A program made the translations under genes and the position numbers. Below are positions 1 through 64,000 of a stretch of 64,000 nt of DNA, in pieces. Below the pieces are notes generated by a model. That model saw only the letters and a list, made by a program, of their open reading frames with translations, was not told the DNA's origin and made no database searches. Positions within the stretch are counted from its first letter, which is position 1, and every line of letters begins with the position of its first letter. Origin of the DNA: Pseudomonas cavernicola (lineage in GTDB: Bacteria; Pseudomonadota; Gammaproteobacteria; Pseudomonadales; Pseudomonadaceae); contig NZ_QYUR01000002.1 of NCBI RefSeq assembly GCF_003596405.1, forward strand, positions 2,620,501-2,684,500, read 5' to 3'.

Positions 1-747
1 GATGCTGAGGCAATCTGCGAGACTGCGTCTCGTCCGAAAACCCGCTATGTGGCAATGAAGACCGTCGAGCAGCAGATCCTTTCGACCCAGCATCGGATGC
101 GCACTTCACTGGTGAGCCATCGCACAGCGACGATCAACCAGATCCATGGCTTTCTGCTGGAGTTCGGCATCTGCTTGCCCGTGGGATATGCCGCTCTAGA
201 GCGTGTTCCGGCCTTGCTCGACAACCCGGAGCACGACCTGCCGCTTCGCTTCAAGATACTCATTCAGCGCTTGCTGGAAGACATCCAGCACCTGAAGGAC
301 GAAATCAAGACCATCGACGCCGAGATCAAGAAACAATTGAACGCCGATGATGCCGGCAATCGCCTGCTGAGCATCCCCGGCATCGGCCCCATCACTGCTA
401 GCGCACTGGTGGCCGACGTCGGTGACGCTTCGAATTTCCGATCTGCGCGCGACTTTGCCGCCTCACTAGGTCTGGTGCCTCGGCAACATTCAACGGGCGG
501 CAAGACCGTACTGCTCAATATCAGCAAGCGCGGCGACAAGCACCTACGACGACTGTTGGTGCAGGGCGCTCGCGCCATCCTGATACGTATCGATAAGCGC
601 GAAGATCTCCTCGGGGTCTGGGCCAGAGAATTGCTGACCCGCAAACACCCCAATAAGGTGGCCTGTGCCTTGGCCAACAAGCTGGCAAGGATCGTCTGGG
701 CAGTTCTGGCCCGGGGCGGTACTTACAACCCGCATCCCAGCGTTTGA
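1..747 (+). CDS. IS110-family transposase, 3' part (5' end outside window)
   Basis: The reading frame is open from base 1 and begins DAEAICE-ASRPKTRYV, which lies inside the DEDD-transposase domain typical of IS110/IS1111 elements. The visible part carries the Transposase_20 helix-hairpin-helix segment (LLSIPGIGPITASALVADVGD region, about 120-140 residues into the visible part) and the C-terminal ...KVACALANKLARIVWAVL tail typical of the IS1111 group. These enzymes act through a RuvC-like fold and a bridge RNA or subterminal repeats and make no target duplication. The ATG at 49 is internal, not the gene start. The stop at 745-747 looks like the natural C-terminus, so only the left end is cut by the window. 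The true start must be read from flanking sequence. Confidence 0.85.
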   Translation, partial: DAEAICETASRPKTRYVAMKTVEQQILSTQHRMRTSLVSHRTATINQIHGFLLEFGICLPVGYAALERVPALLDNPEHDLPLRFKILIQRLLEDIQHLKDEIKTIDAEIKKQLNADDAGNRLLSIPGIGPITASALVADVGDASNFRSARDFAASLGLVPRQHSTGGKTVLLNISKRGDKHLRRLLVQGARAILIRIDKREDLLGVWARELLTRKHPNKVACALANKLARIVWAVLARGGTYNPHPSV

Positions 748-952
748 GCAATAGGAATGACCATCTGCTTTTGCGATGTCAGTGACTGATGACAGTAAAC
801 GGCACACATCCCGACTGAAAACCTGAAGACCAAGATAGCTTTCGAGGCTGATGCCCTTTTCAAGGACAGTCGGGAGCGACTTCTCATCAAGGGCCGAGCG
901 CGCTAATGAACCGCGTTCAACAGGAGCCCGGATACATTAGCGCAAGCATGCT

Positions 953-1497
953 TTACCGTTCTCGAAACTGAGGTTGCGAAAGGTGGGCTGACCATACATT
1001 CTTGGTCTGGTGCATTTCCGGGTCGCGCTTGCCGTCTTTGTTCTTCGTCGAACTGGGCGCATGGATGATCGTGGCATCGACGATAGTGCCCTGACGCAAC
1101 ATCAGCCCGCGGTCGCCCAAGTAGCCATTGATGACGCCCAGAATCCCGGCGGCCAGGTCGTGTTTCTCCAGCAGGCGGCGGAAGTTGAGGATGGTGGTTT
1201 CATCCGGAATGCAATCCAGATCAAGTCCGGCAAACTGGCGCAGAATTGTGGTCTCGTACAGCGACTCTTCCATCGCCGGATCGCTGTAGCCGAACCAGTT
1301 TTGCATCAGATGCACACGCAAGATGGCCATCAACGGATACGCCGGACGACCGCCTTCACCCTTCGGATAATGGGGCTCAATCAACGCTATCAAGCCTTTC
1401 CACGGCACCACCTGATCCATCTCGATCAGGAAGCGCTCACGGCGGGTTTGCTTGCGCTTGCCGTCGTACTCGGCATCGCGAAGGAGATCTGCTTCAT
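953..1497 (-). pseudogene. Decayed IS5-family transposase (frameshifted and 3'-truncated)
   Basis: The minus strand encodes the N-terminal half of an IS5-type DDE transposase: KRKQTRRERFLIEMDQVVPW, then HYPKGEGGRPAYPL, NWFGYSDPAMEE and the first catalytic Asp region GTIVDATIIHAPSS. Family members are usually about 310-330 residues. Homology stops after ...RDPEMHQTK near base 1000 and is replaced by unrelated residues, so the remaining DDE residues are gone. The natural ATG at 1497-1495 (MKQISFA-) is one frame away from the rest. One base appears to be missing near 1478-1480, where SFA should run into DAEYDGKRK. The element is therefore inactive. It sits beside the IS110 fragment, which suggests a small insertion hot spot left of the tRNA gene. 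Confidence 0.85.
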
Positions 1498-1722
1498 CGG
1501 GCAACTCGGATAACTGGACGGGCGTATTTCACCAGAATCGGGAAGTCTTTTTCAGAGTTTCCCTAAAGCGCCGCGGCGTTACGGACACACCAGGAACTCG
1601 TGCCGAGAAGCAGGACGCATCTGGGCACCGCAGCGAAGCCATGCTTGATGTATACGATCTAAGTTTGCCGCTGGTTGGGCCGTCAGCGGGCTAAAAATGT
1701 ACGTCTAATTGTACGCACTGGC

Positions 1723-1756
1723 AAAACCGAGGGGTCTTACTACTCCGGAGACCCCT
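1723..1756 (-). terminator. Rho-independent terminator after tRNA-Thr
   Basis: On the minus strand an AGGGGTCT/AGACCCCT stem (8 bp, 1730-1737 with 1749-1756) is followed shortly by TTTT (1723-1726). It lies 9 bp beyond the encoded CCA of the tRNA, in the right orientation to end the tRNA transcript. Confidence 0.75.
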
Positions 1757-1764
1757 GATTCAAC

Positions 1765-1840
<76 letters not shown>

Positions 1841-1927
1841 TTATAAAGCGAGTAACACGGACAACTCAACAATAGCGCAAAACGTTATTCCTACTCAGCA
1901 AAAGCTGGCGTACACCTCTGGCTTGTG

Positions 1928-2764
1928 TCAGCTCAGCTCAATCCGATCCGCATGAATCACAATCTGGCCTTGCTTGTACAAGGCGCCAATCGCCTTCTTG
2001 AAATTGCCTTTACTGACGCCAAACAGGCTGGTGATGATGTCCGGTGGGCTTTTGTCGCTGACCTGCAGCACACCATCGTGCTCACGCAGTTTTGCCAAGA
2101 TCTTCTCGTGCAGGGCGTTGGCGGCTTCCTTGCCCACAGGCTGCAGGCTCAGGCTTATTTTGCCGTCTGGACGGACTTCTTTGATGAAGCCTTTTTCCTG
2201 TTTGCCGGCACGTAAGAACTTGAAGACTTCGTTCTTATGGATCAAGCCCCAGTGCTGATTGTTGATAATGGCTTTAAAGCCCATATCCGTCGACTCAGCC
2301 ACCAACAGGTCGACCGCCTGCCCGGTTTTGTAATTAGCCGGGACATTATCTAAATGCCGATCCAGGCGTGCGGTCGCAGTAATCCGGCGGGTATGTTTAT
2401 CCAGATACACATAAACCACACAGTATTCGCCCGTCTGCACTTGGCGCTTTTCTTCTGAATAAGGCAGCAACAAATCTTTCGGCAAGCCCCAATCCAGAAA
2501 AATACCGATACTGTTAATTTCCACAACTTTCAAGCTGGCAAACTCGCCAACCTGCACTTTGGGCTTCTCGGTGGTAGCAATCAACTTGTCATCGCTATCC
2601 AGATAAATAAATACATTTAACCAGTCGTCAACTTCGCTCGGCGTATCTTTGGGCACATAACGGTTGGGTAGCAATATCTCGCCATCCGCCCCGCCGTCCA
2701 AATAAAGCCCAAAGCTGGTGTGTTTAACCACCTGCAGACTGTTAAAACGCCCGACTAATGCCAT
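1928..2764 (-). CDS. cvfB: CvfB-family S1-domain RNA-binding protein
   Basis: The 278-residue protein begins MALVGRFNSLQVVKHTSFGLYLDGG. It contains consecutive S1-like OB folds (about 3-60, 65-130 and 140-205) and a C-terminal winged-helix segment (SPPDIITSLFGVSKGNFKKAIGALYKQGQI, about 235-270). This is the architecture of CvfB/YitL proteins, which bind RNA and affect virulence-factor expression in staphylococci. I chose ATG 2764 because AGGG lies 8 nt upstream. An earlier in-frame ATG at 2779 has no ribosome-binding site. The gene is divergent from the VF530-family gene at 2910. Its target RNAs in pseudomonads are not known to me. Confidence 0.88.
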   Translation of the reverse strand: MALVGRFNSLQVVKHTSFGLYLDGGADGEILLPNRYVPKDTPSEVDDWLNVFIYLDSDDKLIATTEKPKVQVGEFASLKVVEINSIGIFLDWGLPKDLLLPYSEEKRQVQTGEYCVVYVYLDKHTRRITATARLDRHLDNVPANYKTGQAVDLLVAESTDMGFKAIINNQHWGLIHKNEVFKFLRAGKQEKGFIKEVRPDGKISLSLQPVGKEAANALHEKILAKLREHDGVLQVSDKSPPDIITSLFGVSKGNFKKAIGALYKQGQIVIHADRIELS

Positions 2765-2909
2765 TCTCAATACCCTCATTGCGTGACCGGCATTCTACCC
2801 GAGTTTCACCCCGTCGGCGGTGCAGCACAGCATGACGAGATCGCCATGATCGCCGATAATTGCCCCGTCCACCGCTGGCAGTCCAGACCATCCCGAGCAC
2901 AGGCAACGC

Positions 2910-3131
2910 ATGAACACCGAGCAGAACAAGAACCCGCTTCACGGTATTACCCTGGAAGGCATCGTCAACGCACTGGTCGAGCACTACGGCTGGGAGCAGC
3001 TGGGCCAACTGATCGAGATTCGCTGTTTTCAGAGCGACCCGAGCGTGAAATCCAGCCTGAAGTTTCTGCGAAAAACCCCGTGGGCTCGGGAGAAAGTTGA
3101 AGCCCTGTATGTGAAACTGAAGCAGTGCTGA
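2910..3131 (+). CDS. VF530 family (DUF2132) small DNA-binding protein
   Basis: The 73-residue product has the family signature [24 protein letters not shown] followed by [28 protein letters not shown]. The motif is nearly full length, so the gene is intact. VF530 proteins are compact helical proteins described from Vibrio fischeri structural work as DNA-binding; their cellular role is unsettled. It is divergent from cvfB. About 300 bp of gene-free sequence follows. Confidence 0.88.
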
Positions 3132-3193
3132 TAGCTCACACGCCACGCCAAGACGGCCTTTTACGACCTCTACCGGCGCGTGATCCCACCTTC

Positions 3194-3221
3194 GCTGGGG
3201 GACCACGGCAATGCCCCCAGC
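3194..3221 (+). other. Stem-loop downstream of the VF530 gene
   Basis: GCTGGGGG (3194-3201) pairs with CCCCCAGC (3214-3221) around a 12-nt loop, 63 bp past the VF530 stop codon. There is no following T run, so it may stabilise the 3' end rather than act as a classic intrinsic terminator. The rest of 3132-3448 holds no gene I can support. An AT-rich stretch with TACAAT at 3413-3418 could be the -10 box for the next gene. Confidence 0.4.
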
Positions 3222-3448
3222 CGAGCTGAGCGTGCGCCGAGGACGCCTGTGCCTTCTTGAGTGCACGCGTTTTTCCAGCAATGACTTGATGAAAAACAAG
3301 CAGTTACCTAGCGTCTAGGCGATATGGTGCAAGATCGTGTTTCGCTTAAATATCGCAGCCACACCCAGCTTTTATGCCATTTATTTAGCAAGCAATTACT
3401 CAGTTTTTTGTGTACAATAGCCGGTCATATTAATTTTTAAATAGGTTA

Positions 3449-3637
3449 ATGGCCGCCATGCGCGTTAAAGCATCCGAAATGAAGAAGAAAGCACCACCCG
3501 CTGTTGAAACCCACAGTTCGATTGACGAGCAGGTTGCTGCTTTTCTGAAGTCCGGCGGTGAAATCCAGGAAATCCCAAAGGGTGTTAGCGGCCAAGTATT
3601 TGGCACCTCGAAGCAAATCACTCTTGGCAAGAAATAG
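3449..3637 (+). CDS. Small conserved-type hypothetical protein (62 aa)
   Basis: The product begins MAAMRVKASEMKKKAPPAVETHSSIDEQVAAF. It has a basic N-terminus, an acidic-amphipathic middle and a C-terminal VSGQVFGTSKQITLGKK. I do not recognise a named family. Composition and length look like a soluble cytosolic protein, with no signal peptide or membrane segment. An alternative start is the ATG at 3458 (MRVKAS). An AT-rich promoter-like region (TACAAT at 3413-3418) lies just upstream. A stem-loop GCGCTTTG/CAAAGCGC (3672-3679 with 3692-3699) follows the stop and may end the transcript. That arrangement supports a real monocistronic gene. Confidence 0.6.
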   Translation: MAAMRVKASEMKKKAPPAVETHSSIDEQVAAFLKSGGEIQEIPKGVSGQVFGTSKQITLGKK

Positions 3638-3924
3638 TAACTTCTGCGAAACGCCCGTACTCCTCTTCTATGCGCTTTGATCTCCAGCAGACAAAGCGCT
3701 CGGGCAAAAATGCCCCTCTCCCCTCTCCGCAATACCCGCATTCAATATCTTCTGGCCTGCCTGGCTTAAATAAATTCAATTCAGCAATTACCCAGCTACT
3801 ATTAATTCAGTTTTGATCTTGTTCAGCCCTCTCGCTAACGCGGTTTGGCAGCAGCAACGACCAAAGACTATTCTTTAGGTGCAATGCACAGCACATCAAC
3901 CTCGTTGATGAAGAGAGGACAGCC

Positions 3925-4041
3925 ATGAGCAAAGGTCTGGATGCAAAAAAAACGGCGAAGAAGAAGCCCGCTAAAACACTCGACGAAAAGCGCGCGATGA
4001 AGAAGGCCAAGAAGGCTGGCGGTGGTGTTTTCACCCAATAA
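3925..4041 (+). CDS. Very small lysine-rich protein (38 aa)
   Basis: ATG at 3925 is preceded by GAGAGGAC at good spacing. The 38-codon frame encodes MSKGLDAKKTAKKKPAKTLDEKRAMKKAKKAGGGVFTQ with the stop at 4039-4041. About 40% of residues are Lys or Arg, as in small ribosome- or nucleic-acid-associated proteins. Similar short basic frames occur in other pseudomonads as far as I recall. Function is unknown. The strong ribosome-binding site and the hairpin 20 bp after the stop support a real gene. Confidence 0.62.
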   Translation: MSKGLDAKKTAKKKPAKTLDEKRAMKKAKKAGGGVFTQ

Positions 4042-4060
4042 TCATCCGCTTTCCGCGATG

Positions 4061-4081
4061 CTCCCCTGCCAAGCAGGGGAG
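4061..4081 (+). terminator. GC-rich stem-loop after the 38-aa gene
   Basis: CTCCCCTG and CAGGGGAG pair perfectly (8 bp) around a 5-nt loop, starting 20 bp past the stop codon. No clear T tract follows, so it is a possible transcript end. From 4082 to 4403 I see no gene. Confidence 0.4.
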
Positions 4082-4403
4082 AAAGCTACGGAGCTTTCAC
4101 CCGCAAAAATCGCTGCTTGATCAACCCATCGGCCGCGCTGCGAGGTAGCGGCACGGCCTTGGGGCAGCGAGGCCAAAGCAGCGCCCTCACAGTTGGTGCA
4201 GGGCATCACGGCTAGTGACCCGCAGCAATTCCTCCCAGCCAAATCGCTGCATAAACACTCTTTCTCACACTTAAATCCCCCTCGTTTGGCCTAAACTTAC
4301 TGGCGACTAGCAAACTGTTGTTTCAAAATCATGTCCAATAAAACATCTAGCTCGTCTGGACAAATTTTTTGCGGATTCTCGCTGCCTGATCTCAGGAGTT
4401 CCT

Positions 4404-6620
4404 GTGCACCCTTTCAGCCGCTGGCTGCAGCACCCCGCTAGTTCTTTGATGGCTCTCGGCTTTCTGTTCCTGCTCGTACCCCTGGCCAGCCGGTATTGGC
4501 TCGGTTGGTCGAATGGTTTTGGCTACTTCTCTGACCTGGGTATCGGCTGCTTGCTGATCCTGCTGCTGCACAACCGCTCACTGCTGCTGGCTCTACCGCT
4601 GATGCTGATCTGGAGCATATTCACCCTGGGCTCGGCGGAACTGGTCGGCGCAGTCGGGCGCATGCCAGAACTCAGTGACCTGAAATACCTGACCGACCCG
4701 CAATTCGTCAGCCACTCCACCCAAGGTGGCGGCCTCACCTATCCACTGCTCGGGCTGGCCCTGGCTGGAGGCATACTGGCTAATCTGCTGTTGAGCGGCC
4801 GCAAGCCGTCGGGTCACGTGCTGGCGATCCCACGCTACTGGTATGCCCTGCCAGTAGTATTTCTCGCTGCCCATGCGGCGAGCCAATACACGAATCCCAA
4901 CGAAGCGGATCAATGGAAGCAGTTCAATCTGCCGCATAAGTTGCTGGCGGAAACCTTCAATGCTGGCCAGCTACGCGTAGAAGATTGGCTGGACGGTGAC
5001 ACTCCCGACCCCCAGCCAGACATCGCCGGCCTGACCCAACTGGACTTGAACGGCAGCAAGTTATTCGCCGGTAAAGGCAAAGCGCGAAATGTGCTGATCA
5101 TTACCCTGGAAGGCATTCCCGGCGCGTACATCGCGACCAACCGCGCCGCCATCAACAGCAGTTACCACGAGGCGCTGATGCCCAAGCTCAGTCAATGGGC
5201 CGAGCGCGCCATGAGCACTCCGGATTATGTGCTGCACAGCCACCAGACCATTCGCGGCCTCTACGCCATGCTGTGCGGTGATTACGAGAAGCTCGTCAGT
5301 GGCTCTCCGAAAGGCGTTGAGCTACTGAATAACCATGCGCGCAATCAACAGTGCCTGCCGGCACAACTGCATGAACAGGGCTTTCGCACGCACTTCCTGC
5401 AAGGTGCCGGCCTGCGCTTCATGGCCAAAGACAAAATCATGCCGCACATGGGTTTCGACAAAACCCTCGGCCGCGGCTGGTTCAAGAACAAGCCTTACCT
5501 GGAGTTCCCCTGGGGTATGGATGACAAGTCCTTCTTTGAAGGCGCCCTGAAGTACGTGAAACAACTGCGCCAGCAGAAAAAACCCTGGATGCTGACCCTG
5601 CTGACTGTCGGCACCCATCAGCCTTATTCCGCCCCCCAGGAATACCTGGATCGTTACCCCAGCGCCAAGCAAGCGGCCATTGGTTATCTGGATGATGCGG
5701 TGGCGAGCTTTTTAACCGGGCTGGAACAGCAGGGAGTCCTGAAGGACACCCTGGTGATCGTTACCTCGGATGAGTCGCATGGGATCGAGGATGTGCGCCT
5801 GGCCTCGACCTGGGGCTTCAATCTTGTACTCGCACCGGAACAGGACAAGCTACCGATACTCAAACGCGGGGTTTATGGGCATGTCGACCTGACCACCTCG
5901 GTGCTCGATTACTTCGACTTGCCGGTACCCTCGAACCTCTCCGGCCGTTCAATGTTTCGCGACTACCAAAGCGGGCGCGAAATCATGTCTTACACCAACG
6001 GCGTGCTACGCCAGCATGACGGCAAGGGCACCTTTACCGAGTGCAACTTCCAGCAGATCTGTCGGCGTTATGCCAGCGAGGGATTTATTGCCGATAAAGT
6101 GCGTTACCTCGGGCGTTTCAGTGGCAAACAGGCCCGTTTGATGGTGCAGCGTGCGGCACTGCTGGATCAATCACTGACGAGCGGGCAGATCGGCCAGCAA
6201 TACCAGTTCGCCAACCGTGAGCGGATCAAGCTGCAAGAGACCATGGGCAACGACTGGGCCGACAATCTGATCGGCGCGCAATACCTGGAACTGCCGAAGG
6301 GCACCCACACCAGGGTCAGCCTGAAGATTCGCGCCGTGCGGATGGACAAGCAAGGCGCCAAACTCCTGCTCAAAACCAAAGAGTTCGATCGGGATGTGGT
6401 CGGGCTGATCCCGGAGTTGCCGCTGCTCAAGCCCGGTAAAACACTGAAAGTGAGCTTTGGCTTCGACAACCTCGACACCCGCAAGGCGTTCTCCTTCCAC
6501 CTACTGGGGCAAGGCCGTGGCGCAATCGAGATTACCGACTTCAGCGTCGTCACCGAGCCACTGATAAAACCCTATCTGCTGGACATCAAGCAGGCCGAAG
6601 AAAGCGCTCTAGCTCAATAA
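4404..6620 (+). CDS. LTA synthase-like phosphoethanolamine/phosphoglycerol transferase
   Basis: The 738-residue protein starts at GTG 4404, with AGGAG 5 nt upstream. Several hydrophobic segments fill residues about 10-170. An extracytoplasmic sulfatase-fold domain follows from about 225. Visible catalytic features are the first metal-binding acid in VLIITLEGIPGAY (from V230), the HQT motif with putative nucleophile Thr282, and TSDESHG (D456-H459), equivalent to the distal metal ligands of LtaS. LtaS-type enzymes transfer head groups from phospholipids to acceptors outside the inner membrane. In Gram-negatives the acceptor is usually an osmoregulated glucan or another envelope glycan. A C-terminal beta-rich extension (about 600-738) goes beyond the usual domain. 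The acceptor here cannot be told from sequence. Confidence 0.82.
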   Translation: MHPFSRWLQHPASSLMALGFLFLLVPLASRYWLGWSNGFGYFSDLGIGCLLILLLHNRSLLLALPLMLIWSIFTLGSAELVGAVGRMPELSDLKYLTDPQFVSHSTQGGGLTYPLLGLALAGGILANLLLSGRKPSGHVLAIPRYWYALPVVFLAAHAASQYTNPNEADQWKQFNLPHKLLAETFNAGQLRVEDWLDGDTPDPQPDIAGLTQLDLNGSKLFAGKGKARNVLIITLEGIPGAYIATNRAAINSSYHEALMPKLSQWAERAMSTPDYVLHSHQTIRGLYAMLCGDYEKLVSGSPKGVELLNNHARNQQCLPAQLHEQGFRTHFLQGAGLRFMAKDKIMPHMGFDKTLGRGWFKNKPYLEFPWGMDDKSFFEGALKYVKQLRQQKKPWMLTLLTVGTHQPYSAPQEYLDRYPSAKQAAIGYLDDAVASFLTGLEQQGVLKDTLVIVTSDESHGIEDVRLASTWGFNLVLAPEQDKLPILKRGVYGHVDLTTSVLDYFDLPVPSNLSGRSMFRDYQSGREIMSYTNGVLRQHDGKGTFTECNFQQICRRYASEGFIADKVRYLGRFSGKQARLMVQRAALLDQSLTSGQIGQQYQFANRERIKLQETMGNDWADNLIGAQYLELPKGTHTRVSLKIRAVRMDKQGAKLLLKTKEFDRDVVGLIPELPLLKPGKTLKVSFGFDNLDTRKAFSFHLLGQGRGAIEITDFSVVTEPLIKPYLLDIKQAEESALAQ

Positions 6621-6677
6621 GCCCCCTCTGGCGGCAGCCGACTTGGCGTCAAGCCGGGCCAGGCCGCCATGGCGCCT

Positions 6678-7832
6678 TCACTTTGGCTGCAAGCCTAACC
6701 GCAGCAGTTGCCCATCCGCTTCATCGGTCAGCACATACAGATAGCCATCCGGGCCTTGCCTGACGTCGCGGATGCGCGCGTCCAGCTCCTCAAGCAGGCG
6801 TTCCTCATGGACGATCCGGTCGCCCTCCAACTCCAGCCGAATCAGCGCCTGCTCGACCAGCGCGCCAATAAACAGACTGTGCTGCCAGTCGGGAAACCGC
6901 TCGGCAGCGTAGAACGCCATGCCGCTGATCGCGGGCGATTTCTCCCAGACATAGTGCGGCGGCTCGGTACCTGCGACGGTTTTGCCTTTTGCCTCAGGTA
7001 TCGGCAGCAGCGAGTAATCGATGCCATGGGTCGCCAGTGGCCAGCCATAGTTCTTGCCGGCCTGCGCGATATTGATTTCATCACCGCCACGCGGGCCGTG
7101 CTCGTGGGTCCACAGTTTGCCGGTCCAGGGGTTGAGCGCGGCGCCTTGCGGGTTGCGATGACCGTAAGACCAGATCTCCGGGCGCACGCCCGACTGGCCC
7201 ACAAAGGGGTTGTCGGCCGGCACGCTACCGTCCGGATAGACTCGCACGACTTTGCCCTGGAGCTTGCCAAGATCCTGGGCGGTCGGACGCTGGTAGTGTT
7301 CGCCGAGGGTGATGAACAGATGCCCGTCACGGTCGAAAACCAGACGCGAGCCAAAATGATTGCCAGTAGACAGCTTGGGCTCCTGCCGGAAGATCACGCT
7401 GAACCCTTCCAGCCTTGCCCGATCAACGGAGAGCCTGCCGCGCCCGACAGCAGTACCGGCACGGCCATCCGCACCACCGCCTTCGGCATACGCCAGATAG
7501 ACCCAACGGTCGTTGGCAAACGCTGGGGAAAGCGCCACATCGAGCAGCCCGCCCTGCCCTTGGGCATACACCGCTGGCAGGCCCATGAGAGGTGCGGACA
7601 GAGCTCCATCCGCACCGACAATCCGCAAACGCCCCGGCCGCTCAGTCACCAGCAGCCCCTGCTCGCCCGGCAGGAAGGCCAGGCTCCAGGGGTGCTCCAG
7701 CCCAGCGGCCACTAGCGCGACGCTGAGCAGGCCGCGCTCACTGGCGTACTCCCGGGCTGGGTCCGAGCTAGCCACCGGCGCCACTAATAACGTCGCCAGG
7801 GCTAAGCCGGTTAAGAATGCCTGTCGCACCAT
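6678..7832 (-). CDS. PQQ-dependent aldose sugar dehydrogenase (YliI/Asd type), exported
   Basis: The product is 384 residues with signal peptide MVRQAFLTGLALATLLVAPVASS. The start is set by GGAGG 5 nt before the ATG at 7832; the longer frame from 7859 lacks a site. Six-bladed beta-propeller motifs of soluble glucose dehydrogenase are clear: LEHPWSLAFLPG, GNHFGSRLVFDRDGHLF, IWSYGHRNPQGAALNP and HEHGPRGGDEIN. The last two frame the PQQ and calcium site. Relatives oxidise aldose sugars in the periplasm with PQQ. It is monocistronic and convergent with the preceding gene. The region from 7860 to 8187 upstream holds no gene I can support. Confidence 0.85.
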   Translation of the reverse strand: MVRQAFLTGLALATLLVAPVASSDPAREYASERGLLSVALVAAGLEHPWSLAFLPGEQGLLVTERPGRLRIVGADGALSAPLMGLPAVYAQGQGGLLDVALSPAFANDRWVYLAYAEGGGADGRAGTAVGRGRLSVDRARLEGFSVIFRQEPKLSTGNHFGSRLVFDRDGHLFITLGEHYQRPTAQDLGKLQGKVVRVYPDGSVPADNPFVGQSGVRPEIWSYGHRNPQGAALNPWTGKLWTHEHGPRGGDEINIAQAGKNYGWPLATHGIDYSLLPIPEAKGKTVAGTEPPHYVWEKSPAISGMAFYAAERFPDWQHSLFIGALVEQALIRLELEGDRIVHEERLLEELDARIRDVRQGPDGYLYVLTDEADGQLLRLGLQPK

Positions 7833-8022
7833 TGATCCCTCCTGCACGGGGCTGGCCACTCGATCAATTAATAGCTCAACAACGCCCGATCGCTTACAAC
7901 AATGCGAGCATTTCCTTGAGTATCAGCGCGCAGGCGCCTTGGTGCTTGATATAGCGAAGGCCACTACTGGCCGCCCACTAGTTTTTGCCTTGTCGATGAG
8001 AGGGAGAGAGTTCCGCTGGGCA

Positions 8023-8049
8023 CACCGGACAACCGCAGAATGTCCGGTG
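8023..8049. other. Perfect 9-bp stem-loop in a gene-free stretch
   Basis: CACCGGACA (8023-8031) pairs with TGTCCGGTG (8041-8049) around a 9-nt loop. There is no oligo-T on either side. It lies in the space between the sugar dehydrogenase and the chimeric gene at 8188. It may be a leftover repeat or a transcript-end structure. Confidence 0.35.
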
Positions 8050-8187
8050 CGCAGTCGAGCCGATCATAACCAGACGCGAGGCGGGATCGTCAGGTGAGAG
8101 GCGTCCTTGTCGACGCCCCTCCAGTAGCACGGCACCAGCGACCAATCCCAGCCGCTATTCAGCCAGTAGCCTGGCTGGATTTACCCA

Positions 8188-9222
8188 TTACAGGCTCGGC
8201 AGAACCTTTTCCGGCAACAAAAGATTCAAGCTACGCTCGGCCAGCAACTGGCTGGCCGCCTCGATATCCGGGGCGAAGAAACGGTCCTGCTGGTAGTGGG
8301 ACACCTGCTCGCGCAGTGCCTGCCGCGCCTGCTCCAGCTTCGGCGAGGTCTTGCGGCCTTCGCGGAAGTCCAGGCCCTGGCAAGCCGCCAACCATTCGAT
8401 GGCGATAATCCCCCGCACGTTGTCGGCCATCTCCCACAGGCGTTTGCCGGCAGCCGGCGCCATCGACACGTGGTCTTCCTGGTTGGCCGAGGTCGGCAGG
8501 CTGTCGACGCTGTGCGGATGCGCCAGCGCCTTGTTCTCGCTGGCCAGTGCGGCGGCGGTGACCTGGGCGATCATGAAGCCGGAGTTGACCCCGCCATTGG
8601 CCACCAAGAACGGCGGCAGTTGCGACATGTGCTTGTCCATCATCAGCGAGATCCGCCGCTCGCTCAGCGAGCCGATCTCGGCGATGGCCAGCGCCAGGTT
8701 GTCGGCGGCCATGGCCACCGGCTCGGCGTGGAAGTTGCCGCCGGAGATCACATCGCCCTCGGCGGCGAACACCAGCGGGTTGTCCGACACCGCATTGGCC
8801 TCGACGCTCAAGACTTCGGCGGCCTGACGGATCTGCGTCAGGCAGGCGCCCATCACCTGCGGCTGGCAGCGCAGGGAATAGGGATCCTGCACCTTGTCGC
8901 AGTTCTCGTGGGAGCGGGAGATCTCGCTGCTCGGCGTGAGCAGATCGCGATAGGCCTCTTCGTCATCCTCGTCCTCACTCGCACCGGTACTGTAGCGACG
9001 CACCACCGGCTCACCCGAGTCGGTTAGCCACCAGGCCTTTTTCGCCACGTCGGCCTCCAGACAACCGCCGCTGATGGCGCCGACCGTCTTGCCATACAGC
9101 GGAATGAACATCCGCGCGCCAGGCCGGCGATACGCCGAACCCTCGACCTTGACCACCGTAGCCAGTACCGCTTCGTCGCCCTTTTGCTCGGCAGCCGTGA
9201 TCGCCTCCAGCAAAGAACTCAT
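8188..9222 (-). CDS. In-frame chimera: XdhC/CoxI N-terminus fused to histidine ammonia-lyase C-terminal half
   Basis: Residues 1 to about 88 match XdhC-family chaperones, which insert sulfurated molybdenum cofactor: [52 protein letters not shown]. From about residue 92 the protein becomes the C-terminal half of Hut[70 protein letters not shown] segment, [13 protein letters not shown]. No stop or frameshift lies at the join (about 8945-8965). The HutH part lacks the Ala-Ser-Gly that forms the MIO cofactor. The XdhC part lacks its distal domain. Neither activity is therefore expected. It is the last gene of the Mo-hydroxylase operon, exactly where xdhC belongs. A deletion joining two genes is the simplest explanation; an assembly join is the alternative. 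Confidence 0.9.
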
Positions 9223-9273
9223 ACCTGAGATAGCACGCCTCCTCGCCAGATCAGCGCTTGGCCCAAGGGCAAC

Positions 9274-9849
9274 TCAGCTTCCAGCTGCCGGGCATGGCCC
9301 GCCCGCATCCGCCCACAGCTTGAACTGGGCGACGAACTCGTCATGCGCCACCGGCACCGGCGCGCGCGTACCACCTGGGTTCCAGCCCCAGAGCACCAGC
9401 TTGTCCTCGCTGACATGTTTGATCAGCGCGGCAAAATCCCGATCGCCGTTGCGACTCTTGTCCTTGATGATTTCGCAGAGTTCATTCGCTGGCAGGCCGA
9501 TCCAGGCCATTTTGTGAGCCGCCGGCGGCAAGCTCCAATGCGGCGCTCCGGGTGGAGCGTGCGGCCCGTAGCTCGCCGGTGGGTTGGCTTCAGCATGGCA
9601 GGCGGCGCAGGGCAAGCCCGCAGCGCCCTTGCCATCCTCGCCGCGCACAACGCCCATCTCATGGGGTAGGCCCGCCTCGAACTGCAAGGGTGAGTCACCG
9701 GGGATATGGCAGTTCTGGCAACGCGGGTGTTGGAAGACTTTCTGCACCGTGGCGAAGGCGGCGAGTGCGGCCTGCTGCTGTTCGCTGCCCTGGTCCGGCC
9801 CGCAGCCGGCGAGCGGTAGTAGCAGCAACGACGCTAGGAGTCTGCGCAT
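9274..9849 (-). CDS. Dihaem c-type cytochrome lipoprotein of the Mo-hydroxylase operon
   Basis: The 191-residue protein has a lipoprotein signal ending LLLPLAGC (Cys16). Two haem-binding CxxCH motifs are CQNCH (44-48) and CAACH (81-85), with downstream Met/His candidates for distal ligands. It lies between the Mo subunit and the xdhC-type gene on the same strand. Cytochromes in this position are thought to take electrons from isoquinoline-1-oxidoreductase-type enzymes toward the respiratory chain. The spacing (10 bp to the Mo subunit gene, 51 bp to the chimera) fits one operon. The substrate of the enzyme is unknown. Confidence 0.8.
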   Translation of the reverse strand: MRRLLASLLLLPLAGCGPDQGSEQQQAALAAFATVQKVFQHPRCQNCHIPGDSPLQFEAGLPHEMGVVRGEDGKGAAGLPCAACHAEANPPASYGPHAPPGAPHWSLPPAAHKMAWIGLPANELCEIIKDKSRNGDRDFAALIKHVSEDKLVLWGWNPGGTRAPVPVAHDEFVAQFKLWADAGGPCPAAGS

Positions 9850-9859
9850 GACTGTCTCC

Positions 9860-12031
9860 TCACACCTTGGCCAATTGCAGGGGCAACTCGCGCAGCCGCT
9901 GACCGGTCAACGCGAATACGGCATTGGCAACCGCCGGAGCGGTAGGCGGCACGCCGGTTTCACCTATGCCGCCCATCTTGTCTGTGCTCGGGACTATATG
10001 AACTTCGACCTGTGGCATCTCATTCAGGCGCAGCACCTGGTAATCGTGAAAATTCGACTCCTGCACCCGCCCATCCTTGAGTGTGAGTTTGCTGTGCAAG
10101 GCTGCGCTCAGGCCGAAGGCGATACCCGACTCCATCTGCGCGGCAATGCTTGTGGGGTTGACCGCGATGCCGCAATCCACGGCGCAGACCACGCGATGTA
10201 CGTGGATCGCGCCGTTCTCGACGGAGACTTCCGCCACCTGGGCGACGAAACTGCCGAACGACTCATGCACGGCAACCCCTCGAGCATGCCCCTTGGCAAG
10301 CGGCGACGCCCAACCGGCCTTCTCTACCGCAAGATTCAGCACCCCCAGATGACGGGGATGGTTCTTCAGCAATGCACGCCGGTAGTCGACCGGGGCCTTG
10401 CCGGCGGCATGCGCCAGCTCATCGATCAGCGACTCCATCACGAAACCGGTGTGGCTGTGGCCGACCGAGCGCCACCACAGCACCGGGATACCGGTCTTGG
10501 GCGAATGCAGATCGACGCGATGATCCGCTACTTCCTTCATGTACGGAGAATCGGCGACCCCCTCGACCGAAGTGCCATCGATGCCGTTCTTCACGAATGA
10601 CGCTTCGAACAGCGTGCCGGCCATGATCGATTGTCCGGCGATCCCATGCTGCCAGGCGATCGGCAGGCCCTGCGCATCGAGGCCGACACGTGCCCGGTGC
10701 ACGAAGGCCGAACGATAGAAACCACCGCGCACGTCGTCCTCGCGCGACCAGACGGTCTTGACCGGCGCATTGGCGGCCTTGGCCACATGCACAGCCTCGA
10801 ACACGAAGTCGAGCGAAGGATTGGCGCGGCGGCCGAAACCACCGCCGAGAAAGGTGGTGTGGACTTCCACCTGCTCCGGCTTGAGCCCGGTGATCTGTGC
10901 CGCGACCTGCTGGTCGAGGGTCTGGAACTGGGTGCCGGTCCAGAGTTCGCATTTGTCCTTCTCGATTCGCACCGTGCAATTGAGCGGCTCCATAGGCGCG
11001 TGCGCCAGATAGGGCACGGCGTACTCGGCCTCTACGGTCTTGGCCGCCTTGGCCAGTGCCGCGCTGGCGTCGCCGGCCTGGGCCGCGGGTTGGCCGGGTT
11101 GGCCGGCGAGGCCGGCGAACTCCTGGCGCAAGCGGTCGCTGTCCAGCGTGGCGAATTCACCGAGGTCCCAATCGATCTTCAGCGCGTCGCGGCCGAGTTT
11201 GGCGGCCCAGTAGTGATCGGCGACCACCGCGACGCCGGAAGGCACCTGCACCACCTGGCGTACGCCAGGAATCGCCTTGGTCGCCGTTGCATCGAACGAC
11301 TTGACCTTGCCGCCGAACACCGGCGAACGGGCGACCATCGCGGTCAGCAGCCCGTCGAACTGCACATCCATGCCGAACTGCGCGCGGCCGGTGATTTTCT
11401 CCGGCGTGTCCAGGCGCTTGGTCGGTTTGCCGATGATCTTCCAGTCCTTCGGCTCCTTGAGCTTCAGCGAGGCGGGGTCGGGAGCCTTCAGCTTGCCGGC
11501 CGCATCGGCCAGCTCACCGTAACGGACGCGTTGGTCACCGGCTATCGCTTCGCCGTTCTCGGTGCGGATGGCCGACGGCGCTACGCCGAAGCGCTGCGCC
11601 GCCGCCTGCACCAGCAACGCCCGCGCGGTCGCGCCGGCCTGACGGTAACGATCGAATTCCGACCAGGTGCTGGTCGAACCGCCGGTGCCTTGTATGCCGA
11701 ACACCAGGCTCGAATAGGCCGGCGCCGCCGGTGCATGCTCGACGCGGATCTTCGACCAGTCGGCATCCAGTTCTTCGGCGATCAGCATCGACAGCCCGGT
11801 CCAGATGCCCTGGCCCATCTCGGAATGGGCCAGCAGCACGGTGACGCTGTCGTCACTGCCGATACGCAGGAAGGCGTTGGGCACAAAAGCCGCGTCAGCC
11901 CCTTGGGTCACCGTCTCTGCCAGGGCGAAACGCTTGGCGCCAGGGATGACGAAGGCGACTACCAGGCCGCCGCCGAGTATTGCGCTGTTCTTGAGAAATC
12001 TGCGCCGGGAAGTATCGGTCACGCTATTCAT
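9860..12031 (-). CDS. Molybdopterin-binding subunit of an isoquinoline 1-oxidoreductase-like hydroxylase
   Basis: The 723-residue protein starts at ATG 12031, with GGAGG 6 nt upstream. A twin-arginine signal, SRRRFLKNSAILGGG, points to folded export with cofactor bound. Aldehyde-oxidase/xanthine-dehydrogenase family segments are clear: GQGIWTGLSMLIAEEL, GGGFGRRANPSLDF, WSREDDVRGGFYRS and the C-terminal GGIGETGVPPTAPAVANA. IorB-type subunits hydroxylate N-heterocycles or aldehydes at a Mo-MCD centre and pair with a small 2Fe-2S subunit. That subunit is the upstream gene, 50 bp away. The chaperone gene xdhC at the operon's end is broken here, so the enzyme may not mature normally unless another xdhC exists elsewhere. 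Confidence 0.87.
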   Translation of the reverse strand: MNSVTDTSRRRFLKNSAILGGGLVVAFVIPGAKRFALAETVTQGADAAFVPNAFLRIGSDDSVTVLLAHSEMGQGIWTGLSMLIAEELDADWSKIRVEHAPAAPAYSSLVFGIQGTGGSTSTWSEFDRYRQAGATARALLVQAAAQRFGVAPSAIRTENGEAIAGDQRVRYGELADAAGKLKAPDPASLKLKEPKDWKIIGKPTKRLDTPEKITGRAQFGMDVQFDGLLTAMVARSPVFGGKVKSFDATATKAIPGVRQVVQVPSGVAVVADHYWAAKLGRDALKIDWDLGEFATLDSDRLRQEFAGLAGQPGQPAAQAGDASAALAKAAKTVEAEYAVPYLAHAPMEPLNCTVRIEKDKCELWTGTQFQTLDQQVAAQITGLKPEQVEVHTTFLGGGFGRRANPSLDFVFEAVHVAKAANAPVKTVWSREDDVRGGFYRSAFVHRARVGLDAQGLPIAWQHGIAGQSIMAGTLFEASFVKNGIDGTSVEGVADSPYMKEVADHRVDLHSPKTGIPVLWWRSVGHSHTGFVMESLIDELAHAAGKAPVDYRRALLKNHPRHLGVLNLAVEKAGWASPLAKGHARGVAVHESFGSFVAQVAEVSVENGAIHVHRVVCAVDCGIAVNPTSIAAQMESGIAFGLSAALHSKLTLKDGRVQESNFHDYQVLRLNEMPQVEVHIVPSTDKMGGIGETGVPPTAPAVANAVFALTGQRLRELPLQLAKV

Positions 12032-12081
12032 GACAAGCCTCCAATCCACGAGGGTTTGCAGCGAAAATTCAGGGGCAGGTT

Positions 12082-12537
12082 TTACCCGAGTTCAGCCGCG
12101 CGCTTCACGGCTGCACGGATACGCGGATAGGTGCCGCAGCGGCAGATATTCCCCGACAGGGCTTGGTCTATATCGGTGTCCGTTGGCGCGGGGACCTTAG
12201 CCAGCAAGGCGGCCGCCGACATGATCTGGCCGGACTGGCAGTAACCGCACTGCACCACATCGAGTTCCGCCCAGGCGCGCTGCACTGGGTGCGAGCCGTC
12301 CGCTGAAAGGCCTTCGATGGTGACGATCTTCTGCCCGCTGGCGACCGCCGAGACTGGTGTGATGCAGGAGCGTTTCGGGGCGCCATCGACATGCACGGTG
12401 CAGGCACCGCATTGGGCGATGCCACAACCGAACTTGGTGCCGGTCAGGTGGGCCACATCACGCAGCACCCACAACAACGGCATGTCATCTGGAACGTCGA
12501 ATTGCTGCTCTTTGGCATTGATGTTGAGCGTAATCAT
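12082..12537 (-). CDS. 2Fe-2S subunit of the isoquinoline 1-oxidoreductase-like hydroxylase
   Basis: The 151-residue protein holds two 2Fe-2S motifs. The plant-ferredoxin type has Cys38, Cys43, Cys46 and Cys58 ([20 protein letters not shown]). The helical C-terminal type has Cys97, Cys100, Cys132 and Cys134 (CGYCQSGQ and [12 protein letters not shown]). This is the standard small subunit of periplasmic Mo hydroxylases and relays electrons from the Mo site. It is the first gene of the operon. It has no signal peptide, which fits co-export with the Tat-signalled large subunit. Confidence 0.88.
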
Positions 12538-12757
12538 GGTTATCCCCTCATGCCATTCTCAGGACTCACGGAATCTGTTTCTGCTTACGCTGTGACTGTC
12601 ATGCCTACGCGCGCAGTTATTTACCCATTCAGCTAAGCGCAGTTTCTGGATCGATACAGTTCCAGCGACCACCGGTCATATGAGCCGTGCCGCGCCATCC
12701 CAGGGGCAGCACAGGCGCACACAACGATAGCGACGAAGTTCGTGCACAGTCTGAAAG

Positions 12758-12897
12758 TCAAAAGTTCGTCGACGACGACAGAGCTCCCCAAGTGTCGAGC
12801 TCCTGCTGAACAAAGGCGTTCTTGCCCTCGACGAAGCTGAAGGCATCGGTGCCCAGCGGAAGCCGCAGCGGTGGCAGTCTGACCACTTCACCATTGC
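12758..12897 (-). pseudogene. C-terminal remnant of a short-chain dehydrogenase/reductase
   Basis: The minus strand encodes ...RLPPLRLPLGTDAFSFVEG and then QQELDTWGALSSSTNF plus a stop at 12758. This matches the usual last 40 or so residues of SDR oxidoreductases (RLPLGSDA...AELDAW...STDF). No Rossmann glycine motif or YxxxK catalytic pair is present upstream. The sequence before about 12897 belongs to a different, opposite-strand remnant. It is a gene tail without a body. Confidence 0.55.
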
Positions 12898-12909
12898 AAT
12901 CGGGATCGA

Positions 12910-13415
12910 TGAAGAGCGACAGCGATATCAGGTGGAACATCCGCCCATCAGCGCGCTTCCCCATCCTGGAGCTGCGTATCGCTGACTCCTGCCCGTCCGT
13001 GGCCGACGTGCTGTGCATCGCCGCGTTGTTCCGCGCCATGGTTCATCACGCAGTAGTGACGCCAGATGAGGGCGTCAAGCACAACGAGATGACCCGATTG
13101 TTAATCGAGGAAAATCGCTGGCGCGCGAAGCGATTCGGCACCAAGGCCTCTTTCCTGGATCAGGCCAGCCGCCGAAACGTCCCCATCGAGGAATGGTTGG
13201 ACATGGCCTATGCCACCATTGGCGAATCCGCCGAAGCCCTTGGCGACAGCCATGCCTTCGTGCAGGCCAAAACCATCCTCCATGATGGCAGCAGCGCAGA
13301 CCGGCAGCTGCGACGTTATACAGACGCCCGAAATGCCGGGCTGTCCCGCCAGCGCTCACTGATCGCTGTGGTCGACGAACTGATGGCAGTGACACGAAAT
13401 GGCAGAATTAACTAG
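12910..13415 (+). pseudogene. 5'-truncated YbdK-type carboxylate-amine ligase
   Basis: The plus strand holds DIRWNIRPSARFPILELRIADS, DVLCIAALFRAMV, ENRWRAKRFGTKASFLD, PIEEWLD and EALGDSHAFVQAKTIL. This is the C-terminal half of glutamate-cysteine-ligase-like GCS2 (YbdK) proteins, which are normally 370-390 residues. Only about 165 residues of homology remain and the ATP-binding N-terminal part is missing. The frame could be read from 12822, but those residues have no family character and overlap the SDR tail on the other strand. It is best treated as a remnant. Nothing further is visible between 13416 and 13575. Confidence 0.75.
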
Positions 13416-13575
13416 CGGGTGAAACCCTAGCCGCCGGCCTCGCTGGATTTGCTGCGCGGATTGCTCCAACCGGATCAATCGTCAGCACCCAAGACAAGCA
13501 GCTCACCAGAACCTGTGAGCAGCTTCAGGGCATGCTGAAGCGAGGGCTGATTGTGTCCGGTGCATACGCCGGGGA

Positions 13576-13899
13576 TTATTTTTTGACCCACTGACCATCA
13601 GGGGTTTTTACGTAAGTCCCCGGCGCCGTTTTTTCTATGGCTTTCTGTCCAGCCAGACTGGCCACCTGATCCAGGGTTGCGCCATTTTTCTTGGCAATGG
13701 CCTCATAGGCATCGCGACGTTTGGCATTGATATCCGCGGCAAGCTGTACGGCGTCAGGGGTTGCCTTGACCACCCCCAGGTAACCATCGGGTTGCTCCCC
13801 CACCATTCCCTGCGACTTGGCAGCATCCAGGTCAAGCGCCATGGCCAGCGAACCGCAGGCCAGCAATAGCATTGCCACCAATAGCTTTCTGATTTTCAT
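13576..13899 (-). CDS. ydbL: YdbL family (DUF1318) periplasmic protein
   Basis: The 107-residue protein has signal peptide MKIRKLLVAMLLLACGSLAMA. The DUF1318 core includes AKSQGMVGEQPDGYLGVV, INAKRRDAYEAIAKKNG and the C-terminal KTAPGTYVKTPDGQWVKK. In Escherichia coli, YdbL works with YdbH and YnbE in phospholipid transport to the outer membrane. It is the third gene of ydbH-ynbE-ydbL here, with only 9 bp between ynbE's stop and its start. Intact. Confidence 0.9.
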   Translation of the reverse strand: MKIRKLLVAMLLLACGSLAMALDLDAAKSQGMVGEQPDGYLGVVKATPDAVQLAADINAKRRDAYEAIAKKNGATLDQVASLAGQKAIEKTAPGTYVKTPDGQWVKK

Positions 13900-13908
13900 G
13901 GCCCTCTC

Positions 13909-14088
13909 CTAGAACAATGCGCTGTCTTCACTGAAGAGTTTATCGATGTCTTTTTCCACTTTGAGGCGAATCTCATGGTCAATCTTCACATTCAGATTGA
14001 TGGTGATCGGCTCTTTGGGGGCCTCGAGAACGACCCGTGGGGTACAGGCTGCCAGAGCCAGTGAAACCACCAGCCAAACGGGCTTCAT
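13909..14088 (-). CDS. ynbE: YnbE family outer-membrane lipoprotein (59 aa)
   Basis: ATG at 14088 overlaps the ydbH stop as ATGA. The product is MKPVWLVVSLALAACTPRVV followed by LEAPKEPITINLNVKIDHEIRL and KVEKDIDKLFSEDSALF. The lipobox LAAC places the mature Cys at residue 15. The short beta-strand-rich remainder matches YnbE, which multimerises and joins YdbH to bridge the envelope. The small size makes it easy to miss. The four-base overlap with ydbH indicates translational coupling. Confidence 0.9.
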   Translation of the reverse strand: MKPVWLVVSLALAACTPRVVLEAPKEPITINLNVKIDHEIRLKVEKDIDKLFSEDSALF

Positions 14089-16736
14089 GGTGAATCCTCC
14101 GCGTCATGTGGTCGTGAGCCTTCTGCCGGTCTCCGGTCCAATACCGACTGGGATATCTCATCACCAATACGCAGGCTGCGCAGTAGTTCCCGCACATTTT
14201 CCCGGTGCGTGTAGTTTAGAACGACCGGCAGGTTGTTCTGCTGCGGGTTCTGGCCCTTGATGGTCACCGCAGCATCCAACCAGCCGTCCGGTTTCATATT
14301 CAGGCGGGCCTGGAGGTCATTGATCGTCAAATCGCTCAGCGTGTCCAGCGCCAACTGCACCGCGCGATTGGATTGGCCCATGGCGCCGACGCCGGCAGAA
14401 GGCAGGACCTTGAGAGACAAGGGGCCTTCGTTGCTCATGCTCCCCCCTTGCAAGTCCAGGGAGTCCTGCAACAACTGTAGCGGCAGATACCCGCCCACGC
14501 GGCCGGCGAGCTGAACAGTCGGGTTTGGATCGTTTTGCAGGGCGGCCACCTCTGCCAGGTCGATATGCCTGATCGCCACTGGCTGATGCATCGAGGAAGG
14601 CCATTGCAGGGTTGGAGCCTGCATAGAGCCCCCCAGCACCTCGGCATAGACATCGGTGAAGTGCCAGGTGGCAAGGTCGGACTGTATCTTCATGCGGACA
14701 TTGCTCACCAATGTGCCCACATCCAGCTCGGCCAACTCGATGGGCCCGGTGCTGGTCAGCGTCCAGGCACCCTGGCGCAGCTCGATGTGCGCGTCGCCAA
14801 TGCCCCCCGAAGCCAGTATGCCGCCCCAGCCCAGCGCCAGCCCGGACACTGTCATGTCGCCTTGTAGCTGCCAGTGATCCTGCCACTGCCAGCGACCCTG
14901 GCCATTGAGCTTGCCCTGCTGCAAGGTGACGCCAAGGCCACGGCTCATGGCGGCAGACAGGGGCGTTGTCATATTCACCCGGCCTTGCGCACCGGTTTTG
15001 CCCCCGCGGCTTGCCAGCTCTGCGCTCAGGTTCAGTTCGGATTGCCAGGCTGGCACCCGCAGTCTGGCCCTGCCTTGCTGCCCGGAGACGGTCATCTGCC
15101 CGTTCACCGCCGGCAATTCCCAGCGTTCCGCCACGACACCGTCGGCCTTGACCTGCAAGGTCCCGAATACCCCCTCGGGGCTCAGACGCAGTGGCGTACT
15201 GGCGGTGACGGCCAGCGGCTTGATTAGGGTGGTTCCGATCAGGCCTTCGGCAAAGCTGAGGCGACTACCGCTGCCCAGAAACCACTGCCCGTCTTTGTCA
15301 TACCAGGGTGCAGCAAGCTGCAGCCCCCCACCCTGGGCATAGAAGGGCGGACGAGAGCGCCCTTCAAGGGCGCCTTGCCAATGCCCCTGTGCATAGGTGG
15401 CATCGAGCACTCCGGTGATGGGGTAGTCGCCATAGTGACCATCGAACTTCACCTGCGTGGCCCAGCCGGGCGCGCGAAAGCCGGTGACCGGCAGCTGCAA
15501 CGCCAGCACTAGATCCTTTCCCTTGACCGTCAGGCTGGCCGGTTCGCCGGCAAGGCCAGAGGCATCGATACGACCCTGCCAAGACCCGGCCAGGTCATGC
15601 CCGGAGGCTTTGCCCTCCAGGTCGAGCCGCCCTTCCCAACCCCATTGGGTTTGCTGCCAGGACAACAGGCTGTCGACGGTATTAACCCTTATGTCCCGAT
15701 ACTGAAGTTCGGCAGAAATTGTGCTTTTACCAGCCAATGCCAGCGCCAGCGCCAGGGGGCTGGACCAGCTCAAGCGCAGTTCCTCGGGGAGCTGGATTGC
15801 CGCAGGCGACAACTCCAGCCGTTGCTGATTCCAGCGCAAGGGCACAGTGCCGGCCAGCGAGGGCCCGGCCAGCGTCAACCTGCCCTGGCCACGTGCCACG
15901 CCAGCGCCCTCGGTATCCAGGATCAGCAGCGCGGTGCCTTGCGGTCCTGCCGCCAGCAGATCCACATGCAGCGACTCCAGCCCATCGAGACTACCGCTAG
16001 CCCGAAGCGCTTGCCTGGCTTCCAGGCTCCAACCGCCCCCAAGCGCCAGTGGTGCCGCCAGCACGGCATTCAACTGCCATTGTTTAGCGGCCAGGCTGGC
16101 CTCGAGTCTCGTATCAGCTCGTTGCGGTTGCCCCGCATAACCCAGTTGCTGCCCCTTCGCCAGCAAAGCGCCGTCCAGGCGATCAGCCTGCCACTGTCCC
16201 TCGCCCATAAAGGTCAGCGCACCCAGGAACTGGGGTGCAATGTCAGCGGCCTGAATCTGTCCTTGCGCGGTCCAGCGCCCGGAAACGCGATCATATTCAG
16301 CGTCTACCCTGCTGATCTGAAGCTGTGCCTGTGCTTGCCAGCGCTGCTCATGTTGACGGATGGCCACCGCCAGCGGCGGCAAGCCGGGAACAGAGAGAGC
16401 GCCAATGCTGAGATCGAATGGCGGCGTCCAGGGGGGAGAAGTCAGCGCCTCAGCGCCCGTTTCGCACCTGGGTAGGCTCATGCTGGCCATGGTGATAGTC
16501 AACGGCCGCCAGCCGGTGACCCGCAATCCTCCGCCCTCGGCTTTCACGCAGCCGTTTTGCAGCCATTGCCACTGCGCCAGCTCCAGCCCGTCATGCCAGC
16601 CGGGGCCCTGTATACGCAGGCCCAGCGCATAAGCTGTGACCACCACCAGGAGCACTCCCAATAGGAGCAACGCCAACATGATCATCAGCCATCCAAAGTA
16701 GCGACGCACAAACGCAGGACCGGGGCTCATGCTCAT
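14085..16736 (-). CDS. ydbH: YdbH family AsmA-like intermembrane phospholipid transporter
   Basis: Of about 883 residues from ATG 16736, an N-terminal signal-anchor (FVRRYFGWLMIMLALLLLGV, with following hydrophobic residues) is followed by a very long beta-rich, repeat-like body. The C-terminal DUF748/YdbH region includes LPVVLNYTHRENVRELLRSL. E. coli YdbH shares the essential phospholipid-shuttling role with TamB and YhdP, forming a long hydrophobic groove across the periplasm. Longer in-frame starts reach 16793 but lack a better ribosome-binding site. Another ATG sits at 16730. It leads the ydbH-ynbE-ydbL operon. The protein ends at the ATGA overlap with ynbE. Confidence 0.85.
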   Translation of the reverse strand: MSMSPGPAFVRRYFGWLMIMLALLLLGVLLVVVTAYALGLRIQGPGWHDGLELAQWQWLQNGCVKAEGGGLRVTGWRPLTITMASMSLPRCETGAEALTSPPWTPPFDLSIGALSVPGLPPLAVAIRQHEQRWQAQAQLQISRVDAEYDRVSGRWTAQGQIQAADIAPQFLGALTFMGEGQWQADRLDGALLAKGQQLGYAGQPQRADTRLEASLAAKQWQLNAVLAAPLALGGGWSLEARQALRASGSLDGLESLHVDLLAAGPQGTALLILDTEGAGVARGQGRLTLAGPSLAGTVPLRWNQQRLELSPAAIQLPEELRLSWSSPLALALALAGKSTISAELQYRDIRVNTVDSLLSWQQTQWGWEGRLDLEGKASGHDLAGSWQGRIDASGLAGEPASLTVKGKDLVLALQLPVTGFRAPGWATQVKFDGHYGDYPITGVLDATYAQGHWQGALEGRSRPPFYAQGGGLQLAAPWYDKDGQWFLGSGSRLSFAEGLIGTTLIKPLAVTASTPLRLSPEGVFGTLQVKADGVVAERWELPAVNGQMTVSGQQGRARLRVPAWQSELNLSAELASRGGKTGAQGRVNMTTPLSAAMSRGLGVTLQQGKLNGQGRWQWQDHWQLQGDMTVSGLALGWGGILASGGIGDAHIELRQGAWTLTSTGPIELAELDVGTLVSNVRMKIQSDLATWHFTDVYAEVLGGSMQAPTLQWPSSMHQPVAIRHIDLAEVAALQNDPNPTVQLAGRVGGYLPLQLLQDSLDLQGGSMSNEGPLSLKVLPSAGVGAMGQSNRAVQLALDTLSDLTINDLQARLNMKPDGWLDAAVTIKGQNPQQNNLPVVLNYTHRENVRELLRSLRIGDEISQSVLDRRPAEGSRPHDAEDSP

Positions 16737-17006
16737 TGGCTGCCCATCTGTTGCATGCCTCTCGAAGGTTGTCGGGCTGTCGGCCGGGACCATGCCGCAA
16801 CCCGTTTACCGGCTCTGATTTCCACACTGCTCCTGAGCATATACGGGTACCAGGGATCTGCAGCACAGCATGGCCCCCGGGCCAGCCTTTGAGGGAATTG
16901 GGGACAAGGTAATTGGAAGGTAAAGGTGATTGCAAGGCAGTGAAATTCCTGAGAAAAATCTGCCCGGGCAGCCATCCACGGGCTACCGAATGAACGAGAG
17001 AGAGTG

Positions 17007-17348
17007 ATGAGCAGCGAATTGAAGGTTGTAGACATTCAACTAGGCGACGGCAAAGAAGTGATCAAAGGCGCCTTGATCACCACCCAGTACAACGGTTTCC
17101 TGGAGGACGGCACCACGTTCGATTCCTCCTACGATCGCGGCAAGCCTTTCCAGTGCGTCATCGGAACCGGACGCGTGATCAAAGGCTGGGATCAGGGGTT
17201 GATGGGCATGAAAGTCGGCGGCAAACGCAAACTCTTTGTGCCGGCCCACCTTGCCTATGGTGAAAGACAGATCGGCGCCCACATCACGCCGAACTCAAAC
17301 CTGGTCTTCGAAATCGAGCTACTGGAAGTGCTGACGCGGGACGATTGA
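17007..17348 (+). CDS. FKBP-type peptidyl-prolyl cis-trans isomerase
   Basis: The 113-residue cytosolic protein is a single FKBP domain: KGALITTQYNGFLEDGTTFDSSYDRG, FQCVIGTGRVIKGWDQGLMGM, GGKRKLFVPAHLAYGER and NSNLVFEIELLEV. Conserved active-site positions (Tyr, Phe, Asp, Trp, Ile, Tyr) are all seen. There is no signal peptide or dimerisation domain, so it resembles the single-domain type. I chose ATG 17007, with purine-rich GAGAGAG upstream, over the GTG three bases earlier. It is monocistronic and divergent from ydbH. Confidence 0.88.
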   Translation: MSSELKVVDIQLGDGKEVIKGALITTQYNGFLEDGTTFDSSYDRGKPFQCVIGTGRVIKGWDQGLMGMKVGGKRKLFVPAHLAYGERQIGAHITPNSNLVFEIELLEVLTRDD

Positions 17349-17495
17349 TGGCCGTCTGAATAGGCTCTACTTTCTTAGGCGTTCTGAATGCCTGCGGTGG
17401 GTCGAGGGCCGCCACTCACAGCGACCCCTTGCAAATCCAGGGTGTTCCGTCCTGTGGGGCAGCAATGGCGCGCTCCCATCGCACCCTAAGACCAC

Positions 17496-18113
17496 TCAAG
17501 CAAACTCAAGTACCTCTTGCAGCGGCCTGCGTGGCTTTTGTGGCCAGTTGCCTGTTGCTGGGTAGCCAGCCGTTACCAGGATGACCGGCACCTCGTTAGC
17601 GGCCAACCCGAACTCGCGCGCCACGCCAAGTGCATCGAAGCCGCTCATCGCCCCTGTCGACAGTCCCATGCCTTGAGCGGCGAGCATTAGCGTCATCGCC
17701 GCCAGGGATGCCGAACGAAGCGCCTCGTCGCGCTGTAGTTGCGGGTTGCCGGGGTGCGAACCTTTGGCTGCGGCGACCCAGCCCTCAAGGGTCGACTGAT
17801 CCAGGATGCCCGCATCGACCGAAGGTTGCAGCGCCTGAGCGAGGCTTTCATGCGCCGCTAGGGTGCCGCAGATGATGAAGGTAACGGGCGCGTCCACCAC
17901 CTGTTGCTGCCCGTAGGACACAGCTCGCAAACGTGCTTTGGCCTCCGGCGAGCGTACGACGATGAATTTCCAGTTCTGGAAGTTGTAGGCCGAGGGTGCT
18001 CGGGTGGCTAGGCGCACCAGTTCGCTGACGTCCTGATCCGATAGATCACGGTTAACTTGGTAACGGCCGGTCGAGACCCGCGATTCGATAAGGCTCTTAA
18101 TGGGGTTGGACAT
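17496..18113 (-). CDS. Nitroreductase family oxidoreductase
   Basis: The 205-residue protein starts at ATG 18113, with AAGGA 8 nt upstream. The frame open to 18263 is not supported. FMN-binding motifs of the NfsB/nitroreductase fold are present: SLIESRVSTGRYQ, ATRAPSAYNFQNWKFIVV, and GLSTGAMSGFDALGVAREFGL near the C-terminus. Such enzymes reduce nitroaromatics, quinones or flavin using NAD(P)H. It lies just downstream of the EamA exporter in the same orientation (67 bp). The two probably form a unit controlled by the divergent MarR regulator. Confidence 0.85.
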   Translation of the reverse strand: MSNPIKSLIESRVSTGRYQVNRDLSDQDVSELVRLATRAPSAYNFQNWKFIVVRSPEAKARLRAVSYGQQQVVDAPVTFIICGTLAAHESLAQALQPSVDAGILDQSTLEGWVAAAKGSHPGNPQLQRDEALRSASLAAMTLMLAAQGMGLSTGAMSGFDALGVAREFGLAANEVPVILVTAGYPATGNWPQKPRRPLQEVLEFA

Positions 18114-18180
18114 AGCGTTTTCCTTCTGAGGATGGCTGTTGATGATCGGCGAGTCATTCGCAATGCCCCCAAGGTGCGCA

Positions 18181-19080
18181 TCAGCGCGCGCCTTGGGGGG
18201 CCGGCGTTGGTTCGCGTGAGCTGGAAGCCCACTGCACCGCCAGGATGCTGCCGAGCACGGCAATCAGCCCAGCCAGCGACACGCCTGTCATGCTCTGGCC
18301 CAACAGTGCCCAACCCATGACGACCGCCATCAAGGGGCTCAAAAGGCCCAGCGACGACACCGCCACTGGCGATAGCCGTGCAATACCGCGGAACCACAGC
18401 ACATAGGCCAGCAGGGCACCGAAGAGCGAGAGATAGGCGTAACCCAGCATCTGCGTGGCGCTCAGCGTCGGCAGGGGCGGATCGACCGCCCAGGCCACGG
18501 GCAGCAGTAACAGCCCGCCCACCAGCAACTGCCAGCCGGTGAAGGCCAGCAATGGCACCGCGGGCCGCCAGCGCCGCGTCAGGTAGGTGCCGGCGGCCAT
18601 GCACGTAGTACCGGCAAAGGCCGCGGCAATTCCGATCGGGTCCCACGCGGCACCGGGAGACAGCAGCAAGGCGGCCATGCCCCCTATCCCCAGCAGGCTG
18701 GCCCAAACGGCCAGGTAAGCAGGCTGGTGCCGGTCAAGGACCCACACCAGTCCCATCACCAACAGGGGCTGGACGGCACCGACCACTGCTGCCAAGCCGC
18801 CGGGCAACCGATATGCCGCCACAAACAGCAGCGCCTGAAAGAAGCCGATATTCAGCGCCGCGAGTACAGCCAAACGGCCCCACTCAGCCTGCTTGGGTAT
18901 ATGCCGGCTGAACAGCACCAGCAAAACGCCCGCCGGCAGGGTGCGCAGCAAGGCCGCCGTGAAGGGCAGGTCCGGCGGCAGCAGCTCGGTGGTGACTATG
19001 TAGGTCGAGCCCCAGATAGCCGGGGCCAGCGCGGTGGTGAGCGCATCCAGCCAGGCTAGACGGGTGTGTGTGGTGACCAT
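18181..19080 (-). CDS. EamA/DMT-superfamily exporter
   Basis: The 299-residue membrane protein has ten predicted hydrophobic segments arranged as two EamA repeats (about 10-140 and 155-285). Sequence elements include PAIWGSTYIVTTELLPPD and the second-repeat start LTRRWRPAVPLLAFTGWQLL. EamA proteins export amino acids or other small metabolites, or act as drug/metabolite transporters. The start is at ATG 19080, which follows AAGGTAATCAC. It is divergent from the MarR regulator across an 80-bp gap with two operator palindromes, so it is very likely the regulator's target. Confidence 0.85.
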   Translation of the reverse strand: MVTTHTRLAWLDALTTALAPAIWGSTYIVTTELLPPDLPFTAALLRTLPAGVLLVLFSRHIPKQAEWGRLAVLAALNIGFFQALLFVAAYRLPGGLAAVVGAVQPLLVMGLVWVLDRHQPAYLAVWASLLGIGGMAALLLSPGAAWDPIGIAAAFAGTTCMAAGTYLTRRWRPAVPLLAFTGWQLLVGGLLLLPVAWAVDPPLPTLSATQMLGYAYLSLFGALLAYVLWFRGIARLSPVAVSSLGLLSPLMAVVMGWALLGQSMTGVSLAGLIAVLGSILAVQWASSSREPTPAPQGAR

Positions 19081-19088
19081 GTGATTAC

Positions 19089-19100
19089 CTTGAACTCAAG
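19089..19100. promoter_or_regulatory. MarR-type operator palindrome 1
   Basis: CTTGAACTCAAG is an imperfect palindrome 8 bp upstream of the exporter start codon. Its twin at 19129 has its centre exactly 40 bp away, about four helical turns. This suits cooperative binding of two MarR dimers on one DNA face. A TATAAT hexamer lies between them at 19102-19107. Confidence 0.75.
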
Positions 19101-19128
19101 ATATAATTGAAGCCTAGCGAGCATTTGT

Positions 19129-19140
19129 CTTGAATTCAAG
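19129..19140. promoter_or_regulatory. MarR-type operator palindrome 2
   Basis: CTTGAATTCAAG is a perfect 12-bp palindrome 20 bp upstream of the marR-type gene and matches palindrome 1 at 11 of 12 bases. TTGAAT read on the minus strand could also serve as a -35 box for the exporter, so bound repressor would block it. Confidence 0.78.
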
Positions 19141-19160
19141 CTAAATAATGGAAGGTGACT

Positions 19161-19673
19161 ATGGCTATCAAACAACGGGCTGATGCGGTAGACGCCATCC
19201 TTGAACAATGGCGGCGGGAGCGCCCTGACTTGGACGTCAGTCCGATGGGCACCATTGGCCGGATCAAACGCTGCTCGGCGCTGCTTCAGCGTGAACTGGA
19301 GGTGATCTTCAAAGCCTTCGGCATGACCGCTTGGGAGTTCGATGTGCTGGCCACTTTGCGGCGCTCCGGGGCCCCCTACTGCTTGGCGCCGACGGCCTTG
19401 TTCTCGGCCTTGATGATCACCTCCGGCACCATGACCCGCCAACTGCAACGGTTGGAGGCTGTTGGCCTGGTAAGCCGGATGCCCAATCCCAACGACGCGC
19501 GCAGCATGCTGGTGCAGTTGACGCCGGCTGGGCTTGAGCTGATCGACCGGGCGGTGGAGGCGCATGTCGAGAACGAGGCGAGGATCCTGGCCCCCATAAA
19601 GCCTGCTGACCTGGCGGAGCTGGATGTCCGCTTGTCAGAGCTGCTGGCGGTGTTGGAGCCTAATGTCGACTGA
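19161..19673 (+). CDS. MarR-family transcriptional regulator
   Basis: The 170-residue protein starts at ATG 19161 behind GGAAGGTG. The winged-helix core runs from about 40 to 140: AWEFDVLATLRRSG, LAPTALFSALMITSGTMTRQLQRLE and the wing GLVSRMPNPNDARSMLVQLT. The long N-terminal helix (DAVDAILEQWRRERPDL) resembles the PecS/HosA-like branch, in which an extra helix helps dimerise. It faces the EamA exporter gene with paired palindromes between, the standard layout for autoregulated efflux control. The ligand is unknown. Confidence 0.88.
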   Translation: MAIKQRADAVDAILEQWRRERPDLDVSPMGTIGRIKRCSALLQRELEVIFKAFGMTAWEFDVLATLRRSGAPYCLAPTALFSALMITSGTMTRQLQRLEAVGLVSRMPNPNDARSMLVQLTPAGLELIDRAVEAHVENEARILAPIKPADLAELDVRLSELLAVLEPNVD

Positions 19674-19674
19674 C

Positions 19675-19742
19675 TGGGAACGGCCACAACCCGACATTCG
19701 CACATTCGATCAATTCAGTTCCCCCGCAAGAGTCCGTTCCCA
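19675..19742. repeat. Inverted repeat between marR-type gene and integron platform
   Basis: TGGGAACGG (19675-19683) and CCGTTCCCA (19734-19742) are perfect 9-bp inverted repeats 50 bp apart, beginning right at the end of the marR-type gene. They sit where the integrase gene of an integron would be expected. They could be remnants of an insertion or of the deletion that removed the integrase. Confidence 0.4.
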
Positions 19743-19806
19743 AATAGGTCATATTGCACCTACACTGGCATACACTATCTGCCGGGTTTCTCTGGAATCG
19801 TTATGC

Positions 19807-19822
19807 CTGTATAAACAAACAG
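19807..19822 (-). promoter_or_regulatory. LexA (SOS) box of a lost integron-integrase promoter
   Basis: CTGT-N8-ACAG matches the gammaproteobacterial LexA consensus exactly at the conserved ends. Its position matches the class 1 integron layout from memory. There, TTATGACTGT...ACAG lies just upstream of intI and 56 bp from the first GTTAT of attI. Here the preceding bases are TTATGC and the gap to GTTAT is 55 bp. In integrons this box represses intI. No integrase frame is found to its left: the minus-strand frame meets a stop within a few codons. Confidence 0.65.
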
Positions 19823-19877
19823 CACGCGGGCCGCGAAGCTAGAAGGCAAGCCACTCTTAAGCGTTTCGCATGAACAC

Positions 19878-19935
19878 GTTATCCCGCAGCCACATTTGTA
19901 TCCCGCAGATGATGCGGCATACATTACGTTAGAGC
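19878..19935 (+). other. attI-like integron recombination site
   Basis: The site runs from GTTATCCCGCAG to the core GTTAGAGC (19928-19935), a span of 58 bp. The same landmarks in attI1, recalled from memory, are GTTATGGAGCAG to GTTAGGC and also span 58 bp. A direct repeat ATCCCGCAG (19881 and 19901) corresponds to the DR1/DR2 integrase-binding repeats. Recombination would occur after the first G of the core GTTAGAGC. A gene cassette follows at once. The matching start of the cassette's attC (GCTCTAAC at 20553) is the strongest support. Confidence 0.7.
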
Positions 19936-19947
19936 CCAGAGGTACCT

Positions 19948-20541
19948 ATGGACCCAGGACCATGGAGTTGGTTGGAAGTTGCGAAGCTCACTGCTAGCCT
20001 CTTGGTACCAGGTGCCTTGGCTGCTTTGGGCGTCTACATCCATCGCGTCACGAAGCGATTCGAACATCTCCAGTGGCGCAGTCAAAAGCTGATTGAGAAG
20101 CGACTTGCCGTCTATGACGATTTGGCCCCTCAGCTCAATGATCTTCTTTGCTACTACACGTACGTAGGTGGTTGGCGAGATCTCACCCCACCCAGCGTGA
20201 TTGCAATGAAGCGCGTCGTCGACAAGAAGATCTACCTTGCCGCCCCCTTGTTCAGCGAGGAGTTCTTTGCCTCCTGCATCGAATTTCAGAGCCTCTGCTT
20301 CGAAACGTATACCGGCTGGGGCCGCGACACCTGTCTTCGTACGCTGTTCGAGCGTCGCAGAGAAGGTTGGCTCAAAGACTGGAATCCCGAGTGGGAGAGT
20401 TGCTTTAGCAAAGAAGCAGTTGATCCGGCCCTCGTGCGCAAATCGCATCAGCGTGTGATGGAAGCGTTTTCGCAAGATATTGGCGTGCACTCATCCTTTG
20501 TCGTTCCGATGTCTGGCTCCGTCCCGCTCAATGTGCGGTAG
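19948..20541 (+). CDS. Integron-cassette-encoded membrane-anchored protein of unknown function
   Basis: The 197-residue product begins MDPGPWSWLEVAKLTASLLVPGALAALGVY, with one transmembrane segment at about 12-30. A charged coiled segment (HRVTKRFEHLQWRSQKLIEKRLAVYDDL, to about 60) and a mostly helical cytosolic part follow. I recognise no named domain. The ribosome-binding site AGAGG is 5 nt before ATG 19948. Base composition is visibly lower in GC than its neighbours. Only 12 bp separate the attI core from the ATG and 11 bp separate the stop from the attC. This compact packaging is typical of first-position cassettes, so it would be transcribed from a Pc-type promoter if one survives. Confidence 0.75.
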   Translation: MDPGPWSWLEVAKLTASLLVPGALAALGVYIHRVTKRFEHLQWRSQKLIEKRLAVYDDLAPQLNDLLCYYTYVGGWRDLTPPSVIAMKRVVDKKIYLAAPLFSEEFFASCIEFQSLCFETYTGWGRDTCLRTLFERRREGWLKDWNPEWESCFSKEAVDPALVRKSHQRVMEAFSQDIGVHSSFVVPMSGSVPLNVR

Positions 20542-20552
20542 CTGTAACATTG

Positions 20553-20623
20553 GCTCTAACCCTTCCATCGAGCGGACATCTACAAGCTCCACTTGCGGCT
20601 ATCGCTCATGTCAAATGTTGAAG
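20553..20623 (+). other. attC-like recombination site ending the cassette
   Basis: The site starts GCTCTAAC (20553-20560), the exact complement of the cassette's opening core GTTAGAGC. An attC and its own cassette start are expected to match in this way. An L-box-like CATCGAGCGGACAT follows, then a central CAAG/CTTG mini-stem, then GCTCATGTCAAAT and a right core GTTGAAG (20617-20623). Overall length is 71 bp, within the usual attC range. The right half pairs imperfectly with the left, so the site is degenerate. Confidence 0.6.
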
Positions 20624-20649
20624 GTCTGTTTCGGAGCAAGTTGACTGGC

Positions 20650-20710
20650 GCCGTCGGGTCGACTGCTGCCGGCCGTGACAGGCCGGAGTCGACCCATAGC
20701 TGCCGGTCAG
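20650..20710. repeat. GTCGACT..AGTCGACCC imperfect palindrome, copy 1
   Basis: GGGTCGACTGCTGCCGGCC and GGCCGGAGTCGACCC form an imperfect inverted repeat centred near 20677, followed by TAGCTGCCGGT. A related block with TAGCTGCC and AGAAGTCGACCC occurs at 24500-24560. The rest of 20624-20854 contains only this and the hairpin at 20810. Confidence 0.45.
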
Positions 20711-20809
20711 CTAGCGACCCAAAGGACAATGGTTGGCTGGAGCATGGCAGGATATGGAACTGATCGGAGATGAGCTCCCACGGTCAAGCGTCACTGGACG
20801 CTCAAGGTT

Positions 20810-20836
20810 GGCAGAACCTCACGTCGAGGTTCTGCC
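20810..20836 (-). terminator. Stem-loop after the isochorismatase-like gene
   Basis: GGCAGAACCTC and GAGGTTCTGCC pair perfectly over 11 bp with a 5-nt loop, 19 bp past the stop of the minus-strand gene at 20855. It lacks a clean T tract on that strand. It is still well placed to end the transcript. Confidence 0.5.
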
Positions 20837-20854
20837 AGTCGTCCAAGCACGCTT

Positions 20855-21439
20855 TTAGCCTTGAAGCGCCGTCATGAGGACTTGCACCAACTGACCACCT
20901 TCCGGCGTAGCCCAGCTTCCGGCGAGTTCTGCAATCAGCTGGTTGGTGGTGGTCAGCGTCACGCCGCCTTTATCCATCCGACGCAGGGCGATGTCATCGG
21001 CCATTACGCTCGGTGAGCCACCACCATCGGCAACCACCTGAACTTCATACCCCTCGCGCACCAGACTCAGCGCCGGATAGACCGTGCAGACGTCGTTGGT
21101 GACACCGGCAATGATGAGTTTTTTACGGCCCGTGGCTTTGACGGCGGCGGCGAAGTTTTCATCGTCCATGGCGTTGACGATGCCCAGGCGTTTGACGCGG
21201 GAAGCGAATTCGGCAGGCAGAATCTGCTCCAGTTCACTCAGCAGTGGCCCCTGAGCGTGCTCCTCCATGCTGGAGGTCAGTACCACCGGAAGCTTCAGAA
21301 TGCTTGCCGCCTTTGCGAGCATCAGCGCGTTGCGTTTCAGCTCTTCGAACGGAATGGATTTCACCCACCCCATCGTTCCCACCTGGTGATCGATCAACAG
21401 CAGGGCGGCATTGTCGGCACTGAATTTTTCGTACGTCAT
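20855..21439 (-). CDS. Isochorismatase-like cysteine hydrolase (YcaC type)
   Basis: The 194-residue protein has the cysteine-hydrolase triad: Asp17 in LLLIDHQVG, Lys83 in SRVKRLGIVNAMDD and Cys118 in GVTNDVCTVYPALS. Size and motif spacing match the YcaC subgroup rather than nicotinamidase or true isochorismatase. The physiological substrate of YcaC-type enzymes is not established. It lies 63 bp downstream of a pirin gene in the same orientation, with an OYE reductase upstream of that. This three-gene set is divergent from a LysR regulator and is a frequent combination in pseudomonads. Confidence 0.85.
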   Translation of the reverse strand: MTYEKFSADNAALLLIDHQVGTMGWVKSIPFEELKRNALMLAKAASILKLPVVLTSSMEEHAQGPLLSELEQILPAEFASRVKRLGIVNAMDDENFAAAVKATGRKKLIIAGVTNDVCTVYPALSLVREGYEVQVVADGGGSPSVMADDIALRRMDKGGVTLTTTNQLIAELAGSWATPEGGQLVQVLMTALQG

Positions 21440-21502
21440 GATGATTCTCCTGGCAGTAAGGTTGGGGCACTAACGCCCCGGGTTTGGGACTGTTTCGATC
21501 AT

Positions 21503-22339
21503 TCAACGAGGTTGCAGCTTTCCGAACGCACCGCGCTGGTAGCTCTCGACGGCCTCGGTCAGCGCTTCTGAAGAGGCAAGCGCCAGTGGCCCTTGCCAAT
21601 ACACCGGTTGACGAAGGGGGAGGCCAGAAAACAGCACCGCCTTGGTGTTTCCCTTGTTTGCACCCAACGTGACGATGCGATCCTCGCGCTGCGGCAGGTT
21701 CACTGGCAGCTTTGGCTCGATGAGGTTGAAGAGTTGGCCATCGACCGACACCTCACCGTCAATCGGCATCACGAACGCGGTATGGCCCTCCGGTATCGGG
21801 ATGCTCACTTCAGAGCCTTCCTCGATGGCGATGTCCAGCATGCGCACGTCGGTGGGCAGCGATAGCGGCGAAGAAACACCCGCAAAACTGCCCAGCGGCA
21901 CCCTGACTTTGGCCCCCGGCAAATGCACCACGGGCACGTCCTGCGCTTCGAGGCTAAACACAAACGGCGAGGCCGCTTGCCGATCCCGTGGGAGGTTGAT
22001 GAAAATCTGCAGCATGTGCACGGTCTTGCCCGGCTCGGCGGGCACTTCTTCATGCACCACGCCGTTACCCGCCGCCGTCCAATGCAGCCCACCCGGCCGA
22101 ATCAGGTTGCGATTGCCCAGCGAGTCCCGGTTATCAATCCCTGTCTCGGAATCAAGAAACAGGTAGGACACCGCTGAAAAACCAGCATGCGGGTGCGGTG
22201 GAAACGTCGGCCCGCTGATCCAGGCATGGTCGACCGCGAGAAACGGGTCGATGGGTTCGGCGGACTGACCTCCCCGCAGCGTGAACGCACGGAAGTGACT
22301 GCCGTGATTCATGCGCTGTAGTCGTGCGACGGTCGTCAT
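21503..22339 (-). CDS. Pirin family bicupin protein
   Basis: The 278-residue protein contains two cupin domains, with metal ligands in the first: His49 and His51 (FPPHPHAGF), His96 and Glu98 (GNGVVHEE). The second cupin (about 165-255) lacks the ligand set, as is usual. Pirins act as redox cofactors or quercetin dioxygenases; relatives modulate pyruvate metabolism. It starts 10 bp after the stop of the OYE gene, so it is probably translated from the same mRNA. Confidence 0.87.
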   Translation of the reverse strand: MTTVARLQRMNHGSHFRAFTLRGGQSAEPIDPFLAVDHAWISGPTFPPHPHAGFSAVSYLFLDSETGIDNRDSLGNRNLIRPGGLHWTAAGNGVVHEEVPAEPGKTVHMLQIFINLPRDRQAASPFVFSLEAQDVPVVHLPGAKVRVPLGSFAGVSSPLSLPTDVRMLDIAIEEGSEVSIPIPEGHTAFVMPIDGEVSVDGQLFNLIEPKLPVNLPQREDRIVTLGANKGNTKAVLFSGLPLRQPVYWQGPLALASSEALTEAVESYQRGAFGKLQPR

Positions 22340-22349
22340 GGCAGTTTCC

Positions 22350-23420
22350 TCAGGCGCTTTGTGCCGGGCTCATCGCCGGGTAATCGATATACCCCTCCAC
22401 GCCCGGTGCGTAGAACGTGTCCTTGTTCGGCACATTAAGCCCGGCGCCTGTGCGAAAACGCTCGGGCAGATCGGGGTTGGCGAGGAATGCGCTGCCAAAA
22501 ACTGCCGCGTCTGCTCGACCATCAACGATCAGGGATTCGGCGGAGTGTTGGTCGAGTCCGCCACCTATCAGGTAGCTGCCATCGAACAGTGGGCGCAACA
22601 AGGCGTGGTAGTCGATGCTGGCGCCGAACAGGGCAACATGCAGATAGCCGAGATTGAGCCCGCGCAGTTGCTCGACCAGATAGGTGTAGGTTTCTTGCGG
22701 GTTGGCATCGACGATGTCGTTGAAGTTCATTTCAGGTGAGATCTTGAGGCCCACACGATCACTACCAATCTCCGTCGATACTGCGTTCAGCACCTCCAGT
22801 ACAAAGCGAACACGGTTTTCAACCGATCCACCGTACTCATCAGTGCGCTGATTGCTGCCAGTCGAGAGAAACTGTTCAGGCAGATACCCCGAAGCGGCAT
22901 GCAACTCGACACCGTCGAACCCGGCTTCCACAGCTAGGCGTGCCGCCCGACGGTAGTCCTCGATGACCGAGGCGATCTCCACCACGCTCAACGCATGTGG
23001 AGTGACGAAGTCCTCAAGGCCCGTAGCTGTCCACGTCTGGCCTGCGGGTTTGATCGCGGAGGGTGCCTGTGGCTGGGCGCCATTAGGCAACAGCGAAGGG
23101 TGCGAAATGCGTCCGCAGTGCATCAACTGCATGAAGATCCGTCCACCGCGAGCATGTACGGCCTCGGAGACTTGCTTCCAGGCGGCAACCTGCTCGGCGG
23201 TTTCGATACCGGGGGTGCGGACGTAACCCTTACCCAGTGCGACAGGGAACACCCCTTCAGTGATGATCAACCCAGCACCGGCGCGCTGTGCGTAGTAGGT
23301 GGGCACCAGCTCGGTCGGTACCCCTGAATCATCGGAACGCGAGCGAGTCATCGGAGCCATGACCATACGGTTGGACAGTGTGTAGCGACCGAGCTGGACT
23401 TGAGAAAAAAGCGAATTCAT
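22350..23420 (-). CDS. Old Yellow Enzyme-type alkene reductase (NemA/XenB-like)
   Basis: The 356-residue protein begins with the FMN-binding TIM-barrel segment LGRYTLSNRMVMAPMTRSR. It contains GFDGVELHAASGYLPEQFLS and the NQRTDEYGGSVENR motif that marks OYE enzymes. The C-terminal phosphate-binding part reads IVDGRADAAVFGSAFLANPD. Such enzymes reduce activated alkenes, nitrate esters or maleimides with NAD(P)H. It is first in a three-gene unit with pirin and a YcaC-like hydrolase. It is divergent from the LysR gene 96 bp away, which likely controls it in response to electrophiles. Confidence 0.9.
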   Translation of the reverse strand: MNSLFSQVQLGRYTLSNRMVMAPMTRSRSDDSGVPTELVPTYYAQRAGAGLIITEGVFPVALGKGYVRTPGIETAEQVAAWKQVSEAVHARGGRIFMQLMHCGRISHPSLLPNGAQPQAPSAIKPAGQTWTATGLEDFVTPHALSVVEIASVIEDYRRAARLAVEAGFDGVELHAASGYLPEQFLSTGSNQRTDEYGGSVENRVRFVLEVLNAVSTEIGSDRVGLKISPEMNFNDIVDANPQETYTYLVEQLRGLNLGYLHVALFGASIDYHALLRPLFDGSYLIGGGLDQHSAESLIVDGRADAAVFGSAFLANPDLPERFRTGAGLNVPNKDTFYAPGVEGYIDYPAMSPAQSA

Positions 23421-23516
23421 TGCGGTGCTCCTCAGTAAACGATGTGGCTATCATTCATCAATCCGAATCCGGGATAAACCGGGTAAAATTGAAATGACTG
23501 ATCCACTGATGGAGCA

Positions 23517-24404
23517 ATGGCATTGGAGTTTCTCAACGACATGGCACTGTTTGTCGAGGTCGTGAAGGCGCGTAGTTTCCGCCGAGCGGCGGAGGCTATG
23601 GGTATGCCGAACTCGACGCTGTCTCGCCGGATAAGTGGCCTCGAGAAGGAAATCGGGCTAAGGCTTCTGCATCGTACAACCCGCAAGATCGAGCTGACTG
23701 AGGCGGGGCAGTTGTACTTCGATCGCTGCAAACGCATCGTCGAGGAGGCCAGGCTCGCGCACGAGCAGCTGGGCGAAATGCTTGCTCGACCCAGCGGTGT
23801 ACTGCGGGCCTCGCTCCCGGTGGATTTCGCCAATATCTACCTGGCGCCGCTGATTGCGGAGTTTGCTCGGCTGTATCCCGGTATCAGCTTCGAGTTCGAT
23901 CTGACCCCGCGTCAGGTCGATCTGGTGAGTGAGCCGGTTGATGTGGTCATTCGCATGGGCGAGCCTGCAAGTTCGAACCTGATTGCCCGTAAGCTCGCCA
24001 GTTTGCGCCGCTGTCTTTACGCCTCACCCCACTATCTCGAACTGTCCGGTGATCCTATTCATCCCTCGGATCTGACAAATCACGAATGCCTACGGCTGCG
24101 CGGAACGCGTGCTGACCGCTGGACGCTCTCCAGCAATGAAGGGGCTGTGGACGTCGAGATTGGCGGTCGATTCGAACTCAACAGCGTGGGAATGATTCGA
24201 CGTCTGGCGACGCTGGACCTAGGTATCGCGTTACTACCGGAAGGCATCGCTGCGCAAGACCTTGCCAATGGCACTCTGCGCAAAGTCTTGCCGCAGTGGC
24301 ACGCCTCGCCCATCTCGGTTTACGCCCTCACCGAGACGCGACTGTTGCCAGCGAAAACCCAACGGTTTATCGAGTTTCTGCGGGAACGACTCGAAAATGC
24401 ATAG
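23517..24404 (+). CDS. LysR-family transcriptional regulator
   Basis: The 295-residue protein has an N-terminal winged helix (FLNDMALFVEVVKARSFRRAAEAMGM, SRRISGLEKEIGLRLL) and a LysR substrate-binding domain from about 90, including LAPLIAEFARLYPGISFEFDL and a GIALLPEGIA signature. GGAG lies just upstream of ATG 23517. It belongs to the CrgA-like branch that commonly sits beside OYE-type reductases. The 96-bp gap contains the T-N11-A-like stretch ATTCATCAATCCGAAT, a possible binding site for autoregulation and activation of the divergent operon. Confidence 0.88.
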   Translation: MALEFLNDMALFVEVVKARSFRRAAEAMGMPNSTLSRRISGLEKEIGLRLLHRTTRKIELTEAGQLYFDRCKRIVEEARLAHEQLGEMLARPSGVLRASLPVDFANIYLAPLIAEFARLYPGISFEFDLTPRQVDLVSEPVDVVIRMGEPASSNLIARKLASLRRCLYASPHYLELSGDPIHPSDLTNHECLRLRGTRADRWTLSSNEGAVDVEIGGRFELNSVGMIRRLATLDLGIALLPEGIAAQDLANGTLRKVLPQWHASPISVYALTETRLLPAKTQRFIEFLRERLENA

Positions 24405-24499
24405 CGTGATCACCTTGAAAAAAGGTACTTGGAGAATCCGTGCCAGTACGGGCGCGAAACAAATTTTCGTCCTGATTTATAGGCACCTAGGACAGCCAG

Positions 24500-24560
24500 T
24501 GTCTGCTGTTGGCCGGTAGCTGCCTGTCGCGAAAGGCAGAAGTCGACCCATTCCGGACAA
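24500..24560. repeat. GTCGACCC palindromic repeat, copy 2
   Basis: GGTAGCTGCCTGTCGCGAAAG and CAGAAGTCGACCCATTCCGG are related to the block at 20650-20710, sharing TAGCTGCC and AGTCGACCCAT in rearranged order. It includes a GCCTGTCGCGAAAGGC mini-hairpin. It occupies the gap between the LysR gene and trhA. Nothing else is visible in 24405-24609. Confidence 0.4.
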
Positions 24561-24609
24561 TCGCAGGGCGCCTATTAAACCCGGAGCTGTTCAATTGGCC
24601 AGGGTTGTT

Positions 24610-25227
24610 TCATAAGACATAGAACAAGATCGCAACAAAGTGCAGCAAGCTCCCGGCAATAACAAACAGGTGCCAGATACCATGCCAATGACGGAAGCGG
24701 CTGTCGAAGGCAAAGAAGATAATCCCGACGGTGTAGAAAACTCCGCCAGCGGCCAACCAGGTAAAGCCCACATTGCCCAGGGCTGCGATCAGAGGTTTGA
24801 CCGCCACCAGGACAATCCAGCCCATCAGCGCATAGATCACGATGGATAAAATCCGCGCCTCGGAGCGCGGCTTGATCTCTTGCAGCATGCCGATCAGCGC
24901 CAGCCCCCAGACTATTCCGAACAACGACCAGCCCCACGGCCCACGCAAAGTCACCAGACAAAACGGCGTGTAGCTGCCCGCGATCAATAGATAAATCGAC
25001 AGGTGATCGAGCTTGCGCATGATCACCTTCGCTCGCCCCTGCACGCTGTGATAGATCGTCGAGGTGCTGTAGAGCAACAGCAAGGTAGCGCCATAGATCG
25101 CGACACTGATGATCTTCCACGGGGAGCCATCCAGGCTTGCCAACACCAGCAGCCAGACCGCGCCGATACAGGCCAGGACAGCACCGACCAAGTGAGTCCA
25201 GGCGTTGAATCTTTCACCGTGATACAT
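24610..25227 (-). CDS. trhA: Hemolysin III family membrane protein (TrhA, PAQR type)
   Basis: The 205-residue protein has seven hydrophobic segments. The PAQR family landmarks are N-terminal GERFNAWTHLVGAVLA, IYHSVQGRAKVIMRKLDHLSIYLLIAGSYTPF and C-terminal FRHWHGIWHLFVIAGSLLHF. The conserved Ser, Asp and three His that bind zinc in PAQR receptors are in place. E. coli TrhA is linked to membrane energetics and fatty-acid balance. The name hemolysin III is historical. The start is ATG 25227 behind AGGAAAAC. It is monocistronic. Confidence 0.88.
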   Translation of the reverse strand: MYHGERFNAWTHLVGAVLACIGAVWLLVLASLDGSPWKIISVAIYGATLLLLYSTSTIYHSVQGRAKVIMRKLDHLSIYLLIAGSYTPFCLVTLRGPWGWSLFGIVWGLALIGMLQEIKPRSEARILSIVIYALMGWIVLVAVKPLIAALGNVGFTWLAAGGVFYTVGIIFFAFDSRFRHWHGIWHLFVIAGSLLHFVAILFYVL

Positions 25228-25619
25228 GTTTTCCTGACCTCAAACCGCCGCAATTGTGCGAGCGCCCCAGGCTTATGGCTGAAAGCACAAGCCGCCGCCA
25301 CCATTGCTTCCTTAAGTAGGGCATCACAAACAATCCAGAGCATCTGGACGATTTTGCCATTACTCATCAACGGCGCTCATCGACTAAGCGGAAGAGCAAA
25401 GGCCGCGAACGTTGCTTACCCAAGGATTGCCGCTTCAGCCCTTGCAGGCCCACGTTCAGCATTCACACGGGTAGCGACCTTGAGCGGTCAGTGGACAGAA
25501 AGCTGGCACTTTACTAGCGTTGTTTGGGCTGCTGCCGAATCGACTTGAGCAGCCCGGGCTTGCTGTCCAAGTCGTGTTTCACCTCGAACAGAGTCGCCTA
25601 CTAGATAGTAGTTAGCCGC
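25228..25619. other. Gene-free stretch
   Basis: No supported gene, RNA or clear repeat is visible. A minus-strand frame of 115 codons runs through it into trhA, but it has no family features or ribosome-binding site. The right end (25600-25619) holds GTAGTTAGCC just before the next start codon. Confidence 0.5.
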
Positions 25620-26384
25620 ATGCCGCGAACCTTGGTTTCACTCTTCGCATTAGTTGCAGCCTTGTACCTGGGGCTCTGTGCCGCGCTGTTCGTGTTTCAA
25701 CGCGCCCTCATCTACCACCCACAACCACGCGCCATTGGTACCTCCGCAACTATTCTTAAGCTGCCAGTAGCCGACGCGGATGTACTGGTGTCAGTCAGGC
25801 CGCACGACGGCCCGAATGCTTTGATCTACTTCGGAGGAAATGCCGAGGACGTCTCTTTGAGCCTGCCCACGTTTTCGCAGGCTTTTCCAGATCACGCCAT
25901 CTACTTGCTTCACTACAGAGGCTACGGTGGAAGTTCTGGGTCGCCATCTGAGGATTCAATTCAGCGCGATGCGATTGCCTTGTTTGACAAGGTCTACGCC
26001 GCACACTCACGTATTGCGGTTGTGGGTCGCAGCTTGGGCTCGGGCGTTGCCGTTCGCCTCGCTAGCCAACGCCCGGCAGCGCGCCTGATCCTGATCACGC
26101 CCTACAACAGTCTTCAAGAACTCGCCGCAAGTCAGTTCCCCTATTTCCCGGTGAAGTGGCTGCTAAAGGACAAGTTTGAATCCTGGAAATACGCGCCTCG
26201 CATAGCTGTGCCGACACTCTTGATCGCCGCTGAGCACGACGAAGTCATACCGCGCTCAAGCACGCAGAAGCTCTACACGCATTTCGCCAACGGCGTGGCC
26301 TCGCTACAAGTCATACCGGGTAGGGGCCACAACTCAATATCCGAGAGCCCCCAGTACCTCAAAATGCTAGGCGCCGCGCTGTGA
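25620..26384 (+). CDS. Membrane-anchored alpha/beta hydrolase (BEM46/ABHD-like)
   Basis: The 254-residue protein has one N-terminal hydrophobic anchor (about 4-27) followed by an alpha/beta-hydrolase fold. The oxyanion region is LIYFGGNAED (69-78). The nucleophile elbow is VGRSLGSG with Ser138. Asp207 is in AAEHDEVIP and His237 is in GRGHNSI. All three triad residues are present. Substrates of this branch are poorly defined (lipid or peptide thioesters are candidates). GTTAGCC lies 8 bp before the ATG and GAACGTTAG follows the stop. These hint at a mobile cassette, but no matching attC could be completed. Confidence 0.82.
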   Translation: MPRTLVSLFALVAALYLGLCAALFVFQRALIYHPQPRAIGTSATILKLPVADADVLVSVRPHDGPNALIYFGGNAEDVSLSLPTFSQAFPDHAIYLLHYRGYGGSSGSPSEDSIQRDAIALFDKVYAAHSRIAVVGRSLGSGVAVRLASQRPAARLILITPYNSLQELAASQFPYFPVKWLLKDKFESWKYAPRIAVPTLLIAAEHDEVIPRSSTQKLYTHFANGVASLQVIPGRGHNSISESPQYLKMLGAAL

Positions 26385-26667
26385 GTGCAGCGGCCTCTTT
26401 CATCGAACGTTAGTACGCGAGAGACCGCTTTTTGCCGATCTCAGCCAGCCACGGCCATCCCAACAGGCTTGTGCCATAGAACCAATATTTCTGTGAAAAC
26501 CATTATCTCGGCAGCTCAGGCCTCATTAGCGTGCGCAATGACGTGCCCGCTGCCCGCTACCCCATACAGCGACACAGCGCGTGGCGGGAGACGGTGAACC
26601 AGGGGAAGCGTGCGCAGGAGGGATTGCACACTGGTGCCGTCCTCTTGCAATCACACGCGGATGAGGC

Positions 26668-27093
26668 TCAACGTGCCTCCGCCCGAATCGCAAACCCGCC
26701 CTTGTTCTCACTGACGATTCGGAAATGCTGGCTCTCACCCTCCTCCAACCGAACAGCCAGTTCGCTGCGCAGGCGGCCCTTGCCGCAGAGTGTGTCGTCC
26801 TGTTCATCGATGCCGATGCCGACGATGCGAGCTCCCGCTGGCACGTGGAAGTTGGCCACCTCGCCGATGCCGATACGCGCGGCCACCTGGCGGTCGATCA
26901 GGAAGGCCACGTAACAACCACCGCCGAGCATGCCCATGTCGCGGTTCACCACGACCTGACCACCGCCTTCGATAGGCTGCTGATAGGCCAGCAGGCGGTC
27001 ATCGGGGACCTGGGTCACTTGGTCTGGGTCGGCGCGAAAGGATGAACAACCGGCGAGCGCCAGTAGGGGTAGTACTGCACAGATCAATCGCAT
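26668..27093 (-). CDS. Lipoprotein of unknown function
   Basis: The 141-residue protein has a lipoprotein signal MRLICAVLPLLALAGC (Cys16) followed by SSFRADPDQ. The rest is beta-rich: VVNRDMGMLGGGCYVAFLIDRQVAARIGIGE, then FHVPAGARIVGIGID. Two further Cys are in GGGCYV and DDTLCGKG. The segment resembles DUF2846-like outer-membrane lipoproteins, in which a small beta-sandwich binds an unknown ligand, but I am not certain of the family. It is monocistronic. The 280-bp gap to the hydrolase gene shows nothing definite. Confidence 0.65.
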   Translation of the reverse strand: MRLICAVLPLLALAGCSSFRADPDQVTQVPDDRLLAYQQPIEGGGQVVVNRDMGMLGGGCYVAFLIDRQVAARIGIGEVANFHVPAGARIVGIGIDEQDDTLCGKGRLRSELAVRLEEGESQHFRIVSENKGGFAIRAEAR

Positions 27094-27244
27094 TGGGGCC
27101 CTCCTTGGGCGGATGATCGGTGGGGATGCTGCAGGAACTGTAGCTGAACCGCCTCTGATTCTGTAGATGCCTCATAGCATCCGAAAGAGGTCGAGAGCGG
27201 TTTGTCGACCGTGGAAGATGGTTCCGCGATGGCAGCCGCCAGGG

Positions 27245-27928
27245 CTAGAGTGCAGCGCTCCGGGTACCGGCGAACGTGCTCGTGCCAAGCCAGCGCCACA
27301 GGCTTTCCGCATCCTGTGCCACGCCGTCGACACCCAGCTCTCGGGACTGAAGGACCTCCCGCGGTGTGCGGTCGCCAGTCCACACCTCGGTCAACGCGCG
27401 CACGCTAGAGTCCACGACGAGCGTCAGGTCGCGTCCGGGGTCGTCGCGGCACAGGTCTGCCACACCATGCTCGACCACGAGCCACCACTCTTGCTCGCCG
27501 GGCCGCGCGTCGCGGAACCTGAAGTGGATGACCACCGGTCGGGGCGGGAACTCCTCGATGCGCGCGAACCGGCGCACGTCCCACATGAGCAGGCCCGCGT
27601 CGAGTTCGTCATCGCGAAGGCGACTGCCGATCCAGCGCGCGCCCCAATGACCGAGCGCCATGATGATGGGGCGCAAATCCTCGCCCGCCTCGGTCAGGCT
27701 GTACTTCCAGACTTTGCCTGCGGCCGTGCGATGAACGACACCGATATCTTCCAAATGGCGCAGCCGCTGTGCCAGCAGGCTGGTGGACATCCGTGGTACG
27801 CCGCGGTGTAGGTCATTGAAGCGCTTACTGCCGCACAGCAGCTCGCGCACGACCAAAGGCGTCCAGCGCTCGCACAGTGCTTCAGCACCGCGCGCGACCG
27901 TGCAGAACTGACCGTAGCTATCTTCCAT
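27245..27928 (-). CDS. HxlR-family transcriptional regulator with C-terminal extension
   Basis: From ATG 27928 (MEDSYGQFCTVARGAEALCERW) the first 100 residues form an HxlR winged helix: WTPLVVRELLCGSKRFNDLHRGVPRMS, LLAQRLRHLEDIGVV, and KYSLTEAGEDLRPII. A second domain of about 110 residues follows (about 115-227) and resembles a sterol-carrier-like fold seen in long HxlR proteins (VIHFRFRDARPGE, LTLVVDSSVRALTEVWTGD). Usual HxlR proteins are about 110-130 residues, so this is the extended type. It is divergent from the nitrilase gene by 104 bp and probably controls it. Confidence 0.83.
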   Translation of the reverse strand: MEDSYGQFCTVARGAEALCERWTPLVVRELLCGSKRFNDLHRGVPRMSTSLLAQRLRHLEDIGVVHRTAAGKVWKYSLTEAGEDLRPIIMALGHWGARWIGSRLRDDELDAGLLMWDVRRFARIEEFPPRPVVIHFRFRDARPGEQEWWLVVEHGVADLCRDDPGRDLTLVVDSSVRALTEVWTGDRTPREVLQSRELGVDGVAQDAESLWRWLGTSTFAGTRSAAL

Positions 27929-28032
27929 TGCCTGGACTCCGCGACTACAACGCTTCAGATTCTGGACTAGCCTTGCAACTTCGTCACGCGCACGCTGAGG
28001 CCGTCGAAAGCCCACAGCCACAGGAGAACACC

Positions 28033-28974
28033 ATGACGACGATTGCCATCATTCAGCGCCCGCCAGTGCTGCTCGATCGCAGCGCCACGATCGCCCGGGC
28101 CGTGCAATCGGTCGCTGAGGCTGCGGCGGCGGGAGCCTCGCTGATCGTTTTGCCCGAGCAGTTCATTCCAGGTTACCCGTCATGGATCTGGCGGCTGGCG
28201 GCGGGAAGGGACGGGGCTGTAATGGGCCAGTTGCATGCGCGGCTGCTGGCCAACGCCGTCGATATCGCGAACGGTGACCTGAGCGAATTGTGCGAGGCCG
28301 CTAGAGTTCACGCCGTGACGATCGTGTGCGGCATCAATGAATGCGACCGGATCCATGGCGGCGGCACGCTCTACAACAGCGTAGTCGTTATCGGCGCGAA
28401 CGGCGAAGTGCTCAACCGACACCGCAAGCTGATGCCAACCAATCCCGAGCGCATGGTGCATGGCTTCGGTGATGCAACCGGGTTGCGCACGGTCGATACA
28501 CCGGTCGGCCGCGTTGGCGCGCTCATCTGCTGGGAAAACTACATGCCGCTGGCACGCTATTCACTGTATGCCCAAGGGGTGGAGATCTACGTCGCACCCA
28601 CGTACGACAGTGGCGATGGCTGGATCAGCACGATGCGCCACATTGCACTCGAAGGCCGCTGTTGGGTGCTCGGCAGCGGCACCTTGCTGCGCGGCAGCGA
28701 CATCCCCGACGACTTCCCGGCTCGTACGCAGCTGTTTCCCGATCCGGACGAATGGATCAACGACGGCGACTCGGTGGTAGTCGATCCCCAAGGCCGGCTC
28801 GTGGCCGGTCCGTTGCACCGAGAGGCAGGCATCCTGTATGCGGACATCGACGTCACACGCGTGGCGCCAGCGCGGCGGACGTTCGACGTCACCGGGCACT
28901 ACGCGCGCCCTGACATTTTCGAACTGCAGGTGCGGCGCACGCCGGCGACAGCGGTGCGCTACATCGACGGGTGA
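28033..28974 (+). CDS. Nitrilase-superfamily carbon-nitrogen hydrolase
   Basis: The 313-residue protein starts at ATG 28033 behind CAGGAG. The catalytic Glu42 (VLPEQFIPGYP), Lys132 (RHRKLMPTNPERMVHG) and Cys166 (ALICWENYMPLARY) are all present. The CWENY motif marks true nitrilases rather than amidases. The C-terminal DVTGHYARPDIFELQVRR is also typical. Nitrilases convert nitriles to acids and ammonia and often form spiral oligomers. It is followed 72 bp later by a GFA-family gene and is divergent from the HxlR regulator, suggesting a small inducible catabolic unit. Confidence 0.9.
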   Translation: MTTIAIIQRPPVLLDRSATIARAVQSVAEAAAAGASLIVLPEQFIPGYPSWIWRLAAGRDGAVMGQLHARLLANAVDIANGDLSELCEAARVHAVTIVCGINECDRIHGGGTLYNSVVVIGANGEVLNRHRKLMPTNPERMVHGFGDATGLRTVDTPVGRVGALICWENYMPLARYSLYAQGVEIYVAPTYDSGDGWISTMRHIALEGRCWVLGSGTLLRGSDIPDDFPARTQLFPDPDEWINDGDSVVVDPQGRLVAGPLHREAGILYADIDVTRVAPARRTFDVTGHYARPDIFELQVRRTPATAVRYIDG

Positions 28975-29046
28975 AGGTAGGCAACCTCCAGGCGATCCAT
29001 GCCATGCCCGGCGGTATCGCCTGGCAATCGATCAAGGAGTCATTCC

Positions 29047-29481
29047 ATGAGCATTGAACGGTCTTACAAGGGCAGCTGTTTTTGCGGCGCAGTCGAGTTC
29101 ACAGTCAGCGGCGAGCCGGCCGCGATGGGCTATTGCCATTGCGAGTCGTGTCGGCATTGGTCAGCAGGGCCGGTCAATGCCTTCACGCTGTGGAAACCCG
29201 AGGCCGTGCAAGTGACTCGGGGTGCTGACAACATCGGCACATACAACAAGTCACCGCAGAGTTACCGCAAGTGGTGCAAGACTTGCGGCGGGCACATCTT
29301 CACCGAACACCCGGGGATGGGGCTCATCGACGTGTATGCCGCGGTCATCCCGGATCTCGCGTACTCGCCAGGCGTTCACGTCCACTATCAGGAGACCGTG
29401 CTGCGCATCAAAGATGGGTTCCCCAAGCTGAAGGATGTTCCCAAGGAATTAGGGGGATCGGGCATCAGCGTGGACGAATAG
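29047..29481 (+). CDS. GFA family (glutathione-dependent formaldehyde-activating-like) zinc protein
   Basis: The 144-residue protein starts at ATG 29047 behind AAGGAG. Zinc ligands are in GSCFCGAVEF (two Cys), GYCHCESCRHWS (three Cys) and WCKTCGGHIF (two Cys). This matches the GFA/CENP-V fold. Members bind glutathione, though the enzymatic claim for formaldehyde activation is disputed for many. It follows the nitrilase gene and probably shares its transcript. A short GCGCT/AGCGC hairpin begins at the stop codon. Confidence 0.85.
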   Translation: MSIERSYKGSCFCGAVEFTVSGEPAAMGYCHCESCRHWSAGPVNAFTLWKPEAVQVTRGADNIGTYNKSPQSYRKWCKTCGGHIFTEHPGMGLIDVYAAVIPDLAYSPGVHVHYQETVLRIKDGFPKLKDVPKELGGSGISVDE

Positions 29482-29535
29482 CGCTAGCAAGCGCGTTTCC
29501 ATCGGGTAGGGCGCATGGGCACTGTGTCAATCCCT

Positions 29536-29563
29536 GTAACGTGCGCGGCAACTCGCACGTTAC
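29536..29563. other. Perfect 10-bp stem-loop
   Basis: GTAACGTGCG (29536-29545) pairs with CGCACGTTAC (29554-29563) around an 8-nt loop, followed by CTTCTAACC. It lies 55 bp past the GFA gene. It may end that transcript, although no T run follows. Confidence 0.4.
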
Positions 29564-29645
29564 CTTCTAACCATGCGCCGCTGGATGGAAGTCCTTGCAA
29601 ACGGAATAGGTCGAAAGCAGCTGTTGGTGAAGGGCGGCTTATGAC

Positions 29646-29787
29646 CCAGGCTGTGTGAAGCCGTAGCGAGCGAAGGTTAGACAAGGCAAAAACAGGCGAA
29701 AAGGCGCAGTTTACGAGTTGTAAATGAGCATTTTGAGCCTGGTTTTAACGCCGTCTAACCGAGCGCAGTAGTTTTCACACAGCCTGG
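29646..29787. mobile_element. 142-bp MITE-like element with CCAGGCTGTGTGAA terminal inverted repeats
   Basis: Both ends carry the perfect 14-bp inverted repeat CCAGGCTGTGTGAA / TTCACACAGCCTGG. Similarity continues inward: each arm also contains GGTTAGAC within about 20-25 bp. The 142-bp interior has no coding frame, fitting a non-autonomous element moved by a transposase supplied elsewhere. No target duplication longer than 2-3 bp is obvious. It lies between the GFA and cytosine-deaminase genes and ends 30 bp from the deaminase stop codon. Confidence 0.7.
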
Positions 29788-29816
29788 ACCAATTTCGGAT
29801 GCCCGGATGGTCAGGG

Positions 29817-30254
29817 TCATTCACCAATGTCTTCATTCCAAAGCTCGGGCTTGCGGGCGATAAAGCTGCGCATCAGCTCCACGCAAGTATCATCCTGCAA
29901 GACGTCCACCTGCACGCCTCGCGCCCGGAGCGATTCTTCCTCGCCCATAAAAGTCAGGTTTTCGCCGATGACGACTTTCGGAATGCCGTAAAGCAGGATC
30001 GCACCACTGCACATCGCACAGGGCGACAGGGTGGTATACAGCACCGAAGCCCGGTAGATGTGGGCAGGTAAGCGGCCGGCATTCTCGAAAGCATCCATCT
30101 CTCCGTGCTTGATCACGCTGCCCTGCTGCACACGCTGGTTGTGTCCGCGCCCAATGATACGGCCATGGTGCACGATGACCGAACCGATCGGAATTCCGCC
30201 CTCGGCCAGACCAAGTTGTGCTTCTTCAATCGCAGCTTGCATGAACGGGTCCAT
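29817..30254 (-). CDS. Cytosine deaminase, yeast Fcy1 type
   Basis: The 145-residue zinc enzyme has ligands His50 with catalytic Glu52 (IKHGEMDAFENAG) and Cys79/Cys82 (LSPCAMCSGAILLYG). The C-terminal ...SFIARKPELWNEDIGE closely follows the fungal Fcy1 end. This is a small CDA-fold cytosine deaminase rather than the large amidohydrolase CodA. It converts cytosine to uracil for pyrimidine salvage. It is monocistronic. Codon use looks like its neighbours. Confidence 0.85.
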   Translation of the reverse strand: MDPFMQAAIEEAQLGLAEGGIPIGSVIVHHGRIIGRGHNQRVQQGSVIKHGEMDAFENAGRLPAHIYRASVLYTTLSPCAMCSGAILLYGIPKVVIGENLTFMGEEESLRARGVQVDVLQDDTCVELMRSFIARKPELWNEDIGE

Positions 30255-30353
30255 CTTTTTTCCTTACGGCTTGAAGATACTGGCTGAAGAGCGCCACTCA
30301 CGACTGGCAAAACCCGCCCCAAAACAGATGGTCGATATCACGATAAATAAGTT

Positions 30354-30388
30354 GTAGCCCGGATTCTGCTTCACTCCAACCGGGCTAC
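30354..30388. repeat. GTAGCCCGG intergenic palindrome
   Basis: GTAGCCCGG (30354-30362) and CCGGGCTAC (30380-30388) form a 9-bp stem with a 17-nt loop. This is a common type of intergenic palindrome in Pseudomonas genomes. A relative with the stem CCCGGAT/ATCCGGG is at 56169-56185. The rest of 30389-30702 shows no clear gene. Confidence 0.55.
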
Positions 30389-30702
30389 GCGTGCTGGGTA
30401 TCCTTTTTCATGGCAACGAACGTACCCCGAACCAGTATTTGGTCACCGCCGCGCTGCTTCAGGGTGTGGACTAGCGAGTTGAATCATCCATGCCGACAGC
30501 CTTTATTCGGCAGCATTCAGCAATGAGTGAGGGCGAATCTTCGCCGTACGTGGTCACAAAACAAGGTCGCGTCGGTGAGCAACCTTTGGCACCCCGGTAA
30601 CCGCTTCCAGTTTGCCGGGCACTTCTGAGTAGAACGGCCTTGGCTCATGCCATGCCTGTCGCTCCAGGCGTTTAGCCTTGCTGTTGCCGGTAGGCACCAG
30701 GG

Positions 30703-30886
30703 TGTCTGAAGGCGAGCTGGTGGCAGAAATCATCGACCCGGTTACTGGCCACTTCGAGACTCTGTACAGCCCCACGCAGGCCTGCTCTATGCATGCACTT
30801 TATATCGCTTCGTGAAACGAGGGGATACGGTCGCCAAAGTAGCTGGCAGCGAGATTCGTCATAGCGGCAAGCTGCTGGACGCCTGA
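30703..30886 (+). pseudogene. C-terminal remnant of a succinylglutamate desuccinylase/aspartoacylase-family gene, frameshifted
   Basis: The plus strand reads GELVAEIIDPVTGHFETLYSP and, after a frame change near 30775-30785, LLYACTLYRFVKRGDTVAKV then AGSEIRHSGKLLDA and a stop at 30884-30886. This is the C-terminal beta-barrel end typical of M14-type AstE/aspartoacylase-like deacylases (usual length 330-380). The zinc-binding N-terminal part is absent upstream. The fragment is therefore non-functional. Confidence 0.6.
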
Positions 30887-30927
30887 GGCATGAGCAAAGC
30901 CGCCGGACTGGCCGGCGGCGGCAAGGT

Positions 30928-31983
30928 TTACTGAATATCTTCCGGCACCACGACTATCCAGTTCTTGTCGGCAGTCACCGGCTGGCCGAGCTTGGCCTGG
31001 GCGGCGGCGTGCTTGGCGATCATGCCGTTGATCTGGTCCATGTATTTAGCCTTGCGGTTGATCCACAGATGGATGCCGCCTTTGTCCACATCGGTGCTGT
31101 GGAACAGCATGTAGCCATCGCTGCTAGGCGTATCGCCGGCCACCAGGATCGGCTTCTTCCACTCGTCGATGTAAGTGAGGATGGCCGCCTGCTTACCAGA
31201 CATCCAGGTCGCCGGAGTCCACAGATAAGGCGTGAGCTCCAGGCCCAGGTTGGCCTTCTCGTCATACTTGCCAGCCGTGATCTGTTTGCGCGCAGTGGTC
31301 ACCGCCCCGGTGGCACGGTCTTTCAGTAGCGTGCTGACGCCGATGACGTTTTGCGGTTTGACGTTGTAGCCGTACTTGGGGTCGGCGGCGACCATCCGCA
31401 CCAGCTCTTCATGGGCGGCGGTCATCACATAGACCTCGATGCCGTTTTCCATCAGCAGGTTCATCAGCTCGCGCTGACCGGAGAAAACCTTCGGCGGGTT
31501 GATCTCGATGTTTTTTACCGTGTCGCCTTCGTAATAAGTGCTCGGCACCGGCTTGCCATAGGCCATCAACTCATCGACGTAGCCTTTCAGCTCTTTCAGG
31601 GTGAAACCCGAGAACACCTGCGCGACCCAGGGGTAGCAAACCATGTCGTCGATTTCGCAGAGGCGGTAGTAGTAGCTATTGAGGCTTTCCTTGTGGCCAT
31701 TGACGTCCTTGAAGGGGATCAGCTTCAACGAGGGATCGAGCTTTTCCCGAGTCAGTACGCCCTTCATTTCCATAAAGGGCAGCAGCGACTCTTCCAAGTC
31801 ATAGCGGTAGCTGGTGTTGTCCATGTCGAACACGGCGTAATTGCCTTTGTTGGCATTCGCCTTGACCAACGCGTCGAGTTGCTTGGCCGCCGGCTCTGGC
31901 CAATGGGTCAATTCAGTGGCCAGAACCTGACCGGCGAGGCCAGTTAACAACAAACCCGCGAGCAACCCCTTTGCAAATGACAT
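30928..31983 (-). CDS. pchP: Phosphorylcholine phosphatase, exported HAD enzyme (PchP-like)
   Basis: The 351-residue protein has signal peptide MSFAKGLLAGLLLTGLAGQVLA. The HAD nucleophile motif VFDMDNTSYR (Asp53, Asp55), the second motif YVMTAAHEEL and the acidic motif VAGDTPSSDGYML are all present. It matches the Pseudomonas aeruginosa PchP type, which releases inorganic phosphate and choline from phosphorylcholine in the periplasm and is normally induced by choline derivatives through GbdR. It lies about 290 bp downstream of a PotABCD-like importer on the same strand. A shared role in nitrogen/quaternary-amine use is possible but unproven. Confidence 0.85.
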   Translation of the reverse strand: MSFAKGLLAGLLLTGLAGQVLATELTHWPEPAAKQLDALVKANANKGNYAVFDMDNTSYRYDLEESLLPFMEMKGVLTREKLDPSLKLIPFKDVNGHKESLNSYYYRLCEIDDMVCYPWVAQVFSGFTLKELKGYVDELMAYGKPVPSTYYEGDTVKNIEINPPKVFSGQRELMNLLMENGIEVYVMTAAHEELVRMVAADPKYGYNVKPQNVIGVSTLLKDRATGAVTTARKQITAGKYDEKANLGLELTPYLWTPATWMSGKQAAILTYIDEWKKPILVAGDTPSSDGYMLFHSTDVDKGGIHLWINRKAKYMDQINGMIAKHAAAQAKLGQPVTADKNWIVVVPEDIQ

Positions 31984-32269
31984 ATACGTCCCTCCCCTGT
32001 CGTGACAGAAATGAAGGCTCAGAACCGAGCCTCATCGAGGAACCTAACAAAAGCATCAAAAGCTTCACGACATGCAACCGACCCCGAGCATCGCGATAGC
32101 GCCATGCAACTCGAGGTGCCGCTTTCGACACTCATAGGCCTATGCCGCGACCAACCTCACTGGAACCTGGCCCTCTCTCCAGCCTTCTCCCTTTAGGATC
32201 GCCCTGGACGGGCGCCCATAGCCGTAGAGAGAACTAATCAACTCAGGGGATAGAGGACAAGTGGGACTT

Positions 32270-33085
32270 TTATTCCTGAAGCTGCCTTGCCGCGTAACGC
32301 TGGGCAAGCATCCTGCCGACCAGCGTCACCAGAGTCACTCCAATCAACAGCACGGAAATCGCCGCCACCGCCGGATCGATGTTGTCGCGTAGGCCCGACC
32401 AGATCTGTCGTGGCAGGGTGTTGACCTCGGTGCTGGTGACAAACAGGGTCACCGCAATCTCTTCCCAGGACAGCGCGAAGCACAGCAGCGCTGTACTGGC
32501 GATGCCCAGCTTGAGATTCGGCAGCACCACCATGAAAGTGGTCTGGCTGAGGCTGGCGCCGAGGTTTCGCGCAGCCAGTTCGATGCGTCGGTCGAGTTGG
32601 CTGAGCGCTACCAGCATGGTTACCACGCCGTAGGGCACGACCATTACGATGTGCGCGATGGTCAGACCGAACAGGGTGTCGTAACCCAGCCCGGGAGCGA
32701 AGCGACTGACAGTGGTTTCCATGAAATACAGGACCATCGCCGAGATCATCGGCGGGATCGCCATCGGCAGCAGCACCAGGCCGATCAGCAGGGTCGCCAG
32801 GCGCGAGCGCAGATACCAGATGCCAAGGCTGAAGCTCACCGCTAGGGCGGTGGCGATGATGCAGGTCGCAGTTGCCACCAAAGCGCTCTGGCCGAGACTG
32901 GAGAGCCATTCCGGGCTGTCCAGCAGGGCTTCGTAGTGGCGCAGTGACCAGTGCCCGTTGGGCATCGACAGAAAGCGTTTAGCGGTGAAGGAGACGGGAA
33001 TCACCGCCAGCAGTGGAAACACCATGAAGATCATGGCGATCACCGCGAACAGCCGGCTGGTCCCTCGGGTTTCGTGTGAGTTCAT
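32270..33085 (-). CDS. Polyamine-type ABC transporter permease (PotC-like)
   Basis: The 271-residue protein has six hydrophobic segments and the inner-membrane-component EAA motif (LAARNLGASLSQTTFMVVLPNLKLGIAS), which docks the ATPase. It belongs to the PotC/YdcV branch. It is last in a four-gene operon and starts 3 bp after the preceding permease stop. The importer would move polyamines or related cations into the cell. Which substrate it uses cannot be told from the permeases. Confidence 0.86.
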   Translation of the reverse strand: MNSHETRGTSRLFAVIAMIFMVFPLLAVIPVSFTAKRFLSMPNGHWSLRHYEALLDSPEWLSSLGQSALVATATCIIATALAVSFSLGIWYLRSRLATLLIGLVLLPMAIPPMISAMVLYFMETTVSRFAPGLGYDTLFGLTIAHIVMVVPYGVVTMLVALSQLDRRIELAARNLGASLSQTTFMVVLPNLKLGIASTALLCFALSWEEIAVTLFVTSTEVNTLPRQIWSGLRDNIDPAVAAISVLLIGVTLVTLVGRMLAQRYAARQLQE

Positions 33086-33088
33086 GGT

Positions 33089-33925
33089 TCAGCCCACCAA
33101 CTTGTCAACGCGGGTCATGCGCAGCAGCGCCCAGATCAAGCCCATTACCATGGCCAGCAGCACCACGCTGAGCGCGGCACCGAGGCCCCAGTTGCTGGTC
33201 TGGAACATCTGCAGGTAGACGTATTCGGCGACCATCACCGTCTGCCCGCCGCCGAGGATCGCCGGAGTGATGAAGAAGCCCAGGCAGAACACGAAGACGA
33301 TGATGAAGGCACCGAGAATGCCCGGTGTGGTCTGCGGCACGAAGATCGTCCAGAAGGTGCGCAGTTGCCCGGCCCCCAGCCCGCGTGCGGCCAGCAGCAC
33401 GCGCGGGTCGAGACGGCGCATGGTCGAAACCAGCGGGAACAGCGCGAATGGCACCATGAAATGGACCATTCCGATGATCACGCCGAGTTCGTTGCGGGTC
33501 AGTTGCAACGGCTCGCTGATCAACCCCAGCGCTTGCAGCCAGCCGTTCAGCAAGCCATTGCTGCGCAGTGCGATCAGCCAGCCGAAGGCACGCACCAGCA
33601 CCGACAGCCAGAACGGGATGAACACGCAGATTTCCACCATGCGCTGCCAGAACGGCGAGCTGAACACCCAGCAGTAAGCCATCAGGTACGCGATCACCAG
33701 GGCGGTCACGCTCACCGTCGCGCACAGCCTGAAGGTACGCCAGAGAACGTCGTGGATCGCCGGGTCGGTGGCAATGCGCTGGTACTGTTCGATGCCGGGC
33801 TCCGGCAGGCTGAAACTCCAGCCCACCACGCCGGCGAACGGCAGCACATAGAACACCAGCAGGATCAGCGGTAGCGGCAACAGCAGAGCGCTAAGCTTGA
33901 GCCGCGAGGGAGCATTACCGGCCAT
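33089..33925 (-). CDS. Polyamine-type ABC transporter permease (PotB-like)
   Basis: The 278-residue protein has six hydrophobic segments with the EAA loop LAARGLGAGQLRTFWTIFVPQTTPGI. The PotB/YdcU-type N-terminus is LLLPLPLILLVFYVLPFAGVVGWSF. It sits between the substrate-binding protein gene (15 bp) and the PotC-like gene (3 bp), so it is translated as part of one operon. It forms the heterodimeric membrane channel with the next gene. Confidence 0.86.
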   Translation of the reverse strand: MAGNAPSRLKLSALLLPLPLILLVFYVLPFAGVVGWSFSLPEPGIEQYQRIATDPAIHDVLWRTFRLCATVSVTALVIAYLMAYCWVFSSPFWQRMVEICVFIPFWLSVLVRAFGWLIALRSNGLLNGWLQALGLISEPLQLTRNELGVIIGMVHFMVPFALFPLVSTMRRLDPRVLLAARGLGAGQLRTFWTIFVPQTTPGILGAFIIVFVFCLGFFITPAILGGGQTVMVAEYVYLQMFQTSNWGLGAALSVVLLAMVMGLIWALLRMTRVDKLVG

Positions 33926-33940
33926 GCATGTCGCTCCCGG

Positions 33941-35053
33941 TCATTTCGAAATTCGCGTCAGGTACTGTTCGAGCGCTACCGCGTAATGGTCGGTGTACCA
34001 CTCGTGGCTGAGCTGGATCTGCTTGGGCAGGTTCTCTACCGCCGTGCAGTTCAAATGCTGCAGCTCTGGCGGGATCAGCGCCGCGCCTGCCGGGTTGGCC
34101 GGGCCATTGCCGAACAGCTTGAACAGTTCGGCCTGCGACTGTGGGTCTTGCGCGTAGGCGATGAAGCGCATCGCCGCATCGCGACCCGCGGGGTTGCCCT
34201 TGAGCACGCCCCAGTTGCTGCAAGTGAGCAGGGCGTTGTCGAAACTCCAGGCGATGCGCCCTTCGCTGTCCTCGCCGATCACCTTGGCGCGGGTGTTCCA
34301 GATCGCGCCCATGGAGACCTCGCCTTCGATCAGCAGTTGCTGGGTTTCCGCTCCCGAACCCCAGAAGGCCAGCACGTGTGGCTTGAGTTCCTCGATCTTG
34401 TTCAGGGCGCGCGCAACGTCCAGCGGGTAGAGCTTGTCCGGCTCAACGCCGTCGGCCAACAGCGCGGCCTCGAGCATGCCGTTCATCCACTTGTAGAGGG
34501 TACGCTTGCCGGGGAATTTCTCGACGTTCCAGAAATCCTTCCAGTCGCGCGGGGCGTTGTCGCCGAAGCGTTCGGTGTCGTAGGCGATCACGTAGCTGAG
34601 CATGTAGTCGGCGATGCCGTATTCATAGGCGAAGCCGGGCAGCACCTTGTTGCGGTCGACGACGTTGTAGTCGATCGCCTGCACCAAGCCTTCCTTGCCG
34701 AGGTTCTGCAGGATCGAGCTTTCCGCATCGACCACGTCCCAGCTCACCCGGCCGCTGCTCAGTTGGGTACGGATGGCGCCTTCGGTGGGCCCGCTGCCGT
34801 CGATCTTCACCGGAATGCCGGTGGCCTTGCTGAAGCCTTCGGTCCAGGCCTTGCCGAACGCCTTGATCGCGTCCCCACCCCAGTTGACCACGATCAGCGG
34901 TTTGTCCGCCGCCCAGCTCACCCCGTTTCGCAGGGCCAGTGGCAGCGCGGCGAGCAGGCCCATGCCCTTGAGGAAGGAGCGACGGTCGATCTGCCCGCGA
35001 CGGGCCTTTTCCATGAGGATTTCGATGCAGTCTTGCTGATGCGGATTGTGCAT
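33941..35053 (-). CDS. ABC transporter periplasmic binding protein (PotD/spermidine-putrescine family)
   Basis: The 370-residue protein starts MHNPHQQDCIEILMEKARRG. It has an unusually long leader followed by a twin-arginine-like QIDRRSFLKGMGLLAALPLALRN and a cleavage region around SWAADKP. The mature part is a type II binding-protein fold: LIVVNWGGDAIKAFGKAWTEGF, VVDAESSILQNLGKEGLVQAI, RDWKDFWNVEKFPGKR. These resemble the polyamine/iron-binding cluster D proteins. It is second in the operon. The binding pocket cannot be read well enough by eye to name the ligand. Confidence 0.85.
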   Translation of the reverse strand: MHNPHQQDCIEILMEKARRGQIDRRSFLKGMGLLAALPLALRNGVSWAADKPLIVVNWGGDAIKAFGKAWTEGFSKATGIPVKIDGSGPTEGAIRTQLSSGRVSWDVVDAESSILQNLGKEGLVQAIDYNVVDRNKVLPGFAYEYGIADYMLSYVIAYDTERFGDNAPRDWKDFWNVEKFPGKRTLYKWMNGMLEAALLADGVEPDKLYPLDVARALNKIEELKPHVLAFWGSGAETQQLLIEGEVSMGAIWNTRAKVIGEDSEGRIAWSFDNALLTCSNWGVLKGNPAGRDAAMRFIAYAQDPQSQAELFKLFGNGPANPAGAALIPPELQHLNCTAVENLPKQIQLSHEWYTDHYAVALEQYLTRISK

Positions 35054-35111
35054 GACGGATTACCTGCGAATAAGGGAAGGACGTGCGGAACCGATGGCGC
35101 CGATAGGTGGA

Positions 35112-36197
35112 TTAGGCCAGCAGCAGACTTTTTTCGATGGGCCAGCTCAGCCAGACGTGCGCCCCATGTTCCAGGCGCGCCGCGAGGTGGTCGGCATGTA
35201 CCGCCAGGCTCATCGGCGGTGTCCCGTCAGCGGAGGTACTGAGGCCCAGCTCAGTGCACGAGCCCTGATAGGTCTTGGCGGTCAGCACCGCCTGCACCAC
35301 GTTGTGGCCTTCGGCGCTGGGCACCGAGGTATGCAGTTGCATGTGTTCCGGCCGCACGGCCAACAGTGGGGCACTTGCATCGAGTGCTAGCGAGGGTTCG
35401 GCGCGCAGTTCGGCTTCGCCATAGCGGCCGCAGGCGTGGGTGCCGGAACGGCTCATCTGACTCAGTGGGAACAGGTTCATTTTGCCGAGGAACTCAGCGA
35501 CGAAGCGGTTGCTCGGCTGGTTGTAGATGGTGTGAGGGGTGTCGATCTGTGCCAGTTGGCCGCGATTGAAGATGGCGATGCGGGTGGACAGGGCAAGAGC
35601 TTCGTTCTGGTCATGGGTGACGAAGACGAAGGTGGTGCCGATCTGCCGGTGGATGCGCTGCAATTCGGCCTGCAATTGTTCGCGGAGGTTCTTGTCCAGC
35701 GCCGAGAGTGGTTCGTCGAGCAGCAGCATGTCCGGCTCGAACACCAGCGCGCGGGCGATGGCCACGCGTTGCTGCTGGCCGCCGGACAATTCGCTGGGAC
35801 GCTTGCCACGGTGTTCGCCAAGGCCGACCACATCGAGCATGTGCCGCACGCGGCGGTTGCGTTCCTCGGTTTTCACGCCGCGGATCTTCAGCGGAAAAGC
35901 GACGTTGTCCTCGATGCTCATGTGCGGGAACAGCGCGTAGCCCTGGAACACCATGCCGAAATTACGCTGTTCGGCGGGGCGCCGGGTGATGTCTTGGCCT
36001 TGTTCTTCCAAGCGGCCATGTGAAGGATTCTGGAACCCGGCGAGAATCATCAGGAAAGTGGTTTTACCGGAACCGGAGGGGCCTAGCAGAGTGAGGAATT
36101 CGCCTTGCTGGATATCGATGGAAACGCTATCCAACGCACAGAAGCTGCCATAGCTTTTGCCGATTTCGATGGCACGAAGTTGGGGTTGTTGCACCAC
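35112..36197 (-). CDS. ABC transporter ATP-binding protein (PotA-like)
   Basis: The 361-residue ATPase has Walker A LLGPSGSGKTT (39-47), Q-loop, signature LSGGQQQRVAIARAL (about 138-150), Walker B LLLDEPLSALD and switch VFVTHDQNEAL. A C-terminal TOBE domain (about 285-355) contains LAVRPEHMQLH. It is of the PotA/MalK class, which pairs with binding-protein-dependent importers. It leads the four-gene operon with the binding protein 58 bp downstream. The upstream gap is about 640 bp and rich in direct repeats. Confidence 0.88.
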   Translation of the reverse strand: MVQQPQLRAIEIGKSYGSFCALDSVSIDIQQGEFLTLLGPSGSGKTTFLMILAGFQNPSHGRLEEQGQDITRRPAEQRNFGMVFQGYALFPHMSIEDNVAFPLKIRGVKTEERNRRVRHMLDVVGLGEHRGKRPSELSGGQQQRVAIARALVFEPDMLLLDEPLSALDKNLREQLQAELQRIHRQIGTTFVFVTHDQNEALALSTRIAIFNRGQLAQIDTPHTIYNQPSNRFVAEFLGKMNLFPLSQMSRSGTHACGRYGEAELRAEPSLALDASAPLLAVRPEHMQLHTSVPSAEGHNVVQAVLTAKTYQGSCTELGLSTSADGTPPMSLAVHADHLAARLEHGAHVWLSWPIEKSLLLA

Positions 36198-36460
36198 TGC
36201 GCTTACCTCATTTTCTTCTTGTTATCGAGTAGGTCGACTGATGGGTCAGGTCGGCCCTTTGCACAGTATTGTTAGATCTACATCCGCTTCAATCGCATTT
36301 TTTTGGAGTGATTATTCGATATTTCTCAGCATTCGATCTCCACGAACAATTGCCACGTCGGTGACGCAGTGGCAGCGGTTCGGCGGTTTGATAGCGATGT
36401 TGAAGGGCGCGCCAGCAGCAATGCCGTTCATTTGAGCATGCGTCTGAGCCGTTTATCCCT

Positions 36461-36523
36461 CGCCCGCCCCCGCTCCCGTAAACGGGCGAGGGGTTTTAGG
36501 CGCGCAGTCCTTAAGTGAGCGGC
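36461..36523. repeat. 63-bp direct repeat, copy 1
   Basis: The block from CGCCCGCCCCCGCTCCCG through CGGGCGAGGGG, AGGCGCGCAGTCC and TTAAGTGAGCGGC recurs 200 bp downstream at 36661-36723. Flanking motifs TTCATTTGAGCA..CGT (36428) and TTCACTTGAGCAGGCGT (about 36550) also repeat. The gap 36198-36834 has no gene, only this repeat system. Confidence 0.6.
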
Positions 36524-36660
36524 ATCAGCGCCGCTGCGGTGCTCAGTCGTTCACTTGAGCAGGCGTTGGCGCCATTTGTCCCCTCGCCCCTTTGGGGAGA
36601 GGGCTAGCGAGAGGGGAACATGGCCAAATGAATTCACTTTTGCCTGTGACTCACCCTCTC

Positions 36661-36723
36661 CCCCAGCCCCTCTTCCGTGAAACAGGCGAGGGGAGTCAGG
36701 CGCGCAGACCTCAAGTGAACGGC
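36661..36723. repeat. 63-bp direct repeat, copy 2
   Basis: CCCCAGCCCCTCTTCCGTG, AACAGGCGAGGGG, AGGCGCGCAGACC and TCAAGTGAACGGC match copy 1 in order and spacing, with scattered differences. It ends about 110 bp before the next start codon. Confidence 0.6.
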
Positions 36724-36834
36724 CGTTCCTGCGCATTTTGTTTCTGCCGTCGGCAGACCGCGCGTTTCTTTTAGCCACTGAGGTCTAGACTCTATCGCAG
36801 CCGTTTTTGTCCCTGTGACTCTTGGAGAATCAGC

Positions 36835-37815
36835 ATGCTGAAAGCCGAATACCAACGCCGCGGCCCAGTGCCGCAAGAGGTAATCGAAGCCGTCGAACTG
36901 CAGCTGCCTGCGCTGGCCCCCGGTCAGGTGCGGGTCAAAGTCTTGGCCGCACCGATCAACCCCTCGGACGTACTCACCCTGACCGGCGAATACGGCATGC
37001 TGCCGCCGCTGCCGGCGATTGGCGGCAATGAAGGGGTTGGCCGTGTCGAAGAATTGGGCCCGGAGGTGAGCCAGCTGAAAATCGGCCAAACTGTGCTTTT
37101 ACCGATTGGCTGTGGCACGTGGGTAACGCACCTGAACGTCGAAGCGAAGAAGCTGATTGCGCTACCCGACGCCGACCCACAGCAGTTGGCGATGATGACA
37201 GTGAACCCGCCGACGGCTTCGCTACTGCTCAGCGAGTTCGTCGATCTGCAACCGGGCGACTGGGTAATTCAGAACGCCGCCAACTCCGGCGTCGGTAGCT
37301 ATTTGATCCAGCTGGCTAAACTGCGCGGCTTCAAAACCCTCAACGTGGTACGCCGGGAGTCGGCGGTCGCCGCGGTAAAAGCCGAAGGTGCCGATGTGGT
37401 GCTGGTGGACGGGCCAGACTTGCCCAAACGCGTGCGCGAAGCCACCGGTGGCGCTGCCGTACGCTTAGGTATCGATGCGGTTGGCGGCGTTGCCACAGAC
37501 CATCTGGCCGGCAGCCTTAGTGAAGGCGGCGTGCTGGTGAACTACGGCATGATGAGTCGCGAACCGTGCCAGGTTTCGCCGGCCTCCTTCGTCTTCCGTG
37601 ACGTAAGTTTGCGCGGCTTCTGGCTGGCCAAGTGGTTCCGCGTGTCCACGCCGGCGCAGCAGGTGAAGGTATTTGCCGAACTGACCCAACTGATTGCCAG
37701 CGGCAAGCTGAAAACCCGCGTCGCCGCGACCTACGATGTCAGCCAGATCAAGGAAGCCGTGGCCGCCGCAGCCAGGGGTGAACGCGATGGCAAAATACTG
37801 ATCGTGCCGAAGTAA
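36835..37815 (+). CDS. Zinc-independent MDR oxidoreductase (enoyl-CoA reductase/quinone oxidoreductase-like)
   Basis: The 326-residue protein has a GroES-like N-domain (PINPSDVLTLTGEYG, IGGNEGVGRVEELG) and a Rossmann domain with NAANSGVGSYLIQLAKLRGF. Structural and catalytic zinc ligands are absent, so it belongs to the zinc-independent branch that includes mitochondrial trans-2-enoyl-CoA reductase and quinone reductases. The conserved PINPSD and the NPPTASLLL stretch favour the MECR-like subgroup. It uses NADPH. Monocistronic. Confidence 0.83.
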   Translation: MLKAEYQRRGPVPQEVIEAVELQLPALAPGQVRVKVLAAPINPSDVLTLTGEYGMLPPLPAIGGNEGVGRVEELGPEVSQLKIGQTVLLPIGCGTWVTHLNVEAKKLIALPDADPQQLAMMTVNPPTASLLLSEFVDLQPGDWVIQNAANSGVGSYLIQLAKLRGFKTLNVVRRESAVAAVKAEGADVVLVDGPDLPKRVREATGGAAVRLGIDAVGGVATDHLAGSLSEGGVLVNYGMMSREPCQVSPASFVFRDVSLRGFWLAKWFRVSTPAQQVKVFAELTQLIASGKLKTRVAATYDVSQIKEAVAAAARGERDGKILIVPK

Positions 37816-37892
37816 GGTCGTAAAGCTCAGTTTGATGGAGTAACTGCCGTTCGATGGGTTACGGCCCGTGGCCTAACCCACCCTACAAACGC

Positions 37893-39236
37893 TTATTCGG
37901 CCGCTGGCTCGGTCGGTTTCTTGCGTTTGAGCGGCGCGAGACCATCGCGGCTGACCAGGGCCGGCGCATCGCTTTTCGGCCGGTTGGCGGTTTTGCGTTT
38001 GGTCGCGGTCTTGGCCGGAGCTTTCTTCTCGGTTTTCTTGTCGGTCTTCTTCTTTTTCACACCGACAGCTTTACCAGAGGCTTTGACCTTTTTCGGCCCC
38101 TGGTAAGTGCCTTTCAACTCCTTGATGGTGCGTCGCTCGAAGCTTTGCTTCAGGTAGCGCTCGATGCTCGACATCAGGTTCCAGTCGCCGTGGCAGATCA
38201 GCGAAACCGCCAAGCCTTCTCCACCGGCACGCCCGGTACGGCCAATGCGATGCACATATTCGTCGCCACTGCGCGGCATGTCGAAGTTGATTACCAGATC
38301 CAGACCGTCCACATCCAGGCCGCGGGCAGCCACATCGGTGGCCACCAGAATTTTCACGCCGCCCTGCTTCAAGCGGTCGATGGCCAGCTTGCGGTCTTTC
38401 TGGTCTTTCTCACCGTGCAGTACGAAGACCTTGTGATCGGTCGCGACCAAGCGGCCATACAGGCGGTCGGCCTGCACGCGAGTGTTGGTGAAGATGATCG
38501 CCTTCTGGTAGGTCTCGTTGGCCAGTAGCCAGTGCACCAGCTGCTCTTTGTGCTGGTTGTGGTCGGCGGTGATGATTTGCTGGCGGGTGCCTTCGTTCAG
38601 CTGGCTAACGCTGTTGAGTTGCAGGTGCTGCGGCTCACGCAGCACCGAGGCGACCATTTCCCGCAGCCCGGCACCGCCACTGGTGGCAGAGAACAGCATG
38701 GTCTGGTGCGCGCCTTTGCACTCACCGGCCAGGCGTTGCACGTCCTCGGCAAAACCCATGTCGAGCATGCGGTCGGCTTCGTCGAGCACCAGCACTTCGA
38801 CGTTCTTGAGATCGAGGTTACCGGCGTTCAATTGTTCGAGCAGACGCCCCGGTGTACCGATCAACACGTCCGGCACCTTACGCAGCATCGCGGCTTGCAC
38901 CTTGAAGTCTTCACCGCCGGTGATCAGCCCGGACTTGATGAAAGTGAACTGCGAGAAACGCTCGACTTCTTTGAGGGTTTGCTGCGCCAGCTCACGAGTC
39001 GGTAGCAGGATTACCGCACGAATCACCACCCGCGGCTTGGCGTCGCCCATTAGCCGGTTCAGCATCGGCAGCACAAAGGCCGCGGTCTTGCCGCTGCCGG
39101 TTTGCGCCGTCACCCGTAGATCACGCCCTTCCAGCGCCGGCGGAATAGCCGCCGTTTGCACCGGCGTCGGCTCGACAAATTTCAGCTCGGCCACGGCTTT
39201 AAGCAGGCGTTCGTGCAGGGCGAATTGGGAAAACAC
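37893..39236 (-). CDS. DEAD-box RNA helicase
   Basis: The 447-residue protein starts at GTG 39236 with GAGGTAA upstream; the frame continuing to 39443 is not supported. Motifs in order: Q motif FSQFALHERLL...PTPVQ, motif I AQTGSGKT, PTRELAQQ, TPGRLLEQL, DEAD as VLDEADRMLDMGF, SAT (FSATSG), ATDVAARGLD and HRIGRTGRAG. A lysine-rich tail (about 385-447) suggests RNA binding, as in SrmB/RhlE-like helicases. It probably helps rRNA maturation or mRNA turnover, but which E. coli paralogue it equals is unclear. Confidence 0.9.
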   Translation of the reverse strand: MFSQFALHERLLKAVAELKFVEPTPVQTAAIPPALEGRDLRVTAQTGSGKTAAFVLPMLNRLMGDAKPRVVIRAVILLPTRELAQQTLKEVERFSQFTFIKSGLITGGEDFKVQAAMLRKVPDVLIGTPGRLLEQLNAGNLDLKNVEVLVLDEADRMLDMGFAEDVQRLAGECKGAHQTMLFSATSGGAGLREMVASVLREPQHLQLNSVSQLNEGTRQQIITADHNQHKEQLVHWLLANETYQKAIIFTNTRVQADRLYGRLVATDHKVFVLHGEKDQKDRKLAIDRLKQGGVKILVATDVAARGLDVDGLDLVINFDMPRSGDEYVHRIGRTGRAGGEGLAVSLICHGDWNLMSSIERYLKQSFERRTIKELKGTYQGPKKVKASGKAVGVKKKKTDKKTEKKAPAKTATKRKTANRPKSDAPALVSRDGLAPLKRKKPTEPAAE

Positions 39237-39383
39237 GGGGGTTACCTCGGCGAAAATCAGTAAACAGTTGTATAGCGTAACGGTTGTCGCCACGGAAAAC
39301 TCGCAGTCTGTGCATTTTGCCGCGGATTCGTCCGCGGCAAGCGGGGTAAGCTTGCCGCCATTTTCACCACAGGGGCCGCCTGT

Positions 39384-39638
39384 ATGAATGCACTTATTGA
39401 GCACCCTGGGGTCCGCGTCGAACAACTGCCGCCACTGCTGCAATGCGCTAGCCAGGGCACTATCCGCCTATCCGGACCGGTCATCGAGGGGCGCGGCCGT
39501 GGCTTGGCGTGGCTACTCGATAGGCTGCTGGATATGCCGGAAGCAGGTACTGCGGAGCCTTTGGTCGGCTCCTGCGGCAATCTCGACTTGCACGACAGTG
39601 CCGAACTTGTCGCCAGCGCTCCACTCCAAAAGGCATAA
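39384..39638 (+). pseudogene. Possible truncated DUF4166-like gene
   Basis: An 84-codon frame starts MNALIEHPGVRVEQLPPLL and contains TIRLSGPVIEGRGRGLAWLLDRLLDMPEAG, which resembles the N-terminal part of DUF4166 proteins (usually 180 residues or more). Beyond about residue 55 the similarity fades and the frame ends at 39638, 19 bp before the DHFR-like start. It is probably a deletion remnant rather than a full gene. Confidence 0.4.
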
Positions 39639-39657
39639 CACACACTTGGAAGTGGAC

Positions 39658-40203
39658 ATGACTGCCTCACTTATCTACTACGTCGCCGCCAGTCTGGACG
39701 GCTATATCGCGCGCCCGGACGGCAGCGTTGACTGGCTCAAACAGATCGAGGCCGCCGGTGACGATCATGGCTACAGCGGCTTTTACCAAAGCATCGACGG
39801 CCTGTTGATGGGCCGCGGCACCTACGAGACGGTGCAAGCCTTCGAGGGAGGCTGGCCTTACCCTGGCAAGCCGTGCACGGTACTGACCCGCGCCGACCTG
39901 CCGCGTGCGGCGCCCGAGGTGAGTATCAGCCACAGCACCCCGACCGAGGCCATCGCCGAGCTGGCTGCCGCCGGCTGCAAGCGCATCTGGCTGGTCGGTG
40001 GCGGCTCACTGGCCGCCAGCTGTTTTAGCGTCGGGTTGCTCGATGAACTCGTGGTCAGCGTGATTCCGTACTTACTCGGCGCGGGCATCCCGCTGTTCTC
40101 CACGGGCCTGGAACGCAACCTGAAGCTGCATGAACAACGCAGCTTCAGCACCGGTGTCGTGCAATTGCATTACCAGGTGCAGCCGGAAGGCGAACTCGCA
40201 TGA
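39658..40203 (+). CDS. Dihydrofolate reductase-like (RibD C-terminal domain) protein
   Basis: The 181-residue protein begins MTASLIYYVAASLDGYIARPDGSVDWL and contains DGLLMGRGTYETVQAFEGGWPYPG and the NADPH-binding GCKRIWLVGGGSLAAS. It is of the YyaP/YwjB-type DHFR-like family rather than the true FolA. Members reduce pterin-like or unknown substrates. The start has a purine-rich GGAAGTGG upstream. Its stop overlaps the start of the Nudix gene by four bases (ATGA), so the two are translationally coupled. Confidence 0.82.
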   Translation: MTASLIYYVAASLDGYIARPDGSVDWLKQIEAAGDDHGYSGFYQSIDGLLMGRGTYETVQAFEGGWPYPGKPCTVLTRADLPRAAPEVSISHSTPTEAIAELAAAGCKRIWLVGGGSLAASCFSVGLLDELVVSVIPYLLGAGIPLFSTGLERNLKLHEQRSFSTGVVQLHYQVQPEGELA

Positions 40204-40640
40204 GCGTGTTACAGATCGCCGCGGCCTGCCTGCTGGATCAGCACGGCCGACTGCTGCTGGTGCGCAAACGTGGCACGCTGGCCTTTATGTTGCCGGGCGG
40301 CAAACGCGAGACAGGAGAGTCGGCCTTGGCCGCAGTGCAGAGGGAGTTATGGGAAGAGTTGCAGCTGCAGCTAAATGACGCCGACCTCACGCCGCTGGGT
40401 CGTTTCCACGCGGTCGCGGCCAATGAGGTCGATACCTGGGTGGATGCGGAAGTCTTTATCGCCGAGTTACCGCATACGGTGCATGCCGCCGCCGAGCTGG
40501 AAGAACTGGCCTGGCTGGAGCGCGACCGTCCCTACCCGGCCAACCTTGCCCCGCTGCTGCGCGACCATGTACTGCCAGCCTTACAGCCCCTGGCGCGCCT
40601 GCTTGCGCAGGACGTGCACACTGTCCCAACCGGTCAGTAA
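40200..40640 (+). CDS. Nudix hydrolase
   Basis: The 146-residue protein has the Nudix box GGKRETGESALAAVQRELWEEL (GX5EX7REUXEE pattern) at about residues 36-57. The surrounding fold segments AAACLLDQHGRLLLVRKRGT and FMLPGGK are typical. The natural substrate is unknown. Its 3' end overlaps the convergent rarD gene by 60 bp (40581-40640), so both frames share coding DNA at the ends. Confidence 0.85.
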   Translation: MSVLQIAAACLLDQHGRLLLVRKRGTLAFMLPGGKRETGESALAAVQRELWEELQLQLNDADLTPLGRFHAVAANEVDTWVDAEVFIAELPHTVHAAAELEELAWLERDRPYPANLAPLLRDHVLPALQPLARLLAQDVHTVPTGQ

Positions 40641-41477
40641 TATCGCCAGCCAGATCGGCGCATAGGTCCAGATCTGAGCCGGGTCGAAGGCTTCGCCGAG
40701 AAACAGCACCGCCACGGCAAACAGCAACACCGGCTCGACATAACTGAGAATACCGAACACGCCCAGCGGCAGTAGCCGGCTGGCGGCCATCATGGCGGCA
40801 AACGCCAAGGTTCCAAGCAAGCCCACGCCTGGGAGTAGCCACCAGAGTTGCGGGCTCAGGCTGAACAGCTCCGCCGGGCTATAAGTGACGATCAACCATA
40901 CCGCCAGTGGCGCCAGCATCAGCATCTCCAGGATGAAACCGGACAGCGCGTCCAAACGCATCCAGCGGCGCAGCATGAAATACGGCGGATAGCCAAGCGC
41001 GGCGAGCAAAGTCACCCATGAGAACGCCCGCGTCAGCCACAGCTCATGGGCCACCCCAAGCAGCGCGAACGCCACCGCAATACCTTGCAGCGGGCTCAGG
41101 CGTTCGCTATAGAACAAGCGGCCGGCCAGCACCATCACCAGCGGTAAGAGGAAGTAGCCGAGCGACACCTCCAGCATCCGTCCCACCAGCGGAGCCCAAA
41201 GAAACAAGCCCCACTGCAAGCCAATCAACACCGCCGCCAATGGCAAGGCGGCCAACAACAATGGCTCGTTACGCAGACGCTGGAACACCGCCCCCAACAC
41301 AGCCCATTGGCGCGCCACGGCTACCAATAGCAGCACAGCAGGAATCGACCAGAGCACGCGCTGGGCGAACACCTGGATACCATCCAGCGGTGCCAATTCG
41401 CGCACATACCCCGGCATCAGGGCGAACAACACCGAAGCCGTTAACGACAACGCCACGCCGCGACCGGACAACCTCAT
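40581..41477 (-). CDS. rarD: EamA-family transporter RarD
   Basis: The 298-residue membrane protein has ten hydrophobic segments. RarD-type landmarks are GVALSLTASVLFALMPGYV at the N-terminus and QWGLFLWAPLVGRMLEVSLGYFLLPLVMVLAGRLFYSERLSPLQ in the middle (named from position, about 95-135). Homologues were first linked to chloramphenicol sensitivity and may export metabolites. The gene's last 60 bp overlap the Nudix gene on the other strand. The start is ATG 41477. Confidence 0.85.
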   Translation of the reverse strand: MRLSGRGVALSLTASVLFALMPGYVRELAPLDGIQVFAQRVLWSIPAVLLLVAVARQWAVLGAVFQRLRNEPLLLAALPLAAVLIGLQWGLFLWAPLVGRMLEVSLGYFLLPLVMVLAGRLFYSERLSPLQGIAVAFALLGVAHELWLTRAFSWVTLLAALGYPPYFMLRRWMRLDALSGFILEMLMLAPLAVWLIVTYSPAELFSLSPQLWWLLPGVGLLGTLAFAAMMAASRLLPLGVFGILSYVEPVLLFAVAVLFLGEAFDPAQIWTYAPIWLAILLTGWDSVHVLRKQARQGL

Positions 41478-41643
41478 GGCCGCCCCCCCTGCACTATCTT
41501 CGAAAAACCCAACAGCACCATGGCTAGCCTCGCAAAACAGCCGGCGACCTTAACCCGAACGTGGCGGTTTAAATAGCCTGGACGATGCAATGGATAATGA
41601 GCAAAGCGTGCCAGCACCACCGGCACCACCCAATAACCGCCAT

Positions 41644-41683
41644 AAAAAAGCCCGGACGACCAAGGGGAATAGTCGACCGGGCT
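41644..41683 (-). terminator. Likely intrinsic terminator of azoR
   Basis: On the minus strand AGCCCGG pairs with CCGGGCT, with further GAC/GTC pairing inside. A run of six T (plus-strand AAAAAA at 41644-41649) follows. It lies 180 bp past the azoR stop. The rest of 41478-41864 shows no gene. Confidence 0.55.
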
Positions 41684-41864
41684 AGTACGCCCAGGAGCAA
41701 CGGGCGTGAAGAGAGAACTGGTTTAGCGCTTAAAGCACCGCGGCTTGAGTCCTCAGCCACCTCTTGATACTGCCTGGCGCCTGGGCTCCCGCTTGGGTGG
41801 GAGCGAGGCAAAGCGGTGGTTTACGAGCCTTCTATCTTTAGTCCAGTAGCAAATCCGCTGGAGA

Positions 41865-42464
41865 TCAAGCCACTTGAGCCAGTTGTGCCTTGGCCTGGTT
41901 CAGGCCCTTTTCCAAAAATTCACCACCGAGGTTCAGGCCTTCGGCATGAATAAATCTGACCTCATGAATCCCGATAAAACCCAGGGCCTGGCGCAGGTAG
42001 GGTTCCTGGTGATCCATGCTGCTGCCGGCGTAGATACCGCCCCGCGCAGTCAACACATAGGCGCGCTTGCCAGTAAGCAGGCCTTGCGGGCCGGTATCGG
42101 TGTATTTGAAGGTCACCCCGGCACGTAGCACGTGATCCAGCCAGGACTTCAAGGTGCTAGGAATCGCAAAGTTGTACATGGGCGCCGCCAGTACCAGCAC
42201 ATCGGCCGCCAGCAACTCATCGGTGAGCGTATTGGAGCGCGCCAGCGCGGCTTTTTCCGCGTCCGTTTGCTGTTCCGCCGGCGTCATCCAGCCGCCCAGC
42301 AGGTTGATATCCAGGTGCGGCACCTGCTCTACAGCCAGGTCACGTACAGTCACCTGGTCGGTTGGATGAGCCGCTTGCCACTGCACGATGAATTCATCGG
42401 TCAGCTGGCGGGAAATCGAACCTTGCTGGCGGGCGCTGCTTTCAATCACGAGAACCTTGGACAT
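41865..42464 (-). CDS. azoR: FMN-dependent NADH-azoreductase
   Basis: The 199-residue flavodoxin-fold protein starts at ATG 42464 with GGAG upstream. Family motifs are MSKVLVIESSARQQGSISRQLTDEF, VLAAPMYNFAIPSTLKSWLDHVLRAG (at 90-115) and KRAYVLTARGGIYAG. AzoR-type enzymes reduce azo dyes and quinones using NADH. Proteobacteria often have several paralogues. It is divergent from the LysR-rich region and has its own terminator. Confidence 0.88.
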   Translation of the reverse strand: MSKVLVIESSARQQGSISRQLTDEFIVQWQAAHPTDQVTVRDLAVEQVPHLDINLLGGWMTPAEQQTDAEKAALARSNTLTDELLAADVLVLAAPMYNFAIPSTLKSWLDHVLRAGVTFKYTDTGPQGLLTGKRAYVLTARGGIYAGSSMDHQEPYLRQALGFIGIHEVRFIHAEGLNLGGEFLEKGLNQAKAQLAQVA

Positions 42465-42610
42465 GCTGGCGAACTCCATCGAATGGCTGGTGTGTTTCGA
42501 TGGAACGCAGATTACCCACGTCAATATCGATAAAAAAGCGCAAAAAACCGCTCAGAACAATCAATCAATTTGATTTATCCGGGTAGCCGTTTCAGCCTTC
42601 GATCAAAATC

Positions 42611-42630
42611 AGCGCAGCGCAGCGCAGCGC
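42611..42630. repeat. Short AGCGC tandem repeat
   Basis: AGCGC is repeated four times in a row just past the stop of the small secreted protein at 42643. Slipped-strand length variation is possible here. Confidence 0.5.
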
Positions 42631-42642
42631 TCGTGCTGGGCG

Positions 42643-42963
42643 TTACTTCGGGTTGCAGGTCACCTTGATCCGCAGCCTGATGACCTTGCTCTTGAAACTG
42701 CTGGTCAGCAGTGCACTCTGGCCCGGTTCGAGGTCGGCCTTACGGGTACGCGGCGACTCGGGGCCATTGCGGAACACCACCTGGCACTCGGCCGCAGCCT
42801 TCCCATAGTTGTTGAGCTGGATGCCGGCCATGTTGAAGTCGATGGCTTGCGAGCTGGCCGACACTTCGGCGCCGTTCAGTTGCTTCTCCACTTCGATGGG
42901 AAAGGTGGCGGCCAGGGCGCTCAGCGGCAACAGAGCGAATACGGCACAGCGGATCTTTTGCAT
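42643..42963 (-). CDS. Small secreted protein, paralogue B
   Basis: The 106-residue protein starts at ATG 42963 with signal peptide MQKIRCAVFALLPLSALAA. The mature part shares an ordered motif set with the gene 105 bp upstream: FPIEV, FNMAGIQLNNYGKAAAECQVVFRNGPESPR, RKADLEPGQSALL, FKSKVIRLRIKVTC. Two cysteines (in AAECQV and KVTCNP) could form a disulfide. No enzyme motif is seen. Relatives I recall carry an incorrect 3-phosphoglycerate kinase label in Pseudomonas annotations. It is likely a beta-sandwich periplasmic protein of unknown role. Confidence 0.72.
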   Translation of the reverse strand: MQKIRCAVFALLPLSALAATFPIEVEKQLNGAEVSASSQAIDFNMAGIQLNNYGKAAAECQVVFRNGPESPRTRKADLEPGQSALLTSSFKSKVIRLRIKVTCNPK

Positions 42964-43067
42964 TGGGCAGGACTCCAGTAACGGGGGCTCAGCATAGGGC
43001 AAGAATCGGCGCCGACGAAAGCTTGCCCCTTGCCCCTGGGGTTAACAGACTGTCGACGCTCGGCCAC

Positions 43068-43388
43068 CTAAACCGGAACGCAGGTCAACTCGATGCGCAT
43101 CCGGATGATTTCGCTCTTGAAATTGCCCGCCAGCGTCGCCTGTTCCCCAGGCTCGAGGATGACCTTGCGCACCCGCGGATATTCCGGACCGTTGTTGAAC
43201 ACCACCTTGCAGGCCGCCGCCGTCTTGCCTTTGTTATGCAGTGACATGACACCCATATTGAACAAGAGCGGGGTGGTCTCGTAAGCCACGTCGGTACCGT
43301 CCATGTGCGGCGTGACGTCGATGGGAAAGAAGGTGGCCAGCGCGGTCACCGGCACTAACAGCGCCACGGCACAAATAAGTCTGTTCAT
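43068..43388 (-). CDS. Small secreted protein, paralogue A
   Basis: The 106-residue protein starts at ATG 43388 behind GGAGGTC, with signal peptide MNRLICAVALLVPVTALA. It is a clear paralogue of the next gene: FPIDV, FNMGVMSLHNKGKTAAACKVVFNNGPEYPR, RKVILEPGEQATL, FKSEIIRMRIELTC, with the same two-cysteine spacing. Same length and orientation indicate tandem duplication followed by divergence to roughly half identity. Function unknown. Confidence 0.72.
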   Translation of the reverse strand: MNRLICAVALLVPVTALATFFPIDVTPHMDGTDVAYETTPLLFNMGVMSLHNKGKTAAACKVVFNNGPEYPRVRKVILEPGEQATLAGNFKSEIIRMRIELTCVPV

Positions 43389-43770
43389 GATCGACCTCCG
43401 ACACGGCATCTGGTCCAGCGTCCATCACGGCTGGAAGGCCCCTGACGATCCCATTTTACGCCGCTCGCACCAGCCTGGAAGGTATTGGGCATACGGCCGA
43501 CGCCAGGCCCCCCAGCCCAAAAACATCGAGATAAGTGCACCAAGACTGACAAAAACAAATCAATAGATTTGTTTTTTAGATATAAGCGCCCTACGATCTG
43601 AACCGGGCTGCAACGCGCCTACCCGTGGGACCTCCAGGCCGAGGCGGGCCCTCTGCCGTTTGCGCCGCCGGAGTCGCCGCCCAAGGCGTGAGTGGGGCTG
43701 CAAGCCGACTCCCAGGGTTTGTTTGCTTCGACCACGCATCACTACAGGCCCCCGACATGAGGAACTGGCG

Positions 43771-44697
43771 ATGAAAGCGCCCCGCGTGACCCTGGATCAA
43801 TGGCGCACCCTACAGGCAGTGGTCGATCACGGCGGTTTCGCCCAGGCCGCCGAAGCGCTGCACCGTTCGCAATCATCGGTGAGCTACACCGTGGCGCGAA
43901 TGCAGGAGCAACTCGGCGTGCCGCTGTTGCGCATCGACGGCCGCAAAGCTGTGCTGACCGAGGCCGGTGGCGTACTGCTGCGCCGCTCGCGGCAACTGGT
44001 CAAGCAAGCCAGCCAATTGGAAGACCTGGCTCACCACATGGAGCAAGGCTGGGAAGCCGAAGTCCGCGTGGTGGTCGACGCCGCCTACCCGAATGCCCGT
44101 CTGGTACGCGCGCTGACCGCTTTTATGCCGCAGAGCCGTGGCTGTCGCGTGCGCCTGCGCGAAGAGGTGCTCTCCGGCGTCGAGGAAGTGCTCAAGGAAG
44201 GCATCGCCGACCTGGCCATCAGTGGCTTCAATATTTCCGGCTACCTGGGTATGGAGATGAGCTCGGTCGAGTTTGTCGCGGTCGCTCATCCAGAGCATCC
44301 GCTGCACCGCCTGCAACGCGAGATCAACTTTCAGGATCTGGAATCCCAACTGCAGGTGGTAATTCGAGACTCCGGCCGGCAGCAGCCGCGCGACGTCGGT
44401 TGGCTCGGCGCAGAACAGCGCTGGACCGTCGGCAGCCTGGTCACCGCCGCCACTTTCGTCAGCAGCGGTCTGGGCTTCGCCTGGCTGCCGCGCCACCTGA
44501 TCGAGCGCGAACTCAAGGAGGGTTCACTCAAGGCCTTGCCGCTGGATCAGGGCGGTACGCGTAATCCGACCTTCTTTCTGTACTCGAACAAAGACAAACC
44601 GCTCGGCCCGGCCACGCAGATCCTTGTCGAGCTGATTAAAAACTTCGATGCTGCGCCGCTGGATGCGGCCTTTGCAGCACCGCAAGCGCGTACCTGA
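43771..44697 (+). CDS. LysR-family transcriptional regulator
   Basis: The 308-residue protein starts at ATG 43771 behind GAGGA. The N-terminal helix-turn-helix has VTLDQWRTLQAVVDHGGFAQAAEALHRSQSSVSYTVARMQEQLGV. The substrate-binding domain contains VDAAYPNARLVRALTAF and the effector-loop-like SSGLGFAWLPRHLI. The family branch cannot be fixed by eye. It is transcribed away from the paralogous secreted proteins and toward the alpha/beta hydrolase gene 86 bp downstream, which could be co-transcribed. Confidence 0.86.
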   Translation: MKAPRVTLDQWRTLQAVVDHGGFAQAAEALHRSQSSVSYTVARMQEQLGVPLLRIDGRKAVLTEAGGVLLRRSRQLVKQASQLEDLAHHMEQGWEAEVRVVVDAAYPNARLVRALTAFMPQSRGCRVRLREEVLSGVEEVLKEGIADLAISGFNISGYLGMEMSSVEFVAVAHPEHPLHRLQREINFQDLESQLQVVIRDSGRQQPRDVGWLGAEQRWTVGSLVTAATFVSSGLGFAWLPRHLIERELKEGSLKALPLDQGGTRNPTFFLYSNKDKPLGPATQILVELIKNFDAAPLDAAFAAPQART

Positions 44698-44783
44698 GCG
44701 ACAGCGAGACCCTGCCGGCACTCTCCGGATGCCTGGCCACCCTCAGCCAATGGCAGAATTGAACCCATTTACCTGGAGTGTGC

Positions 44784-45599
44784 ATGTCCTACTTCGATAA
44801 CGATGGTTGCCAGCTGCATTACGAGGAGTACGGCCACGGCGCCCCGCTGCTGCTAGTGCATGGCCTGGGCTCCAGCACCCAGGACTGGGAATATCAGATC
44901 CCGCAACTCAGCGCCCACTACCGGGTGATCGCCCTCGACGTGCGCGGCCACGGCCGCTCGGCCAAACCGCGCGAGGCTTATAGCATTGCCGGCTTTGCCG
45001 AAGACGTCGCCGCGCTGGTCGAGCACCTCAAGCTCGGCTCGGTGCATCTGGTCGGCATTTCCATGGGTGGGATGATCGGCTTTCAGTTGGGCGTCGATTA
45101 CCCGCACTTGCTGAAAAGCCTGACCATCGTCAACAGCGGCCCGGAGGTGAAGGCAAAAAGCCCGAGCGACGTGCTGATGATCGCCCAACGCTGGACGCTG
45201 TCACGCCTGCTGAGCCTGGAGACCATCGGCAAAAACCTGGGCAAGTTACTCTTCCCCAAACCTGAACAAGTCGAGCTGCGTTTGAAGATCGAACGACGCT
45301 GGCCACTGAACGACAAACGCGCCTATCTCGCCAGTCTTGATGCCATTATCGGCTGGGGCGTACGGGAACGACTCGCGCGCATCACCTGTCCTACCTTGGT
45401 GGTGAGCGCCGATCACGACTACACCCCGGTGGCGCTGAAACAGGCGTACGTGCAAGAGCTGCCTAACGCACGCCTGGTGGTTATCGACGATTCGCGCCAC
45501 GCCACGCCAATGGATCAACCTGAACGGTTTAACTCCACCCTGCTCGACTTTCTCGCTGAAGTCGAACAACACAGTCCGCCCTCTAAGAAGGCCCGCTAA
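44784..45599 (+). CDS. Alpha/beta hydrolase
   Basis: The 271-residue protein starts at ATG 44784 behind GGAG. Catalytic features: oxyanion HGLGSS (26-31), nucleophile GISMGGM with Ser93, acid in SADHDYTP, and His in [13 protein letters not shown]. The lid lies at about 120-185. It resembles 3-oxoadipate enol-lactonase-like hydrolases, but no specific substrate can be named. The next gene, a cyclophilin, starts 2 bp after its stop. Confidence 0.85.
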
Positions 45600-45601
45600 A
45601 A

Positions 45602-46168
45602 ATGCTGAAGAAACTTGTCCTTGTCGCCTGTTCCCTGTTGTTCGCCAGCAGCCTGCTGGCCGCAGAAAAACCCACCGCAAAGCCCCATGTCCTGCTGACT
45701 ACCAGCCTGGGTGAGATTGAGATCGAGCTGGAGGCCGACAAGGCACCGATCAGCGTGCAGAACTTCCTCTCCTATGTGGACAGCGGCTTCTACGACAACA
45801 CCGTGTTCCACCGGGTGATCCCCGGCTTCATGGTGCAAGGCGGCGGCTTCGATGCGGACATGCAGCAGCGCAATACCCAGGCCCCGATCAAGAACGAAGC
45901 CAATAATGGCCTGCACAACGTGCGCGGCACCCTGGCCATGGCACGCACCCAAGTCGTCGACTCTGCTACTAGCCAGTTCTTTATCAACCACAAGGACAAC
46001 GCCTTCCTCGACAATGGCTCGCGCGATTTTGGTTACGCGGTATTCGCCAAGGTCATACGTGGCATGGACGTGGTCGACAAAATCGCCCAAGTCCCGACGG
46101 GCAACATCGCCGGCTTCCAGAACGTCCCGCGCACTCCGGTGCTGATTCTGTCCGCCAAACGTTTGTAA
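45602..46168 (+). CDS. ppiA: Periplasmic cyclophilin-type peptidyl-prolyl isomerase
   Basis: The 188-residue protein has signal peptide [20 protein letters not shown]. The cyclophilin fold shows [31 protein letters not shown] with the catalytic Arg, then [29 protein letters not shown]. This matches the PpiA type, which catalyses proline isomerisation of exported proteins. It follows the alpha/beta hydrolase by 2 bp, so the two are co-transcribed. Confidence 0.88.
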
Positions 46169-46191
46169 GAGCCTGTTCATGATCTAGTCGA

Positions 46192-46226
46192 GTAGGCTGG
46201 GTAGAGCGCAGCGAAACCCAGCCTAC
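46192..46226. repeat. GTAGGCTGGGT palindrome
   Basis: GTAGGCTGGGT (46192-46202) pairs with ACCCAGCCTAC (46216-46226) over 11 bp around 13 nt. It is a common intergenic palindrome type in Pseudomonas. It lies between ppiA and the ABC exporter. Confidence 0.6.
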
Positions 46227-46252
46227 GATCTATCCAGCGCCTGTGAGCCGCC

Positions 46253-48085
46253 ATGCTTTATCGCCGTTTCGAGCAGTTGATTGCGGTTTTTCGCCCGAGC
46301 CCCGCTGGGGCCCCGCCAACCAGTGTCTGGCCGTTCTACCTGCACTTCTTGCGGCAGGTCTGGCCGAGCTTCGCCGCGCTCCTGGCGGTTGGGTTGATCG
46401 TTGCGCTGATCGAAGTGGCCCTGTTCAGCTTTCTCGGGCGCATCGTCGATCTGGCCCAGAGCACGCCGCACAGCGAGTTCTTCACCCTGCACGGCACTGA
46501 ACTGCTGTGGATGGCTGTCGTCGCACTGATTCTCCGCCCACTGTTCAACGGCTTGCATGACCTGCTGGTACATCAGACGATCAACCCCAGCCTGACCAAC
46601 CTGATCCGCTGGCAGAACCACAGCTATGTGCTGAAACAAAGCCTCGGTTTCTTCCAGAACGACTTCGCCGGGCGCATCGCGCAACGCATCATGCAGACCG
46701 GTAACGCCCTGCGCGAGTCGGCGGTGCAGGCGGTGGACTCGCTCTGGCATGTGCTGATCTATGCGGTCAGCAGCCTGGTGCTGTTCGCCGAGGCCGACTG
46801 GCGACTGATGCTGCCGCTGCTGCTGTGGATCGTCGGCTACCTCATTGCCCTGGGCTACTTCGTGCCGAGGGTCAAACAGCGTTCGGTGGTGGCCTCGGAA
46901 GCCCGCTCGAAACTGATGGGTCGGATCGTCGACGGCTACACCAACATCGCCACCCTCAAGCTGTTTGCGCATACCCACTATGAGCAAGGCTACGCCCGTG
47001 AGGCGCTGCAGGAACAAACCGAAAAAACCCAGCTGGCCGGCCGCGTGGTCACCTCCATGGATGTACTGATCACCAGCTTGAACGGCGTACTGATCGCCAG
47101 CACCACCGGCCTCGCCCTCTGGCTGTGGAGCCAGGAGCTGATCTCGGTCGGCGCCATTGCACTGGCTACCGGTCTGGTAATCCGCATCAACAATATGTCT
47201 GGCTGGATCATGTGGGTGGTCAATGGCATCTTCGAGAACATCGGCACTGTGCAGGACGGCATGCAGACCATCGCCCAGCCACGCACCGTGACTGACCGCG
47301 AGAACGCCCCGGCGCTGCAGGTGCAACGCGGCGAAGTACGCCTAGAGCAGATCGATTTCCACTACGGCAAAGGCAGCGGGGTGATCGACGGGTTGAACCT
47401 GTGGATCAAGGCGGGCGAGAAGATTGGCCTGATCGGCCCGTCCGGCGCCGGCAAGTCGACCCTGGTCTATCTGCTGCTGCGCCTGTATGACCTGGAAAGC
47501 GGACGCATTCTGATCGACGGCCAGAATATCGCCGAAGTCGCCCAGGAAAGCCTGCGCGAGCAAATCGGCATGGTCACCCAGGACACTTCGCTGCTGCATC
47601 GCTCGATCCGCGACAATTTGCTGTATGGCAAACCCGACGCCAGCGATGCGGAACTCTGGGAAGCGGCGCGCAAAGCACGCGCCGACGAATTCATTCCACT
47701 GCTCTCGGATGCCCAGGGCCGCACAGGCTTTGACGCCCACGTGGGCGAGCGCGGGGTGAAACTCTCCGGCGGCCAGCGCCAACGCATCGCCATCGCTCGC
47801 GTACTGCTGAAGGATGCACCGATCTTGATCCTCGACGAAGCCACCTCGGCGCTGGACTCGGAGGTCGAAGCGGCGATCCAGGAAAGCCTGGACACCCTGA
47901 TGCAAGGCAAGACGGTGATTGCCATCGCCCACCGCCTGTCGACCATCGCACGGATGGATCGCCTGGTAGTGTTGGACAAAGGGCAGATCGCCGAGAGCGG
48001 CACCCATGCCGAGCTGATCGCCCACGGTGGCCTGTATGCGCGCCTATGGCAGCACCAGACCGGCGGGTTCGTCGGGGTAGAGTGA
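46253..48085 (+). CDS. ABC exporter, fused permease and ATPase
   Basis: The 610-residue half-transporter has a membrane domain with six hydrophobic segments (about 35-330) and an ATPase domain: Walker A GLIGPSGAGKSTLVYLL (about 390-406), signature KLSGGQRQRIAIARVLL, Walker B ILILDEATSALDSEVE and switch IAIAHRLSTIARMD. It forms a homodimeric exporter of the MsbA/multidrug or lipid-peptide type. N-terminal residues 10-35 (FRPSPAGAPPTSVWPF) are a cytosolic lead-in. The cargo is unknown. A GTAGGCTGGGT palindrome separates it from ppiA. Confidence 0.88.
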   Translation: MLYRRFEQLIAVFRPSPAGAPPTSVWPFYLHFLRQVWPSFAALLAVGLIVALIEVALFSFLGRIVDLAQSTPHSEFFTLHGTELLWMAVVALILRPLFNGLHDLLVHQTINPSLTNLIRWQNHSYVLKQSLGFFQNDFAGRIAQRIMQTGNALRESAVQAVDSLWHVLIYAVSSLVLFAEADWRLMLPLLLWIVGYLIALGYFVPRVKQRSVVASEARSKLMGRIVDGYTNIATLKLFAHTHYEQGYAREALQEQTEKTQLAGRVVTSMDVLITSLNGVLIASTTGLALWLWSQELISVGAIALATGLVIRINNMSGWIMWVVNGIFENIGTVQDGMQTIAQPRTVTDRENAPALQVQRGEVRLEQIDFHYGKGSGVIDGLNLWIKAGEKIGLIGPSGAGKSTLVYLLLRLYDLESGRILIDGQNIAEVAQESLREQIGMVTQDTSLLHRSIRDNLLYGKPDASDAELWEAARKARADEFIPLLSDAQGRTGFDAHVGERGVKLSGGQRQRIAIARVLLKDAPILILDEATSALDSEVEAAIQESLDTLMQGKTVIAIAHRLSTIARMDRLVVLDKGQIAESGTHAELIAHGGLYARLWQHQTGGFVGVE

Positions 48086-48294
48086 GCCAGCAGCCCTCGT
48101 TAAACCATCGCACCCAGTTCTGCCCGCCAATTTCAAGACATGTGACGAACGGTCGCACCCCCTCAACCACGGGCAATTGCCGGCGCCTGGCCGCCCGCTG
48201 AAAGGCACCTCCGGCCGGGGCCGAATGAACTAACCGGCTCTCGTGGGTCAGATGAAGTCCTTAGCAAGCGAAACCCAACAGAGGAAAAAGCCTT

Positions 48295-48573
48295 ATGAAA
48301 ATGGCCTCGGTTGTCAGCGCCGTGATCTCCAGTCTAGCGCCCAGCGTATTCGCCCAGGACGGCGTGCAAACTCCCGGCGCGGGCATCTCCGCCGTGGACT
48401 ACCACTACGGGATGGAAATCGATGTACAGAAGGTGCTGCACCGCACCGACACCTCCGACAAAACAGGCGCTGTGCCGGTGACCCTGGTCTATGAAGACAG
48501 CGAGGGCGAGGTGCACAAGATCCGTTTCCTCGAATGGGGCGGTAGTACCGCCAGCACCACCAGCATTGCCTGA
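48295..48573 (+). CDS. DUF2790 small secreted protein
   Basis: The 92-residue protein starts at ATG 48295 behind GAGGA. A short signal-like N-terminus MKMASVVSAVISSLAPSVFA is followed by the DUF2790 core YHYGMEIDVQKVLHRTD, VPVTLVYEDSEGEVHKIRFLEWG. DUF2790 proteins are small exported Pseudomonas proteins of unknown function, often metal- or stress-regulated. The signal peptide is weak for a periplasmic protein. It is convergent with the FemAB-like gene, whose stop is at the next base. Confidence 0.75.
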   Translation: MKMASVVSAVISSLAPSVFAQDGVQTPGAGISAVDYHYGMEIDVQKVLHRTDTSDKTGAVPVTLVYEDSEGEVHKIRFLEWGGSTASTTSIA

Positions 48574-49698
48574 TCAGTCCTGGCGATAGGGGAGCAGGTC
48601 GCGCGCTTCCTCGGCGTAAGCCCGCACCCCGACGCGTTCCTGCTCGAGAAAATCCGCCACCGCCGCGCGCAACCCAGGGTGTGTGAGGTAATGCCAGGAG
48701 CGCGTGAGCACCGGCTCGAAACCGCGAATCAGCTTGTGTTCGCCCTGCGCGCCAGCGTCGAAACGTTGTAGACCCTGGCTGATCGCATAGTCCATGCCTT
48801 GGTAGAAACAGGTCTCGAAATGCAGCCGGTCGAACTCCGCCAGACACCCCCAATAGCGCCCGTACAGGCTGTCGCCAGCGAGCAAACTGAAGGCCATCGC
48901 CACCGGGCGTGAGCCCTGACGCGCCAATACCACGCGGATCGCCGTAGGCATCCGCTCGGCCAGCAGGCTAAAGAATGTACGCGTCAGGTAAGGCATCTGC
49001 CCGCGTATGGCGTAGGTGTTGGCATAGCAGGCGTAGACGAAATCCCACTCGGCCTCGCTCAGTTGCTGGCCCAGCCGCCAGTCGAAGTCGATGCCCTGCC
49101 CCGCCACTTGGTCGCGCTCTTTACGGATTTGTTTGCGCTTGCGCGAGGCCAACGCAGCGAGGAAATCCTGAAAATCCCGGTAACCATGGTTGCGCCAGTG
49201 GTACTGACAGCCCAGCCGCTCCAACCAGCCCTCACGTCCGCTCAGCAGCGCATCCGCCAGATCATCGGTGAAGTTAATATGTAGCCCGGACAGGCCTTGC
49301 GCCGCCAAACCTTGGCTGAGTTGGTCGAGCAACTGACCCGCCGCCTCGGGATAGCCGAGCAGGCGCGGGCCAGTGACCGGTGAAAACGGCACGCCGCAGA
49401 GCAGCTTCGGGTAATAGGCGATGCCGGCGCGCTGACAGGCATCCGCCCAGCCATGGTCGAACACGTATTCCCCATAGGAGTGGGCTTTGACATAGGCCGG
49501 CAGCGCGGCCAGCAACTGGCCTTGGGCATCGACCCATAAACGATGGGATGGCGTCCAGCCAGTGCGCCCACCGACACTGCCACTGTCTTCCAGCGCAGAG
49601 AGAAAAGCGTGGCTAAGGAACGGTTGCGCACTCGGCACCAGGGCGTCCCAGGCGGAGGCGTCCAGATCGGCAAGGCGTTGCAGAATCAAATTCGACAT
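48574..49698 (-). CDS. FemAB-like GNAT acyltransferase (PF04339-type)
   Basis: The 374-residue protein has the signature of this family: PFLSHAFLSALEDSGSVGGRTGWTPSHR, YVFDHGWADACQRAG, YYPKLLCGVPFSPVTGPRLL and WRNHGYRDFQDFLAALASRKRKQIRKER. The C-terminal HFETCFYQGMDYAISQGL is followed by GEHKLIRGFEP. Such proteins contain two GNAT-like folds and are found near peptidoglycan-related genes, but the substrate has not been shown. It is intact. The stop is adjacent to the convergent DUF2790 stop. Confidence 0.84.
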   Translation of the reverse strand: MSNLILQRLADLDASAWDALVPSAQPFLSHAFLSALEDSGSVGGRTGWTPSHRLWVDAQGQLLAALPAYVKAHSYGEYVFDHGWADACQRAGIAYYPKLLCGVPFSPVTGPRLLGYPEAAGQLLDQLSQGLAAQGLSGLHINFTDDLADALLSGREGWLERLGCQYHWRNHGYRDFQDFLAALASRKRKQIRKERDQVAGQGIDFDWRLGQQLSEAEWDFVYACYANTYAIRGQMPYLTRTFFSLLAERMPTAIRVVLARQGSRPVAMAFSLLAGDSLYGRYWGCLAEFDRLHFETCFYQGMDYAISQGLQRFDAGAQGEHKLIRGFEPVLTRSWHYLTHPGLRAAVADFLEQERVGVRAYAEEARDLLPYRQD

Positions 49699-49727
49699 CC
49701 GCGCAGTCTGGCCTGTGCCGCAGACGA

Positions 49728-49756
49728 AAAAAAGCCCCGCACTAGGCGGGGCTTAA
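49728..49756 (-). terminator. Intrinsic terminator after the porin gene
   Basis: On the minus strand GCCCCGC and GCGGGGC (7 bp, 5-nt loop) are followed by a run of seven T (plus AAAAAAA at 49728-49734). It lies 31 bp past the porin stop. Confidence 0.85.
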
Positions 49757-49786
49757 ATAAGGAGCGGAGCAGTTGGTTACTTGAAC

Positions 49787-51139
49787 TTAGAACACGTACT
49801 GAGCGCGGACTACGAAGCCGTCGCCGTCGTCGTCACCCGCGCGGTTGGTGATCTTGTCGGTTTTGGCCTTGGTGTACATGCCGCTGATCTTGACTGCTTC
49901 GTTGGCGTACCAGTTGACGCCCAGGTTATGCACCTTGGCTTCGGTATCGTCAGCTTCACGCAGGAAGGTGCTGGTAGGCGTGTTGACCGCAGTGACTGCC
50001 ACATCGTTGTCGGCGGAGATGCTGTCGTAGCGGTAGTAGACTTCCCAGGCGCCAATTTCCTTATTGGCCGGCTTGATGGAGTCGAACTTGCCCATCTTGT
50101 AGCCACGAGCCTCGCCGGTGAGGGTGTAGGCGGCCTGCACGTAGAAGCCATCGGCTTCCAGGTCCGTCTGGGGACCAGCGGAGTCGGTTTCGCGCTTCAT
50201 CCACTCACCCTGCAGGGAGAAGGGGCCGGTAGCGAAGGCCGCTTCCAGGCCCCAGGCGGTATCGTCGTCCCAGAACTTGTTGGCGGCGTTGGTGCCGGCG
50301 AACACGGCACGGTTGCCCAGGTTGCCGGCGGAGTTGCCGCCGTTGGTATCCACACCGCGCATGCCCAGACGAGAACGGTAGCGCACGTCGGCACCCGCCA
50401 CATCGTCCAGCCCGCGCTGGGCGAAGTTCACGCCGAAGTGCAGCACCTTGCCGGCTTCAGCCATGGGAGCGAACACGCCACGGGCGTTGAACTGCTTGAC
50501 GCTATCGCCCTCGTCGTCGTTGGCATCCTTGCTGGATACGCTGCTGGAGACGTAGGCGTAATTGCTGATCAGCGCCTGCACCTGCAGACCCAGGCCGTCC
50601 TGGTGGCTGTTGGTCCAGTCGATCACTTCGTTGAAGGCGTTACGCTCGAGGGCGGTGACCCACTTGGAGCTGGTGGCCTTTTCCAGGCCGAAATCGGGGT
50701 CGAAACGACCAGCGCGCAAGGTAATCGGAGCGAAGCCGGTGTAGCTGAAGGAGGCCTCGTCGAAGTTGCCGCTGTTCGCGGCACCGTTGCTGTTGCCCGA
50801 GTTTTCCGAGAAGTCATAGGCAACGGTGTAGGCCCAGTCGGTATAGGCGATACCGGAGAGTTCAAGGTAGGCACGACGGAAATACGCGGCATCCCCCGTG
50901 TCACCATTGCGGGTGTAGAAACCATCGAAGCGGCCGTAGTCAGCCTGGATGCGACCACCCAGCTTGAAGCTGAAGGATTTGTCAGTAGTGGCGACTTCCA
51001 GGCCACCTTTAGTTTTGACAACGATGTCAGCGCCGTCAGTGGTTACGGTGCCGGCGAAAGCCTGGGCGGAAATGGCCAGGGCCAGGGTGCTGGCGGCAAC
51101 ACCGGCCCCCATCCCAAAGAATGAGTGCTTACGGATCAT
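49787..51139 (-). CDS. Phosphate-selective porin, OprP/OprO family
   Basis: The 450-residue protein starts at ATG 51139 behind AGGGGA. Signal peptide [29 protein letters not shown] is followed by [24 protein letters not shown], which continues [20 protein letters not shown]. Other OprP-like strings are [30 protein letters not shown] and [14 protein letters not shown]. It ends in the beta-barrel closing QYVF. OprP and OprO are trimeric phosphate and polyphosphate porins induced by phosphate starvation. Whether it has the full arginine ladder was not checked by alignment. A PHO-box-like element 104 bp upstream and a terminator downstream support a self-contained unit. Confidence 0.9.
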
Positions 51140-51242
51140 CGAAGAATTCCCCTTTTGGTCTTTAAAAAACACCCGAGCATCTGGCCCGTTTGTGTTGGGA
51201 GGGAATCTTGGCGACGGGTTATTTCAGCGCAGTTGCTTTTAT

Positions 51243-51260
51243 ATAAATGTTTTATGACAA
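51243..51260 (-). promoter_or_regulatory. PHO-box-like site upstream of the porin gene
   Basis: On the minus strand TTGTCAT-AAAA-CATTTAT matches the PhoB box plan of two 7-bp direct repeats separated by four AT bases. The first half fits CTGTCAT at 6 of 7 bases and the second at 4 of 7. It lies 104 bp upstream of the porin start codon. Confidence 0.6.
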
Positions 51261-51436
51261 AGGAACTTTTTTACTTCCAATAAGAATAAGAGAGAAACCG
51301 CTCTAGGACGTGCATCCCAGACGTTTTCGCCGACCTGACGACGACTGAAAAGCCAGCAGAAACCCCGAGTTTTGTCTCAAACTGCGCGGCGCAAACACCG
51401 CGCCAGCCAATAATCGACACTCAACCAGCGCCCAGC

Positions 51437-51593
51437 ACCACTGAAAAAGCGCCAGCAACATAAGCAGATACGTCACCGCGAACTCCATTCCTTTATTCGG
51501 CACCTCGAACTTGCCGCTGCGGGTCAGCCAGTCATAGTGGCCATGCCTGATAAGGATCGCCCGTGCCTGCTCTAGCTTCTCTGCCAAGGCCAA
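51437..51593 (-). pseudogene. C-terminal remnant of a DoxX-family gene
   Basis: The minus strand carries EKLEQARAILIRHGHYDWLTRSGKFEVPNKGMEFAVTYLLMLLALF (about 51440-51580), which resembles the C-terminal part of DoxX-like membrane proteins. Later residues turn into unrelated sequence, so a frameshift or deletion follows. No matching N-terminal part is visible to its right. From 51600 to 51922 no gene can be supported. Confidence 0.45.
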
Positions 51594-51922
51594 TATCTGG
51601 CATTGACGAAAGGCGTGGGATCGGCAATCGCTTGCTAGCCGAACTGCTACTGCCCACTGAAGATCGCCATCAGCAGGGTGACCATCAGCGACAATCGCGC
51701 CCCGCCACTCTCCGTCAGCGCCGCCAGCCTGGCCGGCAACTACGGTATTCAGACGCTGCGGCGTTTAAATGGGGCCGGCTTGGCACCCTCAGCGCAATGG
51801 ACGGAACTCAATGGAGGACGTTGCAGCGAGGTAGGCTTTATTTGTTGGCCGGGCTGGCGCGAAGTGGCGCCCGGCCCCATGGCCGGTCGACCTCGGCCTG
51901 ATAAGCGCCCTCCTCGCCACAG

Positions 51923-54316
51923 CTACTCGACCACCCACGGGGCGCGGCTGGCACTCACTGCCGTTGGCGGGAAATACCCAAGCAAGCGCAGCCCATTGAA
52001 CACCACCAGCAAGCTCGCTCCCATGTCAGCGAACACCGCCATCCACAGCGTGGCATGGCCGGTTAGCGCCAACCCGAGGAAGACCACCTTGATGCCCAGC
52101 GCCAGTGCGATGTTCTGCTTCAAGACTGATCCCGCGCGGCGGCTCAGGCGGATGAAATCGGCGATCTTGCGCGGGTCGTCATCCATGATGGCTACATCGG
52201 CGGTTTCCAGCGCAGTGGCGGTGCCGGCCGCGCCCATCGCGAAACCGATGTCGGCCCGCGCCAACGCTGGGGCATCGTTCACGCCATCGCCGACCATGCC
52301 GACCGTGCCATGACGGCTCTTGAGTTCGGCGACGGCGGTTTGTTTATCTTCCGGCATCAGGTTGCCGCGTGCGTTCTGGATACCGAGTTGATCGGCAATC
52401 GCCCGCGCGGTGGCCGGGTTGTCGCCGGTCAGCATCACCGGTTCGACGTGCAGCGCCTTGAGGGCCGCCACCGCAGCAAAGCTCTCGGGCCTGACCGTGT
52501 CGGCGACAGCGAACAGCGCTACCGGGCCGCTGGCCGCGCACAGGACGATGGCGGTCTTGCCGGCATTTTCCAACAGCGCTAGCCGTGCTTCGAGTGCTGG
52601 CGAGCAAATACCCAGCTCTTCGACTAACCGATGGTTGCCCAGATGCCACGGCTGACCAGCGATGCTGCCCTTGACACCACGGCCGTTGAGCACGCCGAAG
52701 TCTTCAACCGGCACGGTCGCGGCATCCGGTTGGCGTGCTCGCCATCCGCTGACCAAGGCTTGCGCAACCGGATGAGTGCTGTGCTCGTCAAGACTGGCCG
52801 CGATCATCAAGGCTTGCTCGAGCGGCATGTCGCCGAACGGCGCCGCATCGGTCAGCACAGGTTGGCCTTGAGTCAGTGTGCCAGTCTTGTCCAACGCCAC
52901 GACTTTCAGCAGCCGACCACCTTCGAGGTAAACCCCGCCCTTGATCAGGATGCCGTGCTTGGCCGCTGCCGCCAGCCCGCTGACCACCGTGATCGGCGTG
53001 GATATCACTAGGGCGCAGGGACAGGCGATCACCAGCAATACCAGCGCTTGGTAGATCCATGCCCCCCACGTACCACCGAACAGCAGCGGGCCAAGCACGG
53101 CCACCAGGAGAGCCAGGGCAACCACTACGGGGGTGTAGTAGCGGGCGAACTGATCGACGAAGCGCTGTGTCGGCGCGCGTTGCGATTGCGCATCCTGGAT
53201 GGCGGCAGCGATGCGGGCCAGGGTGCTGTCACCGGCCGCGGCCGTCACGGTCGCCTCCACCACGCCGTCGGTGACGATGCTGCCGGCGTACAGGGCGTCG
53301 CCGGCCTGCTTGTCCACTGGCAGGCTCTCGCCGGTGATCGGCGCCTGGTCGAGCGCGGCCCGGCCCGAGTCGACGCGTGCATCCAGCGGCACTCGCGCAC
53401 CGGTACGAACCCGGATGCGGCTACCGACCGCCACCCCAGCCACCGGTTGCTCTTGCCAGCCGTCCCCGACCCTGACCTCGGCGGTTTCCGGGGCCAGCGC
53501 GGTCAGCGACTTGATCGCGTTGCGCGCCCGTTCCAGCGACAACGCTTCGATGGCCTCGGCGACAGCGAACAGGAACACCACCATCGCCGCTTCTGGCCAC
53601 TTACCGATGATGACGGCACCGGCTACCGCCAGCGACATCAGGAAATAGATGTTGAGCGTCCGGTTCTTGAGCGCGACCCAGCCCTTCTTGAGGGTTGGCA
53701 GGCCGGCGCTCAGGATGGACAACGCAGCCAGGGCCATCACCGGCCAGGAGGCTTCCTGCCCGGTCGTCCAGGCGATGACTTCGGCGCCGACCGCGGCCAA
53801 GCCGCTGATAATCAACAGGCCTTTCAGTTTTGCGCCCAGGGCCGGTGGCACGGCGGTTGCCGGCGCACCGACTTCGAACAGGCTGGGAGCCATATCTAGC
53901 GCGGTTAACGCGGCGGCGATGGGCTGCGGATCGCCCAGGCGGTGGTACACCGTCAGTTCCCGATCCAGCAGGTTGAAATCGAGCCGGGCGATCCCTGGCA
54001 TCGGTTCCAACCGGTTGCGGATCAGCCGCTCCTCGGTGGGGCAGTCCATCTTGTCGATGCGGTAACGCACCCGGCTGGCGCCTTCGGGCGGCGGGGTGTG
54101 CTTGGCCTGCGATGCGCCTTTGCTGGCTTCCGTGCCGGGGGTGCTGCACGCATCGGCGTGATCATGCTGATGGCCATCGTGGCTGTGATCGTGACTCGCT
54201 TCATCGGCATGCGCAGGGTCGTGTTCAGCCCGGTGCTCATGGGCTGAGCCACAGCATTCGTCTTTTTCCTGTGCGTGGCGGCGGAACACGGGGTTGGGCT
54301 CGTTGTGCTGACTCAT
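51923..54316 (-). CDS. cadA: Cadmium/zinc/lead-translocating P1B-ATPase
   Basis: The 797-residue protein has a His-rich N-terminus (residues about 25-57, with HEHRAEHDPAHADEASHDH), a heavy-metal-associated domain with the DCPTEE variant (about 90-95), eight hydrophobic segments, the CPC transport motif VIACPCALVISTP (about residue 430), the phosphorylated Asp of DKTGTLTQGQP (about 475), the hinge GDGVNDAPAL (about 675) and a CadA-like C-terminus. It exports Cd2+, Zn2+ or Pb2+. It is divergent from cadR, and their shared gap holds the CadR operator. Confidence 0.93.
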   Translation of the reverse strand: MSQHNEPNPVFRRHAQEKDECCGSAHEHRAEHDPAHADEASHDHSHDGHQHDHADACSTPGTEASKGASQAKHTPPPEGASRVRYRIDKMDCPTEERLIRNRLEPMPGIARLDFNLLDRELTVYHRLGDPQPIAAALTALDMAPSLFEVGAPATAVPPALGAKLKGLLIISGLAAVGAEVIAWTTGQEASWPVMALAALSILSAGLPTLKKGWVALKNRTLNIYFLMSLAVAGAVIIGKWPEAAMVVFLFAVAEAIEALSLERARNAIKSLTALAPETAEVRVGDGWQEQPVAGVAVGSRIRVRTGARVPLDARVDSGRAALDQAPITGESLPVDKQAGDALYAGSIVTDGVVEATVTAAAGDSTLARIAAAIQDAQSQRAPTQRFVDQFARYYTPVVVALALLVAVLGPLLFGGTWGAWIYQALVLLVIACPCALVISTPITVVSGLAAAAKHGILIKGGVYLEGGRLLKVVALDKTGTLTQGQPVLTDAAPFGDMPLEQALMIAASLDEHSTHPVAQALVSGWRARQPDAATVPVEDFGVLNGRGVKGSIAGQPWHLGNHRLVEELGICSPALEARLALLENAGKTAIVLCAASGPVALFAVADTVRPESFAAVAALKALHVEPVMLTGDNPATARAIADQLGIQNARGNLMPEDKQTAVAELKSRHGTVGMVGDGVNDAPALARADIGFAMGAAGTATALETADVAIMDDDPRKIADFIRLSRRAGSVLKQNIALALGIKVVFLGLALTGHATLWMAVFADMGASLLVVFNGLRLLGYFPPTAVSASRAPWVVE

Positions 54317-54355
54317 GCGGGTGTACCCCTGGGAACAATGCCACCATTCAACAGT

Positions 54356-54370
54356 CTGTAGTAACTACAG
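54356..54370. promoter_or_regulatory. CadR operator in the cadA/cadR gap
   Basis: CTGTAGTAACTACAG is a near-perfect palindrome. On the minus strand TTGACC (plus GGTCAA at 54371-54376) directly precedes it as the -35 box of cadA. The palindrome occupies the long -35/-10 spacer, which is how MerR-family activators sit on DNA. Confidence 0.75.
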
Positions 54371-54398
54371 GGTCAAGCACTTTTCGGAGGAATGCGGG

Positions 54399-54836
54399 AT
54401 GAGGATAGGTGAACTGGCGCAACGCAGCGATTGCGATGTCGAAACGGTGCGCTTTTACGAGCGAGAAGGCTTGCTCGACGTGCCAGCACGCGAGCCCAAC
54501 GGCTATCGTAGCTACTCCGAAGCGCACTTGGTGCAGCTCAACTTCATTCGCCATTGCCGCTCGCTCGGCATGGGGTTGCCGGACGTGCGCACATTGCGCA
54601 GCTTTCAAGCTAAGCCGGAACTGGCCTGCGACGAGATCAACCAACTGATCGACGGGCAGATCGAGCGCATCCACCAGCAAGTCGAATCACTGCGCTTGCT
54701 CGAACAGCAATTGCACACACTGCGGGATACCTGCCACGCCAATCAGAAAGCCAGTGAGTGCGGGATCCTGCGCAATCTGGAACAGGCAGCCGAGGGACAG
54801 GGTTGCTCCTGCCATCCGCTTGGCAAGACCAGCTGA
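54399..54836 (+). CDS. cadR: Cd(II)/Pb(II)-responsive MerR-family regulator
   Basis: The 145-residue protein starts at ATG 54399 behind GGAGG. The MerR DNA-binding part is MRIGELAQRSDCDVETVRFYEREGLL. Metal-binding cysteines occur at the family positions: KPELACDEIN, LRDTCHAN, then KASECGIL and GQGCSCHPLGK near the end, fitting CadR. It activates cadA by realigning the long spacer promoter. Its own start lies 28 bp from the operator. Confidence 0.92.
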   Translation: MRIGELAQRSDCDVETVRFYEREGLLDVPAREPNGYRSYSEAHLVQLNFIRHCRSLGMGLPDVRTLRSFQAKPELACDEINQLIDGQIERIHQQVESLRLLEQQLHTLRDTCHANQKASECGILRNLEQAAEGQGCSCHPLGKTS

Positions 54837-55108
54837 ACGCGCTCGTGCTTTAAATCAAGGCGCGCATAGAGGGTGCTTGAGCGTACGATTTTTCCGAGTT
54901 CTGCCTGCGCCCCCAGTGGCCCCTTAGCGGACATGGCGCTGATTACGTTGACAACCTCTGCTACCAATCGATTCATCGACGTTTCCATGAATTGAGAGAG
55001 CTGGTAACTCTCAAACATCCCTGCCCGGTGTATTTGCGCAAGCCTTACTCGCGGTCATTGAATCCCCTAGTTTCGTAGACACCCCTGAACGTCCGTAATG
55101 GGTCAGAT

Positions 55109-55726
55109 TTAGGTGTACTGCCTCGCAAGTACGAGGCCAAGGCCGACCAGAATCGAACCACTGACCTTTGGCATGAAGCGCATGAGCCCATTAGCCGATA
55201 ACGGGCCGATCAGCAGCGAAGCGAAGACCACCGCAACGAGGTCTGCCACCGAGAAGATCAGATTGACGATGCTGCCGAGAACCAGGAATTGCAGCCAGAG
55301 CGGCGCGGCACTCTCCGGGTTGACGAACTGCGGCAGAAAGGTCAGGAAGAACAGCGCAGTCTTGGGGTTGAGGACTTCCACGACAGCACTGTCGCGCAGG
55401 ACACCCGGCTTAGGCAAAGCAGAGTCCGCCGACGCCGCGTGCCTGCCGAGGATCATGCTGCCGCCCAGCCAGATCAGATAGACCGCTCCAGCGAGCTTGA
55501 TGCCGAGATAGACCATCGGCGCGTGATGGAGCAGCGTGGCCAGGCCCGCGGTGGCCGCAGCGATGTGAACATAGCAACCCAGGTGAATGCCGAGTGCAGC
55601 CATGAATCCCGCTCGTCGCCCGTGTGCAAGCGTCTGTGAGGTCATATAGAGGATGGCGGGGCCAGGCATGCAGGCGAAGGCCAGCGTTGCGAACGCAAAC
55701 GAGATCCAAGCTTCCGGCAATATCAT
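55109..55726 (-). CDS. LysE/RhtB family amino-acid exporter
   Basis: The 205-residue membrane protein has six hydrophobic segments and the family signature FACMPGPAILYMTSQTLAHGRRAGFMAALGIHLG. AVYLIWLGGSMILG and NPKTALFFLTFLPQFVNP are likewise typical of RhtB. Such proteins export homoserine, threonine or other amino acids. It is isolated, with 270 bp of gene-free DNA on the left and a 510-bp gene-free stretch on the right. Confidence 0.87.
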   Translation of the reverse strand: MILPEAWISFAFATLAFACMPGPAILYMTSQTLAHGRRAGFMAALGIHLGCYVHIAAATAGLATLLHHAPMVYLGIKLAGAVYLIWLGGSMILGRHAASADSALPKPGVLRDSAVVEVLNPKTALFFLTFLPQFVNPESAAPLWLQFLVLGSIVNLIFSVADLVAVVFASLLIGPLSANGLMRFMPKVSGSILVGLGLVLARQYT

Positions 55727-56238
55727 GGACAGGTCATCCTTCCAGTGGAAAATAGCGCTTCTATGAGTTGCGAGGGATAACGCTGGATGGACACTCTGTC
55801 GGTCGAGCAGGCAGCGAAATGCCAGTAGCGAGGAAGGTTAAGACTGGGCTTGATCAGGAGATATACGACGGGTGCCGTATTTTGGCGGAAACCGCAGCCA
55901 CCTAGGTTGTGGGTGCTGGAGCCTAATGTTGGCTGTGCACACGGTTTTATCGATCTGAATAGGCGTAGGCGTAGATTGGAAATCCGGGGATACCTGTTGC
56001 CTAGTGACCTGTGTGGCTAGTTCCATTAGTCAATTTCGGCGCCCTGAGGCCCCGATACTGCGTTGCCGCGGATCAAAGTAGCCCAGCTATGACTCGTCAC
56101 GGCGCCTTGCCTCAGGACTCCAGGCATCCGAACTTGAGTTAACCAACCAGCCGTACAGGCCACTAGCTCCCGGATTGCATCCGGGCTACCGCTTGTTCAT
56201 TGAATTTATTGGGCCCCCGCGCTCGCGAGGGCGGCCAC
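55727..56238. other. Gene-free stretch with an intergenic palindrome
   Basis: No gene can be supported. CCCGGAT-TGC-ATCCGGG (56169-56185) is the same palindrome class as at 30354. The 62-codon minus-strand frame at 55838-56026 has no ribosome-binding site or family features. Confidence 0.5.
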
Positions 56239-56907
56239 TCAGCCAGTGGGCAGGCCTAGCCGAACCGCATAGGCGGCTAGCTCAGCGGTGTTGTGGAGAT
56301 CGAGTTTGCGCATCAGATTCTCCCGGTGCTTGCGCACGGTGAACGGGCTGATGCAGAAGCGCTCGGCGATCTCGCGCGCCTTCGCGCCTTGAGCGATGAG
56401 CACCAGAACCTGTCGCTCGCGCCGAGTGAGCGGAACCAGCGAGATGATGTCCGCCACAGGTTCGCCCGTAGCCTGAGAGCGCCCATGGCCGTCGATCGCA
56501 AAGCGGACGGCAGCGGCGAGATAGGTCCGGTTTTGCCGGATTGCCTCGATGGCGTCGGTAAGTTCCTGAGTATCGTCGCTCTTGGTGAGGTAGCCATGGA
56601 CGCCGGCCTCGAGCACGGCCCGGATGGTGCCCAATTCGACATTCGCAGTCAGCACCAGGATTTTCAAGCGGGGAAACTGCTCGCGCAGGTCTCGAATGAA
56701 CTGCAGCCGGTTCACGCCGGGCATGCCGAGATCAAGCAGCAGGAGGTCGACGGACCGTTCTCCAAGGACCGCATGAATGCCGACACTGTCGGCAGCCTCG
56801 CCGACGACGCTAACATCATCCACTGTGGAAAGCAGAAACCTCAATCCTTCGCGCACGATGCTATGGTCATCGGCGATCAGGACAGTGAGCTGATGCCCCT
56901 CCTTCAT
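56239..56907 (-). CDS. NarL/LuxR-family response regulator
   Basis: The 222-residue protein starts at ATG 56907 behind GGGAG. The receiver domain has acidic Asp13-Asp14, phosphoacceptor Asp59 (LLLLDLGMPGV) and Lys in YLTKSDD. The C-terminal LuxR-type HTH is LTRRERQVLVLIAQGAKAREIAERFCISPFTVRKHRENLMRKLDLHN. It lies 25 bp from, and is divergent to, a hybrid histidine kinase gene, so the two are presumably a pair. Targets are unknown. Confidence 0.9.
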   Translation of the reverse strand: MKEGHQLTVLIADDHSIVREGLRFLLSTVDDVSVVGEAADSVGIHAVLGERSVDLLLLDLGMPGVNRLQFIRDLREQFPRLKILVLTANVELGTIRAVLEAGVHGYLTKSDDTQELTDAIEAIRQNRTYLAAAVRFAIDGHGRSQATGEPVADIISLVPLTRRERQVLVLIAQGAKAREIAERFCISPFTVRKHRENLMRKLDLHNTAELAAYAVRLGLPTG

Positions 56908-56932
56908 TGTTGCTCTCCCTTGAGGCTTCGCT

Positions 56933-58714
56933 ATGCCAAGCACCAGTCAGCGTAAGTATTTCGTCGACCTCTTGTTTCGCCAGTCCTATGCGGTGCTTTT
57001 TGCAAACTTCGCCATCCCGATTCCGGTTGCTTACATTTTCAGAAATGCCGTGCCCATGAGCGGACTCGTTGCCTGGGGAGCCGCCATGTACGTCCTGACG
57101 ACCTGCCGCATTCTCCTGGCGCAGCGCTATTTCAAGCATGGTAATCACTTGGCATCCCCAGCACAGTGGGCCTGGCGGGCGACCGTACTCTCATGGCTGT
57201 CAAGCCTGCTGTGGGGATGGCTCGGCTGGAAGGGTTTTGCCCAGGGCGATCCTCAGCTCTTCGCCTTCACCTGCATCGTCCTGACCGGCCTCGTCTGCGG
57301 CGCAGTACCTTCGCTTTCAGCCTTTCCACCCGCCTATGCCGGCTCGCTGGTGGCCATGCTTTTGCCGGTCACTCTACAGTGCCTGACGAGCGAGGGTGAG
57401 GTCTACGCCATCTATTCCTTCTTCCTCGCCTGCCTCGCGGGTGTCAACCTGTACTACAGCCGCGTGACCTATCGCACGCTCTGCGAGACGGTGAGATTAC
57501 GCCTGGAGAATGTCGAGTTGGTCGGTCGCCTGAAAGAGGAGCGTGACCGTGCGCAAGCCGCCGACCAGGCGAAGTCGCGCTTCCTGGCCGCAGCTAGCCA
57601 TGACCTGAGGCAGCCCATTCATGCCCTCAGCCTCTTCGTCGGCACTCTTGCCGCGCTGGCGGATCGCGGGGACGTCCTGGCGTTGAAGGCGCAAGACATT
57701 GCCGCTCGGCTGCGCATGGTGATCGGCAATCTCGGCGGCCTCCTGAACGGTCTGCTGGATATCTCCCGCCTCGATGCGGGTGTCGTAACTGTATCCCGGG
57801 AACCTGTCTCGCTTAGCCGCCTCTTCGCCGGTCTGCAGGACGAATTCGCCGGCACCGCACAGGAGCAGAACCTGCGCTGGCGTGTGCTGAAGTCGAAACT
57901 CTGGGTCGACAGCGACCCCGTACTGCTCAAGCGCACGCTCGACAATCTTCTCTCCAACGCCTTCCGTTATACGACCAAGGGCAGCGTGCTCCTTGGTTGC
58001 AGACGACGCGGGCATTCGGTCGAAATCCAGGTGTTCGATAGCGGACTCGGTATCCCCGCCAACCAACAGTCGGAGATCTTCGAAGAGTTCGTCCAACTCC
58101 ATAATGCCGAACGCGATCGTACGCAGGGCCTTGGCCTCGGTCTGGCCATTGTTCGACACACCACCCGCCTCCTCGACCACGGGGTCAAGCTCATTTCCAT
58201 CGAGGGCCGTGGGTCAATGTTCTCCATCACCGCGCCGGCTAGGAAAGCGCCGACTGAAGCGAACACCCCCGCCCAACCTACCGCGCCGGAAAGAGCGCTT
58301 GGCATCATGATCATCGACGACGAGCAGGATGTGCTGGATGGGCTTTGCGGACTGCTCGAGGCTTGGGGGCACAAGGTTTATGCAGGGGGCTCGGCAGACG
58401 ATGCCTGCCGGATTCATGCTGAAGCCGCTCAACGCGGGAAGGCATCGGTGCACCTCATCCTCACCGATTACAGGCTGGGCGCTGGCGTGACCGGAACCGA
58501 AGCGATCCGCGAGATCCGCGATTATCTCAATTGCGCCGTCCCGGCGATCATCGTCACCGGTGACACGTCACCGGCGCGGCTTAAGGAGGCGTCCGACAGC
58601 GGTCATCGTCTGCTTCACAAGCCGGTCGAAGCACATGCTCTCCGGGACGCGATCGAGGCTAGCCTGGCTACCGACGTGCCTGGATTCCGGGCGGAACCTG
58701 CTTCTTTACCGTGA
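56933..58714 (+). CDS. Hybrid sensor histidine kinase with integral-membrane sensor
   Basis: The 593-residue protein has about six membrane segments in 1-170 without a large periplasmic loop. A coiled region is followed by HisKA with the H-box FLAAASHDLRQPIHALSLF (His about 223), HATPase motifs (NLLSNAFRYTTKGSV, DSGLGI, GLGLGLAIV) and a C-terminal receiver domain with LILTDYRLG (Asp about 512). The layout suggests that it senses a membrane-associated or cytosolic signal. The receiver may phosphorelay or regulate back to the kinase. It starts 25 bp from the divergent response regulator. Confidence 0.88.
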   Translation: MPSTSQRKYFVDLLFRQSYAVLFANFAIPIPVAYIFRNAVPMSGLVAWGAAMYVLTTCRILLAQRYFKHGNHLASPAQWAWRATVLSWLSSLLWGWLGWKGFAQGDPQLFAFTCIVLTGLVCGAVPSLSAFPPAYAGSLVAMLLPVTLQCLTSEGEVYAIYSFFLACLAGVNLYYSRVTYRTLCETVRLRLENVELVGRLKEERDRAQAADQAKSRFLAAASHDLRQPIHALSLFVGTLAALADRGDVLALKAQDIAARLRMVIGNLGGLLNGLLDISRLDAGVVTVSREPVSLSRLFAGLQDEFAGTAQEQNLRWRVLKSKLWVDSDPVLLKRTLDNLLSNAFRYTTKGSVLLGCRRRGHSVEIQVFDSGLGIPANQQSEIFEEFVQLHNAERDRTQGLGLGLAIVRHTTRLLDHGVKLISIEGRGSMFSITAPARKAPTEANTPAQPTAPERALGIMIIDDEQDVLDGLCGLLEAWGHKVYAGGSADDACRIHAEAAQRGKASVHLILTDYRLGAGVTGTEAIREIRDYLNCAVPAIIVTGDTSPARLKEASDSGHRLLHKPVEAHALRDAIEASLATDVPGFRAEPASLP

Positions 58715-59078
58715 CGTTGCGCGACCAGCACTCCGACCTGCCGGTACGAAAAGGCTGGCCGCCCGGGTGCTGACGCGTACCTAAGATGTAGTGGCCGAGC
58801 GCGCTTGATTATCTATGCGTGCATTGGACTGGGAAAAATCCAGAGCAAACTTTACCGCCTGGCTCATCGCCAACCGCGGGCAGTGTGAAGGTTTCTATCA
58901 TCGACCCTTAAAATCTATTAATTCGATCAAAAAGGCGGAATATTTGCGCTTTTTTAAATTGATTATCTGATCGATTATCCGGCCATTACCAGCGGCTTCC
59001 CACCGCCTGATACTCGAAAGCAGGTCTATCGAGCAGGCCATACGAGCGCCACCTGGATACCAACGGAGGACACAGATC
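58715..59078. other. Gene-free stretch before the tandem pirins
   Basis: No gene is supported. An AT-rich block near 58905-58980, TTAATTCGATCAAAAAGG followed by GATTATCTGATCGATTATC, may hold the pirin promoter. No definite hairpin or known regulatory motif is seen. Confidence 0.4.
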
Positions 59079-59777
59079 ATGATCGAGTTACGACCCTTTG
59101 AGCTGCTGGGTGGCGCTAATCACGGCTGGCTCAACGCGCGTCACCACTTCTCTTTTGCCGAGTATTACGACCCCAAGCGGATGGACTGGGGCCAGCTGCG
59201 GGTGTGGAACGACGACGAAATCGCGCCCAATACGGGCTTCCCGCGTCATCCGCACCGGGATATGGAAATCATTACCTATGTCCGCGAGGGGGCCATTACC
59301 CACCAGGACAATCTCGGTAACGAGGGTCGTACCGAAGCCGGCGATGTGCAGGTGATGAGTGCCGGCAATGGAATCGTCCATAGCGAATACAACATGGAGT
59401 CGGAAACCACCAAGATCTTCCAGATTTGGATTCAGCCGACCGAGTTCAACGCACCGCCGGCCTGGGGCGCTAAACCCTTCCCGAAAGGCGAGCGCGCCGG
59501 TGCCTTCGTCACGCTGGCCAGTGGAGACCCTGCCAATAGCGAAGCGCTGCATATTCGCGCCGATGCACGCTTGAGCGCGGCAACGCTGAAGGCCGGCCAG
59601 CAAGCCGAGTATCGCCTGGGCGACAAGCGCAAGGCTTACCTGGTTGCCGCCAGCGGTGTGATCACCGTCAACGGTGTACAGGCCAAGGCCCGGGATGGCA
59701 TCGCCGTCAGCCATGAGGAGGTGTTGTACTTCAGCGCTATGGAAGACAGCGAAATCATCCTGGTGGATGTGGCCTAA
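59079..59777 (+). CDS. Pirin-family quercetinase-like protein, copy 1
   Basis: The 232-residue bicupin starts at ATG 59079 with GGAGG upstream. Metal ligands His57, His59, His101 and Glu103 lie in FPRHPHRDME and GIVHSEYN. To my recollection these match residue numbers reported for E. coli YhhW, a quercetin 2,3-dioxygenase-like pirin. It reads ELRPFELLGGANHGWLNARHHFSF at the start. A second copy follows 67 bp downstream. Probable roles are flavonol oxidation or redox sensing. Confidence 0.86.
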   Translation: MIELRPFELLGGANHGWLNARHHFSFAEYYDPKRMDWGQLRVWNDDEIAPNTGFPRHPHRDMEIITYVREGAITHQDNLGNEGRTEAGDVQVMSAGNGIVHSEYNMESETTKIFQIWIQPTEFNAPPAWGAKPFPKGERAGAFVTLASGDPANSEALHIRADARLSAATLKAGQQAEYRLGDKRKAYLVAASGVITVNGVQAKARDGIAVSHEEVLYFSAMEDSEIILVDVA

Positions 59778-59844
59778 GCCGCTCCAGATGGGCAGCATCG
59801 TGGCTGCCCGTCTGGCGTTACCGCAGCGCTAGGTAGGCACACCA

Positions 59845-60555
59845 ATGCTTGAAGTTCGCAAAGCCGGTACGAGAGGGGTCGCCAATCTCGGCTGGCTGAA
59901 ATCACGACACAGCTTTTCCTTCGGCAATTACCACGACCCGGATGAAATGGGCTTCTCGGACTTGCGGGTGATTAACGATGATCGCATCGCCCCTGGCCGC
60001 GGCTTCAGCCCACACGCGCACCGCGACATGGAGATAGTTACCTATGTGCTGGAGGGTGCCGTGGCCCACAAGGACTCGCTCGGTACCGGCTCGGTGATTA
60101 AGCCCGGCGATGTGCAAATCATGAGCGCAGGTACGGGCGTCACGCATAGCGAATACAACCACTCGAAGGTCAAGCCACTGCACCTCCTGCAAGTCTGGCT
60201 GGCGCCCAAAGCCAAACGCCTGCCACCGCGTTATCAGCAAAAGCACTTTGCTCTCGAGCAGCGGCGCGGGTGCCTGCGCTTGCTGATTTCCGCCAATGGC
60301 CAGGATGGCTCGCTGAGCATCCAGCAAGACGCGCGCATGTATGCCGGCCTATTCGACGGTCGGGAAACGGCAACGCTGAAGCTTTCTACGAGTCGCTACG
60401 CCTACGTCCACGTCGCCCGCGGAAAAATTCGGGTGAACGGCACCCCTCTGAGCGAAGGCGACGGTGCCAGAGTGCAGCATGAACAACTACTGACGCTTGA
60501 TAGCGGGATCGACTCAGAAGTATTGGTGTTCGACTTGCGGGCACGCGCGCGATGA
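59845..60555 (+). CDS. Pirin-family quercetinase-like protein, copy 2
   Basis: The 236-residue protein has His57, His59, His101 and Glu103 at the same positions as copy 1 (GFSPHAHRDMEIVTYV, GTGVTHSEYNHS). It shares roughly half its residues with copy 1, mostly in the N-terminal cupin, so the pair likely arose by tandem duplication. The start codon has no perfect Shine-Dalgarno; GTAGGC is nearby. Both could be active with different substrates. Confidence 0.84.
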   Translation: MLEVRKAGTRGVANLGWLKSRHSFSFGNYHDPDEMGFSDLRVINDDRIAPGRGFSPHAHRDMEIVTYVLEGAVAHKDSLGTGSVIKPGDVQIMSAGTGVTHSEYNHSKVKPLHLLQVWLAPKAKRLPPRYQQKHFALEQRRGCLRLLISANGQDGSLSIQQDARMYAGLFDGRETATLKLSTSRYAYVHVARGKIRVNGTPLSEGDGARVQHEQLLTLDSGIDSEVLVFDLRARAR

Positions 60556-60659
60556 ATCACTCTCCGGATCGAATGAATACGCACCTCGCACAAGGTGCGT
60601 ATTGGTACGCCGCAGTGCCGCTGCAGGCGTTCGCACAGGCCAGGTCACTCTAAGAGCGA

Positions 60660-61085
60660 TCACACCAACGTCAGCTGGACATCGATATTGCCCCGCGTGG
60701 CGTTCGAATAGGGGCAAACGATATGCGCCTTGGCGACGAGATCTTCAGCGACCTTGCGATCGGCCAAGGGTAAGGTGATCTTCAACTCGACTTCGATACC
60801 AAAGCCGGTCGGGATCGCGCCAATTCCGACCACCCCCTCGATCCAAGTATCCTCAGGTAGCGCAACCTTCTCGCGCGCGGCAACGAACTTCAGCGCCCCC
60901 AAGAAACAGGCTGAATAGCCAGCGGCAAACAGCTGTTCCGGGTTGGTGCCCTGGCCACCGGCACCGCCTAGTTCACGCGGGGTGGTCAGGCTGACATCCA
61001 GCACGCCATCGGAAGACACGGCGCGGCCATCGCGACCACCCGTAGCCTCAGCGTAGGCGCGATAAAGAACCTTCTCGATCGACAT
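60660..61085 (-). CDS. ohr: Organic hydroperoxide resistance protein Ohr
   Basis: The 141-residue protein has the Ohr pattern: [23 protein letters not shown] with the reactive Cys60 and Glu50, and [13 protein letters not shown] with the resolving Cys124. It reduces lipid hydroperoxides using lipoyl groups. Arg17 in EATGGRDGR fits the catalytic Arg. It is convergent with the second pirin. The region 61086-61416 upstream contains no gene. Confidence 0.9.
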
Positions 61086-61416
61086 GGCTCATCTCCTTAG
61101 CTAATTAATTTTTGACCAGACAGCGACCTACCACTCAGCGACGCTCACCACATTCACGCCCATCGACACCGCCGCAAAAAGCAGCAGACCCGGCACGCTG
61201 CGATCACCCAGCAACCGCTCTATTTGGCCAGGAACAAGACTAGCTGATTATTTTTTGCGCACCGCGAATGACCAGCGACTAGCCAAGCGCTGGATACCCA
61301 CCGCTAGGCAGGTCGGCCGTAAGTGCCACTTAAGGCGAGCAACGGATGCAAAGGCCATGTCAACGCAGCGGCACTCAAGCTAGGCTAGTGACCTTTCTCA
61401 GCCTACCGGTGCCGCC

Positions 61417-62076
61417 ATGACCAACGAACAGTCAGATACACCGCCCAGCGCAGAGCCGCTGAACACTGTCGAAGCCCGTATCCTCGGCTGCTTGATCGAG
61501 AAGCAGGCCACCACGCCGGAAACCTACCCGCTGACCCTCAACGCGCTGGTCATCGCCTGCAACCAGAAAACCAGCCGCGAACCGGTGATGAACCTCAGCC
61601 CCGGCCAAGTCGGGCAAAGCCTGCGCAGCCTGGAAGCACGCGGCCTGGCGCGACTGGTCATGGGGAGCCGGGCCGATCGCTGGGAGCAGCGGGCCGATAA
61701 AGCCCTGGAGTTGGTCCCTGCCCAAGTGATCCTGATCGGTCTGCTGCTCTTGCGTGGCCCGCAAACCATCAACGAGCTGCTCACCCGCAGTAACCGCATG
61801 CACGACTTCGAAGATGCTGAACAGTTGCAACACCAGCTTGAGCGTTTGCAGTCGCGTGGCCTGGCCAGCCAACTGCCACGCCAGTCAGGTCAACGCGAGG
61901 ATCGTTACATGCACCTGCTGGGCGACCCGGCGGACCTCGCGATCGCCCTGGCGACAAGACACGTCCACGTCGACAAAGCCGAAAGCGCCACGCCATCCGA
62001 GCCATACGACTCCCGCTTGGAAGAACTGGAAGCCCGCGTGGCCGCCTTGGAGGAACGCCTGGCCAGGCTGGAGTAG
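61417..62076 (+). CDS. yceH: YceH family (DUF480) protein
   Basis: The 219-residue protein contains the family landmarks [44 protein letters not shown] and [22 protein letters not shown]. Two winged-helix domains (about 15-90 and 100-170) give a DNA-binding-like fold. The C-terminal coiled coil ([18 protein letters not shown]) suggests oligomerisation. Function is unknown, though it is widespread in gammaproteobacteria. Monocistronic. Confidence 0.9.
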
Positions 62077-62320
62077 GCCTAGTTGAGCAATGCTACCTGC
62101 CCGCTAACTGTTGAGCCGGGCGGCAGCTCTTCGTAGGAACGGCTGCCGCCTCGCGAAAGCCCCCAAGCATCGCGGGCATGGCCCACTCCTACGGGTTTTG
62201 CGCGTTTCCAATGCACGCCTTGCCTACGGAGTCAGGCACCGGCGGAAATAAATTGGCTATGTACCCGTTAGCAGCTTTGACTCGCGACCTTTTTCCACGG
62301 CCTGCTAAATAGCCACCCGT

Positions 62321-62551
62321 TCAGCGCGCCTTGCGCTGCTCGGCTAAACGCGCCGCCAACGGTTCCAGTTCAGGAATCGCAGCGTCCGGTAGCCTTCGCA
62401 GCACCGCCTGGGTCAGCCGCATCTGGCGGATAAAGCGCCGGCATTTCCAGCAGATCGCCAGATGGGTGCGCACCGCTATCCGCTCGCGAAAGCTCAACTG
62501 AGCATCGAGATAATCGCTGGAATGTGCCACCAATTCCTTACAACTCAGCAC
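62321..62551 (-). CDS. Small zinc-finger-type anti-sigma-like protein (zf-HC2)
   Basis: The 76-residue protein begins MLSCKELVAHSSDYLDAQLSFRER and contains HLAICWKCRRFIRQ, the HxxxCxxC zinc-binding anti-sigma motif (His31, Cys35, Cys38). No membrane segment follows, so it would be a soluble anti-sigma factor. Its first bases overlap the end of the sigma-factor gene (62545-62551), which is the usual coupling of a sigma with its own anti-sigma. Confidence 0.82.
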   Translation of the reverse strand: MLSCKELVAHSSDYLDAQLSFRERIAVRTHLAICWKCRRFIRQMRLTQAVLRRLPDAAIPELEPLAARLAEQRKAR

Positions 62552-63156
62552 TGGCCTGTCTCCTCGAAATGTTCCAGGGTGGCAAACACCTTCAGCCGTG
62601 CCCGGTGCAGCAATACCCGAACATTGGAGAGCGAGATCTCCAAAAGATTACAGATCTCTTCCAACTCAAGGCCCTGGCGCTCGCGCAGCAGCAACACGCT
62701 GCCCTGCAACTCGGAGAGACTACTCAAGGTTTTTTCCAGGCATTCGCGCAGCTCGTCTTCGGTCAGCAAGGCTTCCGGCGAGTCCTGATGCCAGGCAAAA
62801 GGCGCCGCCAGCCAGTGGCCGTCTTCGGCAAATCGCGATCCATCGATTGTGCCATGCGGTGCTGGCAGGTCATCCAGCAACACCTCGCGGCGGTTCTGCT
62901 TGAGCCGGCTCTTGGCGGTATTGGCGGTGATGGTCAGCAGCCAGGTCTTCAGGCTGGAACGGCCCTGAAAGCCGTCCAGGCTACGGACTACGGCGAGCCA
63001 GGCGTCCTGCACCACCTCATCGGCGTTGCGGCTGCCGACGATGGCATAGGTCACCGCCCGCATGGCGCCCTGGTAGGCCGCGACCAGCTCACGGAACGCC
63101 TGCTGCTCGCCGGCCAACAGGCGAGGCAGCAGATCGGCGTCGAGCGGCTGGCTCAT
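62545..63156 (-). CDS. ECF-type RNA polymerase sigma factor
   Basis: The 203-residue protein has sigma-70 region 2 (AYQGAMRAVTYAIVGSRNADEVVQDAWLAVVRS) and region 4 (LSSLSELQGSVLLLRERQGLELEEICNLLEISLSNVRVLLHRAR). No region 1 or 3 is present. It directs RNA polymerase to a small regulon and is likely held by the overlapping anti-sigma gene. It shares one base with the stop of the upstream KAS III gene (TGATG overlap). That order is like PA3286-PA3285-PA3284 of P. aeruginosa as I recall it. Confidence 0.88.
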   Translation of the reverse strand: MSQPLDADLLPRLLAGEQQAFRELVAAYQGAMRAVTYAIVGSRNADEVVQDAWLAVVRSLDGFQGRSSLKTWLLTITANTAKSRLKQNRREVLLDDLPAPHGTIDGSRFAEDGHWLAAPFAWHQDSPEALLTEDELRECLEKTLSSLSELQGSVLLLRERQGLELEEICNLLEISLSNVRVLLHRARLKVFATLEHFEETGQC

Positions 63157-64000
63157 CAGTGTTTACGAAGAATCACGCTGCCGATTGAATAACCGGCACC
63201 GAAGGAGCTGAGCACCCCCAACGCACCGCTCGGCAAATCATCCTGGTTCTTATGAAAAGCGATGACCGAGCCGGCCGAACTGGTATTGGCGTAGGTATCG
63301 AGAATCACCGGTGCCTCATGCGCCTCCGCCTCACGGCCAAGCAGCTTCTTGGTGATCAGCTGGTTCATGCTGAGGTTGGCCTGGTGCAGCCAGAAGCGTT
63401 TGACGTCGGATACGTTGATGCCATTCTCGCGCAGGTGCGTGCCGACCAATTCGGCGACCATCGGGCAGACGTCGCGGAACACCTTGCGGCCTTCCTGCAC
63501 GAACAGTTTGTCCGGCGCACCGATGCCCTCTTCCCCAGCGCGGTTGAGGAAGCCGAAGTTGTTGCGGATGTTGTTGGAGAACTGGGTCAGCAGCTTGGTA
63601 CTGACCACATCGAACTGGTGCTTGGAGGTGGCCAGATCGGCGCGCTCGAGTAGCACGGCGGTGGCCGCATCGCCGAAGATAAAATGGCTGTCGCGGTCAC
63701 GGAAGTTCAGGTGACCGGTGCAGATCTCCGGGCTGACCACCAGCACCGCGCGGGCTTGGCCGAGCTGCACGCTGTTGGTCGCCGCCTGGATCCCGAAAGT
63801 GGCGGATGAGCAGGCCACGTTCATGTCGTAAGCAAAGCCCTGGATACCCAGCGCGGCCTGTACTTCGATGGCCACCGCCGGGTAAGCGCGTTGCAGATTC
63901 GAACAGGCGACGATAACCCCGTCGACATCCGCCGCGGTTTTGCCGGCACGCGCCAACGCTTCTTCAGCCGCGCCGACCGCCATCTGGCAGAGAATGCCCC
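63156..64000 (-). CDS. Beta-ketoacyl-ACP synthase III-like protein, C-terminal part (5' end outside window)
   Basis: The minus-strand frame is open to base 64000. It shows the thiolase-fold KAS III catalytic set: Cys in NVACSSATFGI, His in WLHQANLSMNQ and Asn in YANTSSAG. ILCQMAVGAAEEALARAGK and DLPSGALGVLSSFGAGYSIGSVIL flank these. KAS III enzymes condense acyl-CoA with malonyl-ACP. The PA3286-like branch in pseudomonads is proposed to elongate medium-chain acyl-CoA from beta-oxidation. The start codon lies right of the window. Its stop overlaps the sigma gene start. Confidence 0.88.
   Translation of the reverse strand, partial: GILCQMAVGAAEEALARAGKTAADVDGVIVACSNLQRAYPAVAIEVQAALGIQGFAYDMNVACSSATFGIQAATNSVQLGQARAVLVVSPEICTGHLNFRDRDSHFIFGDAATAVLLERADLATSKHQFDVVSTKLLTQFSNNIRNNFGFLNRAGEEGIGAPDKLFVQEGRKVFRDVCPMVAELVGTHLRENGINVSDVKRFWLHQANLSMNQLITKKLLGREAEAHEAPVILDTYANTSSAGSVIAFHKNQDDLPSGALGVLSSFGAGYSIGSVILRKH

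Follow-up and report, generated by a model that had tools for sequence, protein, structure and literature searches.

Positions 19807-20623 of the window, by which we mean the whole 64 kb stretch of DNA that was analysed (2620501-2684500 of contig C2, in a genome of 5,626,424 bases in 8 contigs, which we read as Pseudomonas-like from its genes and from the integrons of the genus), carry the signals of an integron platform but no integrase gene, and this raises the question of how such an arrangement came about. The reading that we prefer, with a probability of about 0.85, is that the region is a remnant of a class-1-like integron comprising a LexA operator, an attI site and one cassette, from which intI is missing; this reading was reached by sequence comparison.

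Layout of the locus and its gene cassette

From left to right, the locus comprises an EamA transporter gene, a MarR regulator gene, 133 bp without intI, a LexA box, an attI-like site and an open reading frame (ORF) of 197 amino acids, followed by an attC site, a REP-like repeat and an isochorismatase-family gene. The native left neighbour is the MarR-family regulator gene (19155-19673, plus strand), which was called as an ORF starting at GTG 19155 or ATG 19161 and matched the Pfam family MarR at 6.1e-11. An Rfam search of 19000-21500 gave no match up to E=1.

The inserted cassette is 689 bp long (19929-20617, plus strand), running from G^TT to G^TT, the position at which cassettes are cut, and contains the 197-amino-acid ORF at 19948-20541 on the plus strand. 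The preliminary description had taken two short words as the boundary signature of a cassette. These words are indeed exact complements: GTTAGAGC occupies 19928-19935 and GCTCTAAC occupies 20553-20560, the pattern that a cassette inserted at attI shows as a rule. The first word is the core on the plus strand, made up of the G of attI and then the first bases of the cassette.

The attC site (20554-20623, plus strand) consists of R'' CTCTAAC, L'' CAT[C]GAGCG, L' CGCTCATG and R' GTTGAAG. A covariance search for attC had been named beforehand as the way in which the cassette could fail, and the site was found: model R3, which was built on three other attC and from which the window was excluded, gave it 67.4 bits (E=2e-17, E-values of this kind being rough), and the next matches in the 64 kb scored 16.6 and 9.6 bits. 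Model R2 contains the window attC and was left out of the evidence. The first and broader model, R1, which represents 34 of 75 attC candidates, did not detect the window attC, which is of another type than those in R1. With a looser regular-expression filter, 20554-20623 was the better of the two candidates in the window.

Relatives of the window attC were found in a cassette array of genome G013 (79% over the matched stretch), on Cupriavidus necator pBB1 and in the same chromosome at C2:1336022-1336099, and a pattern search for this type of attC in 239 genomes of the class returned the genome itself (3 places) and one other (G431). A second cassette pair with this type of attC was seen in L025 (1448-1560, near 1337025 of C2), where the second attC is cut short and is followed by a REP-like repeat; a REP-like imperfect inverted repeat (20636-20715) also lies directly to the right of the window cassette. 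When four attC were aligned, the L helix formed by CAT[C]GAGCG and CGCTCATG paired at 8 of 8 positions in all four, with one two-sided change and one bulged C, and 92% of the cells of the R helix were paired. Over the four-attC structure 96.5% of cells were paired, and 35 of 500 shuffles did as well or better; covariation in the four attC is therefore weak, and the support comes from the pairing. The window attC folded as single-strand DNA no better than shuffled sequences did, 45 of 200 of which folded as well.

The cassette ORF is intact and its family is conserved, with 293 relatives; 34 positions were invariant among the 32 aligned (of 120 relatives listed). The protein fell into no family in Pfam, NCBIfam or PADLOC and had no match among PDB sequences. 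Etd1 was matched by one of the 32 relatives (1.8e-4), and in a tblastn search of plasmids four Burkholderia records had relatives at 37-40%. Inspection by eye of L026 showed an attC-like repeat before the gene. For a cassette promoter (Pc), a simple consensus scan found no sigma-70 pattern in 19600-20900, so that read-through from marR, which is on the same strand 275 bp upstream, would be the likely source of any transcript of the cassette.

The LexA box and the attI-like site

The CTGT-N8-ACAG word that was recognised earlier is present as CTGTATAAACAAACAG at 19807-19822, 55 bp before the attI-like site starts at 19878. Two such words were observed in the window against 0.65 expected, and two or more occurred in 16 of 100 shuffles; the LexA word alone is not more frequent in the window than by chance. 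The second word, CTGTTGAAACCCACAG, is located at 3501-3516. As described in PMC3108266, intI is under LexA control. The box at 19807-19822 may be the vestigial operator of the promoter of a lost integrase, now without its gene.

The attI-like site (19878-19935, plus strand) has the 58 bp attributed to it in the preliminary description. Its first direct repeat, GTTATCCCGCAG, occupies 19878-19889, and the second, TGTATCCCGCAG, follows 19 bp later at 19897-19908 on the same strand; within them the duplicated word ATCCCGCAG stands at 19881-19889 and 19900-19908, again 19 bp apart. The class 1 spacings of 56 and 58 bp given in the preliminary description were seen in four class 1 loci (L043, L044, L045 and L047), where, counted from the LexA box as 0, the repeats have offsets of 72 and 91 and the core has 123. 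The corresponding offsets in the window are 71, 90 and 121. In the class 1 locus L046 the first repeat word is altered, and the core offset is 123 as in the others.

The 33-nt repeat block of attI1 was slid over both strands of the window, and the best match was at 19876 with 21/33 identities, a score reached at only 1 of 127,936 window positions. For comparison with regions upstream of integrase genes, 140 loci were reduced to 130 by removal of 10 without a recognisable N-terminal motif, and to 125 by removal of 5 that were too short. Among these 125 regions only the five class 1 loci outscored the window, and the next best reached 20/33. None of nine further integrase-upstream regions shown had GTT[AG] at the attI1 distance. 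The class 1 alignment of 19770-19940 was equalled by 2 of 1000 shuffles, that of the part to the right of the LexA box by 12 of 1000, and that with the LexA box and the core held fixed by 42 of 5000. The likeness to class 1 over the whole stretch is moderate, and weaker than the repeat-block match.

Searches of 398 genomes of the genus and of plasmids brought up nothing closely related to the attI-like stretch. Against the 130 integrase-upstream regions its top local score was 14, the null maximum being 16; a plasmid search with 19790-19940 gave one 24-bp match, and a search of the same genome returned the stretch itself and no second copy. Nor did nhmmer match the window attI to the native attI family of this genome. 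A 25-bp match in G138 was dropped; it sits between two genes, which we take to encode a thiolase and a reductase. The site qualifies as a putative attI, and does so only by its resemblance to attI1; its order and spacing are class-1-like, but at 21/33 identity in the repeat block it is too distant to be named attI1.

The missing integrase and the native attI sites

The space where intI would be expected holds, as was noted earlier, the marR-type gene and a 9-bp inverted repeat, TGGGAACGG (19675-19742, with arms at 19675-19683 and 19734-19742), and the minus-strand frames to the left of the LexA box meet stops after 1, 18 and 9 codons. In an alignment of intI1 DNA with the 133 bp that precede the LexA box, 611 of 1000 shuffles did as well; the raw, uncontrolled scores with the IntI1 protein were 29 in one plus-strand frame and 18 to 21 in the minus-strand frames. 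The best integron-integrase match in the genome reached 79.3 bits against a family cut-off of 265, and at E 1e-60 an integron integrase was found in 47 of 398 genomes of the genus. Neither the intI that a complete integron requires nor the intI1 of a class 1 integron was thus found, with no integrase above the cut-off in the genome and no trace of one to the left of the LexA box.

The preliminary description had concluded that the integrase was deleted. Its absence is borne out by these searches; its deletion in place is not: no trace of the gene is left, and native attI regions elsewhere in the genome also lack intI, so that the platform may have arrived without it. Arrival without intI is as likely as deletion in place. 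On the reading that we prefer, recombination of attI with attC by an integrase would have brought the cassette in, and the integrase would then have gone missing: its gene was deleted in place, or the platform reached this position without intI. Since the loss of the integrase the cassette would have been immobile, and would be fixed unless an integrase were supplied in trans. The earlier claim of one fixed cassette holds for the number, with one cassette and one attC present, and holds for the fixation only as long as no integrase comes from outside.

Five relatives retain the pair of EamA and marR genes, with 72-79% identity at the DNA level, and the homology ends at 19594-19660. The preliminary description had named, as evidence that would speak against it, relatives with the same flanks and the coding sequence in a non-integron context; what they have in common with the window is the left flank up to 19660, within marR, followed by other sequence without the coding sequence. 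Results also showed that none of 18 other marR loci (with flanks of about 1.5 kb) matches the window past 19660 and that none has the cassette. Seven loci were inspected, and at three of them the gene that follows marR reads as one for an FKBP-type isomerase. The left flank to the right of marR had no real counterpart in 398 genomes, and no empty site was found. Matches of 30 bp to 19705-19734 in seven genomes were rejected as homology; all lie in one near-identical repeated stretch.

Counting that of the window, the genome contains at least 49 distinct attC with E-values up to 1e-3: R1 found 40 and R3 a further 9, with 150 candidates scored per search. If sites less than 10 kb apart are grouped, they form 15 clusters. 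The native attI region, used as a query, matched at 14 places including its own, one of them weak; of the 13 clear places (the native attI copies of L245-L257), 11 align through the core. Six of these loci (L248, L249, L250, L251, L253 and L254) have a common upstream segment in place of intI. Among the first cassettes of 20 other sites in the genome, the exact seven-base boundary lies behind a native attI at six (L230, L231, L233 twice, L235 and L236).

Several of the native copies have features of their own. The copy at C6:598839 is accompanied by a scrap of intI (L230, about 1848-1986, from C6:598847), which comprises roughly the initial 40 codons, contains a stop and heads a cassette array. 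L255 and L256, two native attI places, have about 2.7 kb in common at 98% identity, a recent larger duplication. The native attI module of L254 is interrupted by about 1.3 kb of other DNA, probably an insertion sequence.

In the genus, the native attI was matched at E 1e-4 in 59 of 396 genomes, with few places per genome scored and some matches short, and 31 of these 59 (G029, G080, G109 and others) are not among the 47 genomes with intI. Among 29 native-attI loci from other genomes, a crude word test found no IntI motif on the intI side in 17. An attI without an integrase thus looks common in the genus. Integrase-less platforms are frequent in the present genome, and that of the window is the one of class-1-like design.

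Origin of the platform and its relation to known systems

The alternative with the best standing, to which we allow somewhat under an even chance, is that a piece made up of attI and cassette was copied here without intI, by recombination or by a mobile element, as the native attI regions seem to have been. It is counted within the main reading, and the two differ solely in their account of why intI is absent. The matches to the native attI at 14 places, the upstream segment that replaces intI in the six loci named above and the REP-like repeat to the right of the window cassette all favour such copying; against it, the genome has no second copy of the window's attI stretch, and the left end of a copied piece is not visible.

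It is improbable that an integrase located elsewhere inserted a single cassette at an ordinary chromosomal site (attG) downstream of marR, the LexA box and the repeats being coincidental. Off-target insertion has been described (PMC8618304), attG sites are cited in PMC12901181, and the many scattered cassettes of the genome, the LexA word that alone is not rare and the lack of any intI trace would all agree with it. However, insertion at an attG predicts neither a LexA box nor attI1-like repeats at matching offsets, and neither an empty site nor a real counterpart of the flank right of marR was found in the 398 genomes. That the ORF is an ordinary chromosomal gene with a chance likeness to cassette signals is hardly credible: the homologue locus L027 has no attC by model R1, and neither has L026, which speaks for it, but the attC score of E=2e-17, the exact boundary complement and the lack of a counterpart of the gene in the relatives' marR loci contradict it.

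The preferred reading, that of a class-1-like remnant, places the locus beside several known systems. The class 1 platform, with intI1, LexA box and attI1 (L043-L047), has the same order, spacing and cassette boundary rule; the present locus differs in having no intI, 21/33 identities in the repeat block and one non-resistance cassette, and in lying between marR and an isochorismatase-family gene. A CALIN, which is an attC cluster lacking an integron integrase, likewise combines attC cassettes with no integrase nearby. The default CALIN threshold is two attC (PMC12444791), and the locus, with the one attC of the window, falls below it and unlike a CALIN keeps an attI-like site and a LexA box. 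Loss of intI with scattered CALIN has been described in Xanthomonas (PMC12444791), and ways in which cassette arrays without an integrase may arise are discussed in PMC8618304. In the Shewanella prophage M16-3, a CALIN has its own attI, which as in the window heads cassettes without an integrase of their own; as described in PMC9892861, that genome also contains a complete integron whose attI is the same, whereas the searches of the present genome found no intact integrase, and the attI of the window is non-native. The native attI copies of the same genome (L245-L257) also combine attI and cassettes without intI, with the boundary signature at six places, but have another attI sequence, and no LexA box was seen beside the native copy. 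Lone cassettes at attG resemble that of the window in being solitary in a chromosome, but an attG requires neither a LexA box nor attI repeats, and both are present here.

The locus is another integrase-less platform, of a kind already known and in an unusual setting, and the genome-wide pattern is the more interesting lead. Literature searches, mostly of open papers, brought up none that we recognised as describing a Pseudomonas genome with attI copies dispersed at many places. A tentative account, which we consider possible and rather doubtful, is that intI-less attI sites multiplied in this genome and were filled in trans by one integrase, the window attI being a second, independent type of platform in the same network, and that its loss throughout the genome then froze about 50 cassettes at 15 places. 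Loss of an integrase freezes captured genes into chromosomes and bears on the question of how acquisitions are made permanent. With many integrase-less attI sites and one of class-1-like design, such a genome is a place to test the self-spreading of attI sites, and also whether chromosomes of this kind once carried class-1-like platforms.
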